This document shows, piece by piece, positions 1 through 39,724 of a DNA stretch of 39,724 nucleotides. How positions within the stretch are numbered: the stretch's first letter is position 1; each line of letters opens with the position of its first letter. The stretch spans positions 1 to 39,724 of IMG/VR virus record IMGVR_UViG_3300031576_000153; one strand, 5' to 3'. The position numbers and the translations under genes were made by a program. The notes beneath the pieces are model-generated. The model ran no database searches and had not been told where the DNA came from. It worked only from the letters and a program-made list of their open reading frames with translations. The stretch is from a virus.

Positions 1-127
1 ATTGCGTTTGCGATCATGCTCACGCCGAAGGACAAGGAAAACATCGCTTCGATGGCCGAGGACGCCACGATCTACTGCACGTTCTACGACGACCAGGATC
101 CGGCGGAGATCGCGGAGATCGAGGACT
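1..127. repeat. Direct terminal repeat, left copy (circular closure)
   Basis: These 127 bases are identical to the last 127 bases of the window (39598-39724). A coding sequence reads through the join without interruption. The length equals the largest k-mer commonly used by short-read assemblers, so I infer an assembly overlap of a circular or circularly permuted genome of 39,597 bp rather than a biological terminal repeat. Confidence 0.95.
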
Positions 128-216
128 GGATGGAATCGCTGAAGCAGCAGGAGCACGACGCAGCGGCCCGGGTTTTCGCGCTGTTGCTGGGAGTCAACAG
201 GAAGAAGAGAGGCTGA
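1..216 (+). CDS. Small protein crossing the genome join (3' part)
   Basis: This is the distal part of an 84-residue protein whose start codon is at 39559 on the other side of the circular join. Read from position 1 the frame is open (IAFAIMLTPKD...) and ends with TGA at 214-216, so the methionine at 16 is probably internal. The protein is acidic in the middle (DDQDPAEIAEIEDWMES) and basic at its C-terminus (NRKKRG), with no recognised domain. It lies between a DUF1064-type nuclease and the terminase small subunit; the stop overlaps the next start by one base, suggesting translational coupling. Function unknown. Confidence 0.75.
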   Translation: MAFAIMLTPKDKENIASMAEDATIYCTFYDDQDPAEIAEIEDWMESLKQQEHDAAARVFALLLGVNRKKRG

Positions 217-683
217 TGCCTTCTGGCAACGGCACCAACGGCGCCCGCCGCGCGCAGGCGGCCCGAGACGTCTGGGACAAGCTCAGCCCAGAGGAGAAGG
301 CTGCACGCGTAGCAGCGAACAAGGCGAACGGTCACAAGGGCGGGCGCCCACGCAACGGCGACACGCGCATCGTCGAACGCCGGCTCGTGGACATGGCACG
401 CAAGCGCGGGATCCCGGCGCTCGTCACGTGCGTCGATTATTGGGTTGACGTGTCGAAGGGTCGGTACAAGGACGCGACGCACTCGGATCGCATGCGGGCG
501 ACCGAGAACCTCGCGAACCGGCTCGGGCTCCCAGCCCGGACCGAGACCGTGATCCCGAAAGCGATCCCGGTGAAGCTGGTTGAGATCGCTGGTTGGCGTG
601 ATGGGCAGGGCCAGTTCCACGATGAGAAACCACCAGGATGGGCGGCCGGCGATGACGACCGGGGTACAGAGCAGCCGCACTGA
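216..683 (+). CDS. Probable terminase small subunit
   Basis: A 155-residue basic protein directly upstream of, and overlapping, the large terminase gene, which is the usual place for the DNA-recognition subunit of the packaging motor. The N-terminal half is rich in Arg/Lys/Ala with a GGRPRNGDTR segment; the middle (residues about 75-110) is predicted helical and resembles the oligomerisation part of small terminases (SDRMRATENLANRLGLPAR). No classical helix-turn-helix is obvious. The identification rests mostly on position, size and composition. The start ATG overlaps the previous TGA (TGATG). The 3' end overlaps the TerL start region by about 30 bases. Confidence 0.65.
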   Translation: MPSGNGTNGARRAQAARDVWDKLSPEEKAARVAANKANGHKGGRPRNGDTRIVERRLVDMARKRGIPALVTCVDYWVDVSKGRYKDATHSDRMRATENLANRLGLPARTETVIPKAIPVKLVEIAGWRDGQGQFHDEKPPGWAAGDDDRGTEQPH

Positions 684-2145
684 GCCGGGGACGAAGTTCG
701 AGCCCAACAGCTACGCTCAATGGCGCGTGCTCGCGAGCCCGGCGAAGGAAGTCCTCCACAGCTCCGCCTACGGCAAGGGCAAGACGCGTGGGATCTGCGA
801 GGCCGCCGACTTCGACTGCCGCATGTTCCCGGGAAACCTCGTCACGTTGTCTCGCAAGACGCTTGCCTCGATGTGGACCACGACGCTCAAGGTGCTGCTC
901 GACGAGGTGATCGACCAGGAGCACCGGTCCTGGGGATGGAAGCCGCATGCCGACGGTGGCGCGACGCTCTACTACCCGAACGGATCGCAGCTCATCTGCG
1001 TGGGGCTCGACGATCCCGGCCGCGCTCGATCGGCGGCGGTCGGCTCCTGGTACATCGACCAAGGCGAGGAATTAGCCGAGGAAGAGTTCGAGACTGCCGC
1101 GGGGCGGCTCCGTCTCGGTTCGATCCCGGCAGGACGAAGGCGCATCGTCGCGGCGGTGAATCCAGAGAACAAGAGCCATTGGTTGTTCAGGCGTTTCCGG
1201 CCAGACAAGGCGCCCAAGGGTGGGAGCTACTACCAGCACACGCAGCACGACGTGACGCTCCCGAACAGCGTCGTGATCCCGAAGGGCAGGCTGTTCCGCG
1301 AATGCGTGGTGAGCAGCGACACGGACAACCTGGAGAATTTGCCCGAGGACTATCTGTTCCGGTTGTCGCAGCTCAAGGGCGTCTACCGGTTGCGCTACTA
1401 CGAGGGCTTATGGGTTGCCTTCGAGGGCGCGATCTATCCGCACTTCGACGCGCGGGTCTGCGGTACGCACGTGGTCAAGCGCCCGGTCGAGTGGCTGCAG
1501 TGGGGCGGTTATCCGCCGCCGCATTGGCTCAGGTATCGGGCCTGCGATTTCGGGTTCGACCCATCGCCGTTCGTCTGGCAGTGGTGGGCGAGAGAGCCCG
1601 GGGCCAAGCGGTTCTGGTGCTACCGCGAGATCTACCGGACCCGCACGCTGGTCGAGGACCACGCCGAGAGGATCCTGGCCGAAGAGGACAAGGAGCTGAA
1701 GCGACTGCGCGAATGCGCGCTGGAGATCGCGGCCTCGGCAGAAGAGGCGCGGGAGTGGGGCAAGTACCTGCGTTCGATGGAGTTCGAGTACACGTTCGCG
1801 GACCACGACAAGGAAGACCGAATGACGTTGGCGCGCCGCGACATCGACACGCAGCCGGCGAATAAGGACGTGTCAACAGGGATCCAGACGGTGTACCAGA
1901 TGCTTTCGCTTGACGAGGACGGTGAGCCTGGAATACGTTTCTGCGAAGACGCCCTCGTCGAGCTGGACGAAAAGCTCGCGGCCGAAGAGCGTCCTACCCG
2001 CTCGTGGGAAGAGTTCGAGGGCTACATGTGGCAGAAGCAGATCGAAGGGAGGTCGCCTCGTGAGGAGCCCGTGAAGATCGACGACCACGCGTGCGACGCG
2101 ACGAGGTACTTGTTCAACACCCTGAAGATGATCGGAGAGCTATGA
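652..2145 (+). CDS. Terminase large subunit
   Basis: ATP-driven DNA packaging motor and head-filling nuclease. With the ATG at 652 the protein has 497 residues. The ATPase half shows a Walker A-like loop AYGKGKT at residues 39-45, a Walker B/catalytic segment WYIDQGEEL with D136 and E139/E140, and a coupling-like motif VNPENKSHW. The nuclease half shows RACDFGFD (D299), DHDKEDR, and KIDDHACDATRY with D477/D478 and D482 near the C-terminus, as expected for the RNase H-fold terminase nuclease. The frame is open upstream to 580, with further ATGs at 580, 601 and 622, but those fall deep inside the small-subunit gene and 652 gives the usual overlap. The stop overlaps the next start (ATGATG). Confidence 0.92.
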   Translation: MTTGVQSSRTEPGTKFEPNSYAQWRVLASPAKEVLHSSAYGKGKTRGICEAADFDCRMFPGNLVTLSRKTLASMWTTTLKVLLDEVIDQEHRSWGWKPHADGGATLYYPNGSQLICVGLDDPGRARSAAVGSWYIDQGEELAEEEFETAAGRLRLGSIPAGRRRIVAAVNPENKSHWLFRRFRPDKAPKGGSYYQHTQHDVTLPNSVVIPKGRLFRECVVSSDTDNLENLPEDYLFRLSQLKGVYRLRYYEGLWVAFEGAIYPHFDARVCGTHVVKRPVEWLQWGGYPPPHWLRYRACDFGFDPSPFVWQWWAREPGAKRFWCYREIYRTRTLVEDHAERILAEEDKELKRLRECALEIAASAEEAREWGKYLRSMEFEYTFADHDKEDRMTLARRDIDTQPANKDVSTGIQTVYQMLSLDEDGEPGIRFCEDALVELDEKLAAEERPTRSWEEFEGYMWQKQIEGRSPREEPVKIDDHACDATRYLFNTLKMIGEL

Positions 2146-2252
2146 TGCCACAGCGAGAGGATCCGCCCGCGGTCGATCCGACCCCGGACGGAGAGCAGCC
2201 AACCGCGGAGCCGGACGGAGAGCCGGTTGGCGGAGAAGCGGAAGCGGAGTAA
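2142..2252 (+). CDS. Tiny acidic proline-rich protein
   Basis: A 36-residue reading frame starting at ATG 2142 (or 2145), overlapping the terminase stop codon (ATGA-type overlap), and ending at TAA 2250-2252. It is made almost only of Pro, Asp, Glu, Gly and Ala, with two PDGE repeats (TPDGEQP, EPDGEP). Such low-complexity peptides are common as spacers in phage operons and this one could be non-functional. No domain is recognisable. The 70 bases after it (2253-2322) hold no gene. Confidence 0.4.
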   Translation: MMPQREDPPAVDPTPDGEQPTAEPDGEPVGGEAEAE

Positions 2253-2322
2253 TACGCGGGGCGGCACCACGCCGCTCAGCCGCCGAGGATAGGCGCGACA
2301 CGAGAGTCTCGGAGCCTCGGCA

Positions 2323-2487
2323 ATGGGTGTGACGAGAGATCAGCGCGAACAGGCGGTGGTGAGAACCGCTCGCCTGTTCGTCGCGGATCAGAATCTAACC
2401 ACACGCCAGAACCTGATAAACGCGGCTGCGCGGATGGCGCAGCCGCCCGCACTCGATCTCGGGTGGGTGCCGCCGGTGATCTCGTGA
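2323..2487 (+). CDS. Small protein upstream of portal
   Basis: A 54-residue frame from ATG 2323 to TGA 2485-2487. The sequence starts MGVTRDQREQAVVRTARLF and continues as an amphipathic helical segment with basic and Gln/Asn residues, ending WVPPVIS. It fills the space between terminase and portal and its stop overlaps a GTG (2484) that is a good candidate start for the portal gene. This position in HK97-like phages often holds a head-closure or hypothetical protein. No family is recognised, so function is unknown. Confidence 0.5.
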   Translation: MGVTRDQREQAVVRTARLFVADQNLTTRQNLINAAARMAQPPALDLGWVPPVIS

Positions 2488-4613
2488 TCTGGCTCGATCG
2501 CGTCAAGCGGCTATGGGGCGGCGCGACCGGCACGCAGCCCGAGTCCAGCGTTGCCACGGAAGCGCGCGTCGTCCCGCCCGCCGATACCGATCAGAACACC
2601 ATCACGCTCCCCGGGGTGTTCGAGGAAGAGGAAGAGCTCACTTACGGTCGCGCATTCGAGCTGGTGCCGTCGGTCTACCGCGCGGTGTCGCTGCTCTCGA
2701 CCAACATGGCGATGCTGCCGTTGCGGTTCTTCCGTTCCGACGACGACAGCAAGGAGTACCTCAAGCCGGGCGAGCACCCGATCGTAGACAAATGGCGCAA
2801 GCCGAACTCGATCGAGACCGACTTCCAGTTCATGGAAAAGCTGGAGGCGTCGCTCGACATCAACGGCAACGGCTACCTCTACGTCGAGCCGATCAAGGGC
2901 ATCGACGGACCCGACGTTGACCTGAACGTGTTGCCGGCGCATCTGACGAATCCGGTCTGGATCAAGGGCCGGCTGTCGCACTACGCGCTGCGATGGCACG
3001 GGCGCGAGATCAGGCTCGACAAGGATCTCGTCATCCACATCCCGCTGTTCTCGCCAGCATGGGGCCGGAAGGGCATGAGCCCGCTCTCCTCGGCCGGGCT
3101 CGCGTTCCGCACCCAGCGTCTGTCGCAGCGGTGGGTCCACGCGCTCTACCTGCGCGGCGGCGAGGCCACCGGGCACCTGGAATCCGAGACCGGGATCTCG
3201 GCTGAGAAGCGGCGTCGCTTGGAGCTTCAGCTCCGCAAGCGAAACCAGGGACCGGAGGGCTACAAAAACATCATCGCTCTGCCACCGGGAGTGAAGCAGA
3301 CGAAGACGATGCTCACGCCGCAGGAGCTTCAGTTCATCGACCAGTACAAGCTGACGAAGGGCGATGTGTACGAGGTGTATGGGATCCCGCCGTGGATGGT
3401 CGGGATCAAGGAAGGCGGCGGCCTAGGCGATGCCGGGTCGCGAACCGACGAGCGGCTGTTCTGGAAGAACACGATCGGCCCGCGGGCATCGAGAATCTCG
3501 CGGCTGATATCTGAGAGGCTCATCCCGCTCTTCGACGACACCGAAGGACTCGAATGCGAGTTCGATTTCTCCGGCGTCGAGGTGCTGAAGCTGATCCAGA
3601 TCGAGATCGCGAAGGAAGGGAAGAACGTCACCGGGAAGTCGTGCGTCACGGTGAACGAGTTCCGGACCAAGTACCTCAACCTGGAGCCGCTTGAAGGCGA
3701 GGAGTTCGACACGATCTCAACGCCGGATCCGTTCGGGTTCGGGCCGCCGCCAGCCAATCAGCCTCCACCTCCTACCGTAGACGACGCGCAGGATGAAGCA
3801 GCTCGACGTACAGCCTGGAAACGCGCGCACATCAATCGCCTCACCAGGCTGACGCGACCGATGGCCAGGGTGTGGGTAGAGATCTTCGAGCGACAAGAGA
3901 ACCGAGTGCTCGCGACGGTGAGGTCGGCCGACCTGCGAGCGGTTGGCGATGACTTTGATGCCGAGCAAGACGAGATCGCCTTGTTCATCAGAGCGGTCAC
4001 GGCGATCGTTCAGACGCAGGGGCCAGCGGCCCTGGCGGTGCTCGGCGTGGCCATCGACTTCGATCTCACCACCGCGTCCGTGCAGTGGTACATCCGGCAC
4101 CATGCGCAACGCACTATCGTCGGGACCACGGAAACCACGCGGGCGCTGCTTCGGGAACGCATCGCCGAGGTCCAGGCGCAGGGTGGCGGGCTAAACGAGA
4201 CGGCGAAGGCGGTGCGTGAGGTGTTCGAGCAACGGCGTGAGAACGCGCTCGATATCGCGCGGACCGAGGTGACGCCGGCCTACAACTTCGCGACCACCGA
4301 GGCATGGGAGCAGTCGGGCGTCGTGGAAGGCTCGCAATGGGTGGCCGTGGACGACGAGCGCACGAGGGAGGCGCACGCCGACGCGGATGGGCAGATCGTC
4401 CCGCTCGGGCAAGGGTTCGAGGTCGGGGGCGAGCTGCTGCGATTCCCAGGCGATCCGGCCGGTAGCGCCGAGAACGTGATCAACTGCCGCTGCGGGTTGC
4501 TGGCGGTTCTAGGGGCGCCGCAAGCGGGCCGAAATGGGCACGGGAAACTGCCAGACAGGCTCGCCAAGTACTTCGCGAAGGAGAGCATTGCGCGTGCGAT
4601 CCAATCGAGGTAG
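2484..4613 (+). CDS. Portal protein fused to MuF-type minor head domain
   Basis: About 709 residues. The first two thirds is an HK97-family portal, the dodecameric ring at the capsid vertex through which DNA enters and leaves: segments include PSVYRAVSLLSTNMA, GNGYLYVEPI, KGMSPLSSAGLAFRTQ, TPQELQFIDQYKLTKGDV and VYGIPPWMVGI. After a proline-rich linker (PPPANQPPPPTVDD) the last third is a MuF/SPP1 gp7-like domain with its hallmark pattern: ALDIARTEV...AYNFATTEAWEQ, WVAVDDERTREAHADADGQ, then FPGDPAGSAENVINCRCG. These are usually two separate adjacent genes. The start may be GTG 2484 (overlapping the previous TGA) or in-frame GTG 2463. Confidence 0.9.
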   Translation: MIWLDRVKRLWGGATGTQPESSVATEARVVPPADTDQNTITLPGVFEEEEELTYGRAFELVPSVYRAVSLLSTNMAMLPLRFFRSDDDSKEYLKPGEHPIVDKWRKPNSIETDFQFMEKLEASLDINGNGYLYVEPIKGIDGPDVDLNVLPAHLTNPVWIKGRLSHYALRWHGREIRLDKDLVIHIPLFSPAWGRKGMSPLSSAGLAFRTQRLSQRWVHALYLRGGEATGHLESETGISAEKRRRLELQLRKRNQGPEGYKNIIALPPGVKQTKTMLTPQELQFIDQYKLTKGDVYEVYGIPPWMVGIKEGGGLGDAGSRTDERLFWKNTIGPRASRISRLISERLIPLFDDTEGLECEFDFSGVEVLKLIQIEIAKEGKNVTGKSCVTVNEFRTKYLNLEPLEGEEFDTISTPDPFGFGPPPANQPPPPTVDDAQDEAARRTAWKRAHINRLTRLTRPMARVWVEIFERQENRVLATVRSADLRAVGDDFDAEQDEIALFIRAVTAIVQTQGPAALAVLGVAIDFDLTTASVQWYIRHHAQRTIVGTTETTRALLRERIAEVQAQGGGLNETAKAVREVFEQRRENALDIARTEVTPAYNFATTEAWEQSGVVEGSQWVAVDDERTREAHADADGQIVPLGQGFEVGGELLRFPGDPAGSAENVINCRCGLLAVLGAPQAGRNGHGKLPDRLAKYFAKESIARAIQSR

Positions 4614-4614
4614 G

Positions 4615-4788
4615 ATGCAGGTCCGCTGTAAGTGCGGGGCGACGGTGATCGTCAGCCCCAAGGAGCTCAAGGCGAAGTGCGAGGAGTGCGGGAGAACTGT
4701 CAGGCTAGGGATTAGGCGCGGCATCGAATCCGAACGTTCGGAGGAGAAGTGCGCAGGGATCTCAAGACCTGGCTTCAGGACGCACTGA
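4615..4788 (+). CDS. Small zinc-ribbon protein
   Basis: A 57-residue protein from ATG 4615, one base after the portal stop. It has two cysteine pairs about 20 residues apart, RCKCGATV and KCEECGRTV, the layout of a zinc ribbon. The last 40 bases overlap the next gene in another frame. Small zinc-ribbon proteins of this kind are common in phage structural operons but their job is generally unknown; it might bind nucleic acid or stabilise a head protein. The frame is open further upstream, but that part overlaps the portal gene and looks like its shadow. Confidence 0.6.
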   Translation: MQVRCKCGATVIVSPKELKAKCEECGRTVRLGIRRGIESERSEEKCAGISRPGFRTH

Positions 4789-5594
4789 AGCACCCGACCA
4801 CGGAATCGGTGGGGCGGCTGCTCGCGGACGAAGAGACCGCTGCAGAGCGCCTCGCGCCGCGGATGTCGAAGATCAACAAGATCGCGCTCGTCCCGCTCGG
4901 GCCTGACGATGTGTTCGTCAGGGGCGCCAACATCTGCAACAACGTGATCGACTACTACGACAGCCGATTCACGGAGAAAGCCCTCCGCCAGATCGCTCGC
5001 CTCATCCCCGGCGCCCCCATGACCCGCGGCCACCAGATGGATCATTGGGCTTACGCCGCGACCTTCGACGCCGACGTACTGGAGAACGAGAAGGCGAAGA
5101 GCCAGCGCCTCAAGGAGCTGCGCGATGTGGGGCTCGCCGATTGGGTGCGCGGGCTCTTCTTCTGGCCGAAGGCCGCGAGCTGGGCGAACGATCTTCGTGT
5201 GAGAATCGACGGCGGGCTCACACGCGAGGTCTCGGCGCACTGGAGGTTCGAGAAGGCCACGTGCTCGATCTGTTCCGAGGACATCCGCCGCTGCCCGCAC
5301 ATGCCGGGCGAGGAGTACGAGAACGCCGACAAGACGAAGAGTCGCTGTTTCTACGAGATGGAGCAGGTCACGGAGTACCTGGAGACCGGCTTCGTCGTGA
5401 GAGGCGGGCAAAAGAACACCGCGATTTGGGGACCAGGAATGGAAGAGGCGGCCGAACGAGTTCTGTTCGGTGAGGCGATCCGCGAGATCAAGTCGCGGAA
5501 GACGATGTGGGACGAGTGGAAGCGGTCCCTGGATCAGACGAACGGAACGGTGTCAGCCGCCGGTTGGCTCGGGCGTGGGCTCGGGCGTCGCTAG
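4749..5594 (+). CDS. Probable head maturation/prohead protease-like protein
   Basis: A 281-residue protein between portal and capsid, the standard position of the prohead protease or scaffold. Residues 85-100 (PGAPMTRGHQMDHWAY) are followed by a segment DGGLTREVSAHW and a cysteine/histidine cluster CSICSEDIRRCPHMPGEEY, then VTEYLETGFVVRGGQ. This layout (approach to the substrate, 'G...EVS', a C-x2-C...C-x-H-x-PG-x2-Y cluster, then an 'E...FV' strand) resembles phage head-maturation proteins I know from other capsid operons, but I cannot assign catalytic residues with certainty. The GTG 4749 start follows GGAGGAG at a very short distance. A general structural or decoration role is the main alternative. 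Confidence 0.5.
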   Translation: MRRDLKTWLQDALKHPTTESVGRLLADEETAAERLAPRMSKINKIALVPLGPDDVFVRGANICNNVIDYYDSRFTEKALRQIARLIPGAPMTRGHQMDHWAYAATFDADVLENEKAKSQRLKELRDVGLADWVRGLFFWPKAASWANDLRVRIDGGLTREVSAHWRFEKATCSICSEDIRRCPHMPGEEYENADKTKSRCFYEMEQVTEYLETGFVVRGGQKNTAIWGPGMEEAAERVLFGEAIREIKSRKTMWDEWKRSLDQTNGTVSAAGWLGRGLGRR

Positions 5595-5615
5595 GCGAGC
5601 GGAGGGAGACGAAAC

Positions 5616-7319
5616 ATGAAGCTCAAGCGCGCAGCCGGCGGCGGCCTCAAGCTGAAAGAGGCGCGGGCGCAGCAAGTCGAAGACGACAAGAAGTTCGAGG
5701 AGGAGCGCAAGGCGGAGATCGCGACCATCGAGATCGAAGCGCCGCCGCTGCGTGATCTGGGGAAGGTCGAGCTGAAGGAGCCGGACGACGCGATCAAGGC
5801 GATCGTCGAGGTGCAGGACTACGCGCGCGAGCTGAAGAAGCGCGGCGACTTGCACGGCGAGGCGATGGTCAAGTTGTCGGCCGGGCTCAAGAAGGCGCAC
5901 GAGCGGTTGCTCGAAGCCGACAAGTTCATGCGCGAGGCGCAGCGGATCGCGCCGCAGCGATCCTCGGCGCGCGCCGACCTCGGGTTCCTGCCGGCCGGGG
6001 CGCGGAAGCAGCTCTACCGGACGCTGGCAACCACGAATCCGTCGAAGCTCGGGTACGCGGCGATGTTCGAGCGGTCGGGGATCACGTTGCCACCGCACAT
6101 CGCGGCGTTCGTGAAGCGCGGTGGGGCCGACGAGAACACCCAGGCGCGGCTGTTGGAATGGCAGGCGGCCAACGATATCTGCGTCGTGACCGACATGGTG
6201 CTCGCCGCGAATCCGGAGTCGAGCTACGGGTCGATCCCGCGGCCCCAGCGCACCAAGCGGCTGCGCGTGTACCGCGACTTCAGGCAGCTCTCAGAGGAGA
6301 TGCGTGAAGCCGCGATGGACACCGCCACCGCTGGCGAGGGCCTGGAATGGGTGCCAACCATCCTCAGCTCGCAGCTCAAGGAGCTGATCAACGCCGAGCT
6401 CCAGCTCTCGCAGTCGTTCGATTGGGCGACCATGCCTGGCAAGGTCTGGGACAACCCGGTCGAGGGCGCGGACGCGATCGCGTATCTGGTCGCCGAGGCG
6501 CTGGACGATCCCGCGGCCGCGAACGCCAAGCCGACGGCCTCGGTCCCGGGAACGCGGAAGATGACGCTCACCGCGGTGAAGCTCGCGGCGCGCGTCGTGC
6601 TGTCCGCCGAGAGCGAGGAAGACCTCGTGATCCCGGCGGTGCCGCATGTTCTGGCGCGGGTGGCGCGGGCGATTGCCAGGGGCCGCGAGAAGGCGCTGGT
6701 CGATGGCCAAAAGTCTGGCACGATCGACACCGGCGACGTTCCGGGGGCGACCGACGTTCGGGCTGCGTGGGACGGGTTGCGCAAGGCCCAGAAGGTGGTG
6801 GGCGCGTCGCTGGAAGTCGATCTCTCGACGCTCTCGGCCGAGGGTCTGGCCAACATGCGCGGGGTGCTGAAGGAATACGGCCAGGCGCCGGAGGATCTGG
6901 TCTGGACGACCGGCTACAGCGGGATGATCCGCCTGCTCACGCTCTACGACAAGGCGACGGGCGGGGTGCCGTTCGTGCTGTTCGCGAATCAGTTCGGGGC
7001 CGACAATACCATGCGGCGCGGCGTGCTGATGGAGATGCTCGGAAGCCCGGTGGTCGTGAGCCAGTTCGTCCGCGAGGATCTCAACGCGTCTGGGATCTTC
7101 GACAACGTGACGCTGACCAAGACGATTCTGCTGCTCTCGAATCGGCGCGCGTTCCAGGGTGGCGAGCGGCGCTCGATGACCGTCCGCCGCAACGACACGC
7201 TGAAGATGGAGACCGATCAGATCCTGGTGATGGGAACCTGGCGCGGTGATTTCCAGAAGGCGAACTTCGCCGGCACGCAGCGGTTCGTGGCGCTCGGCAA
7301 GAACATCGCTTCCTACTAA
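5616..7319 (+). CDS. Major capsid protein, HK97 fold, with long N-terminal scaffold-like region
   Basis: A 567-residue capsid subunit. The first 130 or so residues are highly charged and predicted coiled coil (many EEERKAEIA and KKAHERLLEADKF-type heptads), like the delta/scaffold domain that HK97-type capsids remove on maturation. The rest resembles the HK97 capsid core: a segment around RLRVYRDFRQLSEEMREA followed by WVPTILSSQLKELI, then KMTLTAVKLAARVVLSAES (typical strand leading to the spine helix), and RNDTLKMETDQILVMGTWRGDF near the end. HK97 gp5 has 385 residues, so this is unusually long. It has a strong ribosome binding site (GGAGGGAG, 9 bases before ATG) and a strong hairpin after its stop. 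Confidence 0.88.
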   Translation: MKLKRAAGGGLKLKEARAQQVEDDKKFEEERKAEIATIEIEAPPLRDLGKVELKEPDDAIKAIVEVQDYARELKKRGDLHGEAMVKLSAGLKKAHERLLEADKFMREAQRIAPQRSSARADLGFLPAGARKQLYRTLATTNPSKLGYAAMFERSGITLPPHIAAFVKRGGADENTQARLLEWQAANDICVVTDMVLAANPESSYGSIPRPQRTKRLRVYRDFRQLSEEMREAAMDTATAGEGLEWVPTILSSQLKELINAELQLSQSFDWATMPGKVWDNPVEGADAIAYLVAEALDDPAAANAKPTASVPGTRKMTLTAVKLAARVVLSAESEEDLVIPAVPHVLARVARAIARGREKALVDGQKSGTIDTGDVPGATDVRAAWDGLRKAQKVVGASLEVDLSTLSAEGLANMRGVLKEYGQAPEDLVWTTGYSGMIRLLTLYDKATGGVPFVLFANQFGADNTMRRGVLMEMLGSPVVVSQFVREDLNASGIFDNVTLTKTILLLSNRRAFQGGERRSMTVRRNDTLKMETDQILVMGTWRGDFQKANFAGTQRFVALGKNIASY

Positions 7320-7342
7320 CAGCAGGCGCGAGGAACCAACGA

Positions 7343-7367
7343 GGGGCCGAGGACATCCCTCGGCCCC
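7343..7367 (+). terminator. Perfect 10-bp hairpin after the capsid gene
   Basis: GGGGCCGAGG (7343-7352) pairs perfectly with CCTCGGCCCC (7358-7367) around a 5-base loop, 23 bases after the capsid stop. Only TTA follows, so termination may be partial. It could limit expression of the neck and tail genes relative to capsid, or protect the capsid mRNA 3' end. Confidence 0.75.
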
Positions 7368-7386
7368 TTACTCACGGAGGTGGATA

Positions 7387-7770
7387 ATGACAGAGAACCA
7401 GCCGACGTCGGCTGCGGCTGCCGCAGCGGCCACCGCACCGCAGCCACTCGACCCGGCGACCACGGTGTTCATGCACTTCGTTGGCGAAGAGTACCGAGGC
7501 AACGACTCGGGTGACGGGAAGTTCGTCCGGGCGATCAGGGGCGAAGTGGTCGCGATGACCCACAAGAACGCGATGCGGGTGCTGGCAGACTTTCCAGACG
7601 AGTGGAAGGAGTCATCGAAGGGCGACTTCGAGAAGAGCGAGGCGAAACGCCGCGATGCGGAGAACAAGCGACGCGAGGCGCTCGCGAAGCGCGAGACGGC
7701 CGATGAGGCGCGGGCGAAGCGCCGTGCGCTACGGGAGTCAACCGGAGAAGCCGACGAGGACGAGGGGTAG
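7387..7770 (+). CDS. Hypothetical head-region protein
   Basis: A 127-residue protein starting at ATG 7387, 7 bases after GGAGGT. It has an alanine-rich start (SAAAAAAATAPQPLDP), a compact middle (residues 25-70) that looks like a small beta domain (TVFMHFVGEEYRG...FVRAIRGEVVAM), and a highly charged helical C-terminus full of KRR, EAL and DEA. Located between capsid and head-tail connector, it may be a capsid decoration or head-completion protein. No family recognised. Confidence 0.7.
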   Translation: MTENQPTSAAAAAAATAPQPLDPATTVFMHFVGEEYRGNDSGDGKFVRAIRGEVVAMTHKNAMRVLADFPDEWKESSKGDFEKSEAKRRDAENKRREALAKRETADEARAKRRALRESTGEADEDEG

Positions 7771-7773
7771 TCG

Positions 7774-8604
7774 ATGAATCCGGCGGACCCGGTAGACGCT
7801 GTCGATCCTTACTCGGTCGTCACGCTCGACGACGTGCGTACCGCCATGCAGCGGGAGTCGTCGGGCGACGACTGGTTGTTGGTCAACGCGATCAACGCGA
7901 CGCGGGCCGTGATGGAGATGCAGACGCGCCGCAAGTTGATGGAGCGGATCTGGGCTACTCCGACGACGATCGCATGCACGACCACGGTGGACAGCGTTGA
8001 CGTGACTGGCGGTTCCGGGTTCACGTCGCTGGTCGGCGGTGTCGGGCTTGACGCGCTCGGGGCCAGCCTGTCGTTCGGGTCGCGGGTCGCCTTGATCCAG
8101 AGCGCCACGGCGTTGAAGCTGGACCGCAGGGCAAAGGTTGGCGGCGCCACGTCCATCACGTTTGGCCGTGGCCACTACGGCTTCCGGCATGACGGCGGCG
8201 AGCAGGTGCTGCTTCCACAGTTTCCGGCCACGACCGTGTACAGCCTCAAGGTGCTCGGGTCATCTGGCGACCTGACGACGATCGATCTCGCCAACGCGAT
8301 CCTCGATGAAGCCGCTGGGATCTTGCAGCTCACGTCCGGTTCGATCGCGCGTGACGATTGGTGCCAGGCGGAGTTCAAGGCCGGAATGCGACCGCCATCG
8401 AACACGGATATCGGGCATGACGAGTTCTCGCGGGTGCAGCAGATCGCTCATCGGCTCGTGCAGGTGCTGTTCAGCGACTACAAGCACCTGCTGGGCCGAA
8501 CGATCGAGGTGAATATCGGCAACCACGCGATCCGGTTTCTCAACCTGAAGTTTCCCGAGGACATCAGGGAAGGGCTCCGCGAGCTGGAGCGGATCGAGGT
8601 CTGA
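7774..8604 (+). CDS. Head-tail connector (gp6-like adaptor)
   Basis: A 276-residue protein. Its N-terminus reads VVTLDDVRTAMQRE...DDWLLVNAINATRAVMEMQTRRKL, the pattern of gp6/gp15-type head-tail connector proteins, in which this helical bundle docks under the portal. The C-terminal two thirds is richer in beta strands (KVLGSSGDLTTIDLANA, WCQAEFKAGMRPP) and ends with a helix-rich part, longer than the minimal connector of about 100 residues. It follows the capsid group and precedes the gp10-like neck protein, matching the expected order. Confidence 0.7.
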   Translation: MNPADPVDAVDPYSVVTLDDVRTAMQRESSGDDWLLVNAINATRAVMEMQTRRKLMERIWATPTTIACTTTVDSVDVTGGSGFTSLVGGVGLDALGASLSFGSRVALIQSATALKLDRRAKVGGATSITFGRGHYGFRHDGGEQVLLPQFPATTVYSLKVLGSSGDLTTIDLANAILDEAAGILQLTSGSIARDDWCQAEFKAGMRPPSNTDIGHDEFSRVQQIAHRLVQVLFSDYKHLLGRTIEVNIGNHAIRFLNLKFPEDIREGLRELERIEV

Positions 8605-9251
8605 TGCCGATCATTGAGGTCAGAGGCATCAAGCAGGTGGAGGCCAGGCTGAAGCGGGCGGGCGTGAAGATCACGCAGACGCAGAAGGAAGCGGTGCAGG
8701 TAGCGACGATCATGCTCAGGAACGAGGTCTTCAAGCGCATGTCGGCGAAGACTCAGCCGGCAGGATTCTGGGGGGTGCGGAGCCCGGAGGGGCCGTTCCT
8801 CGGGGTCAGGTCTGGGACCACGCGCCGCGCACTCTCGCCTGGGCGTGTGACGGTACTCGGCAACGAGGTGGTGGGAGTGGTTGGGCATCCATCGAAGCAC
8901 GTAGCGTTCCTGGAAGAGGGAGGGTTGATCTCCGCGAAAGGCCAGTACCTGCGTATCCCGACCGCGGAGGCCATGACGCCTTCCGGCGTGGATCGGCTAG
9001 CCGGCAGGTCGGCGAAGGGCGTCGCTGGGCTCTTCATCATCACCAGCAAGGCCAAGCGGTTGTGGATCGTCGCTCGCGACGGCTCGGGGCCGCACGCGAG
9101 GCTCAAGCTCATGTACCTGCTGGTCAACAGTGTGAGAATCGAGGGCAAGCACATCTTCAAACGTTCGCTCGAAGCCATGAGGGATCCGATCGGGACCATG
9201 TTCCGAGGACGCGTCAAGCTAGCGTTGCGAGAGGTAGCCGGTGGCCGGTAG
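8604..9251 (+). CDS. HK97 gp10-like neck/tail completion protein
   Basis: A 215-residue basic protein whose ATG overlaps the previous TGA. N-terminal segment KQVEARLKRAGVKITQTQKEAVQVATIMLRNEV matches the start of HK97 gp10-family proteins ('...l...l......al..aa..v...ak...P'), followed by FLEEGG around residue 110, which in this family precedes conserved aromatic and Pro residues. The C-terminus (KHIFKRSLEAMRDPI) is the usual long helix. These proteins act at the neck or tail completion step. It overlaps the next gene by 11 bases. Confidence 0.65.
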   Translation: MPIIEVRGIKQVEARLKRAGVKITQTQKEAVQVATIMLRNEVFKRMSAKTQPAGFWGVRSPEGPFLGVRSGTTRRALSPGRVTVLGNEVVGVVGHPSKHVAFLEEGGLISAKGQYLRIPTAEAMTPSGVDRLAGRSAKGVAGLFIITSKAKRLWIVARDGSGPHARLKLMYLLVNSVRIEGKHIFKRSLEAMRDPIGTMFRGRVKLALREVAGGR

Positions 9252-9726
9252 AAGCGATCCCCGCGAGATCGTGATCCTCGACATCCTGGTGCAGCAGGTG
9301 TTCGCGAAGATCGGGCGGGATGGTGGCTCGGCTCGCTGGTGGAACGCACCATCGGTGCAGGAAGGGATCGCGGAGGCGTGGTCGGTGCCAGAAGGCTCCG
9401 CGATCTACGTCGAAGTGGACGGCACCGAAGAGATGTTCGCAGGGACCGGTGGGATCAACGCCGGTGTCCACATGACGCGGTGCATGTTCACCGCGTGGTG
9501 CGTGGTTGCGGACGCAGAGCGGCCACATCGCCGGCTCTGGCAACTGAAGCGCGATGCTTTGAAGTCGTTGTACGAGAGCGAGGATCTGCTGATGAAGCCC
9601 GGCGTTGCCGAGGCAGGCGTATGGTTCGTCAGCTACTACTACGATCGCGATCGAAGCCGGGATGGCCTGTCGGTCGGGCGGCTCCAGCTCAAGGCTGAAT
9701 ATCAGCCTACGCACTCGGATCCATAG
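9241..9726 (+). CDS. Probable tail terminator protein
   Basis: A 161-residue protein from GTG 9241, inside the end of the previous gene. It starts with a helix (REIVILDILVQQVFAKI), followed by strands with VSYYYDRD and VGRLQLKAEYQPTHS at the end. Tail terminator (gpU/Gp10-like) proteins occur precisely between the gp10-like protein and the tail tube gene, cap the growing tail and join it to the head. No diagnostic motif is visible, so the call depends on size, fold impression and position. Confidence 0.6.
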   Translation: MAGRSDPREIVILDILVQQVFAKIGRDGGSARWWNAPSVQEGIAEAWSVPEGSAIYVEVDGTEEMFAGTGGINAGVHMTRCMFTAWCVVADAERPHRRLWQLKRDALKSLYESEDLLMKPGVAEAGVWFVSYYYDRDRSRDGLSVGRLQLKAEYQPTHSDP

Positions 9727-9744
9727 AGCGCGGGGAGGTGAACG

Positions 9745-10728
9745 ATGGCCACGGGCGTAGGGTACAAGAGCTACATGCAGTTCGTGGAGGAAACGGTCTA
9801 CGGAACGGGCGTTGCGGCGGCGTTTCGGTACGAGTTGATCAGCGCCAACGTCCAACCGCAGATGGGGACGATTCCGGACCCATCGCTCAACAACGCCAGG
9901 AGCCGCCGGGCGCTTTACCAGGGCGGTTTGTTCTATCGCGGGACCATCCTGCTGCGGCTGAACTTCGATGGGCTGATGAAGCTCTTCAAGATCGCGCACA
10001 ACAACATCACGACCACCGTGGTCGAGGCCGCCGTTTCCTCCGACCATATTTGCAGGGAGGGGACGCTCAGCCCGGGCTCGCTGACGGTCGAGCTGGTGGA
10101 GGGCGATATCCCGGTCGGAAAGGCCCAGCGATTGCTCGGCCTCAAGATCTTGGGCTACACGGTTCGTGGCACGGCCGGGCTCGGGGCAGACGCGATGCTC
10201 CAGGTCGAGCTCGAAGTGATCGCGAAGGACAAGGTGACGAACTTCACCGTCACGCCCGCCCTCACGCCGCCCGGCGTCAACCCGGTGCTTTTTCACCATG
10301 GCCTGACGATCGACAACGGAACGGCGACCGCTGGTATCCGGGTGCGCTCATTCGAGGTCTCGTTCGCGACGCCGCTCACAGACGATCGTTTCTACCTCGG
10401 CTCCAAGAACATCGACGAGCCGCTGCCGAACGACTTCTTGCGCCCGACCTGGCGAATCACGGAGGAGTTTCAGGATGTCAACGCGCTGGCCGCGTTGCAG
10501 GCGGCAACCGTCGGCACGCCGCAGCTCATCTTCAGGGGCGGGGCGCTGGGGGCCAACTTCTACGAGTTCGAGATGCGGTCGAACAAGACGCTCTTCACCG
10601 AGCACAGCACGCCGGTTGAGGGCTACGGCATCATCCTGATGACGACCGCGCAGGAGGCTTACAACGACCCGACGGACGCCGCCGCGCTACTGGTGAGGTT
10701 CCGCAACGGCACGATGACAGCGCAGTAA
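9745..10728 (+). CDS. Major tail tube protein
   Basis: A 327-residue protein with a strong ribosome binding site (GGGGAGGTG). The start MATGVGYKSYMQFVEETVYGTGVA is the 'yvg...ET.yGT' opening of many siphophage tail tube proteins. The remainder is a series of beta strands with typical loop content (GGLFYRGTILLRLNF, VRGTAGLGADAMLQVELEV, RPTWRITEEFQDVNALAALQAAT). The gene lies right before the chaperone pair and tape measure, which is the universal order. The subunit stacks in rings to form the tail tube. Confidence 0.82.
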   Translation: MATGVGYKSYMQFVEETVYGTGVAAAFRYELISANVQPQMGTIPDPSLNNARSRRALYQGGLFYRGTILLRLNFDGLMKLFKIAHNNITTTVVEAAVSSDHICREGTLSPGSLTVELVEGDIPVGKAQRLLGLKILGYTVRGTAGLGADAMLQVELEVIAKDKVTNFTVTPALTPPGVNPVLFHHGLTIDNGTATAGIRVRSFEVSFATPLTDDRFYLGSKNIDEPLPNDFLRPTWRITEEFQDVNALAALQAATVGTPQLIFRGGALGANFYEFEMRSNKTLFTEHSTPVEGYGIILMTTAQEAYNDPTDAAALLVRFRNGTMTAQ

Positions 10729-10767
10729 TCTCTTGCAGTAATCTCTAACGCCTAGGAGGGCGCAGCA

Positions 10768-11331
10768 ATGGAACAGCAGCAGCAGGCAACGTGCATCGAC
10801 GACATCCTGATTCCATCCGAGATGGTGGAGCTGACGCGGCTCCGTCGTAACGATGGTGGCGCGGTGGTCGTCCGGTGCGAGCCGGTGATGGAGTTCGGCG
10901 CGATGATGGACGAGCTTCGGACGTTGCCCGGTCGCCCCGGGCTATCAGAGTCCGAGCTGGAACAGGCGAAGGCCGAGACCAGGGAGAAGTTCAAAGAAGA
11001 CCCGGACGCGCTCAAGCGTCTGATGATTCCGGTGGTGGAGGCGGGGACTTCTTTCGTGCGCAACGACGGCACGGAGCAGCGCCCCGCCTTCTGGTTCAAG
11101 GCGCCGGTCGAGGGGGCGATCCCAGGGCGCGTGCTTGGGATCGTGGATCTGGGGAATATGTTCGCGGCCATCATGCGACTCAACGGCTACTCGGGAGGTG
11201 CCTCGGACGAGGTAGCCTTTCCTCCTGGAGGAGAGCGGGGGACCGATGGCGGTGGAGATCATGGGGCTGGCCAAGGCGATGGGCAAGCGCCCGAGCGAGA
11301 TCTGGCCTTTCCGCAGGAAGGCGCTGGATAG
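10768..11331 (+). CDS. Tail assembly chaperone (G-like)
   Basis: A 187-residue protein starting 7 bases after an AGGAGGG-like ribosome binding site. Residues 1-150 look like a compact alpha/beta domain (ILIPSEMVELTRLRR, MEFGAMMDELRTLPG, FKEDPDALKRLMIPVVEAG). The last 28 residues are glycine- and aspartate-rich (ERGTDGGGDHGAGQGDGQ) and overlap the next gene, suggesting they may be partly a by-product of the overlap. Position between tail tube and tape measure indicates the first of the two tail chaperones that keep the tape measure soluble during assembly. Confidence 0.65.
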   Translation: MEQQQQATCIDDILIPSEMVELTRLRRNDGGAVVVRCEPVMEFGAMMDELRTLPGRPGLSESELEQAKAETREKFKEDPDALKRLMIPVVEAGTSFVRNDGTEQRPAFWFKAPVEGAIPGRVLGIVDLGNMFAAIMRLNGYSGGASDEVAFPPGGERGTDGGGDHGAGQGDGQAPERDLAFPQEGAG

Positions 11332-11473
11332 GTTCCAGGCGTTCGCGTTCGACTTGACGGTCAGAAGGGCCGCGAACAAATACCACGACTGGCAGATCGC
11401 ACAGGCTGCCGCGTCGGGCAAGGATGCGTTCAGTCTCGCGCTGACGATTATGAGAAAGCAGCTCCTGGAGTGA
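11246..11473 (+). CDS. Tail assembly chaperone (T-like), overlapping in +1 frame
   Basis: A 75-residue helical protein (GLAKAMGKRPSEIWPF...DLTVRRAANKYHDWQIAQAAA). It begins inside the upstream chaperone gene and ends right before the tape measure. In lambda-like phages the second chaperone is made by ribosomal frameshifting from the first. Here its frame is +1 relative to the first gene; the frame stays open upstream of the ATG past a TTT-C sequence at 11218, a shape that can support +1 slipping. However, a GGAGGAG (11227-11233) 12 bases before ATG 11246 could allow independent initiation. Confidence 0.6.
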   Translation: MAVEIMGLAKAMGKRPSEIWPFRRKALDRFQAFAFDLTVRRAANKYHDWQIAQAAASGKDAFSLALTIMRKQLLE

Positions 11474-11477
11474 AAAG

Positions 11478-13823
11478 ATGCCTGACGCGATCGAGATCCT
11501 GATTCGAGCAAGGAACGAATCGAATGCCGCGATCTCACAGGCGATCGGTCAGCTCGGTCGCCTGAACGCAGCCAGCAGTCAGCGGCGCGGGACCGACGTG
11601 ATGCAGGGCTTGAGGCAGGCCGCGCAAGAGCTGAATCCTGCGCTTGCCGGCGCCACCGGCAGGATGGGTGCGTTCGCTACTGCGGCGGGCGCGCTGGGTC
11701 CGATCGGTATCGCGGTTGCGGCCGCGGCGGCCGGGTTTCTGGCGATGGGCGCCGCGATCGCGATCGCAACCACCAAGCTCCGCGAGCTGGGGGCGCAGGC
11801 CGAGCGCATCCACAACCTGAGCCAGGCCACTGGTGTGGCCGGTGAGGCGATCCAGGGCCTCAAGGTGGGGGCCGAGGATAGCGGGCTCTCGTTCGGCATC
11901 GTCACGATCTCGCTCCGGTTCCTTAACCGAGCGATCGCGGAGAACAACTCGGCGCTCGCGGCGGCCGGAGTCACGAGCAGGAACACGCATCAGGCGCTAC
12001 TCCAGCTTGCCGACGCGTTTCAGGCAACCGCGGACGGGCCGGAGAAAACCGCCTTCGCGATCTCGGTGCTCGGCCGACAGGGGAACGAGCTCATCCCGCT
12101 GCTCAATCGCGGCAGTGCCGCCCTGGAGCAGTTCACCGCAGCCGGCAAGGCTGCCGGCGTCATCCTCGGCGGCGATACGCTCACGCAGCTCAAGGAGCTG
12201 GACGACCAGTTCGATGACCTGGGACGGAGCGTTGAGGGGTTGAAGATAGCCTTTGCCGTCACGCTGACGCCGGTGGTCGAGAGAATGATCGACCGTGCGA
12301 TCGGGCTCGCCGATGCGATCCAGGAAGCTGGCGTCAGGTTCCAGCTATTCCAGGCGGCGCTGGAGCTGTTCTCTCGCGGAGAGCCGTTCCAAGCCGGGAT
12401 CGTACTGCGGCAGATCGATAAGATCATCGAGGCGATGCGAGAAGCGAAGGCGGAAGCGCGGGCAGGCGGAGAAAAGACCATCTGGCAGCTCTGGTCAGAG
12501 CAGGGGCGGCTGGCCGAGATCGACCTGCTCCGACTGCTAAAGTTGAGCGATGAAGTGCTGAAGCAGCTCGGCACCAGCCGTCCGCTGTTGGAGTTGGCGA
12601 TCAGCGGGCTGCCGGACTTGGATAAGGCAAGGCTGGCACAGGAGGCGGCGGCGAAGGCCGCGCAGGAACACGCGAATCGCATCCGCGAGGTGGTGGCGCT
12701 GCTTGGGGTCGAGATCGCCCAGGCGGAAACCATCCTGCGTCTCATCGACCGACGAGAGCGCGAGGAACGGAAGCGAAAGCTCAGGGAGGGGGCAGGAATC
12801 GAGGTGCCGGGCGTCGAGGTCAAGGGCAAATCCTTCGACCAGACGTTCGACGACATCAACCGCTCGATCGACCTGATGCTGCTCGGTGCCGAGAGGGGCG
12901 CACAAGGGCTGGACGTGATGATCGACAAGGCGGCCAGCGAAGCGCCGAGCGCGTTCCAAAAGATGGTCGCCGACTGGACTGGCACCATCGACGAGATGCT
13001 AAGTGCTGCGGCCACCTTCGATCTGGCGATCCACGAGTTGTGGGGCAACCTTGGCAACGCGATGCAGGGTATCGTGGATGACATCTTCGCTGGGACCGGC
13101 AAGATACTCGGGGTGATCCAGAAGCTGGCGAAGGCGGTGCGTGACACGATCATCCAAGTCCTGATCGACATCGCGGCGAAGCTCGTGTTGCTCGGGATTC
13201 TAAAGGTGTTAGGGATTCTCTTTCCAGCCATCGCACCATTCACAGAAGCCGCTTCTGCTGGGATACGCGGAGGCGCCGGACCACGGCAAGCCCAGCCGGC
13301 GACCGGCGCCAACACGCTAGAGGGGGCACCGCCTTCAACCATCGACGACAACGCTGCGAGATGGGAAAGCGTGGTTGACCAGACGGCTGAAGCAGCATCC
13401 GCCTTGGCGCTTGCCAATCAGGACGCGGCGACTGCGATGCGCCGACTCTCCAGCGACGCTGGGCGGGTCGATCTCATGGCGTTTGCGTCCGCCGGCCGGG
13501 CAGCCGCTTCGTTTTCAGACCGCCTAGGAAGAATCGACGCGACGCCAATCAAGGCCGCAATTCTAGGTCTCTCTGACAACCTTGACCAGGTGGATCTCAT
13601 GCCGTTCTCGGGCGCAAGCCAGCCGATAGAGCGTGCGCCGTTGACCGTCATGGCCACCGATCGCTTCGCCGCTGGCGGAGGAGAACTGGCGGAGGAACGC
13701 AAGGTCACGTTTAACATGAGCGTCCAGGCGTTGGACGCGAAGAGCTTCGCTGACTACATGCAGTCGCCGATGGGCACCGGACGCCTCCAGCAGATCGCTG
13801 AAGCGGCGCTGCTACCGATCTAG
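11478..13823 (+). CDS. Tape measure protein
   Basis: A 781-residue protein, the longest of the central tail block, right after the chaperones. It is largely alpha-helical, with a hydrophobic Ala/Gly/Ile stretch at about residues 70-105 (AVAAAAAGFLAMGAAIAIA) and a second at about 555-590 (IAAKLVLLGILKVLGILFPA), typical of tape measures that enter the host membrane at infection. The N-terminus (IEILIRARNESNAAISQA) resembles the 'i.i.a.n..s..l..' opening of tape measure families. It sets tail length. The C-terminal part (after 600) is Ala-rich and less conserved in type. The annotated start ATG 11478 follows GGAGTGAAAAG. Confidence 0.85.
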   Translation: MPDAIEILIRARNESNAAISQAIGQLGRLNAASSQRRGTDVMQGLRQAAQELNPALAGATGRMGAFATAAGALGPIGIAVAAAAAGFLAMGAAIAIATTKLRELGAQAERIHNLSQATGVAGEAIQGLKVGAEDSGLSFGIVTISLRFLNRAIAENNSALAAAGVTSRNTHQALLQLADAFQATADGPEKTAFAISVLGRQGNELIPLLNRGSAALEQFTAAGKAAGVILGGDTLTQLKELDDQFDDLGRSVEGLKIAFAVTLTPVVERMIDRAIGLADAIQEAGVRFQLFQAALELFSRGEPFQAGIVLRQIDKIIEAMREAKAEARAGGEKTIWQLWSEQGRLAEIDLLRLLKLSDEVLKQLGTSRPLLELAISGLPDLDKARLAQEAAAKAAQEHANRIREVVALLGVEIAQAETILRLIDRREREERKRKLREGAGIEVPGVEVKGKSFDQTFDDINRSIDLMLLGAERGAQGLDVMIDKAASEAPSAFQKMVADWTGTIDEMLSAAATFDLAIHELWGNLGNAMQGIVDDIFAGTGKILGVIQKLAKAVRDTIIQVLIDIAAKLVLLGILKVLGILFPAIAPFTEAASAGIRGGAGPRQAQPATGANTLEGAPPSTIDDNAARWESVVDQTAEAASALALANQDAATAMRRLSSDAGRVDLMAFASAGRAAASFSDRLGRIDATPIKAAILGLSDNLDQVDLMPFSGASQPIERAPLTVMATDRFAAGGGELAEERKVTFNMSVQALDAKSFADYMQSPMGTGRLQQIAEAALLPI

Positions 13824-13832
13824 GGAGCGCAG

Positions 13833-14642
13833 GTGGCGAACATCGTGATCTTGAAGAAGAATGCGTTGAGCGACGGTGTGACGGTGCTCAAGAACCTGAG
13901 CGGCGGAGGCAGCGGCATCCAGCAAGATCCGGACTGGAAGATGGAGAACCTAACGAGCCCGGATCGGTACACCTACTGGCGAATGGACTCGACGTTGGCA
14001 GCCGCGACGCTCGATGTGGATTTCGACCTCGGATCGTCGCAGCTCATCAGCCACGTGTGTTGCACCGTGTATCGCTTCTACGGGTCGGTTGGGTTCTTGA
14101 CGGCGGACTTCTTCATCTTCTACGACAACGGCAGCGCCTATCCGCCAGCGGCGTGGACCGACGATGGTTTCTTCCTCCAAATGCTGAAGAACGACGACGT
14201 GCTGGTATTCGATCGAACCTGCCGGTTCCTGCGCTTCGAGTTCGTGAGCCCAGGAACGCCCTTCGCCCTCTCGTTCAAGCTGTGGGCCGTGAGGGCCTCG
14301 GACAAGATCGAGCTCGCCCACGACTGGGGCCTGGAAACCGAGTTCTCGAACCGGCGTATCAAATCGAGCGTGAGGAGCCCCAGCGGGTTGTTGTTCGAGT
14401 TCGAGCCGCAGCAGTCCCACGCCTCTGACGTTGCGGGAGCGAGGCTGATTCTCAGCACGGCGTCGTTAACCGAATGGCAGACGCTCAGGGATGGGCTTGC
14501 AGGAATCAGCTCTAGGTTCATCGTTCTCGATACCGTGAACAGCCGAATCTACGAGACGACGTTGCCAGAGGGGAAGATCGAAGCCGACCGGCGCTTCTCC
14601 AACCTCTACAGCATCGTCCTGCCGCTGGAGGCGCACGCTTGA
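13833..14642 (+). CDS. Minor tail protein with discoidin-like domain (paralogue 1)
   Basis: A 269-residue protein starting at GTG 13833. The N-terminal half looks like a jelly-roll binding domain of the discoidin type: WRMDST, DFDLGSSQLISHV, FYGSVGFLTADFFIFYDNGSAYPP, and RFLRFEFV. The C-terminal 120 residues contain the typical distal-tail-like pattern RRIKSSVRSPSGLLFEFEP...RLILSTASLTEWQTLRD. The next gene has the same layout in the same order (see there), so this pair arose by duplication. In siphophages this position, after the tape measure, holds the distal tail protein and its partner. Confidence 0.65.
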   Translation: MANIVILKKNALSDGVTVLKNLSGGGSGIQQDPDWKMENLTSPDRYTYWRMDSTLAAATLDVDFDLGSSQLISHVCCTVYRFYGSVGFLTADFFIFYDNGSAYPPAAWTDDGFFLQMLKNDDVLVFDRTCRFLRFEFVSPGTPFALSFKLWAVRASDKIELAHDWGLETEFSNRRIKSSVRSPSGLLFEFEPQQSHASDVAGARLILSTASLTEWQTLRDGLAGISSRFIVLDTVNSRIYETTLPEGKIEADRRFSNLYSIVLPLEAHA

Positions 14643-15421
14643 GTATCATGCGGTTATACCGGCAGAACATAGTAGTCTCTAACGGAACGTTGAAGAACGC
14701 GCCGAGCGAAGACGCGAACTTTCCGGCATCAAACGCCAAGCTCAGGAGCCGGTTCAGGTTCTACCGTTCCGGTATCACGCCGGGAACGCCGGTCAACTTC
14801 GATTACGACAACCTGGTCGCATTCGGAATCAAGAGCGTCGGGCTGGCGAACATCAGGGCCTATCGAGGAACCGTTGGAATCACCAGCCTGGAAATGTTCT
14901 ACGGCACCGGATCCGTCTACCCGCCGACCTGGGTGCAGATCCTGACGCCGCAGACCGTGACGACCATCGACAACGATCTCATGTGGGACATCACGCCCAC
15001 CACCGCCAGGTTCTGGAGATTCCAGATCAACAACGCCGGGCAGTTCTCTATGAAGCCCTGGATCGTTAAAACCACGGACGTGGTAGACCTACAGGAAGGT
15101 TTCAACATGAGGGAGGCCGTGCGCCGTATACGGGCGCCGGAAAAACCAACGCTGCTGGGCTCCGTGGTGTTCACCGACCTCGGGGTCGGGAAGGCTCAGA
15201 CGATTACCGAGTGGACCTTCAAGGACACGGCCAGCAGCACCCAGAAGAGCGCGGCGCTCGCAGCGCAGAACGGCCGCGACAACCCGAACCCGATCTTCAG
15301 GGACATCTACGGCCGCCACCTACAGGTAACGCCGCTCGATCCGCTACTGAAATGGCGCAGGTCGGGGATCACGATCGCCACCAGGGTCGAGATGGGGCAA
15401 GCGTTGGGGCAGCTCCCGTAG
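14639..15421 (+). CDS. Minor tail protein with discoidin-like domain (paralogue 2)
   Basis: A 260-residue protein overlapping the previous stop (TTG 14639, TTGA overlap; ATG 14648 is an alternative start). It mirrors the preceding gene: NFDYDNLVAFGIKSVGLANI, YRGTVGITSLEMFYGTGSVYPP, ARFWRFQI, then RRIRAPEKPTLLGSVVF and the final LLKWRRSGITIATRV. Both genes therefore combine a discoidin-like module with a C-terminal distal-tail-like module. Adjacent to the hub gene, it probably forms a ring at the tail tip. Which of the two is the true distal tail protein cannot be decided. Confidence 0.65.
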   Translation: MSIMRLYRQNIVVSNGTLKNAPSEDANFPASNAKLRSRFRFYRSGITPGTPVNFDYDNLVAFGIKSVGLANIRAYRGTVGITSLEMFYGTGSVYPPTWVQILTPQTVTTIDNDLMWDITPTTARFWRFQINNAGQFSMKPWIVKTTDVVDLQEGFNMREAVRRIRAPEKPTLLGSVVFTDLGVGKAQTITEWTFKDTASSTQKSAALAAQNGRDNPNPIFRDIYGRHLQVTPLDPLLKWRRSGITIATRVEMGQALGQLP

Positions 15422-18400
15422 ATGGCAACCGCAGCGTTTCTCAAAGAGGCTAGACGGTCCGACGCGCCGCTCATCCCGATGGTGAAGGTCTTTCTCACCA
15501 GCCCCAGCGTCAAGACGCTCTTTCTCTCTACCAACTTCATCGAGGTCGAGACTTCTGGGATCTTCCAGCTCTGGGAGGGTGCGATCGTGTCGGTCGATCC
15601 GATCCGCGTAGACGGATCGAATCTTGGCACTGGGCTGGAGCCGGTCACGGCCGGGTTCACGATGGCAACGCGCGCGGCGCTCGGGTTCCAGACCGCGGAG
15701 ACCGATAACATCTCCAAGCTCCTCAAGGACTACCGGTGGATCGGCGCGAAGGTCGAACTCTACCTCTGGTCGCAGACGCTCACGAGCTTCTCGGACGCGT
15801 TGCTCGAATACACCGGGGTGATCGGAAACTACCGGGTCGATGGGGACGAAGTTCACTTCCCGCTCACGCAGCGCGGGGACTGGCAGCGAATCATCAGCCC
15901 GACCAGGGTGTCGAGGGACGTGTTCCCACGTGCACCGGATAGGTCGCTGGGGAAGGCGTTGCCGATCTTCTACGGAGCCGTCAAGTCGCTGGAGCTGCAC
16001 GTGCCTCCGTGGGACGCAGGATACTCGCGCGCGGTGCACGACATGGAACACAGCTTCGGCGGGCAGATCGGAATGCAGGTGATCCCGGTGGATAGCGGCC
16101 GCGGTGGCTCGGGGCAGCGGCAGGAGTTCTTGATCGCTGGACACGCGATCAAAAGCCACAACAGCCCGCTGACCGATCTGACGACCTACTTCATCCGCCA
16201 GGGTGACGTGCTGGTCCCGATCGAGATTCCGGCCTTCGCCGTCGCCGGGTGCTCGACCACGATCAACGTCGCCACCTTGACCACGAGCAACGACTTCTTG
16301 GCAGCAGGAGTCAAGATCGGGATGCCGCTCTCCGGCACCAACATTCCGGCCGGGACCACGGTGCTGGCGATCGCGAGCGCCACCAGCCTCACTATGAGCG
16401 CGAACGCTACGGCTACCGGGTCCGGCATCACGGTGACGTTCACAGCGACGCTGAACGGTGTGGCTGGCGCCGGATTCCAGCTCAACGACGGGTTTGCGGG
16501 CGCGAGCTGGCCGCTGACCCCGACTGGAGTTCCGACCGGGATCGCGCAGCCGGGAGATGATCTGCGATACGCAATCGACCCCAGCGACGTGAGCTTCGCA
16601 AGACTGACCTACCAACCGTCGGGGCCGTTGATCGACAAGCGCCGCGGCATCTGGTCGCTGCCAGACATCCCAACGCCAGGTGATTTGACCACCGGGATCA
16701 ACAACGTCTCCCTCAGATTTGGCTACCGAAGCAGCGCCGCGCTGACCAGCTTCAAGGTCGGGATCCAGAAAATCTCACCATCCAGCTTTCAGCAAGTCAA
16801 CCTGAGTCCGAGTACGACGTTGATCGGAACCTCGGTATCGCTCGGGGCGAACGATTGGGGTGCCGGCTCGATGCCGGTAACGCCATGGGCGTTCTCCGAG
16901 TGCCAGATCGTCGCTTATTGGGATCTCGCCCCAGCTCCAGGCGCCAGGGAGGACGTGTGGATTCACTTCGTCGGGTTGGAGGTGGTCTATGCGCCAAGGG
17001 CGAAGGTCTGGGCTCCGGGCTATCGCATCGCTCCAGGGAGGAAGTACCTGCCTCGCGTATGGCTGCCGGTCGCAGGAGAGCCGATCCGAACAGTCGCACC
17101 AGACACCGAGATCGACGCCGACTTCTACGGCACCTGCGAAGGCTACCAGGACGACGGGAGCGGAACCTATAGCGGCTCGGCAAGCGCATTGATCGAGAGA
17201 CCGGCAGACATCGCCCACCACCTGCTCAGGAACTATGCCGGGCAGAGCGCGGCTCAGGTACAGACCGCCACCTCGACGTTCGGCAGCTTCGTGGACGCTC
17301 GTAGCGCCATCGGCACCTGGAACAGCGGGCAACTCAAGGCAGGGATGCAGATCTCAGATATCAGCGACGTGGAGACGCTGCTCAAGGATCTGGCGAGAGC
17401 GGGGCACGCTTGGGTCTACCTCGATCGCTTCACGGATAAGTGGCACTGGATTCCATGGATCAAGGGCGGGGGCACGGATTACGCGAGGAAGGTCTGGCGC
17501 GATGACATCTTCAGCTACCACGTCGAGGCGATGCCGAACACGCGAGTGCCGTCAGCCATCAGGATTCTCTACGCCTACGATGCGGCCCGACGCGAGTTCA
17601 CGAAAAGCTGCTATTGCTCGACGGGCGGGTCTGGCGCCGGACACAAGTACCAGGACATCCGAGACGAGCAGGACTTCAAGGTCGTGACCGGGGTGAACGA
17701 CAAGCTCGACGTGGCGACCGGCGCTGGATTGGCGACCGTGACGCTCTCGGGCGGTAGCTATGCCGATGGGCACGCGATGGCAAAGCACGTGGACGGCACG
17801 ATGGAGGCAACGATCGCGGCGCAGGACTTCATGGTCTGCTACGGGGCGGTGGTCGAGGCCGGCTACAACGACAAGCTCGATTTCAACGACGGAGCGGTGA
17901 AAGCGGCCACGGTGGCGGCCGCGACCTACGCCACGATGGAGGCGCTGGCCACGGCCGTGCAGAATGCGATGAACGCCGTGAGCACGGACTGGGAATGCGT
18001 CTATTCGCGCGATACTCGCAAGACGAGGATCAACCGCCTCAGTGGCACCAAGACGCTGCTCACCGCGACCGGCGCGAACAAGGCCACGACGGCCTACACG
18101 CTGCTCGGATACAACAGCAACGCCGACGTGACCGGCGGCACCGTCGCCCAGCACTTCTCCGAGGAGGAGATGTTCCACGTGGAGTGCCTGACCAGCGCGA
18201 TGGACCTGCTATTCGCCAGCGGCGCCAATGGAAGCACGCAAGCAGCACCGAAGAACTGCGCCGAGCTACTCGGGTTCAACGCCATCTACGACCGTGACGC
18301 GGCGGGAGCGCGGAGGCACTGGACCTCGGACTCGCCGAGAAACACGCTGGAAAAGACGCTCGCCGATGCGGCCGATGCTTACGGGCAGAGTCGCGAGCTG

Positions 18401-18691
18401 GTGATGGAACTGCGATCCGTCTACGATACCGACACGGTGAGGACGATCAGAAACCGAGTGATCGACCAGTTGCGAAACCCGCCGCTGACGATGAGGTTCA
18501 CGAGCTACAGAATGCCGGACCTGCGACGCGGGGAACTGTTGAGATTTGACGATCTGGACAACTTCGGGATCTTCTACCCGAAGCAGGGATCGGATGGGCT
18601 CTGGGCTGGCAAGCGGTTCCGCGTGTTGAAGGTGCAGCAGCGCATGGGGCCTAGCTTCGAGCAGGAAATAGAGTGCGTCGAAAACGACTAG
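15422..18691 (+). CDS. Tail hub/tip protein, large minor tail protein
   Basis: A 1089-residue protein starting on the base after the previous stop. The first 270 residues (IEVETSGIFQLWEGAIV..., LEYTGVIGNYRVDGDEVHFPLTQRG) resemble a hub/baseplate beta domain. Residues about 275-340 form an inserted Thr/Ala/Gly-rich domain with the pattern VKIGMPLSGTNIPAGTTVLAI then TSLTMSANATATGSGITVTF, a small beta module widespread in surface proteins. After residue 600, GTWNSGQLKAGMQISDISDV and VWRDDIFSYHVEAMPNTR look like the central hub. Residues 760-960 hold another insertion with TLLGYNSNADVTGG and AELLGFNA. The C-terminus ends in LLRFDDLDNFG...RFRVLKVQQRMG. It likely forms the tail tip and contributes to host binding. 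Confidence 0.75.
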   Translation: MATAAFLKEARRSDAPLIPMVKVFLTSPSVKTLFLSTNFIEVETSGIFQLWEGAIVSVDPIRVDGSNLGTGLEPVTAGFTMATRAALGFQTAETDNISKLLKDYRWIGAKVELYLWSQTLTSFSDALLEYTGVIGNYRVDGDEVHFPLTQRGDWQRIISPTRVSRDVFPRAPDRSLGKALPIFYGAVKSLELHVPPWDAGYSRAVHDMEHSFGGQIGMQVIPVDSGRGGSGQRQEFLIAGHAIKSHNSPLTDLTTYFIRQGDVLVPIEIPAFAVAGCSTTINVATLTTSNDFLAAGVKIGMPLSGTNIPAGTTVLAIASATSLTMSANATATGSGITVTFTATLNGVAGAGFQLNDGFAGASWPLTPTGVPTGIAQPGDDLRYAIDPSDVSFARLTYQPSGPLIDKRRGIWSLPDIPTPGDLTTGINNVSLRFGYRSSAALTSFKVGIQKISPSSFQQVNLSPSTTLIGTSVSLGANDWGAGSMPVTPWAFSECQIVAYWDLAPAPGAREDVWIHFVGLEVVYAPRAKVWAPGYRIAPGRKYLPRVWLPVAGEPIRTVAPDTEIDADFYGTCEGYQDDGSGTYSGSASALIERPADIAHHLLRNYAGQSAAQVQTATSTFGSFVDARSAIGTWNSGQLKAGMQISDISDVETLLKDLARAGHAWVYLDRFTDKWHWIPWIKGGGTDYARKVWRDDIFSYHVEAMPNTRVPSAIRILYAYDAARREFTKSCYCSTGGSGAGHKYQDIRDEQDFKVVTGVNDKLDVATGAGLATVTLSGGSYADGHAMAKHVDGTMEATIAAQDFMVCYGAVVEAGYNDKLDFNDGAVKAATVAAATYATMEALATAVQNAMNAVSTDWECVYSRDTRKTRINRLSGTKTLLTATGANKATTAYTLLGYNSNADVTGGTVAQHFSEEEMFHVECLTSAMDLLFASGANGSTQAAPKNCAELLGFNAIYDRDAAGARRHWTSDSPRNTLEKTLADAADAYGQSRELVMELRSVYDTDTVRTIRNRVIDQLRNPPLTMRFTSYRMPDLRRGELLRFDDLDNFGIFYPKQGSDGLWAGKRFRVLKVQQRMGPSFEQEIECVEND

Positions 18692-18700
18692 GAGGATGAA

Positions 18701-19120
18701 ATGCCGACACGCGCAAAGCAGTCAGCGGTAGCAGTGACGTTCCCTCTCACCACGCCAGCGCAGGTGCTGATGGTGAAGAACACGCTGGGAGCCAGGGCGA
18801 TACTGGTGATCCTCTCTGGCGGCGACAACGCGAACACGCTGCTCGCACTGGAGGCACGACCAAGCGCCGATGGGCTCGGGGCTCACGAAACCGGCGCGGT
18901 GCTAACGATGGTCGGGACGTTGACGGAGGCAATAAATCCAACCCGGGCCGACCCGAGGATCTTCTACTTCCACGCGGCGCTCGGGATCCCGATCCCGTAC
19001 CCAAACGTATCGATCAGGGCCGCAATGAGCACCGGGCCGACGGTGGCCAACATCGAGGCGCATGTGCTCCGTGACGGCGGCTGGGAGAACCTCGACGTCA
19101 CCGCCTTGGACGTAGCGTAG
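18701..19120 (+). CDS. Tail tip-associated protein, unknown
   Basis: A 139-residue protein with an excellent ribosome binding site (AGGAGGATGAA before ATG). It is mostly beta (VAVTFPLTTPAQVLMV, ARAILVILSGGD, RIFYFHAALGIPIPYPNVSIRAA), without transmembrane or coiled-coil segments. Its place directly after the hub gene suggests a minor tail, tip or receptor-related protein. No family is recognised. Confidence 0.65.
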   Translation: MPTRAKQSAVAVTFPLTTPAQVLMVKNTLGARAILVILSGGDNANTLLALEARPSADGLGAHETGAVLTMVGTLTEAINPTRADPRIFYFHAALGIPIPYPNVSIRAAMSTGPTVANIEAHVLRDGGWENLDVTALDVA

Positions 19121-19124
19121 AGCG

Positions 19125-20006
19125 ATGCCGGTTCTGCTCGCGACGTTGCGCGGCGCCGGGGTGCATGGCGACCAGGACGACGGGACGTTCACGTTCGAAC
19201 AGACGCCTACGCTTGCGACGCCACCGACCCCGGCGAGCTACGACACGCTGCCACTCAACACCGGCAGCGTAGACAACAGCGCGGATCTCGGCACCATCAC
19301 GCATCTGATCTTCTTCTGTCGGGTACGAGTCCAGAATCCGCTTGCTGGCGCTGATATCGCGGCGATCACGAACCAGCTCATCAAGTGGCAGTCGCCGAGT
19401 GGCACGCCCGACTCGGCCATCCCGGCGTCGCCTGGATTCCCGAACAACGTCTGGGCTTCTGCCCGCACGTCAGACATCACGAGCAAGCCGACCGGCGGGG
19501 CTTGGACATGGGACGCGGTGAACGGCCTGGTCCTGGTCGGTATCTCGGCGACGTTCCTGCTCGAAATCGAGCCCGTCGCCTTCTACGTCGGCGAGCTCGA
19601 CCTGGCCGATGTCTGGGTCGAGATCTGGGGGGATGCGCCTGCGCCTGGCTCTCCGCTGCTCGTCAAGGTGAGCGGGAACGTCGATAAGGTCATCGGTTCT
19701 GGCATCACGGAGGACACGGTAAAGCGGTCAGGAGCGACCCAGAACGCCGGAAGAGGCGAGGTGCTGGACGTGGTACGTGTGTCCGATGCGCTCCAGCGTC
19801 CTGGTTCTGGCTATCTGACCGACCTGGGGGACCAGGTGTCGGTCTCGGCTGCGCTCGTCGCAACCGGAGGCGGCGTAGTGTCCGAGAAGGTGAACGTGGC
19901 CGGCGTCATCGTGGCCTCGCTGCCTGGCTCGGTTCTCTACGAAGAGAAAGTCGCTCGGAGCGGGTCGCTCGGAGCGCGAGGATCGGGGGTTCTGGATGAC
20001 GACTGA
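19125..20006 (+). CDS. Tail protein, candidate receptor-binding or fibre component
   Basis: A 293-residue protein four bases after the previous stop. Its N-terminal 190 residues are a beta-rich globular domain (LPLNTGSVDNSADLGTITHL, WTWDAVNGLVLVGISATFLL, YVGELDLADVWVEIWGD). From about residue 190 the composition changes to short repeated hydrophobic/Gly strands with charged turns (VLDVVRVSDALQRPGSGYL, VSEKVNVAGVIVASLPGSV, VARSGSLGARGSGVL), like a repetitive fibre or shaft. By position it may be the fibre or receptor-binding protein; this is inference from layout only. Confidence 0.6.
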   Translation: MPVLLATLRGAGVHGDQDDGTFTFEQTPTLATPPTPASYDTLPLNTGSVDNSADLGTITHLIFFCRVRVQNPLAGADIAAITNQLIKWQSPSGTPDSAIPASPGFPNNVWASARTSDITSKPTGGAWTWDAVNGLVLVGISATFLLEIEPVAFYVGELDLADVWVEIWGDAPAPGSPLLVKVSGNVDKVIGSGITEDTVKRSGATQNAGRGEVLDVVRVSDALQRPGSGYLTDLGDQVSVSAALVATGGGVVSEKVNVAGVIVASLPGSVLYEEKVARSGSLGARGSGVLDDD

Positions 20007-20340
20007 GCGGTTGCAGCACTTCGGTGACTGGACGGTGGGCGACACGCTCAAGACGCTTGAGTACGCCTGCCTCAACGCGGACAATACGGCTTTCGATCTG
20101 ACCGGGAGGACGGCCAAGCTACAAGGTCGCAGCGTTGACAACAGCACGAACAAAGTGGACCAGGCTGCCACCATCACCACGCCAGCGAACGGCAAGATCA
20201 CGGTGGCGCCGGTGCTAGTTATTTCCGCCACCAAGAGCCGAGAGCTCTACGAGTGCCAGTTCGAGATCACGCGGACCAGCGACTCGAAAGTCACATTCAC
20301 GGATCCGTTTACGATCGCGATCAGGAAGAGGTCGCTGTGA
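19996..20340 (+). CDS. BppU-like N-terminal domain protein, baseplate/tail tip
   Basis: A 114-residue protein whose start overlaps the previous gene. The sequence DWTVGDTLKTLEYACLNADNTAFDLTGRTAKLQG, then KITVAPVLVISATKSRELYECQFEIT and VTFTDPFTIAIRKR, resembles the small beta domain at the start of lactococcal baseplate upper protein (BppU), which attaches side fibres to the tail tip ('d.....fdltg.tv.l'). Here it stands alone as a separate short gene. It ends with a GTGA overlap with the endolysin. Confidence 0.6.
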   Translation: MTTERLQHFGDWTVGDTLKTLEYACLNADNTAFDLTGRTAKLQGRSVDNSTNKVDQAATITTPANGKITVAPVLVISATKSRELYECQFEITRTSDSKVTFTDPFTIAIRKRSL

Positions 20341-20849
20341 AGCGCGCTTTTTTGATGCTCCACCACAGCCTCACCGAGGATGGCCAGACGGTATCCTGGG
20401 GCGCGATCGAGGAGTTCCATCGATCGTGGAAGCTCGTTGAGGCGAACGGCTCGCGGCGAGCGGTATCGGAGGCCGACGCGATGCAGTCCAAGGCGCATGG
20501 GATGCGTGTCGAGTCGCCCTGGTCGGACATCGGCTACCACGCGGGCGTCGAGCTGGTGAATGGACGGTACTACGCGATGCTCGGAAGATCCGCGCACCGA
20601 CAAGCCGCGGCCTGCCCGCAGGGAGACATGAACATCCTCGCGCTCCACGTCTGTTGCGTCGGAAACTACGACCTACACGTGCCGACGGACGAGATGTTGT
20701 ACGTGCTCAAGAACCGCGTGCTGCTCCCGTGGATGAACCAGTTCGGGATCACGGCCGAGAAAATCGTCGGGCACCACGACTACAACGCAGCCAAGAGCTG
20801 CCCGGGGAAGCTCTTCGACATTCAGCGCATCAAGAGAATGGTCCTATAG
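20337..20849 (+). CDS. Endolysin, N-acetylmuramoyl-L-alanine amidase (Amidase_2/PGRP type)
   Basis: Cuts the amide bond between N-acetylmuramic acid and L-alanine of peptidoglycan at the end of infection. With GTG 20337 (GTGA overlap with the previous gene) the protein has 170 residues, normal for a single-domain amidase. Zinc-ligand motifs are visible: FLMLHHSLTEDG (H9/H10), SDIGYHAGVEL in the middle, and GHHDYNAAKSCPG near the C-terminus (H146 and C155). There is no signal peptide, so release needs a holin. The neighbouring membrane proteins 20897 and 21211 are candidates for that. An upstream in-frame start at 20253 lies wholly inside the previous gene and reads as its shadow. Confidence 0.88.
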   Translation: MKRAFLMLHHSLTEDGQTVSWGAIEEFHRSWKLVEANGSRRAVSEADAMQSKAHGMRVESPWSDIGYHAGVELVNGRYYAMLGRSAHRQAAACPQGDMNILALHVCCVGNYDLHVPTDEMLYVLKNRVLLPWMNQFGITAEKIVGHHDYNAAKSCPGKLFDIQRIKRMVL

Positions 20850-20896
20850 GAATCGCGTGTTTAGAGCGTGGAGGCGCGAACTTGGAGGACGATAGA

Positions 20897-21214
20897 GTGG
20901 CTGTGGAGATCCAGGGCTTGAGACGCGACCTGGCGCTACACGACCAGAAGGTGGACTTCCTCGCCGGATCGCTGAAGGAAGGCCAGGAGCGCATGGCAAA
21001 AGCTGTTGAGGTGATAGAGCTTTCAGGGAGTCGGATCGCGACCGCCATCGAAACGCTCACCGAGAGAACCAATGGCGGAAAAGGCGGTGGCATCAACATC
21101 AAGCTGGACACAGCCACAGCGATCAAGCTCCTCGCTGCTATTGTGCTCGTCGCGATAGCGATGGGCGGAGGACAGCAGATCACAGCCAAGTTGTTATCGC
21201 AGGTTCTGAAATGA
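20897..21214 (+). CDS. Small membrane protein, holin candidate
   Basis: A 105-residue protein starting at GTG 20897, 8 bases after GGAGG. Residues 1-70 are a charged helical, coiled-coil-like region (LRRDLALHDQKVDFLAGSLKEG, VIELSGSRIATAIETLTER); a glycine-rich hinge (GGKGGG) leads into one hydrophobic helix (TAIKLLAAIVLVAIAMGGG) near the C-terminus. One C-terminal membrane segment after a cytoplasmic helix resembles the XhlA type of lysis-associated protein. It overlaps the next membrane protein gene by 4 bases. A longer frame upstream (from 20654) is a shadow of the endolysin. Confidence 0.65.
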   Translation: MAVEIQGLRRDLALHDQKVDFLAGSLKEGQERMAKAVEVIELSGSRIATAIETLTERTNGGKGGGINIKLDTATAIKLLAAIVLVAIAMGGGQQITAKLLSQVLK

Positions 21215-21525
21215 CGCCCGTAGAACGGACTCGGCTGACGGTCGCAGGTATCGTGACGGCATGCACGTTGATCTCTGGCGCGCTCGGCTCGCTCGGCTAC
21301 GGCATCATCGGACTCAACGAGAAGCTGGGGGCAAGCCGCACGCAAGTGGACTCTCTGGTGGCAAGCGACAGCATGTTGTTCGCGCAGGACTCGCTGATGT
21401 GGAAAGAGGTCAAGGCGATCAAGAGGTTCGTCGGGATGAAAGCTGGAAGCAGAGCGCCAGCGATCAGGCCATCAATCCCGAAACGTGAAGGGCTGGTGCG
21501 CCGGTTTCTCAAGGAGCTCTGGTAA
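21211..21525 (+). CDS. Small membrane protein, holin or inner-membrane spanin candidate
   Basis: A 104-residue protein with ATGA overlap with the previous gene. One N-terminal hydrophobic helix (VAGIVTACTLISGALGSLGYGIIGL, quoted only in its core VAGIVTACTLISGALG) is followed by a helical segment (QVDSLVASDSMLFAQDSLMW) and a basic tail. An N-terminal anchor with a helical outside domain is the topology of an inner-membrane spanin, but a holin is equally possible. Together with 20897 and the endolysin it forms the lysis cassette. Confidence 0.6.
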   Translation: MTPVERTRLTVAGIVTACTLISGALGSLGYGIIGLNEKLGASRTQVDSLVASDSMLFAQDSLMWKEVKAIKRFVGMKAGSRAPAIRPSIPKREGLVRRFLKELW

Positions 21526-21536
21526 GGGAGGGAACG

Positions 21537-21989
21537 ATGGATCCAATGGCCAAGGTTCTGGAATGGCTCAACAACAAGCAGTGGGTCGCGAAGGGAGCCG
21601 GGTTACGCGTCGGAGCGGCGTTCGTGCTCATGCTGGCGTCGCTTGCGATTGGAAGCAGTGCTTCGAGCGCGGCCCCGGTCAACCCGGACGTGACGACCAG
21701 CGTGACGGTCGGCTACGATTGGGCCTCGACTAGCACAGAGAATCTCATCAACGACTACGACACGGGGCTCTCTGAGGCTTGGCGCAGCCACGCGCCGTCG
21801 CTTCTCTTCACGGCGCCCGTGAATCGAAACCTCTCGATCCAACTCGGCTTCGGCTACCTCTGGTCGCACATGGATGGGACCAGCTACGAGGTATTCGATC
21901 CGGATCGAGAAACCTGGATGTTGCTCAAGCAGACGGCGAACGTTCGCGGTGCACGCAGCAGATTGGCGGTGAAGATCTACCTCTGGTAG
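21537..21989 (+). CDS. Predicted outer-membrane beta-barrel-like exported protein
   Basis: A 150-residue protein with ribosome binding site GGGAGG. After about 20 cytoplasmic-type residues comes a signal/anchor segment (GAAFVLMLASLAIGSSASSAAP) with a plausible cleavage site after SSA/SAA. The remaining 100 or so residues show alternating hydrophobic strands (TTSVTVGYDWAS, NLSIQLGFGYLWSHM, TWMLLKQTANV) and end exactly in LAVKIYLW, an aromatic C-terminal residue typical of the signal for outer membrane barrel insertion. Lambda Lom is a precedent for phage outer-membrane proteins. It could change the host surface (exclusion) or help break the outer membrane. It is last in the late transcript. 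Confidence 0.6.
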   Translation: MDPMAKVLEWLNNKQWVAKGAGLRVGAAFVLMLASLAIGSSASSAAPVNPDVTTSVTVGYDWASTSTENLINDYDTGLSEAWRSHAPSLLFTAPVNRNLSIQLGFGYLWSHMDGTSYEVFDPDRETWMLLKQTANVRGARSRLAVKIYLW

Positions 21990-22012
21990 CGGGTCGGATC
22001 GAAGCGAGCAGG

Positions 22013-22048
22013 CGAGGGGGCGGATCATCTCCGCCCCCTCGATCTTTT
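22013..22048 (+). terminator. Rho-independent terminator of the late operon
   Basis: A perfect 12-bp stem, CGAGGGGGCGGA (22013-22024) with TCCGCCCCCTCG (22030-22041), loop TCATC, followed by ATCTTTT. It lies 24 bases after the last late gene and just before the first of the CGAAAA promoters. Confidence 0.9.
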
Positions 22049-22054
22049 CCGCGC

Positions 22055-22100
22055 GACACGAAAACAATCTCTTGCATTGCTCCGAAAACCTTGCTATTCT
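22055..22100 (+). promoter_or_regulatory. Promoter P1 (CGAAAA-box sigma-70 type)
   Basis: CGAAAA at 22059-22064, 7 bases, -35 TTGCAT at 22072-22077, 17 bases, -10 TATTCT at 22095-22100 with an extended TG motif (TGC before it). Transcription would start near 22107. It shares box and spacing with three other promoters in the window (see P2-P4). Confidence 0.85.
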
Positions 22101-22145
22101 CAATCCATGAAAACAAACCACTCAACCCAAAACCAGGAGGATCAG

Positions 22146-22613
22146 ATGAAACCGACCATGCGAGTTGAGTGCGCGTGTCTGGCCTACATGGTGGAACCCG
22201 GGGCGGCGTTTTACGGGGAAGGGGGCAGCGTTCACATGGAACGCCGCTGCTCGGATTGGAATGGGGCCATGCTTGGGAAGCTGGAGATTTTGGTGCGTCG
22301 AAGCTGGGTCGAGGTCAGCAACTACATCTTCCGGAGCTGGGCCGGCGAGCGAAAGAAGGATGGCGCGCCGCACTACGGCCCCGTCTACCTGGTTGGATCC
22401 GAGGAGGTGTTCAAGGACACAAGGCTTGGCAGGATGCGCGGAGAACTGGAATCCGGCCCAGATGACCGCGGGCGCTACCACTACACCCTGTCCTGGTGGG
22501 CGGACTATCATCCGGGCCACCCGGACGGAGAGAACCGCATGGCGGAGCGGTCGCAGCACTTCTTCGGAATCCCGTCAGCGAGCGTGCTTGAGTGGAAAGA
22601 TGCACGAAAATAA
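22146..22613 (+). CDS. Early hypothetical protein
   Basis: A 155-residue protein. ATG 22146 is chosen because AGGAGG lies 5 bases before it and the P1 start site is at about 22107; ATG 22107 is in frame but would sit on the transcription start. It contains many Trp/Tyr/Arg residues (SWVEVSNYIFRSWAGERKK, YHYTLSWWADYHPGHP), suggesting a compact soluble fold. No membrane segments and no known motif. As the first product of the strongest-looking early promoter it is a candidate host takeover protein, but no function can be assigned. Confidence 0.7.
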   Translation: MKPTMRVECACLAYMVEPGAAFYGEGGSVHMERRCSDWNGAMLGKLEILVRRSWVEVSNYIFRSWAGERKKDGAPHYGPVYLVGSEEVFKDTRLGRMRGELESGPDDRGRYHYTLSWWADYHPGHPDGENRMAERSQHFFGIPSASVLEWKDARK

Positions 22614-22646
22614 TCTCTTGAAACGTCGCGCAACGTGGTATAAGAT
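22603..22646 (+). promoter_or_regulatory. Promoter P2 (CGAAAA-box sigma-70 type)
   Basis: CGAAAA at 22605-22610 (overlapping the end of the preceding gene), 7 bases, -35 TTGAAA at 22618-22623, 17 bases, -10 TAAGAT at 22641-22646. TATAAG at 22639 is an alternative -10 with a 15-base spacer. The upstream 15 bases match P1 almost exactly (CACGAAAAyAATCTCTTG). Confidence 0.8.
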
Positions 22647-22700
22647 ATGAATGAATTCAGAAGCAGATCAAGCCACAAGCCAACGAAAAGGAGATCCGAG

Positions 22701-22919
22701 ATGAGCGCAAGACGTGGCAGACCGCCCGGCACCGGCAAGAACCAGATGGCGCTTCGATTCGAGCGAATCGAAGCATCCTCCGACGGGTGCAAGTGGACGC
22801 GCGCAGACGGTCGGGTTTTGCACATGCCTTGGACGGTCGATCTTTTGTGGGCTCGGCTCTGTCAAGAGTTGGCCCACTCGGGGCTCGGCGGCGGGCAGAA
22901 GCAGATCGGAGGCCGCTGA
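22701..22919 (+). CDS. Small protein with AT-hook-like start
   Basis: A 72-residue protein. ATG 22701 follows AAGGAGA by 8 bases; an in-frame ATG at 22647 would be nearly at the P2 start site. The N-terminus SARRGRPPGTGKNQ contains the RGRP core of AT-hook minor-groove binding motifs. The rest includes SSDGCKWTRADGRVLHMPW, a small beta-type segment, and a basic end. It may bind DNA; this is inferred from the motif only. Confidence 0.6.
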   Translation: MSARRGRPPGTGKNQMALRFERIEASSDGCKWTRADGRVLHMPWTVDLLWARLCQELAHSGLGGGQKQIGGR

Positions 22920-23224
22920 TGAGCGCAGACGCGAAGCCTACGCTGTCGTCTATGCCGGAGGGAAACGCCCACGCGAAGACCCCACTAGCACGAACGAGCA
23001 TCGAGCGCGACCAGTGGCGCGAACGCGCGCTCAACGCCGAGGGACTGATGAACGCCCATGCGGAGCTAGTAGCAGCGTGCGTGCGGATCGCTGACGAAAT
23101 GCAATCCGCATCCAGTGCTGGAGACTCGGTTGCGGTTGATTCACGGTGGCTCGACCGACGCATCAAAGTGCTCCGCGCCGCGCTCGCGAAAGCTCGGGGG
23201 ACGACATGCTCGACAAAGAGCTGA
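22919..23224 (+). CDS. Hypothetical helical protein
   Basis: A 101-residue protein starting at ATG 22919 (TGATG overlap), with GGAGG upstream. Starts with a Ser/Thr/Pro-rich segment, then long helices (IERDQWRERALNAEGLMNAHAEL, core shown as RDQWRERALNAEGLMNA) and ends RWLDRRIKVLRAALAKARG. Heptad spacing suggests a coiled coil or nucleic-acid-associated helix. It overlaps the ADP-ribosyltransferase candidate by 19 bases. Function unknown. Confidence 0.6.
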   Translation: MSADAKPTLSSMPEGNAHAKTPLARTSIERDQWRERALNAEGLMNAHAELVAACVRIADEMQSASSAGDSVAVDSRWLDRRIKVLRAALAKARGTTCSTKS

Positions 23225-23922
23225 GGGATGCGCTCGTCACAGACGAGCGCATCGACTTTCCAATCATCCGTCACCCGCTCGTCATCTCGCTCTACGACGG
23301 CGAGAGCATGGATGAGCATCTTAACGCGCTGCTCAAGTGGAAGAACGAACAGGTGCAGAAAGCGTTCGCGGAGCGTGGGTGGCGTCAGTTCATCTGGCTG
23401 CACGAGCGCCCGTACCGGTGGGACGCGCTCGCGTTGCTCGTCAACGCGCTGACGGATCGCCAGTGGTTCGAGCTGATGGGCATGGTGTGGGTGGACAGCG
23501 AGAACTTGTGGCAGGTGCAGGTGCGCTGGTTCCTCAGACAGAAACACGGGTGGGCCAGGAAGTGGCTGGGCGACGCTGATGGCGCAACGGCGGTCAAAGC
23601 TCTCCATCCACAGATGACGGTGTACCGCGGGTGCTCGAAGGGGAACGCGATCGGCTGGAGTTGGACGCTCGACCACCAGAAAGCTGAGTGGTTCGCGAAG
23701 CGGTTCGCGTTCAACGGCGAAGAGCCGACGGTGCTCCACGGGAAGATCCAGAGAGAGCGCATCATCGCCGGCATCTGGTCGCGAGGCGAAAGCGAAGTGA
23801 TCTGCGACCCACTCCAGGTGAGGGTTGAGAGAGTCGAGAAGCTGGACCATAGAAAGGAGAATGTCAATGCAGAGGAAGGCCAAGAAGTACCCGATCGAGT
23901 TGCTGAAGGTCAGCGAGTTTGA
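23206..23922 (+). CDS. Candidate ADP-ribosyltransferase-fold protein
   Basis: A 238-residue protein from ATG 23206. Residues 135-200 carry the three hallmarks of R-S-E class ADP-ribosyltransferases in the right order: MTVYRGC (R141), GWSWTLDHQKAEWFAKRF (S152, T154; helix after it), and RGESEVI (E195-x-E197). That is, an Arg strand, a WSWT in the place of the STS motif, and an ExE turn. Phages such as T4 (Alt, ModA, ModB) use such enzymes to modify host RNA polymerase. The 130-residue N-terminal region (helical, Trp-rich) is unknown. The last 18 residues overlap the RadC-like gene and are low complexity. A non-catalytic relative remains possible. Confidence 0.55.
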   Translation: MLDKELRDALVTDERIDFPIIRHPLVISLYDGESMDEHLNALLKWKNEQVQKAFAERGWRQFIWLHERPYRWDALALLVNALTDRQWFELMGMVWVDSENLWQVQVRWFLRQKHGWARKWLGDADGATAVKALHPQMTVYRGCSKGNAIGWSWTLDHQKAEWFAKRFAFNGEEPTVLHGKIQRERIIAGIWSRGESEVICDPLQVRVERVEKLDHRKENVNAEEGQEVPDRVAEGQRV

Positions 23923-24307
23923 GGTGCGTCTGGTGAGGGACAAGCCGACCAAGAAGGCGGCCATCAGTAGCCCGGAAGACGCCAAGCACGTTCTCATGCC
24001 GCTATGCACCTTCGACCGCGAACAGTCCTTCGTGGTCTATCTGAACGCGAGGCGTCAGGTGGTCGGCGTCGAGCTGATATCGGTTGTGCATCCGAGCGAG
24101 GTATTCAAGGGCGCGATCCTTGCCAACGCCGCGGCGATCATCGTCGCGCACACGCACCCGAGCGGATACGCTGACCCAAGCGACGAGGACAAGGCGATCA
24201 CGAAGCGCCTGACCCAGGCCGGCGAGCTGCTTGGAATTGCCGTCCTCGACCACGTGATCCTGACGGTCAGAGGACAGCATTCGATGAGGGCGTGGAACCA
24301 GTTGTGA
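23867..24307 (+). CDS. RadC-like JAB/MPN-domain protein
   Basis: A 146-residue protein; ATG 23867 is 7 bases after AAAGGAGA (ATG 23861 would be too close). The core AHTHPSGYADPSDEDKAI is the metal-binding JAMM motif of the RadC family, followed by AGELLGIAVLDHVILT, the strongly conserved end of the domain. RadC proteins are small JAB-domain proteins often found in phages, plasmids and anti-restriction islands; their biochemical job is unsettled (name inherited from a mistaken link to DNA repair). The N-terminal helix-hairpin-helix part of bacterial RadC is missing, as is common in phage versions. Confidence 0.82.
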   Translation: MQRKAKKYPIELLKVSEFEVRLVRDKPTKKAAISSPEDAKHVLMPLCTFDREQSFVVYLNARRQVVGVELISVVHPSEVFKGAILANAAAIIVAHTHPSGYADPSDEDKAITKRLTQAGELLGIAVLDHVILTVRGQHSMRAWNQL

Positions 24308-24351
24308 CACGAAAATAAACTATTGACAGAGCGGCGAGCGTGCTCTAGGAT
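24306..24351 (+). promoter_or_regulatory. Promoter P3 (CGAAAA-box sigma-70 type)
   Basis: CGAAAA at 24310-24315, 7 bases, consensus -35 TTGACA at 24323-24328, 17 bases, -10 TAGGAT at 24346-24351. Predicted start near 24358. It directly precedes the helix-turn-helix gene, which might be autoregulated. Confidence 0.85.
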
Positions 24352-24377
24352 TCCAGTGAATGGAGGTGGTGAACGAA

Positions 24378-24650
24378 ATGCCAATCAGCGAGTCAAGGCT
24401 CCAGCGCATCAGGATGAAGAACGGCGCGAAGCAGGTCGGCGAGGTGGCGACAGCGATCAAGGCGAGCGCCGGGAACGTCAGCGCGATCGAACGCGGAGTG
24501 GTCGTGTCTGGCCTGGGGATGCTCAAGCGGCTCGCTGGGTTCTACGGACTGGAGTTCAGCGAGATCTACCGGGCTCACATGAAGGACCGCGCGGACTACC
24601 TCGAAGAGGAGCTGGCGCGGGTCAGGAAGAGAATCGCAACCGGCGGCTGA
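24378..24650 (+). CDS. XRE-type helix-turn-helix DNA-binding protein
   Basis: A 90-residue protein. ATG 24378 has GGAGGTGGTGA before it; ATG 24360 would be almost leaderless. Residues 5-60 match the lambda-repressor-like fold: LQRIRMKNGAKQVGEVATAI, then recognition-helix region SAGNVSAIERG and LGMLKRLAGFYGLEFSEIY. The C-terminus is a short coiled coil (DYLEEELARVRKRIA), probably for dimers. It sits under its own promoter P3 and is the only recognisable transcription regulator, so it may act on the CGAAAA promoters. No integrase is present, so a lysogeny repressor role is unsupported. Confidence 0.72.
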   Translation: MPISESRLQRIRMKNGAKQVGEVATAIKASAGNVSAIERGVVVSGLGMLKRLAGFYGLEFSEIYRAHMKDRADYLEEELARVRKRIATGG

Positions 24651-24675
24651 GAGTCGCCGAAAGGAGAGGAAGCCC

Positions 24676-25404
24676 ATGACGGAGCTGGTCGTTCACAAGG
24701 GCGGATGGACCGCCACGGAAGAGGATGTGAAGGCCGCCGCGGTGCCGGTCGCGACGGCGAGCTACACGCCGGTGCCGAATTCCAGATTCATCGAGGAGGT
24801 TCGATTCAACCTGAGCCGCTTCGGACTCAAGGAGAAGCAGTCAAGGTTCGCGCTCGCGCGGGAAGGCAAGCAGTTGTTCGGCGTGCTCGACCTGACCAAC
24901 GGTGCCGGGGCGTCCGACTGGTCGCTGGCGCTCGGGCTGAGAAATAGCTACGACAGCTCGATCAGCCTCGGGCTCGTGGCCGGGTCCAGGGTGTTCGTCT
25001 GCGACAACCTGGCCTTCTCGGGCGAGGTCCAGGCGAGTCGGAAGCACGCGGCGAACATCTTCCGCGACATGCCGAGCATGATCTACGGGATGCTCGACAA
25101 GTGCGTGGCTCACCGTCGGATCGTCGAGGCCGAGATCCTTGGGATGAAGGATCTGACGATCGACGACCGCACCGCCCACGACCTGATGGTGCGTGCGGTG
25201 GACAAGGACGTGGTGCCGGTCTCGACGCTCCCGCACGTTCTGAAGGAGTGGAGAGAGCCGACGTTCCCCGACTTCATGCCGCGGACCGCGTGGTCGCTGT
25301 TCAACGCGTTCACGTTCATCCAGCAGCGGCGTTCGCCGCAGTCACAGATGGATGACACGTTGCGCCTGACGCGGGTGTTCAGGGAGACCTTGAGCATCAA
25401 CTGA
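24676..25404 (+). CDS. DUF932-like phage/plasmid protein
   Basis: A 242-residue protein (AGGAGAGG before ATG). The middle matches the DUF932-type proteins of phages and plasmids: FGVLDLTNG, then GLRNSYDSSISLGLVAGSRVFVCDNLAFSGE, followed by a long helical part with MLDKCVAHRRIVEAE and a final helix (RLTRVFRETLSIN). The family is widespread on mobile elements; no biochemical role is firmly established, although some are near anti-restriction or recombination genes. Here it lies upstream of the SbcD-SbcC fusion, agreeing with a DNA-maintenance block. Confidence 0.7.
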   Translation: MTELVVHKGGWTATEEDVKAAAVPVATASYTPVPNSRFIEEVRFNLSRFGLKEKQSRFALAREGKQLFGVLDLTNGAGASDWSLALGLRNSYDSSISLGLVAGSRVFVCDNLAFSGEVQASRKHAANIFRDMPSMIYGMLDKCVAHRRIVEAEILGMKDLTIDDRTAHDLMVRAVDKDVVPVSTLPHVLKEWREPTFPDFMPRTAWSLFNAFTFIQQRRSPQSQMDDTLRLTRVFRETLSIN

Positions 25405-25474
25405 CGAAATCCGGCGCGGTGGTCTCCATCGAGGGCAGACCCAAGCCCGCAAGGGGCCGCGCATTACCAAGCGA

Positions 25475-25490
25475 GGTTCCACGTGGAACC
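25475..25490. promoter_or_regulatory. 16-bp perfect palindrome matching the ParB-binding parS core
   Basis: GGTTCCACGTGGAACC is a perfect inverted repeat. The inner GTTCCACGTGGAAC is the form of the bacterial parS site (general pattern TGTTNCACGTGNAACA), known from chromosomal ParB/Spo0J binding sites. It lies in the short gap after the DUF932-like gene, just where a GTG (25483) could start the next small gene. No ParA or ParB is encoded in the window. Confidence 0.65.
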
Positions 25491-25713
25491 GTATCACTGG
25501 AAAGCGGCCAGGGCATGCTCGCCTCCGCTCATGGACATCAAACCGGAAGAGGCGATTCGGCGTCTGCGAGATGGAGCGAGCGAGTTCTGGCGCATCGAGC
25601 ACGAAGGCGGTCATCACAACAGCGACAAGCGGAGGTGCCCGCACTGCCTGCTGTCGGCGCGGATGCTAGGCGCGTCGCTGCGTTCGTTCAACCGGACAGG
25701 GAGGAAGTCGTGA
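25483..25713 (+). CDS. Small putative zinc-binding protein
   Basis: A 76-residue frame from GTG 25483 (inside the parS-like palindrome, with GCGAGG 6 bases before) or 60 residues from ATG 25531 (no clear ribosome binding site). The C-terminal part, IEHEGGHHNSDKRRCPHCLLSAR, contains H, H, C and C spaced like a small zinc finger, and the first part is an amphipathic helix (PEEAIRRLRDGASEFWRI). The competing frame over the same bases is Arg-rich and reads as its shadow. Stop overlaps the next start (GTGA). Confidence 0.5.
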   Translation: MEPYHWKAARACSPPLMDIKPEEAIRRLRDGASEFWRIEHEGGHHNSDKRRCPHCLLSARMLGASLRSFNRTGRKS

Positions 25714-26804
25714 GCGAGGAAAGAGGGATCCAGAGAGTCAACATGCCGGCCTGGGCACTGGAGGCCCTGGAGCCGTTCATGGGGAGAGAGGACATCAACC
25801 TCGTCCTGCCCTCAATCCCGGTGAACGCCCAGCTCGGCTTCGCGCAGGTGCCGACTGTGAGCATCGTCAGGGTCTCGCCCGACCCACAGAAGGGCGAGGT
25901 GTACAAGGTCGGAGCGCGCAAGAGCGCGGCCGGGCAATGGGAGAACCTCTACGCGCTGGGGAAGACTGCGCTCGACCGGCTGGGGTCCGCGGCCGGCGTG
26001 GTCTTCAACACGGTCAGGGTAGACAAGCGCGAAAACCCGGGCCGCTGCGAGTTCGCATGCCAGATCGCGGTGAAGAATGAGTCCGGCGTTCCAGTGATGA
26101 AGGTCTACCACAAGGAGCTGGACATCACGGTCGTCACTGAAGCCCGACGCCAGGAGCGGCAGGCGGCGAACGAGAAGGCGAAGGCTGGAGACAGGGTGTC
26201 TCCGGAGAAGCTGGAAGCCGACCTGGCGAACGAGATGGCGCAGTTCAAGAAGCACATCGTCGCCCGCTGCGAGACGGGAGCCATCAACCGCGGGATCCGT
26301 GGGCTGCTCGCGATCAAGTCGCAGTGGACCGCGACGGAGATCGGGCGGCCGTTCGTGGTGATGCGAACCGACTTCAGGCCGACGCCGGCCAACGCAGCCG
26401 AGCGCATGCTGATGCTGAAGATGGGCTATCAGTCGGCGATCCAGCCGCTCTACGGGCCGGAGATCGAAGAGACCATGCGGGCGCCACGGGCTTCGACGAC
26501 ATCCGAGGCGACCGTCATTCCTGACGACAACCTCGGGCACGATGACGAGGCGCCGCCTGACGACACGGAAGATCCCCCACCCGCTGCCACAGTGCCCGTC
26601 ACGCCCACAACGGCCGCGCCGAAACCAACACCTCAACCTCGGGCCGACGACGAGCTCAAGGAGATGTGTGAAGAGGCGTTCAGGGCGCTGGCGATCGGAC
26701 CGGCCGAGAAGGCGAAGCTGCTGGTCGCGAACGATTTCATCTACGGCAAGGTCTTCGATGCGCTGACAGAGATCGCCCACGAGCGCAGAAAGGCTGCGCC
26801 ATGA
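25710..26804 (+). CDS. Unknown 364-residue protein, possible recombination/ssDNA partner
   Basis: Starts at GTG 25710 overlapping the previous stop, with GGGAGG 5 bases before. Residues 1-150 form an alpha/beta domain (LVLPSIPVNAQLGFAQVPTV, KGEVYKVGARKSAAGQWE). A charged coil follows, then ETGAINRGIRGLLAIKSQWTATEIGRPFVV, a layout ('alNRaiR...l....w...el..PFvv') that recalls single-strand annealing and recombination-mediator proteins, though this is not a firm match. A proline/acidic linker (about 245-295) precedes a C-terminal helical region (DELKEMCEEAFRALAI). Located immediately upstream of the SbcD-SbcC fusion with ATGA overlap, it may load or modify DNA ends. Confidence 0.6.
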   Translation: MSEERGIQRVNMPAWALEALEPFMGREDINLVLPSIPVNAQLGFAQVPTVSIVRVSPDPQKGEVYKVGARKSAAGQWENLYALGKTALDRLGSAAGVVFNTVRVDKRENPGRCEFACQIAVKNESGVPVMKVYHKELDITVVTEARRQERQAANEKAKAGDRVSPEKLEADLANEMAQFKKHIVARCETGAINRGIRGLLAIKSQWTATEIGRPFVVMRTDFRPTPANAAERMLMLKMGYQSAIQPLYGPEIEETMRAPRASTTSEATVIPDDNLGHDDEAPPDDTEDPPPAATVPVTPTTAAPKPTPQPRADDELKEMCEEAFRALAIGPAEKAKLLVANDFIYGKVFDALTEIAHERRKAAP

Positions 26805-29800
26805 TGTCAGGGATCCTCCACTTCGCAGACCTGCACCTCGACGACAGCACCGAGGTCAACGCGAGCAAGGCGATGGCGCAGATGCTGGAGATCGCCCACG
26901 AGCGCAAGCCGGCCCTGATCGTGAACGCCGGCGACCTGGTGGTCAGGCGCGGCACGCTAAGGCCGTGGGTCGCTTACCAGCTCAGGCGGTTCCACAACGC
27001 GCTGGCGGACGTGGCTCCGGTTCTGGTCGTGGCTGGCAACCATGACCTGGTGGGCGACGGCGGAATCGGCGTGGCGCTGGGTGCGCTCGGCGAGACACGC
27101 CACAACATCACCGTGGTTGAGGGGAAACCGGAGGTCGTCAGGATCGCCGGGTACGAGCTCGCCTGCCTTCCGTATCCGTCCGTCGCCTGGATGCGGGCGC
27201 ACGGCGAGAACGCTGGCGTAAGGATGAACGCACAGCACGCGTCGGAGCTGCTCGCGATGACGGTGAAGGTGCTCGCGGATCAGTGCCAGCCAGGTGCCAT
27301 CCTCGTCTACCACGGAACGGTTGCCGGGGCGACGCTCGGCGGCGAGAGACAGATGCTGACGGGCGACGACATCATGCTGGGAAGCGGCACGGTACGGCGA
27401 GCCGACTTCTACAAGGTCTTGGCCGGGCACATCCACAAGCCGCAGGTCTTGCACGTCTCGACGCCGGAGGTCTGCGTCTACTACCCAGGATCGTCGGCGC
27501 CGCTCGGGTTCGGCGAGGACCACGAGCACGGCCTCTGGTGGCACCCGGACGACGGCGACCCGCTGTTCATCACGCTCAAGCCGGTGCACAGGTTCGTCAC
27601 GATCGAGGTGAACCTGGAGAGCATGGACATGCCGCAGGCCGACGTGGAAGACGCGCTGGTTCGCGTGAAGGCCACTGCGTCCGCGTGGGCAGACGTTGGG
27701 AAGCACGTGCCGGCGATACGCGCAAACCTCAAGTCGTTCGGGGCTGCCAGCGTGCGCTTCGCGATCGAGAGGGCCGAACTGGAGATCCGGAAAGACCCGG
27801 GCGCCCCGGTGATCGAGAGAGTCGAGACCTTCACCGAGGCGCTCGGACGGTGGATCGAGCGAGAGAAGGCGCCACGCGATGCGGTGCTGGAGTTCATGGG
27901 CCAGGTCGAGCTAGGGATCCCTCCAGAAGCCAGAGCGTCCGGTGCCTACGCGCTCACGCAGGTGGGGTGCTCCGACTTCAAGAGCCTCGGCAATGGACCG
28001 TGGGTGCTCGACCTTGCGACCATGGGGAAGCTGGTTTGCATCGAGGGGCCGAACGCGAGCGGCAAGTCGAACATCACCGAGGTCGAGGCGTTCGCGCTCT
28101 GGGGCCGGCTACCGCGTGGCAGGACGAAACTCGAAGGGATCGTCAGGCGCGGGGCCTCGTCAGCGAAAGCATGGGTCGAGTTTCACGTCGCCGGCACGCA
28201 ATGGAAGGTCACGAGGACGGTAGAGACGAGAGGAGCAAGCACCTACTCGACTCTGACATTGCTTGCGCGCGGAGTGGCTCCTACCACGGAATGGTTCCCG
28301 GCAGGTGGGAACAGCGCGGCCGAGACTCAGGAGAAGATTAACGCGCTGGCCGGCTCGTTCGAGCTCTACCTGTCGACGCGATACGCCGGGCAGGGCGACA
28401 TCGACCGGCTGCTCAAGTTCACGCCCGCCGAAACGAAGGACGCGCTGGTCGAGGCGCTCGGGCTCGGCGTGTTCGATCTGAGGCTCGCGAAGGCCAAGGC
28501 GCTCATCACGCCGCTTACGTTCAAGATCCACGGCCTACGCGGCGAGATCGCTGGAATGGAGCAGACCGATGACGTGATGGAGGCCATGATCGAAAAAGTG
28601 AACGCTGCCCGCTTCGGTGTTGCCGCCAAGGCTGCGGCGATCGTTGAACAGGAGCTCGGGCTCGAAGGTGTGCGCGCGAAGCTGGAACGCGCGGTTGCCG
28701 CGTCGGCTGCGCAGGAAGCAGCTCGCAACGCGGCAGAGGGAAGGAAAACCAAAGCGAGCCAGGCGTACGTGGCCGCAACGGGCAGGCTGGCAAGGCTACG
28801 GGGTGAACTGGAACGAAGGAGGGCGGTCTCGGCGAAGGGGCTTCAGAACGCACTACAGGACGAGACGAACGCAGCCATGAGCTGGGCCAAAACGCTCGAT
28901 GGGTACCGGCGAGGACTGATCCAGGAGCACCGCAGGGCCGAACTGGAAACGGATTCCTTGACGAAACAGTCCTCTGTGAGTCCGCCGTTCGGGGAGCAGT
29001 GCTTCGCGGCCGAGTGCGGGTTCTTGAAGTTGGCGCAGGCAGCGCGCCAACGGCTCGCAGCGGGTGTCGAGAGCAGGGCCAGCGTGATCGAGCAGGAAAT
29101 AGTCGCTGCCGAAGAGGACCAGCGGAAGGGGATCGAGCTCCACGCCGCCCTGGTCGCTGAAGCGCATGCAGCCCTCGATGCGTCGGTGGGCGACGATGGC
29201 GGTCTACCGGAGGCAAATAACGAACAGGCAGCAGCCCTGGCAGAGCTCGATGCGGCGAAAGCCGAGACCGCAACGCTGGTTGACTACGGACTCGACACCC
29301 ATCGCACGAGCGTGGTGCAGGGAGAGCGCGCGGTTCGCTTCGCACGCCAGGAACACGATGAGGCGATGGAGCTCCTAGTCAGGTCGAAGGCGATGGTCGA
29401 AGCAGCGATCGCCAGGAACGAGAAAGCGGAGGAGCTGAGGACGACGCTTGGACTCAAAGAGGCCGATCTTGAGGGGGCCACGTTCTACGCGAAGGCGGTG
29501 GGGCGCGAGGGGATTCCATACGACCAGATGGCGGCGGCGCTGCCATCGATCGAGCGGTGGGCGAACACGTTTCTCGGGACCGAGGAGCTGAGGGTCGAAA
29601 TCGCTCCGTTCGCCGAACGGCAGAGCGGAAAGACGGCGCCAGAGGTCGTGATCTCGTACCGGAACGGCTTCGGACTTCACGGGCTATCGGCCGTCTCCGG
29701 GTACGAAGGCGTCGCGATCGGCTACGCGCTAAGGGCGGCACTGGCGCGAGTGCAGGCCGACAGCCAGGGGTTGGAGTTATCCCACTGGTACGCGGACGAG

Positions 29801-29983
29801 GGTTGGGGCGTGTTCGACGAGTCGAACCTGATACTCGGCCGGGACATGCTGACCAGGCTTGCAGAGCAGTTCGGACAGGTGTTCTATGTTTCACATCAGG
29901 CGCCGATCAGGGAGGTAGCTGACACACGTATCGTGATCGAACCAGACTTCGATGAAGGCAGTTCGGTGAGCGTCGTTTCATAA
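26801..29983 (+). CDS. Single-chain SbcD-SbcC (Mre11-Rad50-like) nuclease/ATPase fusion
   Basis: A 1060-residue protein joining two normally separate subunits. Residues 1-400: SbcD/Mre11 phosphodiesterase, with HFADLHLDD (D10, H12), NAGDLV (D45), AGNHD (N80-H81-D82), VYHGT (H171) and AGHIHK (H210, H212), all metal-binding motifs present. Residues 401-1060: SbcC/Rad50 ATPase, with Walker A GPNASGKSN (416-424), long coiled coils, a CFAAEC pair at 734-739 at the expected hook position, signature-like AVSGYEGVAIG (S966-G967), and Walker B WYADEGWG (D999, E1000). It processes double-strand ends and hairpins. Most phages encode the two as separate genes (T4 gp47/gp46). It starts by ATGA overlap. 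Confidence 0.92.
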   Translation: MMSGILHFADLHLDDSTEVNASKAMAQMLEIAHERKPALIVNAGDLVVRRGTLRPWVAYQLRRFHNALADVAPVLVVAGNHDLVGDGGIGVALGALGETRHNITVVEGKPEVVRIAGYELACLPYPSVAWMRAHGENAGVRMNAQHASELLAMTVKVLADQCQPGAILVYHGTVAGATLGGERQMLTGDDIMLGSGTVRRADFYKVLAGHIHKPQVLHVSTPEVCVYYPGSSAPLGFGEDHEHGLWWHPDDGDPLFITLKPVHRFVTIEVNLESMDMPQADVEDALVRVKATASAWADVGKHVPAIRANLKSFGAASVRFAIERAELEIRKDPGAPVIERVETFTEALGRWIEREKAPRDAVLEFMGQVELGIPPEARASGAYALTQVGCSDFKSLGNGPWVLDLATMGKLVCIEGPNASGKSNITEVEAFALWGRLPRGRTKLEGIVRRGASSAKAWVEFHVAGTQWKVTRTVETRGASTYSTLTLLARGVAPTTEWFPAGGNSAAETQEKINALAGSFELYLSTRYAGQGDIDRLLKFTPAETKDALVEALGLGVFDLRLAKAKALITPLTFKIHGLRGEIAGMEQTDDVMEAMIEKVNAARFGVAAKAAAIVEQELGLEGVRAKLERAVAASAAQEAARNAAEGRKTKASQAYVAATGRLARLRGELERRRAVSAKGLQNALQDETNAAMSWAKTLDGYRRGLIQEHRRAELETDSLTKQSSVSPPFGEQCFAAECGFLKLAQAARQRLAAGVESRASVIEQEIVAAEEDQRKGIELHAALVAEAHAALDASVGDDGGLPEANNEQAAALAELDAAKAETATLVDYGLDTHRTSVVQGERAVRFARQEHDEAMELLVRSKAMVEAAIARNEKAEELRTTLGLKEADLEGATFYAKAVGREGIPYDQMAAALPSIERWANTFLGTEELRVEIAPFAERQSGKTAPEVVISYRNGFGLHGLSAVSGYEGVAIGYALRAALARVQADSQGLELSHWYADEGWGVFDESNLILGRDMLTRLAEQFGQVFYVSHQAPIREVADTRIVIEPDFDEGSSVSVVS

Positions 29984-29997
29984 ACGGAGGTGCGAGG

Positions 29998-30369
29998 ATG
30001 CCCACGGTGATAGAGAGGTGGCAGGCCACGATCGAGGAAATGGCGCTGGCGACGAAATCGCTACAGGCCGCGCTCAAGCTGGCGGCGAACTCTGACGGCC
30101 CGGTCTGGCACCAGGCCGGGCTTGCGGTCGTGGCCGCCAGAATGGCGCTCGCGGCATCGCAGGACGAAGAGCGGAAGCTCTGGTCGGTGATCGACAAGCA
30201 GGGATTCGAGAAGGCGAACCAGCCAGAGGCGAAGCCGGGCGACCCGGCGCAGGTTCAGATTGAACTCGTTCCGACCACCAGCAGCGCGGGGCCAGAGCCA
30301 GAGCCGCCTTCAGCGGTTGGCAACGAAGAACCTGACGACGAGGACGAGGACGAACGCGGTAGCGAGTAA
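29998..30369 (+). CDS. Small helical protein with acidic tail
   Basis: A 123-residue protein with an ACGGAGGTG ribosome binding site. The first 75 residues are helical and Ala-rich (VIERWQATIEEMALATKSLQAALKLAA, core RWQATIEEMALATKSLQAAL), and the C-terminal 35 are Pro/Glu/Asp-rich (PEPEPPSAVGNEEPDDEDED). It follows the SbcD-SbcC fusion and ends at the start of promoter P4. The acidic tail could mimic DNA or bind a basic partner. No family recognised. Confidence 0.65.
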   Translation: MPTVIERWQATIEEMALATKSLQAALKLAANSDGPVWHQAGLAVVAARMALAASQDEERKLWSVIDKQGFEKANQPEAKPGDPAQVQIELVPTTSSAGPEPEPPSAVGNEEPDDEDEDERGSE

Positions 30370-30412
30370 GCGAAAACATTCTCTTTGCATTCGCCGTTCT
30401 ACGTGCTAGGAT
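30368..30412 (+). promoter_or_regulatory. Promoter P4 (CGAAAA-box sigma-70 type)
   Basis: CGAAAA at 30371-30376, 7 bases, -35 TTTGCA at 30384-30389, 17 bases, -10 TAGGAT at 30407-30412 with extended TG (TGC before it). The predicted start is at or next to ATG 30420, so the transcript may be leaderless. Confidence 0.8.
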
Positions 30413-30419
30413 GGAACCT

Positions 30420-30836
30420 ATGGCGAAACAGATATGGACGAGTTGCTACGGGAGGCTGCGCTGGATCCCGCAAGGGGTGCAGAGAGTGGTTGTGTCGCGG
30501 ACCGTCCCTCAGTGGTTCGCTGAAGGCGACTTCAGCTTCACGAGGATGATGGAGCTTGCGCCCAGCAGCACGCTGCTCTGGAAGGCGAAGAATGATCCAG
30601 CCTACGACTGGAGGGCCGCATTCCTGACGGAGCTGGTCCAGCGCGACCTGGGCGCACTCTACGTCTCTCTCCCGCTCCTATGCGTGCTGCTCTGCCACGA
30701 GAAGGATTGGGAGAACTGCCACAGGAAGATCGCCTGGGATGTCTTCCACAATCGCTTCGGGTGCGTCGGTGGCGAGTGGCCTGAGCCGATCGATGAGAGG
30801 AAGACGCGTGAAACCCAAACGTCGCTGTTTGGTTGA
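30420..30836 (+). CDS. DUF488-like protein
   Basis: A 138-residue protein. The N-terminus KQIWTSCYGRLRWIPQGV and the C-terminal LLCVLLCHEKDWENCHRKIAW (cores shown) contain the conserved elements of the DUF488 family: an N-terminal TSCYG strand-loop and the C-terminal L-x-C-x5-C-HR site. DUF488 proteins are common in bacteria and phages; the Cys/His site suggests a metal or nucleotide-related activity, but none is established. Start codon: ATG 30420 lies right at the P4 transcription start (leaderless) and ATG 30411 would be inside the -10. Confidence 0.65.
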   Translation: MAKQIWTSCYGRLRWIPQGVQRVVVSRTVPQWFAEGDFSFTRMMELAPSSTLLWKAKNDPAYDWRAAFLTELVQRDLGALYVSLPLLCVLLCHEKDWENCHRKIAWDVFHNRFGCVGGEWPEPIDERKTRETQTSLFG

Positions 30837-30848
30837 CGAGGAGGTCGC

Positions 30849-31133
30849 ATGGGGAGACTGAAAGGCGTAGTCCGGCGCAGATGCATCGACTGCCCAGCCT
30901 ACTTCTTCACCGCAGACCGCAGGCGCAAGTGCGGACCGTGCCGCCATCGGATCTTCGAGGCGAGGAAGTCAGCCAAGGCTGTGTGGGAACGCGAGCGAAA
31001 CAAGGCCGCGTTATCGCTTCAACCGCCAAAGCCTGGCCGCGAGGGCTTCGCGATGATCGACGACAACGCGCGCGAGATCGACTCGGATACTCTGCTGCGC
31101 CAGATCTACGGCGGACGGAGGTTCTGCCGATGA
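30849..31133 (+). CDS. Treble-clef-like zinc finger protein
   Basis: A 94-residue protein with a GAGGAGG ribosome binding site. Two cysteine pairs, RRRCIDCPAY and RRKCGPCRHR, spaced 17 residues apart, are followed by a helix (RIFEARKSAKAVWERERNKAA), giving a zinc-finger of the ribbon/treble-clef style used for DNA or RNA contact. The acidic C-terminus has the segment REIDSDTLLRQIYGG. Probably nucleic-acid-binding; role unknown. The stop overlaps a possible start (ATG 31130) of the next frame. Confidence 0.65.
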   Translation: MGRLKGVVRRRCIDCPAYFFTADRRRKCGPCRHRIFEARKSAKAVWERERNKAALSLQPPKPGREGFAMIDDNAREIDSDTLLRQIYGGRRFCR

Positions 31134-31210
31134 GAGGGGCCGTGGATGTCTGCCCGGTGGCCGTGAACAAGACCATCGACAACGAGGCCGACGCGCTAGA
31201 GACTGCTGAA

Positions 31211-31226
31211 GGAGGCCGGACGATGA
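31211..31226. repeat. Inverted repeat, left copy (RBS and start region)
   Basis: GGAGGCCGGACGATGA, the ribosome binding site and start codon of the next gene. The exact reverse complement occurs at 31803-31818, 576 bases further on, which would allow the segment between them to invert. Confidence 0.6.
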
Positions 31227-31720
31227 CACCGCTGATTCGTAACGGGGAATGGCTGGACGCTTTGACGCTTGCGAAGGGCGGGCATCAGGAAACCACAGAC
31301 GCCTATTGCGTCATGGAGGCGGTGGCTTACGTTTCCGGTGAGCCGTGGTCGGATGCACCGCGGTGCGAATGTCCGGTGATAACTGCGTTCCTCATCAACT
31401 GGAACGATTCACTGCCAGACAACGCAACCCGCGATCGACTGCTCAAGCCTCTGATCCCGCTCGTGGTGGACACGCGGCAGCACTCCGGAAGTCGAACATC
31501 GGCGGTCTCTGATGGCGCTCGACTGGTTCATCCGCGAGCACGTTCCCGCCTGGTTCGATCTCACACCGAGCCTTCAACGACACGGGGACGCGCTGCGATC
31601 CGCGAGCCAAATTGTAGACAACGAAACAGCCGCCGCTGCTGGGAAACTTGTCAATGCCGCGAGGACTGCCGCGGGGACTGCCGCGAGGGCTGCCGCGGGG
31701 ACTGCCCGCGGGGACTGCCC
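31223..31720 (+). pseudogene. Broken gene of a 'CPVI..NDxLPD' family hypothetical protein
   Basis: ATG 31223 (7 bases after AGGAGG; ATG 31130 is in frame and also possible) opens a frame with CVMEAVAYVSGEPWSDAPRC, ECPVITAFLINWNDSLPDN and LLKPLIPLVVDTR, the recognisable core of a hypothetical-protein family of phages and actinobacteria. The family continues with a 'STPEVE.RR...DW' block, and exactly that (STPEVEHRRSLMALDWFIRE) appears in the next frame from 31479. One extra base near 31475-31478 (CGCGGCAGC) explains the shift. A second shift occurs inside the Ala/Arg-rich repeats at 31704-31716, where one repeat has 13 instead of 12 bases. So the gene is probably inactive or frameshifted twice. 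Confidence 0.65.
31656..31716 (+). repeat. Tandem 12-bp repeats (five units, last has 13 bp)
   Basis: Units: GCCGCGAGGACT, GCCGCGGGGACT, GCCGCGAGGGCT, GCCGCGGGGACT, then GCCCGCGGGGACT. The first four keep the reading frame (Ala-Ala-Arg/Gly-Thr/Ala); the extra C in the last one changes it. The array encodes the Ala-rich helix of the broken gene. Confidence 0.85.
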
Positions 31721-31739
31721 TTACTCCTACCATCGTACG

Positions 31740-32197
31740 GCTCCAGCTTTCCGGAGCCACCGGGGCGGGCAGCTCGCAGCAGCCGCCGCGGTCGCGGTAC
31801 TTTCATCGTCCGGCCTCCACCGCACACATGCGGCGCACCAGGGCTTGGGTCAAGTCAGCTTGGAGCCCGCGCTTTCCTTGACGCTCACGCTCTCGAAGCT
31901 GCCTCCGGGGCGCTACTTCTCCTCCGAGCTGGTGACGGTGCTCGGCGGCGCGCTCGGTGAGCGTGAAGGGGCAGCCGAGCCGCCCGATCTTCGGCTGGCT
32001 CCAGCTCGCGAAGGAGCAGCGGGAAGCATGACTGGCGAGCCGGTGAGCGAGCACCCTGTGAGAAGTCGCTCTGTGCGTGTCCACCTGCCGGTGAAAGGTG
32101 AGCGGCCATCCCGCGGCCGCAGTAGCGCATGGCGTGATCGGGAACCGGACCGGGGTGCTCGTTGGCTGGGCGCCGAGCCCGAAGGGATGGCCAGGAG
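31740..32197. other. Stretch without a confident gene; possible inverted segment
   Basis: The + strand frame starting at ATG 31512 stays open to TGA 32201, but its sequence is Arg/Ser/Gly-rich and has no recognisable motif. The - strand has a frame at 32084-31803 (PFTLTERAAEHRHQLGGEV ... TQALVRRMCAVEAGR) that looks at least as protein-like, and its stop overlaps a - strand ATG at 31808 in a typical ATGA arrangement with its own GGAGGCC. This would be the only minus-strand coding in the genome. An inverted fragment of phage DNA is a possible explanation; not proven. Confidence 0.35.
31803..31818. repeat. Inverted repeat, right copy
   Basis: TCATCGTCCGGCCTCC, exact reverse complement of 31211-31226. 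Read on the - strand it is again a ribosome binding site plus ATGA start-stop overlap. Confidence 0.6.
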
Positions 32198-32533
32198 GTG
32201 AAGCTCCGCAAGCGCAAGAAGAACGCGCGCCACGCCTTTTGTCGCACTTGGTTCTGGCGAGGACTCGTCTATTCGCTGTCCTGGGAGGATTTAAGGGACT
32301 GCGTCGAGATCAACCCTGATGCATGGAATACCGGCGCCGACGGCGCCGAGCCCGAGAGGAGGCCAGGAGATGAGCGGAACGAACGCGGGGACCGGGCAAC
32401 CGCTGGCGTTTCGGTGCGCGAAGTGCCGGATCGAGCGACCCTATCGGCCCGGAGCCTCGGGCATCCGGTGGGGGCCGAGCTCAGGGATCAACGTCAAGCT
32501 GACGGGGCGGACGCGGCCGAAGGGACGGGTTAG
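32198..32533 (+). CDS. Small basic protein, C-terminus uncertain
   Basis: GTG 32198 (GTGA overlap with the end of the upstream open frame, directly after AGGAG) begins KLRKRKKNARHAFCRTWFWRG followed by LVYSLSWEDLRDCVEINPDAW. The first 50 residues read as real coding: basic start, then aromatic helix and 'NPDAW'. The remainder (to residue 111) overlaps the next gene in another frame and may not be authentic. Perhaps the true stop was lost or there is a further frame problem. Function unknown. Confidence 0.4.
   Translation: MKLRKRKKNARHAFCRTWFWRGLVYSLSWEDLRDCVEINPDAWNTGADGAEPERRPGDERNERGDRATAGVSVREVPDRATLSARSLGHPVGAELRDQRQADGADAAEGTG
32358..32374 (+). repeat. 17-bp direct repeat of an RBS/start region, first copy
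   Basis: GGAGGCCAGGAGATGAG at 32358-32374 and again at 32641-32657. Both cover the ribosome binding site and the first codon plus of a gene, suggesting duplication of a leader or module. Confidence 0.7.
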
Positions 32534-32639
32534 CGCGCTCGGGCCGCGAATGGATCGGATCGCACGGGAGTACCGGTGTCTCGATTGCGGACATGTCGGG
32601 TGGAGTCATCATTACGATCTGGTGCGGATCGCGGGATGA
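32370..32639 (+). CDS. Zinc-ribbon protein
   Basis: An 89-residue protein starting at ATG 32370, right after GGAGGCCAGGAG. Two cysteine pairs are 55 residues apart: FRCAKCRIERP and YRCLDCGHVGW. Between them is a basic Gly-rich loop (GRTRPKGRVSALGPRMDRI). The arrangement fits a zinc ribbon with a long insertion, common among small phage DNA- or RNA-binding proteins. The frame is open 51 bases further upstream but the ribosome binding site decides this start. Confidence 0.65.
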   Translation: MSGTNAGTGQPLAFRCAKCRIERPYRPGASGIRWGPSSGINVKLTGRTRPKGRVSALGPRMDRIAREYRCLDCGHVGWSHHYDLVRIAG

Positions 32640-32640
32640 C

Positions 32641-32657
32641 GGAGGCCAGGAGATGAG
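32641..32657 (+). repeat. 17-bp direct repeat of an RBS/start region, second copy
   Basis: Second copy of GGAGGCCAGGAGATGAG (see 32358-32374). Confidence 0.7.
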
Positions 32658-32700
32658 AGGGTACTCTGGGGCGAAGCTGATCGAGGTGGAGGCGCGATGA
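32653..32700 (+). CDS. Possible 15-residue leader peptide
   Basis: ATG 32653 follows the second copy of GGAGGCCAGGAG and codes MRGYSGAKLIEVEAR before TGA 32698-32700, which overlaps the next start (ATG 32697). It may be a remnant of a duplicated gene start or a short coupling leader for the following gene. Confidence 0.3.
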   Translation: MRGYSGAKLIEVEAR

Positions 32701-32906
32701 TCCTCAAGGCCGAGGTTCTATCCATCGAGCAGCGCGGAGATTCGGTGAGATTTATTGCGCAGGCGATCGCGGATGGACAGGCTGCGTGGCGTCCGTTTCT
32801 GAAGTTCGACTGTGAAGTGCCAGAGCATTTCGGTGCTCGATTTCACGTCGGTGACACGCTTCATATCGTGCTTAAACGAGAGCCACGCAGAAGGGCCAGC
32901 AGATGA
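32697..32906 (+). CDS. Small beta-rich protein
   Basis: A 69-residue protein from ATG 32697. Alternating strands (LKAEVLSIEQRGDSVRFIAQA, core VLSIEQRGDSVRFIAQA; ARFHVGDTLHIVLKRE) suggest a small barrel, and the C-terminus is basic (REPRRRASR), giving an OB-like impression. It overlaps the next gene by 4 bases (ATGA). No family identified. Confidence 0.6.
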   Translation: MILKAEVLSIEQRGDSVRFIAQAIADGQAAWRPFLKFDCEVPEHFGARFHVGDTLHIVLKREPRRRASR

Positions 32907-33505
32907 GCGAGCCCCGCGTGACCGACCAGCAACTGACAACCTGCCTTCATCCTGACGAGCGGAGAATCGCTCCGATATGGAGCAACGCGATGATCCGCTG
33001 CGACGACCTCGCTCTTGACCTCCGAGATGCCCGCGCCCGGATCGCCGAGCTGGAAGCTGGATGGTCGATGAGCGAACTCCGCGAGGCTCGGATGCCCGGA
33101 TGGGTGAGCGCAGAGCGGCTTCGTCAAGCCGAGCAGGAGCGCGACGCCGCCCGCTCCCAGGTCGCCCTGCTCAGAGAGGCGCTGCGCCCATACGCAGAGT
33201 TTTATAGTGATCCTGGCTCGCCCTGCAGGTGCTCCTCTAAGGGAAAGTGTTTCGCGCATGCGCAAGCCCAGCGAATCGCTGGGCTTCTCGCCGCCACAGA
33301 CGCCGACGCGCAGACCTGTCTCGCCACCGAACTCGACGCCGCCCGCTCTCAGGTCACAACGAGGCTTGAGATCGCCAGGAAGCACCTCGCCGCCACCGAC
33401 GCCGAGGTGCAGGCCTGGCTCGCCGAGCGCGAACAGCGGGTGCAAGCCGAGGAGCGGCCAAGGCGATTCAAGACGGACCTCCATACACCTGAGCCGGCCG
33501 GATGA
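32903..33505 (+). CDS. Coiled-coil protein with Cys cluster
   Basis: A 200-residue protein (ATGA overlap). Long charged heptad helices (DLALDLRDARARIAELEAGW; RLRQAEQERDAARSQVALLRE) alternate with a loop GSPCRCSSKGKCFAHAQAQ, which has three cysteines and a histidine and may bind zinc. A second 'ATDADAQ / ATDAEVQAW' duplication within the C-terminal coil (about 125-175) indicates internal repeat. Often seen in phages as hypothetical 'ead/Ea22-like' style proteins. Function unknown. Confidence 0.6.
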   Translation: MSEPRVTDQQLTTCLHPDERRIAPIWSNAMIRCDDLALDLRDARARIAELEAGWSMSELREARMPGWVSAERLRQAEQERDAARSQVALLREALRPYAEFYSDPGSPCRCSSKGKCFAHAQAQRIAGLLAATDADAQTCLATELDAARSQVTTRLEIARKHLAATDAEVQAWLAEREQRVQAEERPRRFKTDLHTPEPAG

Positions 33506-33547
33506 TTTCACAACAAAAAGCGTGCGCGTCGAGCGGAGCTGGATGCC

Positions 33548-34255
33548 ATGTGCCGCCGAGTGACGATGGCTCCGCGCTGGGCAGCGCGCGCGGGAGACGA
33601 CGTGAAGCACGAGTCCGAGGTCCTCAGCACGCCGATGGACAAGCGCGGCGCCGGCGCTGGGTTCCCCGGTGAAGGCTACGGACGCAACAAACGCGGGTTT
33701 GAGTACTCGCCTGGACGAGCTCCGCTCTGGAACGCCACCCCAGCGGCCGACTTCCAGCCAGCGCCGGTCTGGGGTGCGTTCCCGAAGGGATTCGTCGGCT
33801 ACGCGCTTGCCGCACTCCGCTGCCCGCCGACCGAGATTCTCCACGTATGCTCTGGGATGCTCACGACCGCCGAGGTCCGGGGTGGGCTCAGGATCGACAT
33901 GCGCTTAGCCGCGCGCCCAGACATACAGGCCGACGGGCGCTGCCTGCCGTTCCGTGACAGTGCGTTCTCTGGCGTGCTCATCGATCCACCGTATTCCACC
34001 GAGTACGCCCGAGAGCTCTACGCCACCGACTATCCACGGCCGAGCCATCTACTGAACGAGGCCGCGCGCGTCCTTAGGCCAGGTGGTCGCGTTGGGTTCA
34101 TTCACTTCCTGGTGCCGATGGTTGGCCGGTCCAAGCTCCGATTCGAGCGCGTCCTTGGCGTCACTCAGGGCTGCGGCTACCGGATTCGCGCGTTCACCTT
34201 GTTCGTGAAGCGCGGCGCAGACCTGTTCACGGAGGACGGGTGTTCAAGGGGGTAG
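33548..34255 (+). CDS. DNA methyltransferase (adenine/cytosine-N4 type), orphan
   Basis: A 235-residue protein from ATG 33548; GTG 33602, after GGGAGA, would give 217. It has the catalytic motif IDPPYSTEYARELY (motif IV, DPPY, N6-adenine or N4-cytosine class), followed by LLNEAARVLRPGGRVGFIHF, the usual next strand-helix with 'RPGG'. Upstream, TEILHVCSGM and DMRLAARPDIQADGRCLPF fit the SAM-binding strand and its acidic residue. No restriction enzyme gene is nearby, so it probably protects phage DNA or affects regulation. The end overlaps the next frame. Confidence 0.8.
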   Translation: MCRRVTMAPRWAARAGDDVKHESEVLSTPMDKRGAGAGFPGEGYGRNKRGFEYSPGRAPLWNATPAADFQPAPVWGAFPKGFVGYALAALRCPPTEILHVCSGMLTTAEVRGGLRIDMRLAARPDIQADGRCLPFRDSAFSGVLIDPPYSTEYARELYATDYPRPSHLLNEAARVLRPGGRVGFIHFLVPMVGRSKLRFERVLGVTQGCGYRIRAFTLFVKRGADLFTEDGCSRG

Positions 34256-34409
34256 TCTGCGGCGGAGCGCGAGAGATCATTGCCGCGTACTCGAAAGAGG
34301 TCGGATTCCCTCGGCGGGTGCGCGTCCTCACCGCGAGCGCCGACCGTTCCGTGAACTGGTGCTCGCCGGTGAGTCTGCTGCGGCCTGGCCGACGTCGGGC
34401 GAGATGTAG
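34240..34409 (+). pseudogene. Frameshifted small gene
   Basis: GTG 34240 opens FKGVVCGGAREIIAAYSKEV then RVRVLTASADRSVN, after which the frame turns into Arg/Ser-rich sequence. In the next frame, starting at CTG 34356, a natural ending LVLAGESAAAWPTSGEM is followed by TAG 34407-34409. The junction GTGAACTG suggests loss of one base (perhaps GTGGAACTG). I infer a single short gene of about 56 residues broken by a one-base deletion. Family unknown. Confidence 0.5.
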
Positions 34410-34461
34410 AGCTGTCTTAGGTAGTTCGCCTCATTGAACCCGATTTCGTGCACCGCCCTTC

Positions 34462-34767
34462 ATGCGCAACGTCGTCTCGATCGAGAAGTTCCCCGAGCAG
34501 ACGCAATGGTCATACGCCGTGACGGTGGACGAGCTGCTCATCGGCGTCCCTGATGTTCCAGGCGTGGCGGCTGTTTCCGGTGATGGTGGGCGGATCTGAC
34601 GAGATCCAGAGGACGATCTACATTCGAGGAAGAAGGAAGGTGGGCTGTTCAAGCTCAACTACATCGCCGACGCAGGAGGCTGGACGCTCCAGGAGGGAAT
34701 AGAGCAATGGACGAAAAGGTTCGCAGCGAGAGGAGAACGCATGGGCAAGGATGGAGCAGCCAGGTGA
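34462..34767 (+). pseudogene. Small gene interrupted by an in-frame TGA
   Basis: ATG 34462 reads RNVVSIEKFPEQTQWSYAVTV then DELLIGVPDVPGVAAVSGDGGRI and stops at TGA 34597-34599. In the same frame the sequence continues as RDPEDDLHSRKKEGGLFKLNYI then ADAGGWTLQEGIEQWTKRFAARG to TGA 34765-34767. The codon before CGA being TGA instead of TGG would explain a lost Trp (GRI-W-RDPED). So either a 45-residue protein followed by a second frame, or a 101-residue protein with a nonsense mutation or stop readthrough. TGA is an ordinary stop elsewhere in the window. Confidence 0.5.
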
Positions 34768-35074
34768 TCGCGGCGTTGCAGCACGGCGCGAAGCTGAAGG
34801 TGCTCCAGTTCACGAGCACGCCGATCTGGGCGGCCGATCGGCTCAAAGCCACCGGGCGCAGATCTTCATGGAGGTGCAGGCCGAGGATCCGATCCCGCAG
34901 GGATCGACAGAGATTCATCAGGCGGAGCTGTCTCGCAGGGCAGCAGTGACCCTGCGAGAGCTGCGAGAGGAATGGGGCAATCTGGCGGCGGAGATCAGGA
35001 GAGCGATCAAGCCCAGGAGGGGCGAGCTACAGAACGGTCCAAACCACGTGGCCGCCGCCGAGAGTCACGGGTGA
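34764..35074 (+). pseudogene. Frameshifted small gene (G-run deletion)
   Basis: GTG 34764 (GTGA overlap) begins IAALQHGAKLKVLQFTSTPIW then AADRLKATG; the frame then becomes Arg-rich. In the next frame the coding-like sequence continues AQIFMEVQAEDPIPQGS, RELREEWGNLAAEIRRAIK and ends AAAESHG at TGA 35072-35074. The switch happens at ACCGGGCGCAG (34851-34861); one missing G (GGGG to GGG) reconstructs a single protein of about 102 residues. ATG 34868 could also start the second half independently. Family unknown. Confidence 0.55.
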
Positions 35075-35283
35075 AGGGGAGGAAGCTCTTCGGGCGATCA
35101 GCCGCGCGCTCTACGGCGAAAGCGCAAAGAGATCCGGCTCTCGGACCCCAAGGCGCTCTCCAGCTCACGGACAACATCAAGGCGGACGGCCGGCCCTACC
35201 GGCGCAGTACGGACGGGAGCTACTACGGGCCGTGGGCGGGTTGGCGCAAGATTCCGGAGCCACCCCCGCACCCTTTGGCCTAA
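35071..35283 (+). CDS. Small basic protein
   Basis: GTG 35071 (GTGA overlap) gives 70 residues: KGRKLFGRSAARSTAKAQR, then RRSTDGSYYGPWAGWRKIPE and a proline-rich end PPPHPLA. No ribosome binding site other than coupling, and no recognised family. The 111 bases that follow (35284-35394) hold no gene. Confidence 0.4.
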   Translation: MKGRKLFGRSAARSTAKAQRDPALGPQGALQLTDNIKADGRPYRRSTDGSYYGPWAGWRKIPEPPPHPLA

Positions 35284-35394
35284 GATTTTGTGCTGGTTAA
35301 CTGGTCGCAGGGTAGGATTCGACCACGAGCACTCGCGTGGAAGCCAGATTTCGCCCCCCAAGGACTGGTCGGGCATAGACTCTAGGGCAACCCA

Positions 35395-35715
35395 ATGGAG
35401 CAACAACCGAGCATGGAAGCCCAACCATTCGATGACGGAATCGAGATCCTCCAGCTCATCCAGGGGGACGCGATCGCGATGAAGATGATCCTCACCTGGC
35501 GCAAGGTCTGGGACGCGCCGGAGCGGTCGCGAATGCGTCAGTGGGCCGACCTGACCTGTCTGCCGGTTGCCGAGCTGAAGGACCGCTACCGTATGCTAAC
35601 CGAGTCGGGGATCATCCGCCCAGACGGCACCGTCCACCCGTTTGCGATGACCATTATCAGGGTCGAGTTCCTCCAGTCGCTGCCGGCCTCGGTGCGCGAG
35701 GCGGTGCAAAGGTGA
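35395..35715 (+). CDS. Hypothetical protein, possible winged-helix
   Basis: A 106-residue protein. There is no ribosome binding site before ATG 35395; only CTAGGGC and AACCCA precede it, similar in position to the leaderless start at 30420, so it may also be leaderless or use ATG 35413. Residues 30-75 (AMKMILTWRKVWDAPERSRMRQ...LPVAELKDRYRMLTESGIIRPDG) look like a winged-helix unit with the end 'tesGIIrpDG..h'. Located directly upstream of the replication initiator gene. Possibly a DNA-binding protein. Confidence 0.55.
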   Translation: MEQQPSMEAQPFDDGIEILQLIQGDAIAMKMILTWRKVWDAPERSRMRQWADLTCLPVAELKDRYRMLTESGIIRPDGTVHPFAMTIIRVEFLQSLPASVREAVQR

Positions 35716-35772
35716 ACGGGAAAGCATGCTGGCCAAGCGAGAAACCACGCCACGCAAACGGAGGGAACCTAC

Positions 35773-36699
35773 GTGTACGGCAAGATATTCGCTAGCTTGT
35801 GGTCTGGTTCTATGCGTGGAAACAGCAATGCGCAACTCGTCTTTGTTTACCTCCTCGCTCACTCGGACAAAGACGGCTTGGTGAACATCGTTCCAGCGAG
35901 GATTGCCGGCGATACCGGGATGGCGCTGGCTGACGTGTTACGCACGCTTGTAGAGCTTGAAAACGAGGATGATGAAAGCAGGACGCCGGACGAGGGAGGG
36001 AGGAGAATAGTCCGCCTCGACGCTCATAGAACGTGGGGCTGGCAGATCGTAAACCACGCTCGATATAGGGACATACGACGCGAGGAGGACCGAAGAATCC
36101 AGAACCGAGACGCCAAGCGCAGGGAACGCGAGAAGTCAGCATTGGTCAGCATTGGTCAGCACAAGTCAGCGTTGTCAGCCAATACAGAGACAGATACAGA
36201 GGCAGAGACAGAGGAAGAGGCAACAGAGAAGACTGCTTCTTCTTCGCTACGCTCAGAAGAAGCGCGGCGGTCAGCAAATGTCAGCAAGGCCAGAGACATC
36301 GTTCAAGGCATTGCCGTTCACAAAAGCGTAACGAAACGAGACGGAAGCGAAGATGAGCGGCCGCGGCTCTGGGAGATCGCGAAGGCCAACGCCTCGCCTG
36401 AGAACAGCGCCGGAGAGCTGATGGCCGCCTGCGCCTGGCTCTGGAAGAACGTGACGCACGACTTCGCGGTGATCGAGCAAGCGATCGCCAAGGCCAGGAC
36501 GGCGAAGAACCTGTTCGCCTACTTGCAGCGCGATGGGCCGGCGGTGTACGCGACGGTGGGCGAGGTGGCGGTGGCTCGGGGAGAGGCAGAGCGGCATCTG
36601 AACGCCGACGCGGACCGGGCGTTCCTGGGGGCAGCCAGAGAGCTGGAGACGACAAGCAGGGAGGACGGGCGCGATGCCAGCAGCGAAGAGCAGGGATGA
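35773..36699 (+). CDS. Replication initiator/replisome organiser-like protein
   Basis: A 308-residue protein from GTG 35773, 8 bases after GGAGGG. The N-terminus (IFASLWSGSMRGNSNAQLVF, VYLLAHSDKDGLVNIVPARIA, SRTPDEGGRRIVRLDAHRTWGWQIVN) matches the N-terminal winged-helix domain of many phage replication-initiator proteins, ending in the usual basic YRDIRREEDRRIQNRDAKRR. A low-complexity hinge follows, encoded by the iteron array. The C-terminal domain (residues 185-270, ELMAACAWLWKNVTHDFAVIE) may recruit the host helicase loader, like lambda O. The protein should bind the iterons within its own gene. Confidence 0.72.
   Translation: MYGKIFASLWSGSMRGNSNAQLVFVYLLAHSDKDGLVNIVPARIAGDTGMALADVLRTLVELENEDDESRTPDEGGRRIVRLDAHRTWGWQIVNHARYRDIRREEDRRIQNRDAKRREREKSALVSIGQHKSALSANTETDTEAETEEEATEKTASSSLRSEEARRSANVSKARDIVQGIAVHKSVTKRDGSEDERPRLWEIAKANASPENSAGELMAACAWLWKNVTHDFAVIEQAIAKARTAKNLFAYLQRDGPAVYATVGEVAVARGEAERHLNADADRAFLGAARELETTSREDGRDASSEEQG
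36135..36285. repeat. 10-bp iterons (GTCAGC), probable replication origin
   Basis: GTCAGC starts at 36135, 36145, 36155, 36165 and 36174, spacing 10, 10, 10, 9; consensus GTCAGCATTG. Two more lie at 36270 and 36280, again 10 apart. Between them (36184-36231) is a purine-rich, relatively A-rich repeat (CAGAGACAGA). The array is inside the initiator gene, as in lambda, where the O protein binds iterons within its own gene. Confidence 0.7.
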
Positions 36700-36943
36700 C
36701 TTGGTACGGTTGTTCTGGTCAAAGTTTCTGAGGGAGTCGACGAAGAACGACGGACAGATCACCGGCTGGCGGTTCTGGTGGGACCGGGCGACCGACGACG
36801 CGCGGCGGATCGCCGTGTACCATGAGGCGCTGGCGCTGAAAGACGGCACCGAGGAAGGCGTGGCGCGCGAGGCCGACGCGCTACACGAATCGCTCAAGCA
36901 CGCGAAGCCGAGAGAGGCGAACGCGCTGTTCGGAGACTGGTGA
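36674..36943 (+). CDS. Small protein after the replication initiator
   Basis: An 89-residue protein whose ATG overlaps the last 26 bases of the initiator gene. Helical and aromatic: RLFWSKFLRESTKNDGQ, WRFWWDRATDDARRIAVY, then an acidic helix (KDGTEEGVAREADALHESL). By its place next to the initiator it might assist replication, but there is no recognised domain. Its stop overlaps the next start (GTGATGATG). Confidence 0.6.
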   Translation: MPAAKSRDDLVRLFWSKFLRESTKNDGQITGWRFWWDRATDDARRIAVYHEALALKDGTEEGVAREADALHESLKHAKPREANALFGDW

Positions 36944-37278
36944 TGATGACAGAAACCTGGATCGCGTCGACGCCGCAGCGCATCGTTCTCCGGCACAACG
37001 GGAAGTACATCGAGCTGCCAACGCTGGACCGCGAGGTGCACCGAGTCATCAAGATCGCGATGAACGCAAAGCCAGAAGAGTACGTCCGCCGCGCGGCCGC
37101 TGGTGAGCTGATCAGGATCGCGACCTTCGAGGTGGACGAGGACATGACCGCGATCCACGGTGGCGGCGCGATCGTGTTCTACGCTATGCTGCACGAGAGG
37201 GATGAGCTGGCCCCCGTCGCGCCGCCAGGCAAGCGGTGGGCCATGCAGCCGACCAAGGAGGTCAAGGTATGGCGCTAA
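36940..37278 (+). CDS. Hypothetical protein
   Basis: A 112-residue protein with three successive possible starts (GTG 36940, ATG 36943, ATG 36946) following GGAG. Beta-rich N-terminus (TPQRIVLRHNGKYIELPTL), a helical middle (VHRVIKIAMNAKPEEYVRR) and FEVDEDMTAIHGGGAIVFYAM. No known family. The last 10 bases overlap the CsrA gene. Confidence 0.6.
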   Translation: MMMTETWIASTPQRIVLRHNGKYIELPTLDREVHRVIKIAMNAKPEEYVRRAAAGELIRIATFEVDEDMTAIHGGGAIVFYAMLHERDELAPVAPPGKRWAMQPTKEVKVWR

Positions 37279-37448
37279 TCCTGACGCGAAAGTTCGGCCA
37301 GAGCATCATCATTGGCGGCAACGTCAAGGTGACGGTGTACAGCAAGGGCAGCAACGAGCACGGCCAGGTGAAGGTCGCGATCGAGGCGCCGCCAGAGGTG
37401 CCGATCATTCGCGAAGAGCTACGGCAGCGAGACGCTGGGCAGAAGTAA
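37269..37448 (+). CDS. csrA: CsrA-family RNA-binding regulator, phage-encoded
   Basis: A 59-residue protein of normal CsrA length, starting at ATG 37269 after AAGGAGGT. It matches CsrA/RsmA end to end: MALILTRKFGQSIIIGG (strand 1 with L5 and R7), VKVTVYSKGSN, QVKVAIEAPPEVPIIREEL (R48, corresponding to the RNA-contact Arg of the VHREE motif). CsrA dimers bind GGA motifs in the leaders of mRNAs and block or stabilise translation. In the host it controls metabolism, motility and biofilm. A phage copy could redirect host translation or regulate phage mRNA. It lies in the replication/accessory block. Confidence 0.88.
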   Translation: MALILTRKFGQSIIIGGNVKVTVYSKGSNEHGQVKVAIEAPPEVPIIREELRQRDAGQK

Positions 37449-37636
37449 CAGTCCGAGGTCGCACGACGAGGTCTTCGCCGCGCTCATACGGGACCCCTTC
37501 GCTGGAAAGACCGGCTGTCCAGCAGCGGGCGCGACGCGCGATGCTCAGCGATCAAGTGTGCGACTCCTCAAAGTTTCTCGTGTTCGGAAAAGAGAGCGTG
37601 TGGGGAACCAATCCAAACCCGAGGAAGGGAGGCACT

Positions 37637-37900
37637 GTGTACCGTTACGAAGAGCACCGCGAGTGGCTGGCGTCTCGGGAGGGAGTTGTTGCGGTTGGCG
37701 AGGCGCTGGCGAACATCGAGAAGGTGATGGTGCCAGCCGGATGCGCGATGATGCACGCAATCTGTCCGAGCACGGGAAGCACGGACACGATGCTCGCCAG
37801 CATAGACCGCTGTGTTGAGATGGGCGTCATCTACGAGGTCCAGCAGATGAGAACGCCGGCTGGGCAGCACCGCATCTTCGCGAAGGTCGCGACGCCATGA
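37637..37900 (+). CDS. Small winged-helix-like protein
   Basis: GTG 37637, 4 bases after AGGGAGG, gives 87 residues: YRYEEHREWLASREGVVAV, then DTMLASIDRCVEMGVIYEV and HRIFAKVATP. This could be a small winged-helix unit ('lasidrcvemGvi.ev....g..rif'). The frame is open to ATG 37541 and further upstream, but that part looks different in composition. The 188 bases between csrA and this start contain a fragmentary frame (SHDEVFAALIRDPFAGKTG) without a start codon, perhaps remains of another gene. Confidence 0.5.
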   Translation: MYRYEEHREWLASREGVVAVGEALANIEKVMVPAGCAMMHAICPSTGSTDTMLASIDRCVEMGVIYEVQQMRTPAGQHRIFAKVATP

Positions 37901-38157
37901 CGGTCAAGCGAATCTGTTGCCCGATGGTCGTTGTCGAGCACGTCGTCCCAAGGATTCTAGCCGGGACGCCTGCGGCGCGCGACGACGAGAAGAGAAGGCT
38001 CGTGGTGATGAAGACCAAAGGAGCGGACTATGGGAGCGCGAGCGGGATCATGCACGTTGACGACGCGGCGAGCTTCCCGGTCGGCAGACTGATTCGCGTG
38101 ACGTTCGAGCCCACCGCGCCTGGGATGGGTTTTTATGATCGCGAGCTCGAACCGTGA
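37897..38157 (+). CDS. Hypothetical protein
   Basis: An 86-residue protein by ATGA overlap. Alternating strands (RICCPMVVVEHVVPRILAG, RLVVMKTKGADYG, GRLIRVTFEPTAPGMGFYD). No recognised family; probably a small beta domain. Confidence 0.55.
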   Translation: MTVKRICCPMVVVEHVVPRILAGTPAARDDEKRRLVVMKTKGADYGSASGIMHVDDAASFPVGRLIRVTFEPTAPGMGFYDRELEP

Positions 38158-38221
38158 GCCGGCTGGGCGAGGGTCATGGATAAGCAGGGCGTCTGTGAAG
38201 GATTCATGGCGGTGGCGGAGG

Positions 38222-38410
38222 ATGTTGGGCCGCAAGTCGGGCGATGTGCTCAAGGGGAAGACGCACGACCCGATCCACTGCGCGGTGCTGTACAACGGCT
38301 GGCTCGCTGGAGTGTTCAGTCCTGCCGGCGGATGGATCGCGGCAGGTGAAGGCGCCAACGAGAACACGTTCATCGCTGCGTGCAAGGCGCAGTTTCCAAA
38401 GGAGGGATGA
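38222..38410 (+). CDS. Small protein, start uncertain
   Basis: ATG 38222 gives 62 residues: GRKSGDVLKGKTHDPIHC, AVLYNGWLAGVFSPAGGWIA, NTFIAACKAQFPKEG. GTG 38198 in the same frame would add 8 residues. A different frame from ATG 38176 (DKQGVCEGFMAVAEDV) also looks coding-like for about 15 residues, so there may be another frame problem here. Function unknown. Confidence 0.45.
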   Translation: MLGRKSGDVLKGKTHDPIHCAVLYNGWLAGVFSPAGGWIAAGEGANENTFIAACKAQFPKEG

Positions 38411-38412
38411 TG

Positions 38413-38796
38413 ATGAGACGAATCGTGGCAGTGCTGGGCACTGTTCTGGCCGCCGTGTTGGTCATCACTAACGCGCGCGCCGACATCCTAAACGTCTCCG
38501 GAACGTCGCCGGAGTTCAACAACGACAGCCTGGGAACGTGCACGGCGCCGATCTTGAGGACGGCGACCAGTTCGCAGATGGTGCACGCGCGCGTCGTCCG
38601 CCTGGCGCGCGAGGACTCGGTGTTCGTCGCCTTCCCGGCGTCGCCGTTCAACGTGCTCTTTGTCGGCATGCCTCCCGACACCTACACGGTGCGTGTGTGG
38701 GCATCGACCGCGGCTCGACCGACTCAGGTCGGGTGCGACACGCTGAAGCTCTACACGCTGCACGGGCGCCCGTGGAAGGTAAAAAGCCTGCCCTGA
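38413..38796 (+). CDS. Exported beta-rich protein with possible frameshift at its C-terminus
   Basis: ATG 38413, 7 bases after AAAGGAGG, begins with a clear signal peptide: RRIVAVLGTVLAAVLVITNARA, cleavage after ARA (core VLGTVLAAVLVITNARA). The mature part (DILNVSGTSPEFNN..., SVFVAFPASPFNVLF, PPDTYTVRVWASTAARP) resembles a fibronectin/Ig-like domain. In frame it ends WKVKSLP at TGA 38796. In the -1 frame a natural ending exists: KPALTPKWYDAQGRIADTT then RAGIYFSNGRRKAVR up to 38888, a 'W.D..GR....G.Y' block common at the end of such domains. A five-A run at 38781-38785 lies at the junction. Confidence 0.6.
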   Translation: MRRIVAVLGTVLAAVLVITNARADILNVSGTSPEFNNDSLGTCTAPILRTATSSQMVHARVVRLAREDSVFVAFPASPFNVLFVGMPPDTYTVRVWASTAARPTQVGCDTLKLYTLHGRPWKVKSLP

Positions 38797-38904
38797 CGCC
38801 GAAGTGGTACGACGCTCAGGGTAGGATCGCCGACACCACGCGAGCGGGGATCTACTTCTCGAATGGTCGGCGCAAAGCGGTCAGGTGAAACGAGAGGAGG
38901 TGTT

Positions 38905-39171
38905 GTGAAAGCGATTCTCGCGTTGATGCTGCTCATCTGGCACCAGCAGACCTCATGCTGGCCGCCGACCTCGGCGCGTTGCGACACGACCAAAGGCAAA
39001 GTAGCAGAAGAAGCGGCCCTGCCTGAACGGCGGGGATCAGACCGGCCGATCAAGGCGAACGGACTGCGGCGAGCGGTAGAAGGTCCAGAATCGCAGGCGG
39101 CACCGCGCAAGTTCGAGAGCTTCGCGACGGTCGAAGCGGCTGAAGCCTGGCTGGCGTCACGAAGGAACTGA
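38905..39171 (+). CDS. Small probably exported or membrane-anchored protein
   Basis: GTG 38905 after GAGGAGG, 88 residues. N-terminus KAILALMLLIWHQQTSCWPPTS is a short hydrophobic signal-like segment ending with a cysteine that could be lipid-modified, although the residues before it (QTSC) do not form a standard lipobox. The rest is charged and basic (KGKVAEEAALPERRGSDRP, ESQAAPRKFESFATVEAAE). A spanin-like or periplasmic role is possible. The frame is open upstream to 38863, which the ribosome binding site argues against. Confidence 0.5.
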   Translation: MKAILALMLLIWHQQTSCWPPTSARCDTTKGKVAEEAALPERRGSDRPIKANGLRRAVEGPESQAAPRKFESFATVEAAEAWLASRRN

Positions 39172-39181
39172 GCAAAGGCCC

Positions 39182-39562
39182 ATGCTCACACCCGCCTCGC
39201 TGGAGGAGCTGAAGCGTTCTCGGAAGAAGCCGCACAAGTACCATGTGGCGGATCCCGAGAAGCGCACGTTCATGGGGGTCGTCTACCACAGTGCGGCGGA
39301 AGCAAGCTACGCACGGACCCTGGAGCTCGCCCGGATGTCTGGCGAGCTCCGATCCGTCGAGAGACAGCACCGATTGCCGATCAGGATCAACGGCTCACGG
39401 TTGATGACGGTCGTGATTGACTTCAAGGTGATCGACCGGAACAGCGCGGAGCGGTGGATCGAAGTGAAGGGCAAGGAGACCGATCGCTGGCGGCTGAATC
39501 TCCGGGCGCTCAGGATCTGCTACCCGGAGGTGTTCGCCAAGCTGGAGGTGATTCGAGGATGA
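39182..39562 (+). CDS. DUF1064-type PD-(D/E)XK endonuclease
   Basis: A 126-residue protein. It shows the family features: KPHKYHVADPEKR, then YHSAAEASYARTLELARMSG (conserved Glu in 'SxxEA'), ERQHRLPI, VVIDFKVID (catalytic Asp), and WIEVKGKETDRWRLNLRAL (E-x-K). This is the PD-(D/E)XK nuclease layout of DUF1064 phage proteins, often found near replication or packaging genes, with a probable role as a DNA structure-specific nuclease. ATGA overlap with the junction gene starting at 39559. Confidence 0.75.
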   Translation: MLTPASLEELKRSRKKPHKYHVADPEKRTFMGVVYHSAAEASYARTLELARMSGELRSVERQHRLPIRINGSRLMTVVIDFKVIDRNSAERWIEVKGKETDRWRLNLRALRICYPEVFAKLEVIRG

Positions 39563-39724
39563 AGCTCGCGACCAAGATCGGCAAGGACGGCAACCAGATT
39601 GCGTTTGCGATCATGCTCACGCCGAAGGACAAGGAAAACATCGCTTCGATGGCCGAGGACGCCACGATCTACTGCACGTTCTACGACGACCAGGATCCGG
39701 CGGAGATCGCGGAGATCGAGGACT
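39559..39724 (+). CDS. Small protein crossing the genome join (5' part)
   Basis: ATG 39559 overlaps the nuclease stop (ATGA). The frame reads KLATKIGKDGNQIAFAIMLTP and continues at position 1, so the complete product of 84 residues is formed only in the circular molecule (see the entry at 1-216). The window ends inside the gene. Confidence 0.8.
   Translation, partial: MKLATKIGKDGNQIAFAIMLTPKDKENIASMAEDATIYCTFYDDQDPAEIAEIED
39598..39724. repeat. Direct terminal repeat, right copy (circular closure)
   Basis: Identical to 1-127. See the left copy. Confidence 0.95.

Follow-up and report, generated by a model that had tools for sequence, protein, structure and literature searches.

The window, by which we mean the whole 39,724-nt stretch of viral DNA analysed (IMG/VR record IMGVR_UViG_3300031576_000153), carries a perfect 16-bp palindrome that is well supported as a parS-type site and that probably acts as a chromosomal-type parS, loading host ParB onto the DNA of a phage in which no ParB gene is recognisable. 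The parS-type assignment, already proposed in the earlier note, is strengthened by the occurrence of the 14-bp core GTTCCACGTGGAAC in the closest relative found (L122) and alongside parAB in one genome from the likely host phylum, as well as by an excess of the motif over control sequences. Given this assignment, and because records that carry such sites mostly lack ParB_N (37/38, 34/34, and 19/21 in three samples), recruitment of host ParB is the best reading of the palindrome. The site and the next-best match in the window are as follows:

Positions 25475 to 25490, no strand assigned: parS-type palindrome GGTTCCACGTGGAACC, perfect over 16 bp, with the core GTTCCACGTGGAAC at 25476-25489.
Positions 18172 to 18185, plus strand: next-best parS-like match, GTTCCACGTGGAGT, with 2 mismatches, within an ORF; judged to be a chance match.

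The palindrome is exactly as the earlier note had described it, 16 bp around a 14-bp parS core; this core is an exact instance of GTTNCACGTGNAAC, and GTTCCACGTGGAAC has one exact copy only in the whole record. Rarity argued from palindromicity alone was rejected, as the window contains 2 perfect palindromes of at least 16 bp vs. a mean of 1.27 in 60 dinucleotide shuffles. parS-like matches with up to 3 mismatches are also at chance level (2 in the window vs. a shuffle mean of 1.68). For the specific 14-mer, arithmetic from the window's G+C content (~63%) gives ~1.5e-4 expected copies per window, in agreement with the previous estimate of one occurrence per several thousand genomes.

Chromosomal parS sites share the 14-bp core with the window palindrome: the consensus is TGTTCCACGTGGAACM in Pseudomonas aeruginosa in vivo (PMC5098823) and TGTTCCACGTGGAACG in M. 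xanthus (PMC3899335). The window site differs from chromosomal parS in being located on a phage, in the absence of recognisable parA/parB, in its single copy, and in its outer pair, G..C, which places it one mismatch from the P. aeruginosa consensus (the C end is permitted by the M of TGTTCCACGTGGAACM, the G end is not). Sequences with two mismatches were not significantly bound by P. aeruginosa ParB in vivo (PMC5098823).

The palindrome lies 3' of a DUF932 gene and 5' of a short ORF, within the following neighbourhood:

Positions 23825 to 24307, plus strand: RadC-like JAB domain gene (PF04002), upstream of the DUF932 gene.
Positions 24676 to 25404, plus strand: DUF932 gene (PF06067), directly upstream of the palindrome.
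Positions 25531 to 25713, plus strand: ATG-initiated 60-aa ORF with a His/Cys-rich stretch, downstream of the palindrome, with an alternative GTG start at 25483.
Positions 25710 to 26804, plus strand: phrog_13782 protein (function unknown), with a GTG start that overlaps the preceding stop.
Positions 26801 to 29983, plus strand: SbcD-SbcC-like fused protein of 1060 aa.

The location in a gap, as initially described, stands insofar as the palindrome falls between the DUF932 gene and the ATG of the 60-aa ORF; a start at GTG 25483, which is within the palindrome and in frame with this ORF, would overlap the site. Because GAGG at 25473-25476 precedes this GTG by 6 nt, the palindrome may overlap the start of the 60-aa gene, in which case the intergenic gap would be shorter than first described and the site may span the gene start. 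The 60-aa ORF has no Pfam or PHROG match at E 0.001. There is no terminator-like match at the palindrome, and folding around it is not unusual (z -1.27); an intrinsic terminator or unusual RNA structure was thus rejected as its role, being without support. No sigma-70-type promoter match was found within 25000-26000. Elsewhere in the neighbourhood, the 1060-aa protein joins an SbcD-like phosphoesterase to an SbcC-like ATPase, a fusion also present in L122, and the RadC and DUF932 genes (23825-25404) are also near neighbours in Eisenbacteria, in Verrucomicrobia, and at a small number of further loci.

The identical ends of the record point to a probably complete, circularly assembled genome of ~39.6 kb:

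Positions 1 to 127 (plus strand) and 39598 to 39724: terminal direct repeat, exact over 127 bp, the first copy identical to the last.

Terminase, portal, head, and tail proteins are encoded, and the record has no Pfam match to PF02195 (ParB_N) or PF13614 (ParA type). The absence of ParA and ParB claimed in the earlier note therefore holds at the Pfam level, in a record that looks complete, and no linkage of the site to parA/parB or an origin is apparent in it. Phages P1 and N15, mycobacteriophages, and cyanophage Mic1 resemble the window in having a centromere-type site on the phage genome, but these phages supply ParA/ParB themselves, together with sites proposed for those proteins (PMC3585329, PMC7156551), whereas the window has no PF02195 match and neither protein at the Pfam level. 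SGI1 is a mobile element with copies of another replicon's parS that uses the ParB of that replicon: its parS-like sites hijack the parABS of IncC plasmids (PMC10954446). The window likewise has a parS mimic and no recognisable ParB of its own. In SGI1, however, a helper plasmid encodes the ParB, and both its binding and the resulting stability have been demonstrated (PMC10954446), whereas the partner of the window site is a proposed chromosomal ParB, put forward from sequence evidence.

The parS motif is over-represented in viral DNA, an excess expressed for IMG/VR only relative to control palindromes (base-reversed, with the centre GTGCAC in place of CACGTG; one further control, used for phage records only, kept CACGTG). 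Scans of IMG/VR gave at least 120 matches to GTTCCACGTGGAAC and at least 120 to TGTTCCACGTGGAACA, the latter vs. 0 for its control ACAAGGTGCACCTTGT. The window 16-mer GGTTCCACGTGGAACC was found in 99 stretches vs. 1 for the reversed control CCAAGGTGCACCTTGG, a count that includes redundant and multi-copy records and in which several stretches share context, such that distinct cases are fewer; 88 of these stretches have a single copy and 11 have several, with 122 copies in total. Among the matches listed for the 14-mer, which comprise 119 distinct sites (121 before those with identical 34-bp context were dropped), the flanking base is T at 161 of 238 positions, against a background of 24% T in these loci, and 59 sites have T..A on both sides. 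The T..A flank is a known parS extension. This bias is weaker in listed matches of >60% G+C (T at 19 of 44 positions, duplicates again dropped), and the G..C type of the window occurs in 2 of the 119.

Viral sites of each kind also fall between genes more often than do positions drawn at random from the loci concerned, although the fractions are approximate, coming from crude gene calls (longest ORF first) after removal of duplicates and of sites <300 bp from a locus end: 29/112 for the 14-mer vs. 9.3%, 41/103 for T..A-type sites vs. 10.7%, and, for window-type sites, 14/64 when single-copy vs. 8.9% and 14/29 when multi-copy vs. 6.7%. PF02195 was detected in one of 38 site-bearing IMG/VR records (the window, L122, L125, and L031, plus 34 with T..A sites) and in none of 34 records with the window-type 16-mer, taken from the 99 stretches; because many IMG/VR records are fragments, these absences are firm only for the larger records and for complete isolates. 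The ParA type (PF13614) was detected in two of the 38, one of them above the cut-off.

Relatives were collected by scanning IMG/VR with the DUF932 protein, with the best 80 of 215 loci retained. L122 is the closest relative found, with six window genes matched, including DUF932 (54% identity) and the phrog_13782 protein (52% over a 239-aa segment, 44% across the whole alignment). It carries the exact GTTCCACGTGGAAC, extended to ATGTTCCACGTGGAACAT, at another place in this gene module, deep within the SbcC-like gene and in a stretch that has no counterpart in the fused protein of the window. The same palindrome at the same place in related phages, envisaged in the earlier note as support, was not found: L122 has no palindrome in the 54 nt between the DUF932 stop (6720) and GTG 6775, which we read as the start of the next gene. 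The converse expectation, that relatives lacking the palindrome would count against the proposal, gave a mixed outcome, as L122 has GTTCCACGTGGAAC, whereas 15 of 17 DUF932-sharing records searched whole (drawn from the 80 loci) have no GTTNCACGTGNAAC, the two carriers being L122 and L125. Thus, presence of the motif is common to the window and the nearest relative found, its position is not conserved, and the wider group does not carry it as a rule. The L125 site reads as intergenic, directly 5' of an apparent ribosome-binding site.

Among named phages, the window has no relatives at the DNA level and distant matches only at the protein level. With the portal and phrog_13782 proteins as queries, no IMG/VR relative was found besides the record of L122; genome contigs gave no further relative, and neither did the 47 genomes sampled from the likely host phylum (the last search having no positive control). 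In L031, a TGTTCCACGTGGAACG site at position 8560 is embedded in a longer inverted repeat that is rich in GC (GCGCTCTGCCC...GGGCAGAGCGC). The window protein at 35773-36699, which has no family match, is one that we take to resemble phage replication initiators; its homologs are found in L125, L031, and L096, all three of which carry parS-type sites. A link between this protein and the sites was set aside, because two of the three homolog loci had been selected for carrying a site.

These comparisons bear on whether the palindrome is a chance occurrence with no role in the window, a possibility compatible with functional copies in many other viruses. Shuffled windows do yield 16-bp palindromes (1.27 each), the outer G..C pair is of a minority type (2/119 among the listed viral matches), and the single copy is neither conserved in position nor shared by 15 of 17 relatives; but the specific 14-mer is expected at ~1.5e-4 per window, it recurs in the closest relative found, and the ratio of 99 stretches to 1 control is large, though redundant and multi-copy records are included in it. 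On this evidence, chance is unlikely.

Candidatus Eisenbacteria is the likely host, as judged from matches to the DUF932 protein and to the surrounding DNA. Among long cellular DUF932 matches, the best are to three Candidatus Eisenbacteria MAGs (50-54%), one unclassified bacterium (50%), and one contig labelled Kerfeldbacteria (55%); Verrucomicrobia follow, at ≤41%, and identities of up to 54% are seen elsewhere in short partial matches. The likely host phylum was sampled as 47 genomes from the phylum to which the source genome of L205 belongs, part of which match the DUF932 and RadC regions at ~65-76% DNA identity; matches are otherwise mostly short and scattered. A DNA-level search of these 47 genomes, which had no control phylum, gave no convincing prophage or spacer match.

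GTTCCACGTGGAAC is present in 11 of the 47 genomes, the reversed control in 1. In L291, the only genome inspected closely, the 14-mer lies between gidB and parA-parB, and a second parS-type site is within the parB reading frame. Across 29 distinct sites in the phylum (duplicates and two G055 loci outside the listed phylum having been dropped), the 58 flanking bases are T 27, G 15, A 8, and C 8; the flank type of the window, with G outward on both sides, occurs at one of the 29, a GTTCCACGTGAAAC site and not the exact 14-mer. With the host assigned only from gene similarity, the window site may match the host's own parS in its core; its G..C flank is rare in the phylum.

Named phages carry the motif as well. 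Of 50,697 phage records, 108 contain the 18-mer (at least 16 nt matched) and none contains either of two same-composition controls, one of which kept CACGTG; AGGTTCCACGTGGAACCT was found in 33 phage records in a search that had no matching control. By name, the 18-mer matches listed are most often from Mycobacterium (27), Pseudomonas (20), Microviridae (15), and Klebsiella (10) records, and none listed is from an Escherichia or Salmonella phage. The Klebsiella records (10/108), several of which belong to giant phages whose site falls in a baseplate gene, are a misfit to host-ParB recruitment, because par genes are absent from Enterobacteriaceae chromosomes (PMC7022226). Some matches are evidently misfiled chromosome, such as the 'Acinetobacter phage MD-2021a' records, in which the site is in recF and mutY.

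From 21 site-bearing phage records picked for diversity, 19 have no PF02195 and 2 have it. Together with the records of L122 and L125, they contain 45 GTTNCACGTGNAAC sites and none of the reversed pattern; eight of these 23 records, all chosen for carrying a site, have more than one. Pseudomonas phage SYP has five sites in its first 7.7 kb and one at the far end, and Stenotrophomonas phage Yut4 has three sites inside 1.2 kb, arrangements that resemble chromosomal clusters. Several isolates have 3-6 sites each, dispersed across several kb in several Pseudomonas isolates. Several site-bearing isolates belong to groups that we take to be lytic. In the 5-kb microvirus Gokushovirus WZ-2015a (L472), two adjacent parS-like palindromes, GTTCCATGTGGAAC followed by GTTCCACGTGGAAC, occupy a gap between annotated genes.

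The placement and number of these sites touch on two other uses of host ParB. One is transcription control, in which ParB loading would chiefly repress or time downstream genes: genes close to parS may be silenced as ParB spreads (PMC4820964), the sites of L125, Yut4, and Psychrobacillus phage Perkons lie just 5' of an apparent ribosome-binding site and start codon, and the window site may itself overlap a gene start. We regard this as distinctly unlikely, since the L122 site is deep within a gene, several Pseudomonas isolates have sites spread over several kb, and the region around the window palindrome has no sigma-70-type promoter match. The other is a decoy function, in which replicated phage copies would titrate host ParB and disrupt chromosome segregation. 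Isolates with 3-6 sites would compete with few chromosomal sites, four in P. aeruginosa (PMC5098823); a single site, as in the window and in 15 of the 23 records, would be a weak titrator, and of all the alternatives we give this one the least credence.

The core of the window site also occurs within 22-bp palindromes close to AGGGGTTCCAYGTGGAACCCCT, which are dispersed in several to many copies, with the centre mostly CAC or CAT, in five IMG/VR records:

L301, L325, L348, L357, and L360, together one 39-kb record: AGGGGTTCCAYGTGGAACCCCT-type multi-copy loci.
L336, L349, and L371, together one 39.8-kb record, and L364, L370, and L394: further AGGGGTTCCAYGTGGAACCCCT-type multi-copy loci.

These palindromes have the same 16-bp core as the window, but are longer, have several copies per record, and are variable at the centre; possibly they are a different signal that shares the parS core. 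That the window palindrome likewise serves a different protein, as an operator or a structural signal, is very improbable: the five records do have several such palindromes each and none has ParB_N, but the window has a single copy without the AAGG..CCTT extension (5 mismatches), and neither a terminator-like match nor unusual folding accompanies it. As a separate observation, an inverted repeat at L350:2952-3017, perfect over 66 bp or more, is centred on GGTTCCACGTGGAACC, and is possibly a genome end or an assembly fold-back.

ParB is a CTP-dependent DNA clamp. In recruitment of host ParB, the reading we favour, host ParB-CTP would load at the palindrome as a sliding clamp after phage entry and would spread over neighbouring phage DNA, by which the phage genome would be tied to the DNA-segregation apparatus of the host (ParA gradient, SMC loading). 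Host identity, ParB binding, clamp loading, and benefit are each what we infer. Loaded ParB might segregate or position the phage DNA, recruit SMC, or control genes locally, or its titration might itself be the benefit. The likeliest benefit would be that host ParB positions the unintegrated phage genome, keeps it accessible, and lets daughter cells share it as they would a piece of host chromosome; multiplying phage copies would also draw ParB off the host origin. Positioning and partition are ranked first mainly because one parS suffices for segregation in P. aeruginosa (PMC5098823), and because titration by one site would be weak.

On balance, we lean slightly toward a broader interpretation: that carriage of parS without ParB is a widespread phage strategy, by which an infecting genome would read as 'chromosome' to host ParB, with the window phage as one example and a range extending from tailed phages (of Pseudomonas, Stenotrophomonas, Mycobacterium, and many uncultured) to small microviruses. 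Searches of the open-licence PubMed Central literature (preprints and most subscription journals being outside this scope) turned up no account of chromosomal-type parS sites in phages that lack ParB. Laboratory systems exist in which the proposal is directly testable, for example Pseudomonas putida phage vB_PpuM-NoPa, which carries three sites. If it is true, phages without a partition gene have repeatedly acquired a host centromere signal, and host ParB does something useful for phage DNA.

Follow-up and report, generated by a model that had tools for sequence, protein, structure and literature searches.

Homologues of the bacterial regulator CsrA have been described in tailed phages since at least 2020, when csrA was reported in 30 of 2517 phages (PMC7366521). 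In 2021, phage CsrA/RsmA homologues were proposed to act as anti-CRISPR factors (Campa et al.), and in 2025 phage PTXU04 was found to form smaller plaques when its csrA homologue was knocked down (PMC11879866). One peptide of the JC1 CsrA has additionally been recovered from virions (PMC9144972); the literature considered also included PMC8450108 and PMC13418256. In the portions of this literature surveyed, the PTXU04 plaque phenotype constitutes the sole functional data on a phage csrA, and no demonstrated target of a phage CsrA is named. Autoregulation of a phage csrA was likewise absent from the results of our literature search, the coverage of which leaves out many journals.

The window analysed here is the entire IMG/VR virus record IMGVR_UViG_3300031576_000153 (39,724 nucleotides), in which we identified a csrA-family gene that is real, correctly identified and ordinary, with one testable detail, a candidate self-binding hairpin. 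As in phages F116, phi297, DC1/JC1, PTXU04 (gp28) and Vibrio phages, it is a CsrA-family gene lying among small tailed-phage genes, and its product is about 38–46 % identical to these homologues (figures that leave out DC1/JC1). The lineages to which those phages belong differ from that of the window phage.

Genomic context of the csrA-family gene

The features that define the locus are as follows.

37269–37448, + strand: csrA-like gene, 59 aa (identified by translation, PF02599, PHROG 9500 and an AlphaFold model matching CsrA/RsmA/RsmE)
36940–37278, + strand: upstream gene, the end of which shares 10 bases with the csrA start
580–2145, + strand: terminase large subunit (PHROG 2, E 7e-27), our query for related phages
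39598–39724, no strand: exact copy of the first 127 bases of the window, marking a complete circular or terminally redundant genome

The csrA frame, which runs from an ATG through 59 codons to a TAA, occupies positions 37269–37448 exactly. We regard it as a credible gene because it is preceded by the Shine–Dalgarno (SD) sequence AAGGAGG (37255–37261) and has a third-position GC content of 0.85 in a genome of 63 % GC. Translational coupling to the overlapping upstream gene is possible; Pfam and PHROG searches returned no match for that gene, nor for the other genes neighbouring csrA, which are small. Scans of the window for tRNAs and Rfam families were empty, and near csrA no promoter or terminator scored above chance. 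As a result of the terminal repeat, csrA can be placed ∼2.7 kb upstream of the terminase gene on a circular map, a position which distinguishes it from the csrA phages named above. Terminase, portal, head, tape-measure and endolysin genes were all found in the window, in agreement with the view of the earlier note that the CsrA-family protein is phage-borne. Elsewhere in the window (26801–29983), one 1060-aa frame encodes a metallophosphoesterase joined to an SMC/AAA part; we take this to resemble SbcD fused to SbcC, following SbcCD naming.

Family assignment, conserved residues and predicted fold

The 59-aa protein belongs securely to the CsrA superfamily. The match to PF02599 spans residues 3–54 and scores 59 bits, the cut-off being 27 (E 4e-16; 57.3 bits in a search of the whole record), PHROG 9500 ('CsrA-like regulator') matched with 59.4 bits (E 5e-16), and solved CsrA/RsmA chains were recovered by phmmer at E ∼1e-7. 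Family membership, as read from the letters alone in the earlier note, was thus borne out, as were the N-terminal LTRK strand (LILTRK) and the REE at residues 48–50 with its RNA-contact arginine; the alignment over the whole length that had also been claimed held for residues 3–54 of 59, with the C-terminal end falling short. Scores lay below the NCBIfam equivalog cut-offs (49.3 versus 70.1 bits for TIGR00202 and 47.6 versus 73 bits for NF002469), and for this reason we file the protein as CsrA-family rather than as a CsrA orthologue.

Residues L5, R7, I15, P41, R48 and E50 were invariant in 32 of 32 sequences, a set made up of the window protein together with others taken from viral contigs and from genomes. 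R48 aligns with R44 of Escherichia coli CsrA, which is stated to be indispensable for RNA binding (PMC7366521). An AlphaFold monomer model (pLDDT 86, pTM 0.65), the last block of which, at the C-terminal end, is of low confidence (pLDDT 64), retains the family fold: the first 14 Foldseek matches were all CsrA, RsmA or RsmE, at TM scores of 0.5–0.85 (about 0.8). With the CsrA/RsmA/RsmE proteins of Proteobacteria, to which it is about 41–44 % identical, the window protein has in common the fold, the LTR strand, the key arginine before EE and, presumably, the GGA-loop logic. It differs from canonical CsrA in having three extra loop residues before the QVKV strand, IGG in place of IGD (Gly for Asp), Lys for Arg in QVRxG, Ile for His before the key arginine, and a short C terminus. 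Judging from the sequence, the loop insertion and the three substitutions may alter affinity.

Proposed mode of action

On this basis, we think it probable that the divergent CsrA-family protein binds A-N-GGA motifs near ribosome-binding sites and thereby alters the translation of selected mRNAs. It would most likely do so as the usual dimer, which in this family is a homodimer with swapped strands. The main benefit to the phage would presumably be a retuning of host mRNAs for metabolism, surface structures or defence, with negative feedback potentially exerted through a hairpin over the protein's own ribosome-binding site. Points against a CsrA mechanism are the score below the equivalog cut-offs, the three-residue insertion and the changed residues. 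It is unlikely that the protein serves mainly to suppress host defence, for example by acting on cas mRNAs, as has been proposed for phage RsmA homologues. Campa et al. can be cited in its support; in the portion of that literature surveyed, the anti-CRISPR role has the standing of a proposal, no cas target is known for the phage studied here, and defence transcripts would in any case be among the targets open to the same CsrA mechanism.

A candidate self-binding hairpin at the csrA start

Two nested structures were found at the csrA start.

37251–37263, + strand: GACC-AAGGA-GGTC stem-loop with A-N-GGA in the loop, overlapping the csrA SD; candidate CsrA self-binding site
37240–37273, + strand: outer hairpin in which GCCATGC (37240–37246) pairs with GTATGGC (37267–37273), present in the minimum-energy and centroid folds; putative regulatory element

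The GTATGGC arm of the outer stem contains the csrA start codon. In sampled structures, the GGA of the SD lay in a hairpin loop with a probability of 0.98, whilst 5 of 400 flank shuffles reached 0.9, a figure of 1 % that is optimistic because the hairpin was noticed before being tested. Enclosure of the SD in a hairpin loop suggests that csrA is autoregulated through its own start, a hypothesis with precedent in bacteria, where CsrA is described as controlling itself via its own leader (reviewed in PMC4347634). Phage csrA genes being of a kind already known, self-control by this hairpin would possibly be the sole new detail.

Within the window, GACC-AAGGA-GGTC followed by ATG occurs once, at csrA. 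Among the csrA loci compared, L030, L031 and L173 likewise have the element where csrA begins, and L069 has a single copy at another position; L030 and L173 are not independent since, by contig names, they come from one host genome series. For a broader comparison we used the 103 viral leaders among 113 csrA leaders, including that of the window (L001) and leaving out 10 bacterial chromosome or genome loci, together with 589 controls. The latter were frames of ≥ 100 aa that begin with ATG and have an SD-like motif, and they may include some false starts. A-N-GGA coincided with the SD in 77 of the 103 csrA leaders versus 164 of 589 controls; given the motif, a stem of ≥ 4 was no commoner at viral csrA (8/77 versus 15/164, p 0.8). 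A structure score separated csrA leaders from controls at a threshold of 0.25 (19/99 versus 33/385, p 0.005) and gave p 0.65 at a threshold of 0.5 (8/99 versus 25/385). Upstream of the SD, A-N-GGA in csrA leaders was no different from controls. We accordingly rejected the idea of a csrA-specific hairpin at the ribosome-binding site across phages: viral csrA starts show no enrichment of the immediate A-N-GGA stem, and the exact element GACCAAGGAGGTC followed by ATG also stands before many phage genes other than csrA, with csrA accounting, among the matches listed, for 2 of 142 sites in 120 loci.

In two further contigs, GACC-AAGGA-GGTC precedes many genes, with 24 matches in G013 (130 kb; L343 and L344) and 15 in G012 (19 kb; L345). 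Over the part of G013 examined, 26 of 36 AAGGAGG-ATG starts have a stem of ≥ 4, and searches of both contigs for csrA gave no match. There, the hairpin has the look of a recurring start site, of a regulatory or an efficient kind, and it possibly serves a host CsrA-like protein.

A more elaborate proposal, which we hold to be doubtful, is that an altered-loop, phage-specialised CsrA limits its own synthesis via the start-codon hairpin, such that a fixed low dose would retune host translation rather than flood it. Phage CsrA is widespread. A divergent copy with a CsrA-like site at its own start offers a simple, small test system, suited to asking whether a phage CsrA binds RNA, whether it regulates itself and what effect it has on the host.

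GGA motifs in other leaders of the phage

The earlier note had further pointed to GGA in many leaders as a means of timing phage translation. The motif is indeed there, at 35 of 53 gene starts (surveyed from a hand-made list, in which two entries, near 7394 and 25701, are off start codons), but it is merely the SD consensus. A few window genes present GGA in a loop at the start, in the A-N-GGA form at csrA and at the starts near 7391, 29998 and 38410 and without the A at others, which would favour a CsrA that uses GGA hairpins in numerous leaders to control how the phage translates its own genes. Against this, A-N-GGA hairpins across the genome were at chance, with 15 observed versus 15.3 expected from dinucleotide shuffles, and those with stems of ≥ 5 numbered 6 versus 5.8 in shuffles. 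A phage-wide GGA-hairpin regulon was rejected on these counts, the timing role is not supported, and a CsrA-driven programme of this kind seems decidedly improbable.

Bacterial relatives and phylogeny

The closest bacterial proteins were CsrA paralogues of Planctomycetota (L185, L187 and L320; identities of 55 %, 51 % and 57 %), which have an AIEAPPEV stretch in common with the window protein. Unlike the window gene, these belong to a cellular multi-copy family. In a tree of 123 rows and 58 columns, the window protein grouped with the three Planctomycetota sequences (SH-aLRT 68), and with these plus L005 and L016 at SH-aLRT 83; neither grouping was starred. Comparison with bacterial CsrA, as recommended before our analysis, thus yielded a Planctomycetota grouping but did not settle the origin of the gene. 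When the terminase was sought in genomes, matches came from 2 of the 294 Planctomycetota genomes and from 1 of the 299 genomes of the Bacillus phylum; as these were weak and partial, no host is named. Two Planctomycetota MAGs (G034 and G035) contain 10 and 18 CsrA-family matches, respectively, a large expansion (loci L185, L187, L310, L311, L314, L315, L317 and L318) on which a literature search returned nothing on point.

Distribution of csrA among phages and related genomes

The earlier note held that few phages carry CsrA, a view that is weakened by our searches as well as by the published reports. A canonical CsrA query matched 86 of 50,697 phage records, and the divergent window query 65; these counts are slightly inflated because a few of the records in the phage collection are pieces of bacterial chromosome, among them L021 (CAKLQH020000034) and L027 (AGRM01000002), which have alaS near csrA. 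At least 544 of 600 IMG/VR candidate stretches encode CsrA, and 208 of 72,556 plasmid records matched it.

Using the terminase as query, we found eight relatives in IMG/VR, whilst a portal query found none there. The two closest (42 % and 43 % terminase identity; contigs of L005 and L012, the latter contig also bearing L018) carry csrA, and in L005 the gene lies upstream of the terminase on the same strand, as in the window. The remaining six, some of which are fragments, gave no csrA match. As the CsrA proteins of the two nearest relatives share only about 30 % identity with that of the window, csrA has either been kept over long divergence or been gained again. That csrA is a passenger picked up from a host, without selected function, is very improbable, for although only two of the eight terminase relatives carry it and the tree gives the window protein no firm place, the frame is intact, the invariant residues are retained, the SD is strong and both nearest relatives have a csrA of their own, albeit a divergent one.

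At L005 and L018, csrA stands beside genes that, by eye, we take to be ERF and YqaJ recombination genes; none was found adjoining the window csrA. Recombination genes are also near csrA in L003, phi297 and F116, and RecT/ERF, YqaJ-type or other exonuclease genes in L003, L005, L018, L024 and L025, which include several unrelated phages; the RecT/ERF and YqaJ-type names in L003, L005 and L018 are presumptive, having been given by eye. At most 5 of 67 csrA loci versus 0 of 74 controls showed such neighbours, and we do not claim an association because the counts are small and the controls had been selected on a different motif. In L003, the gene following csrA (4183–4995) encodes a long Cys-Ser-Asp/Tyr repeat protein of the CSYCSDC type.
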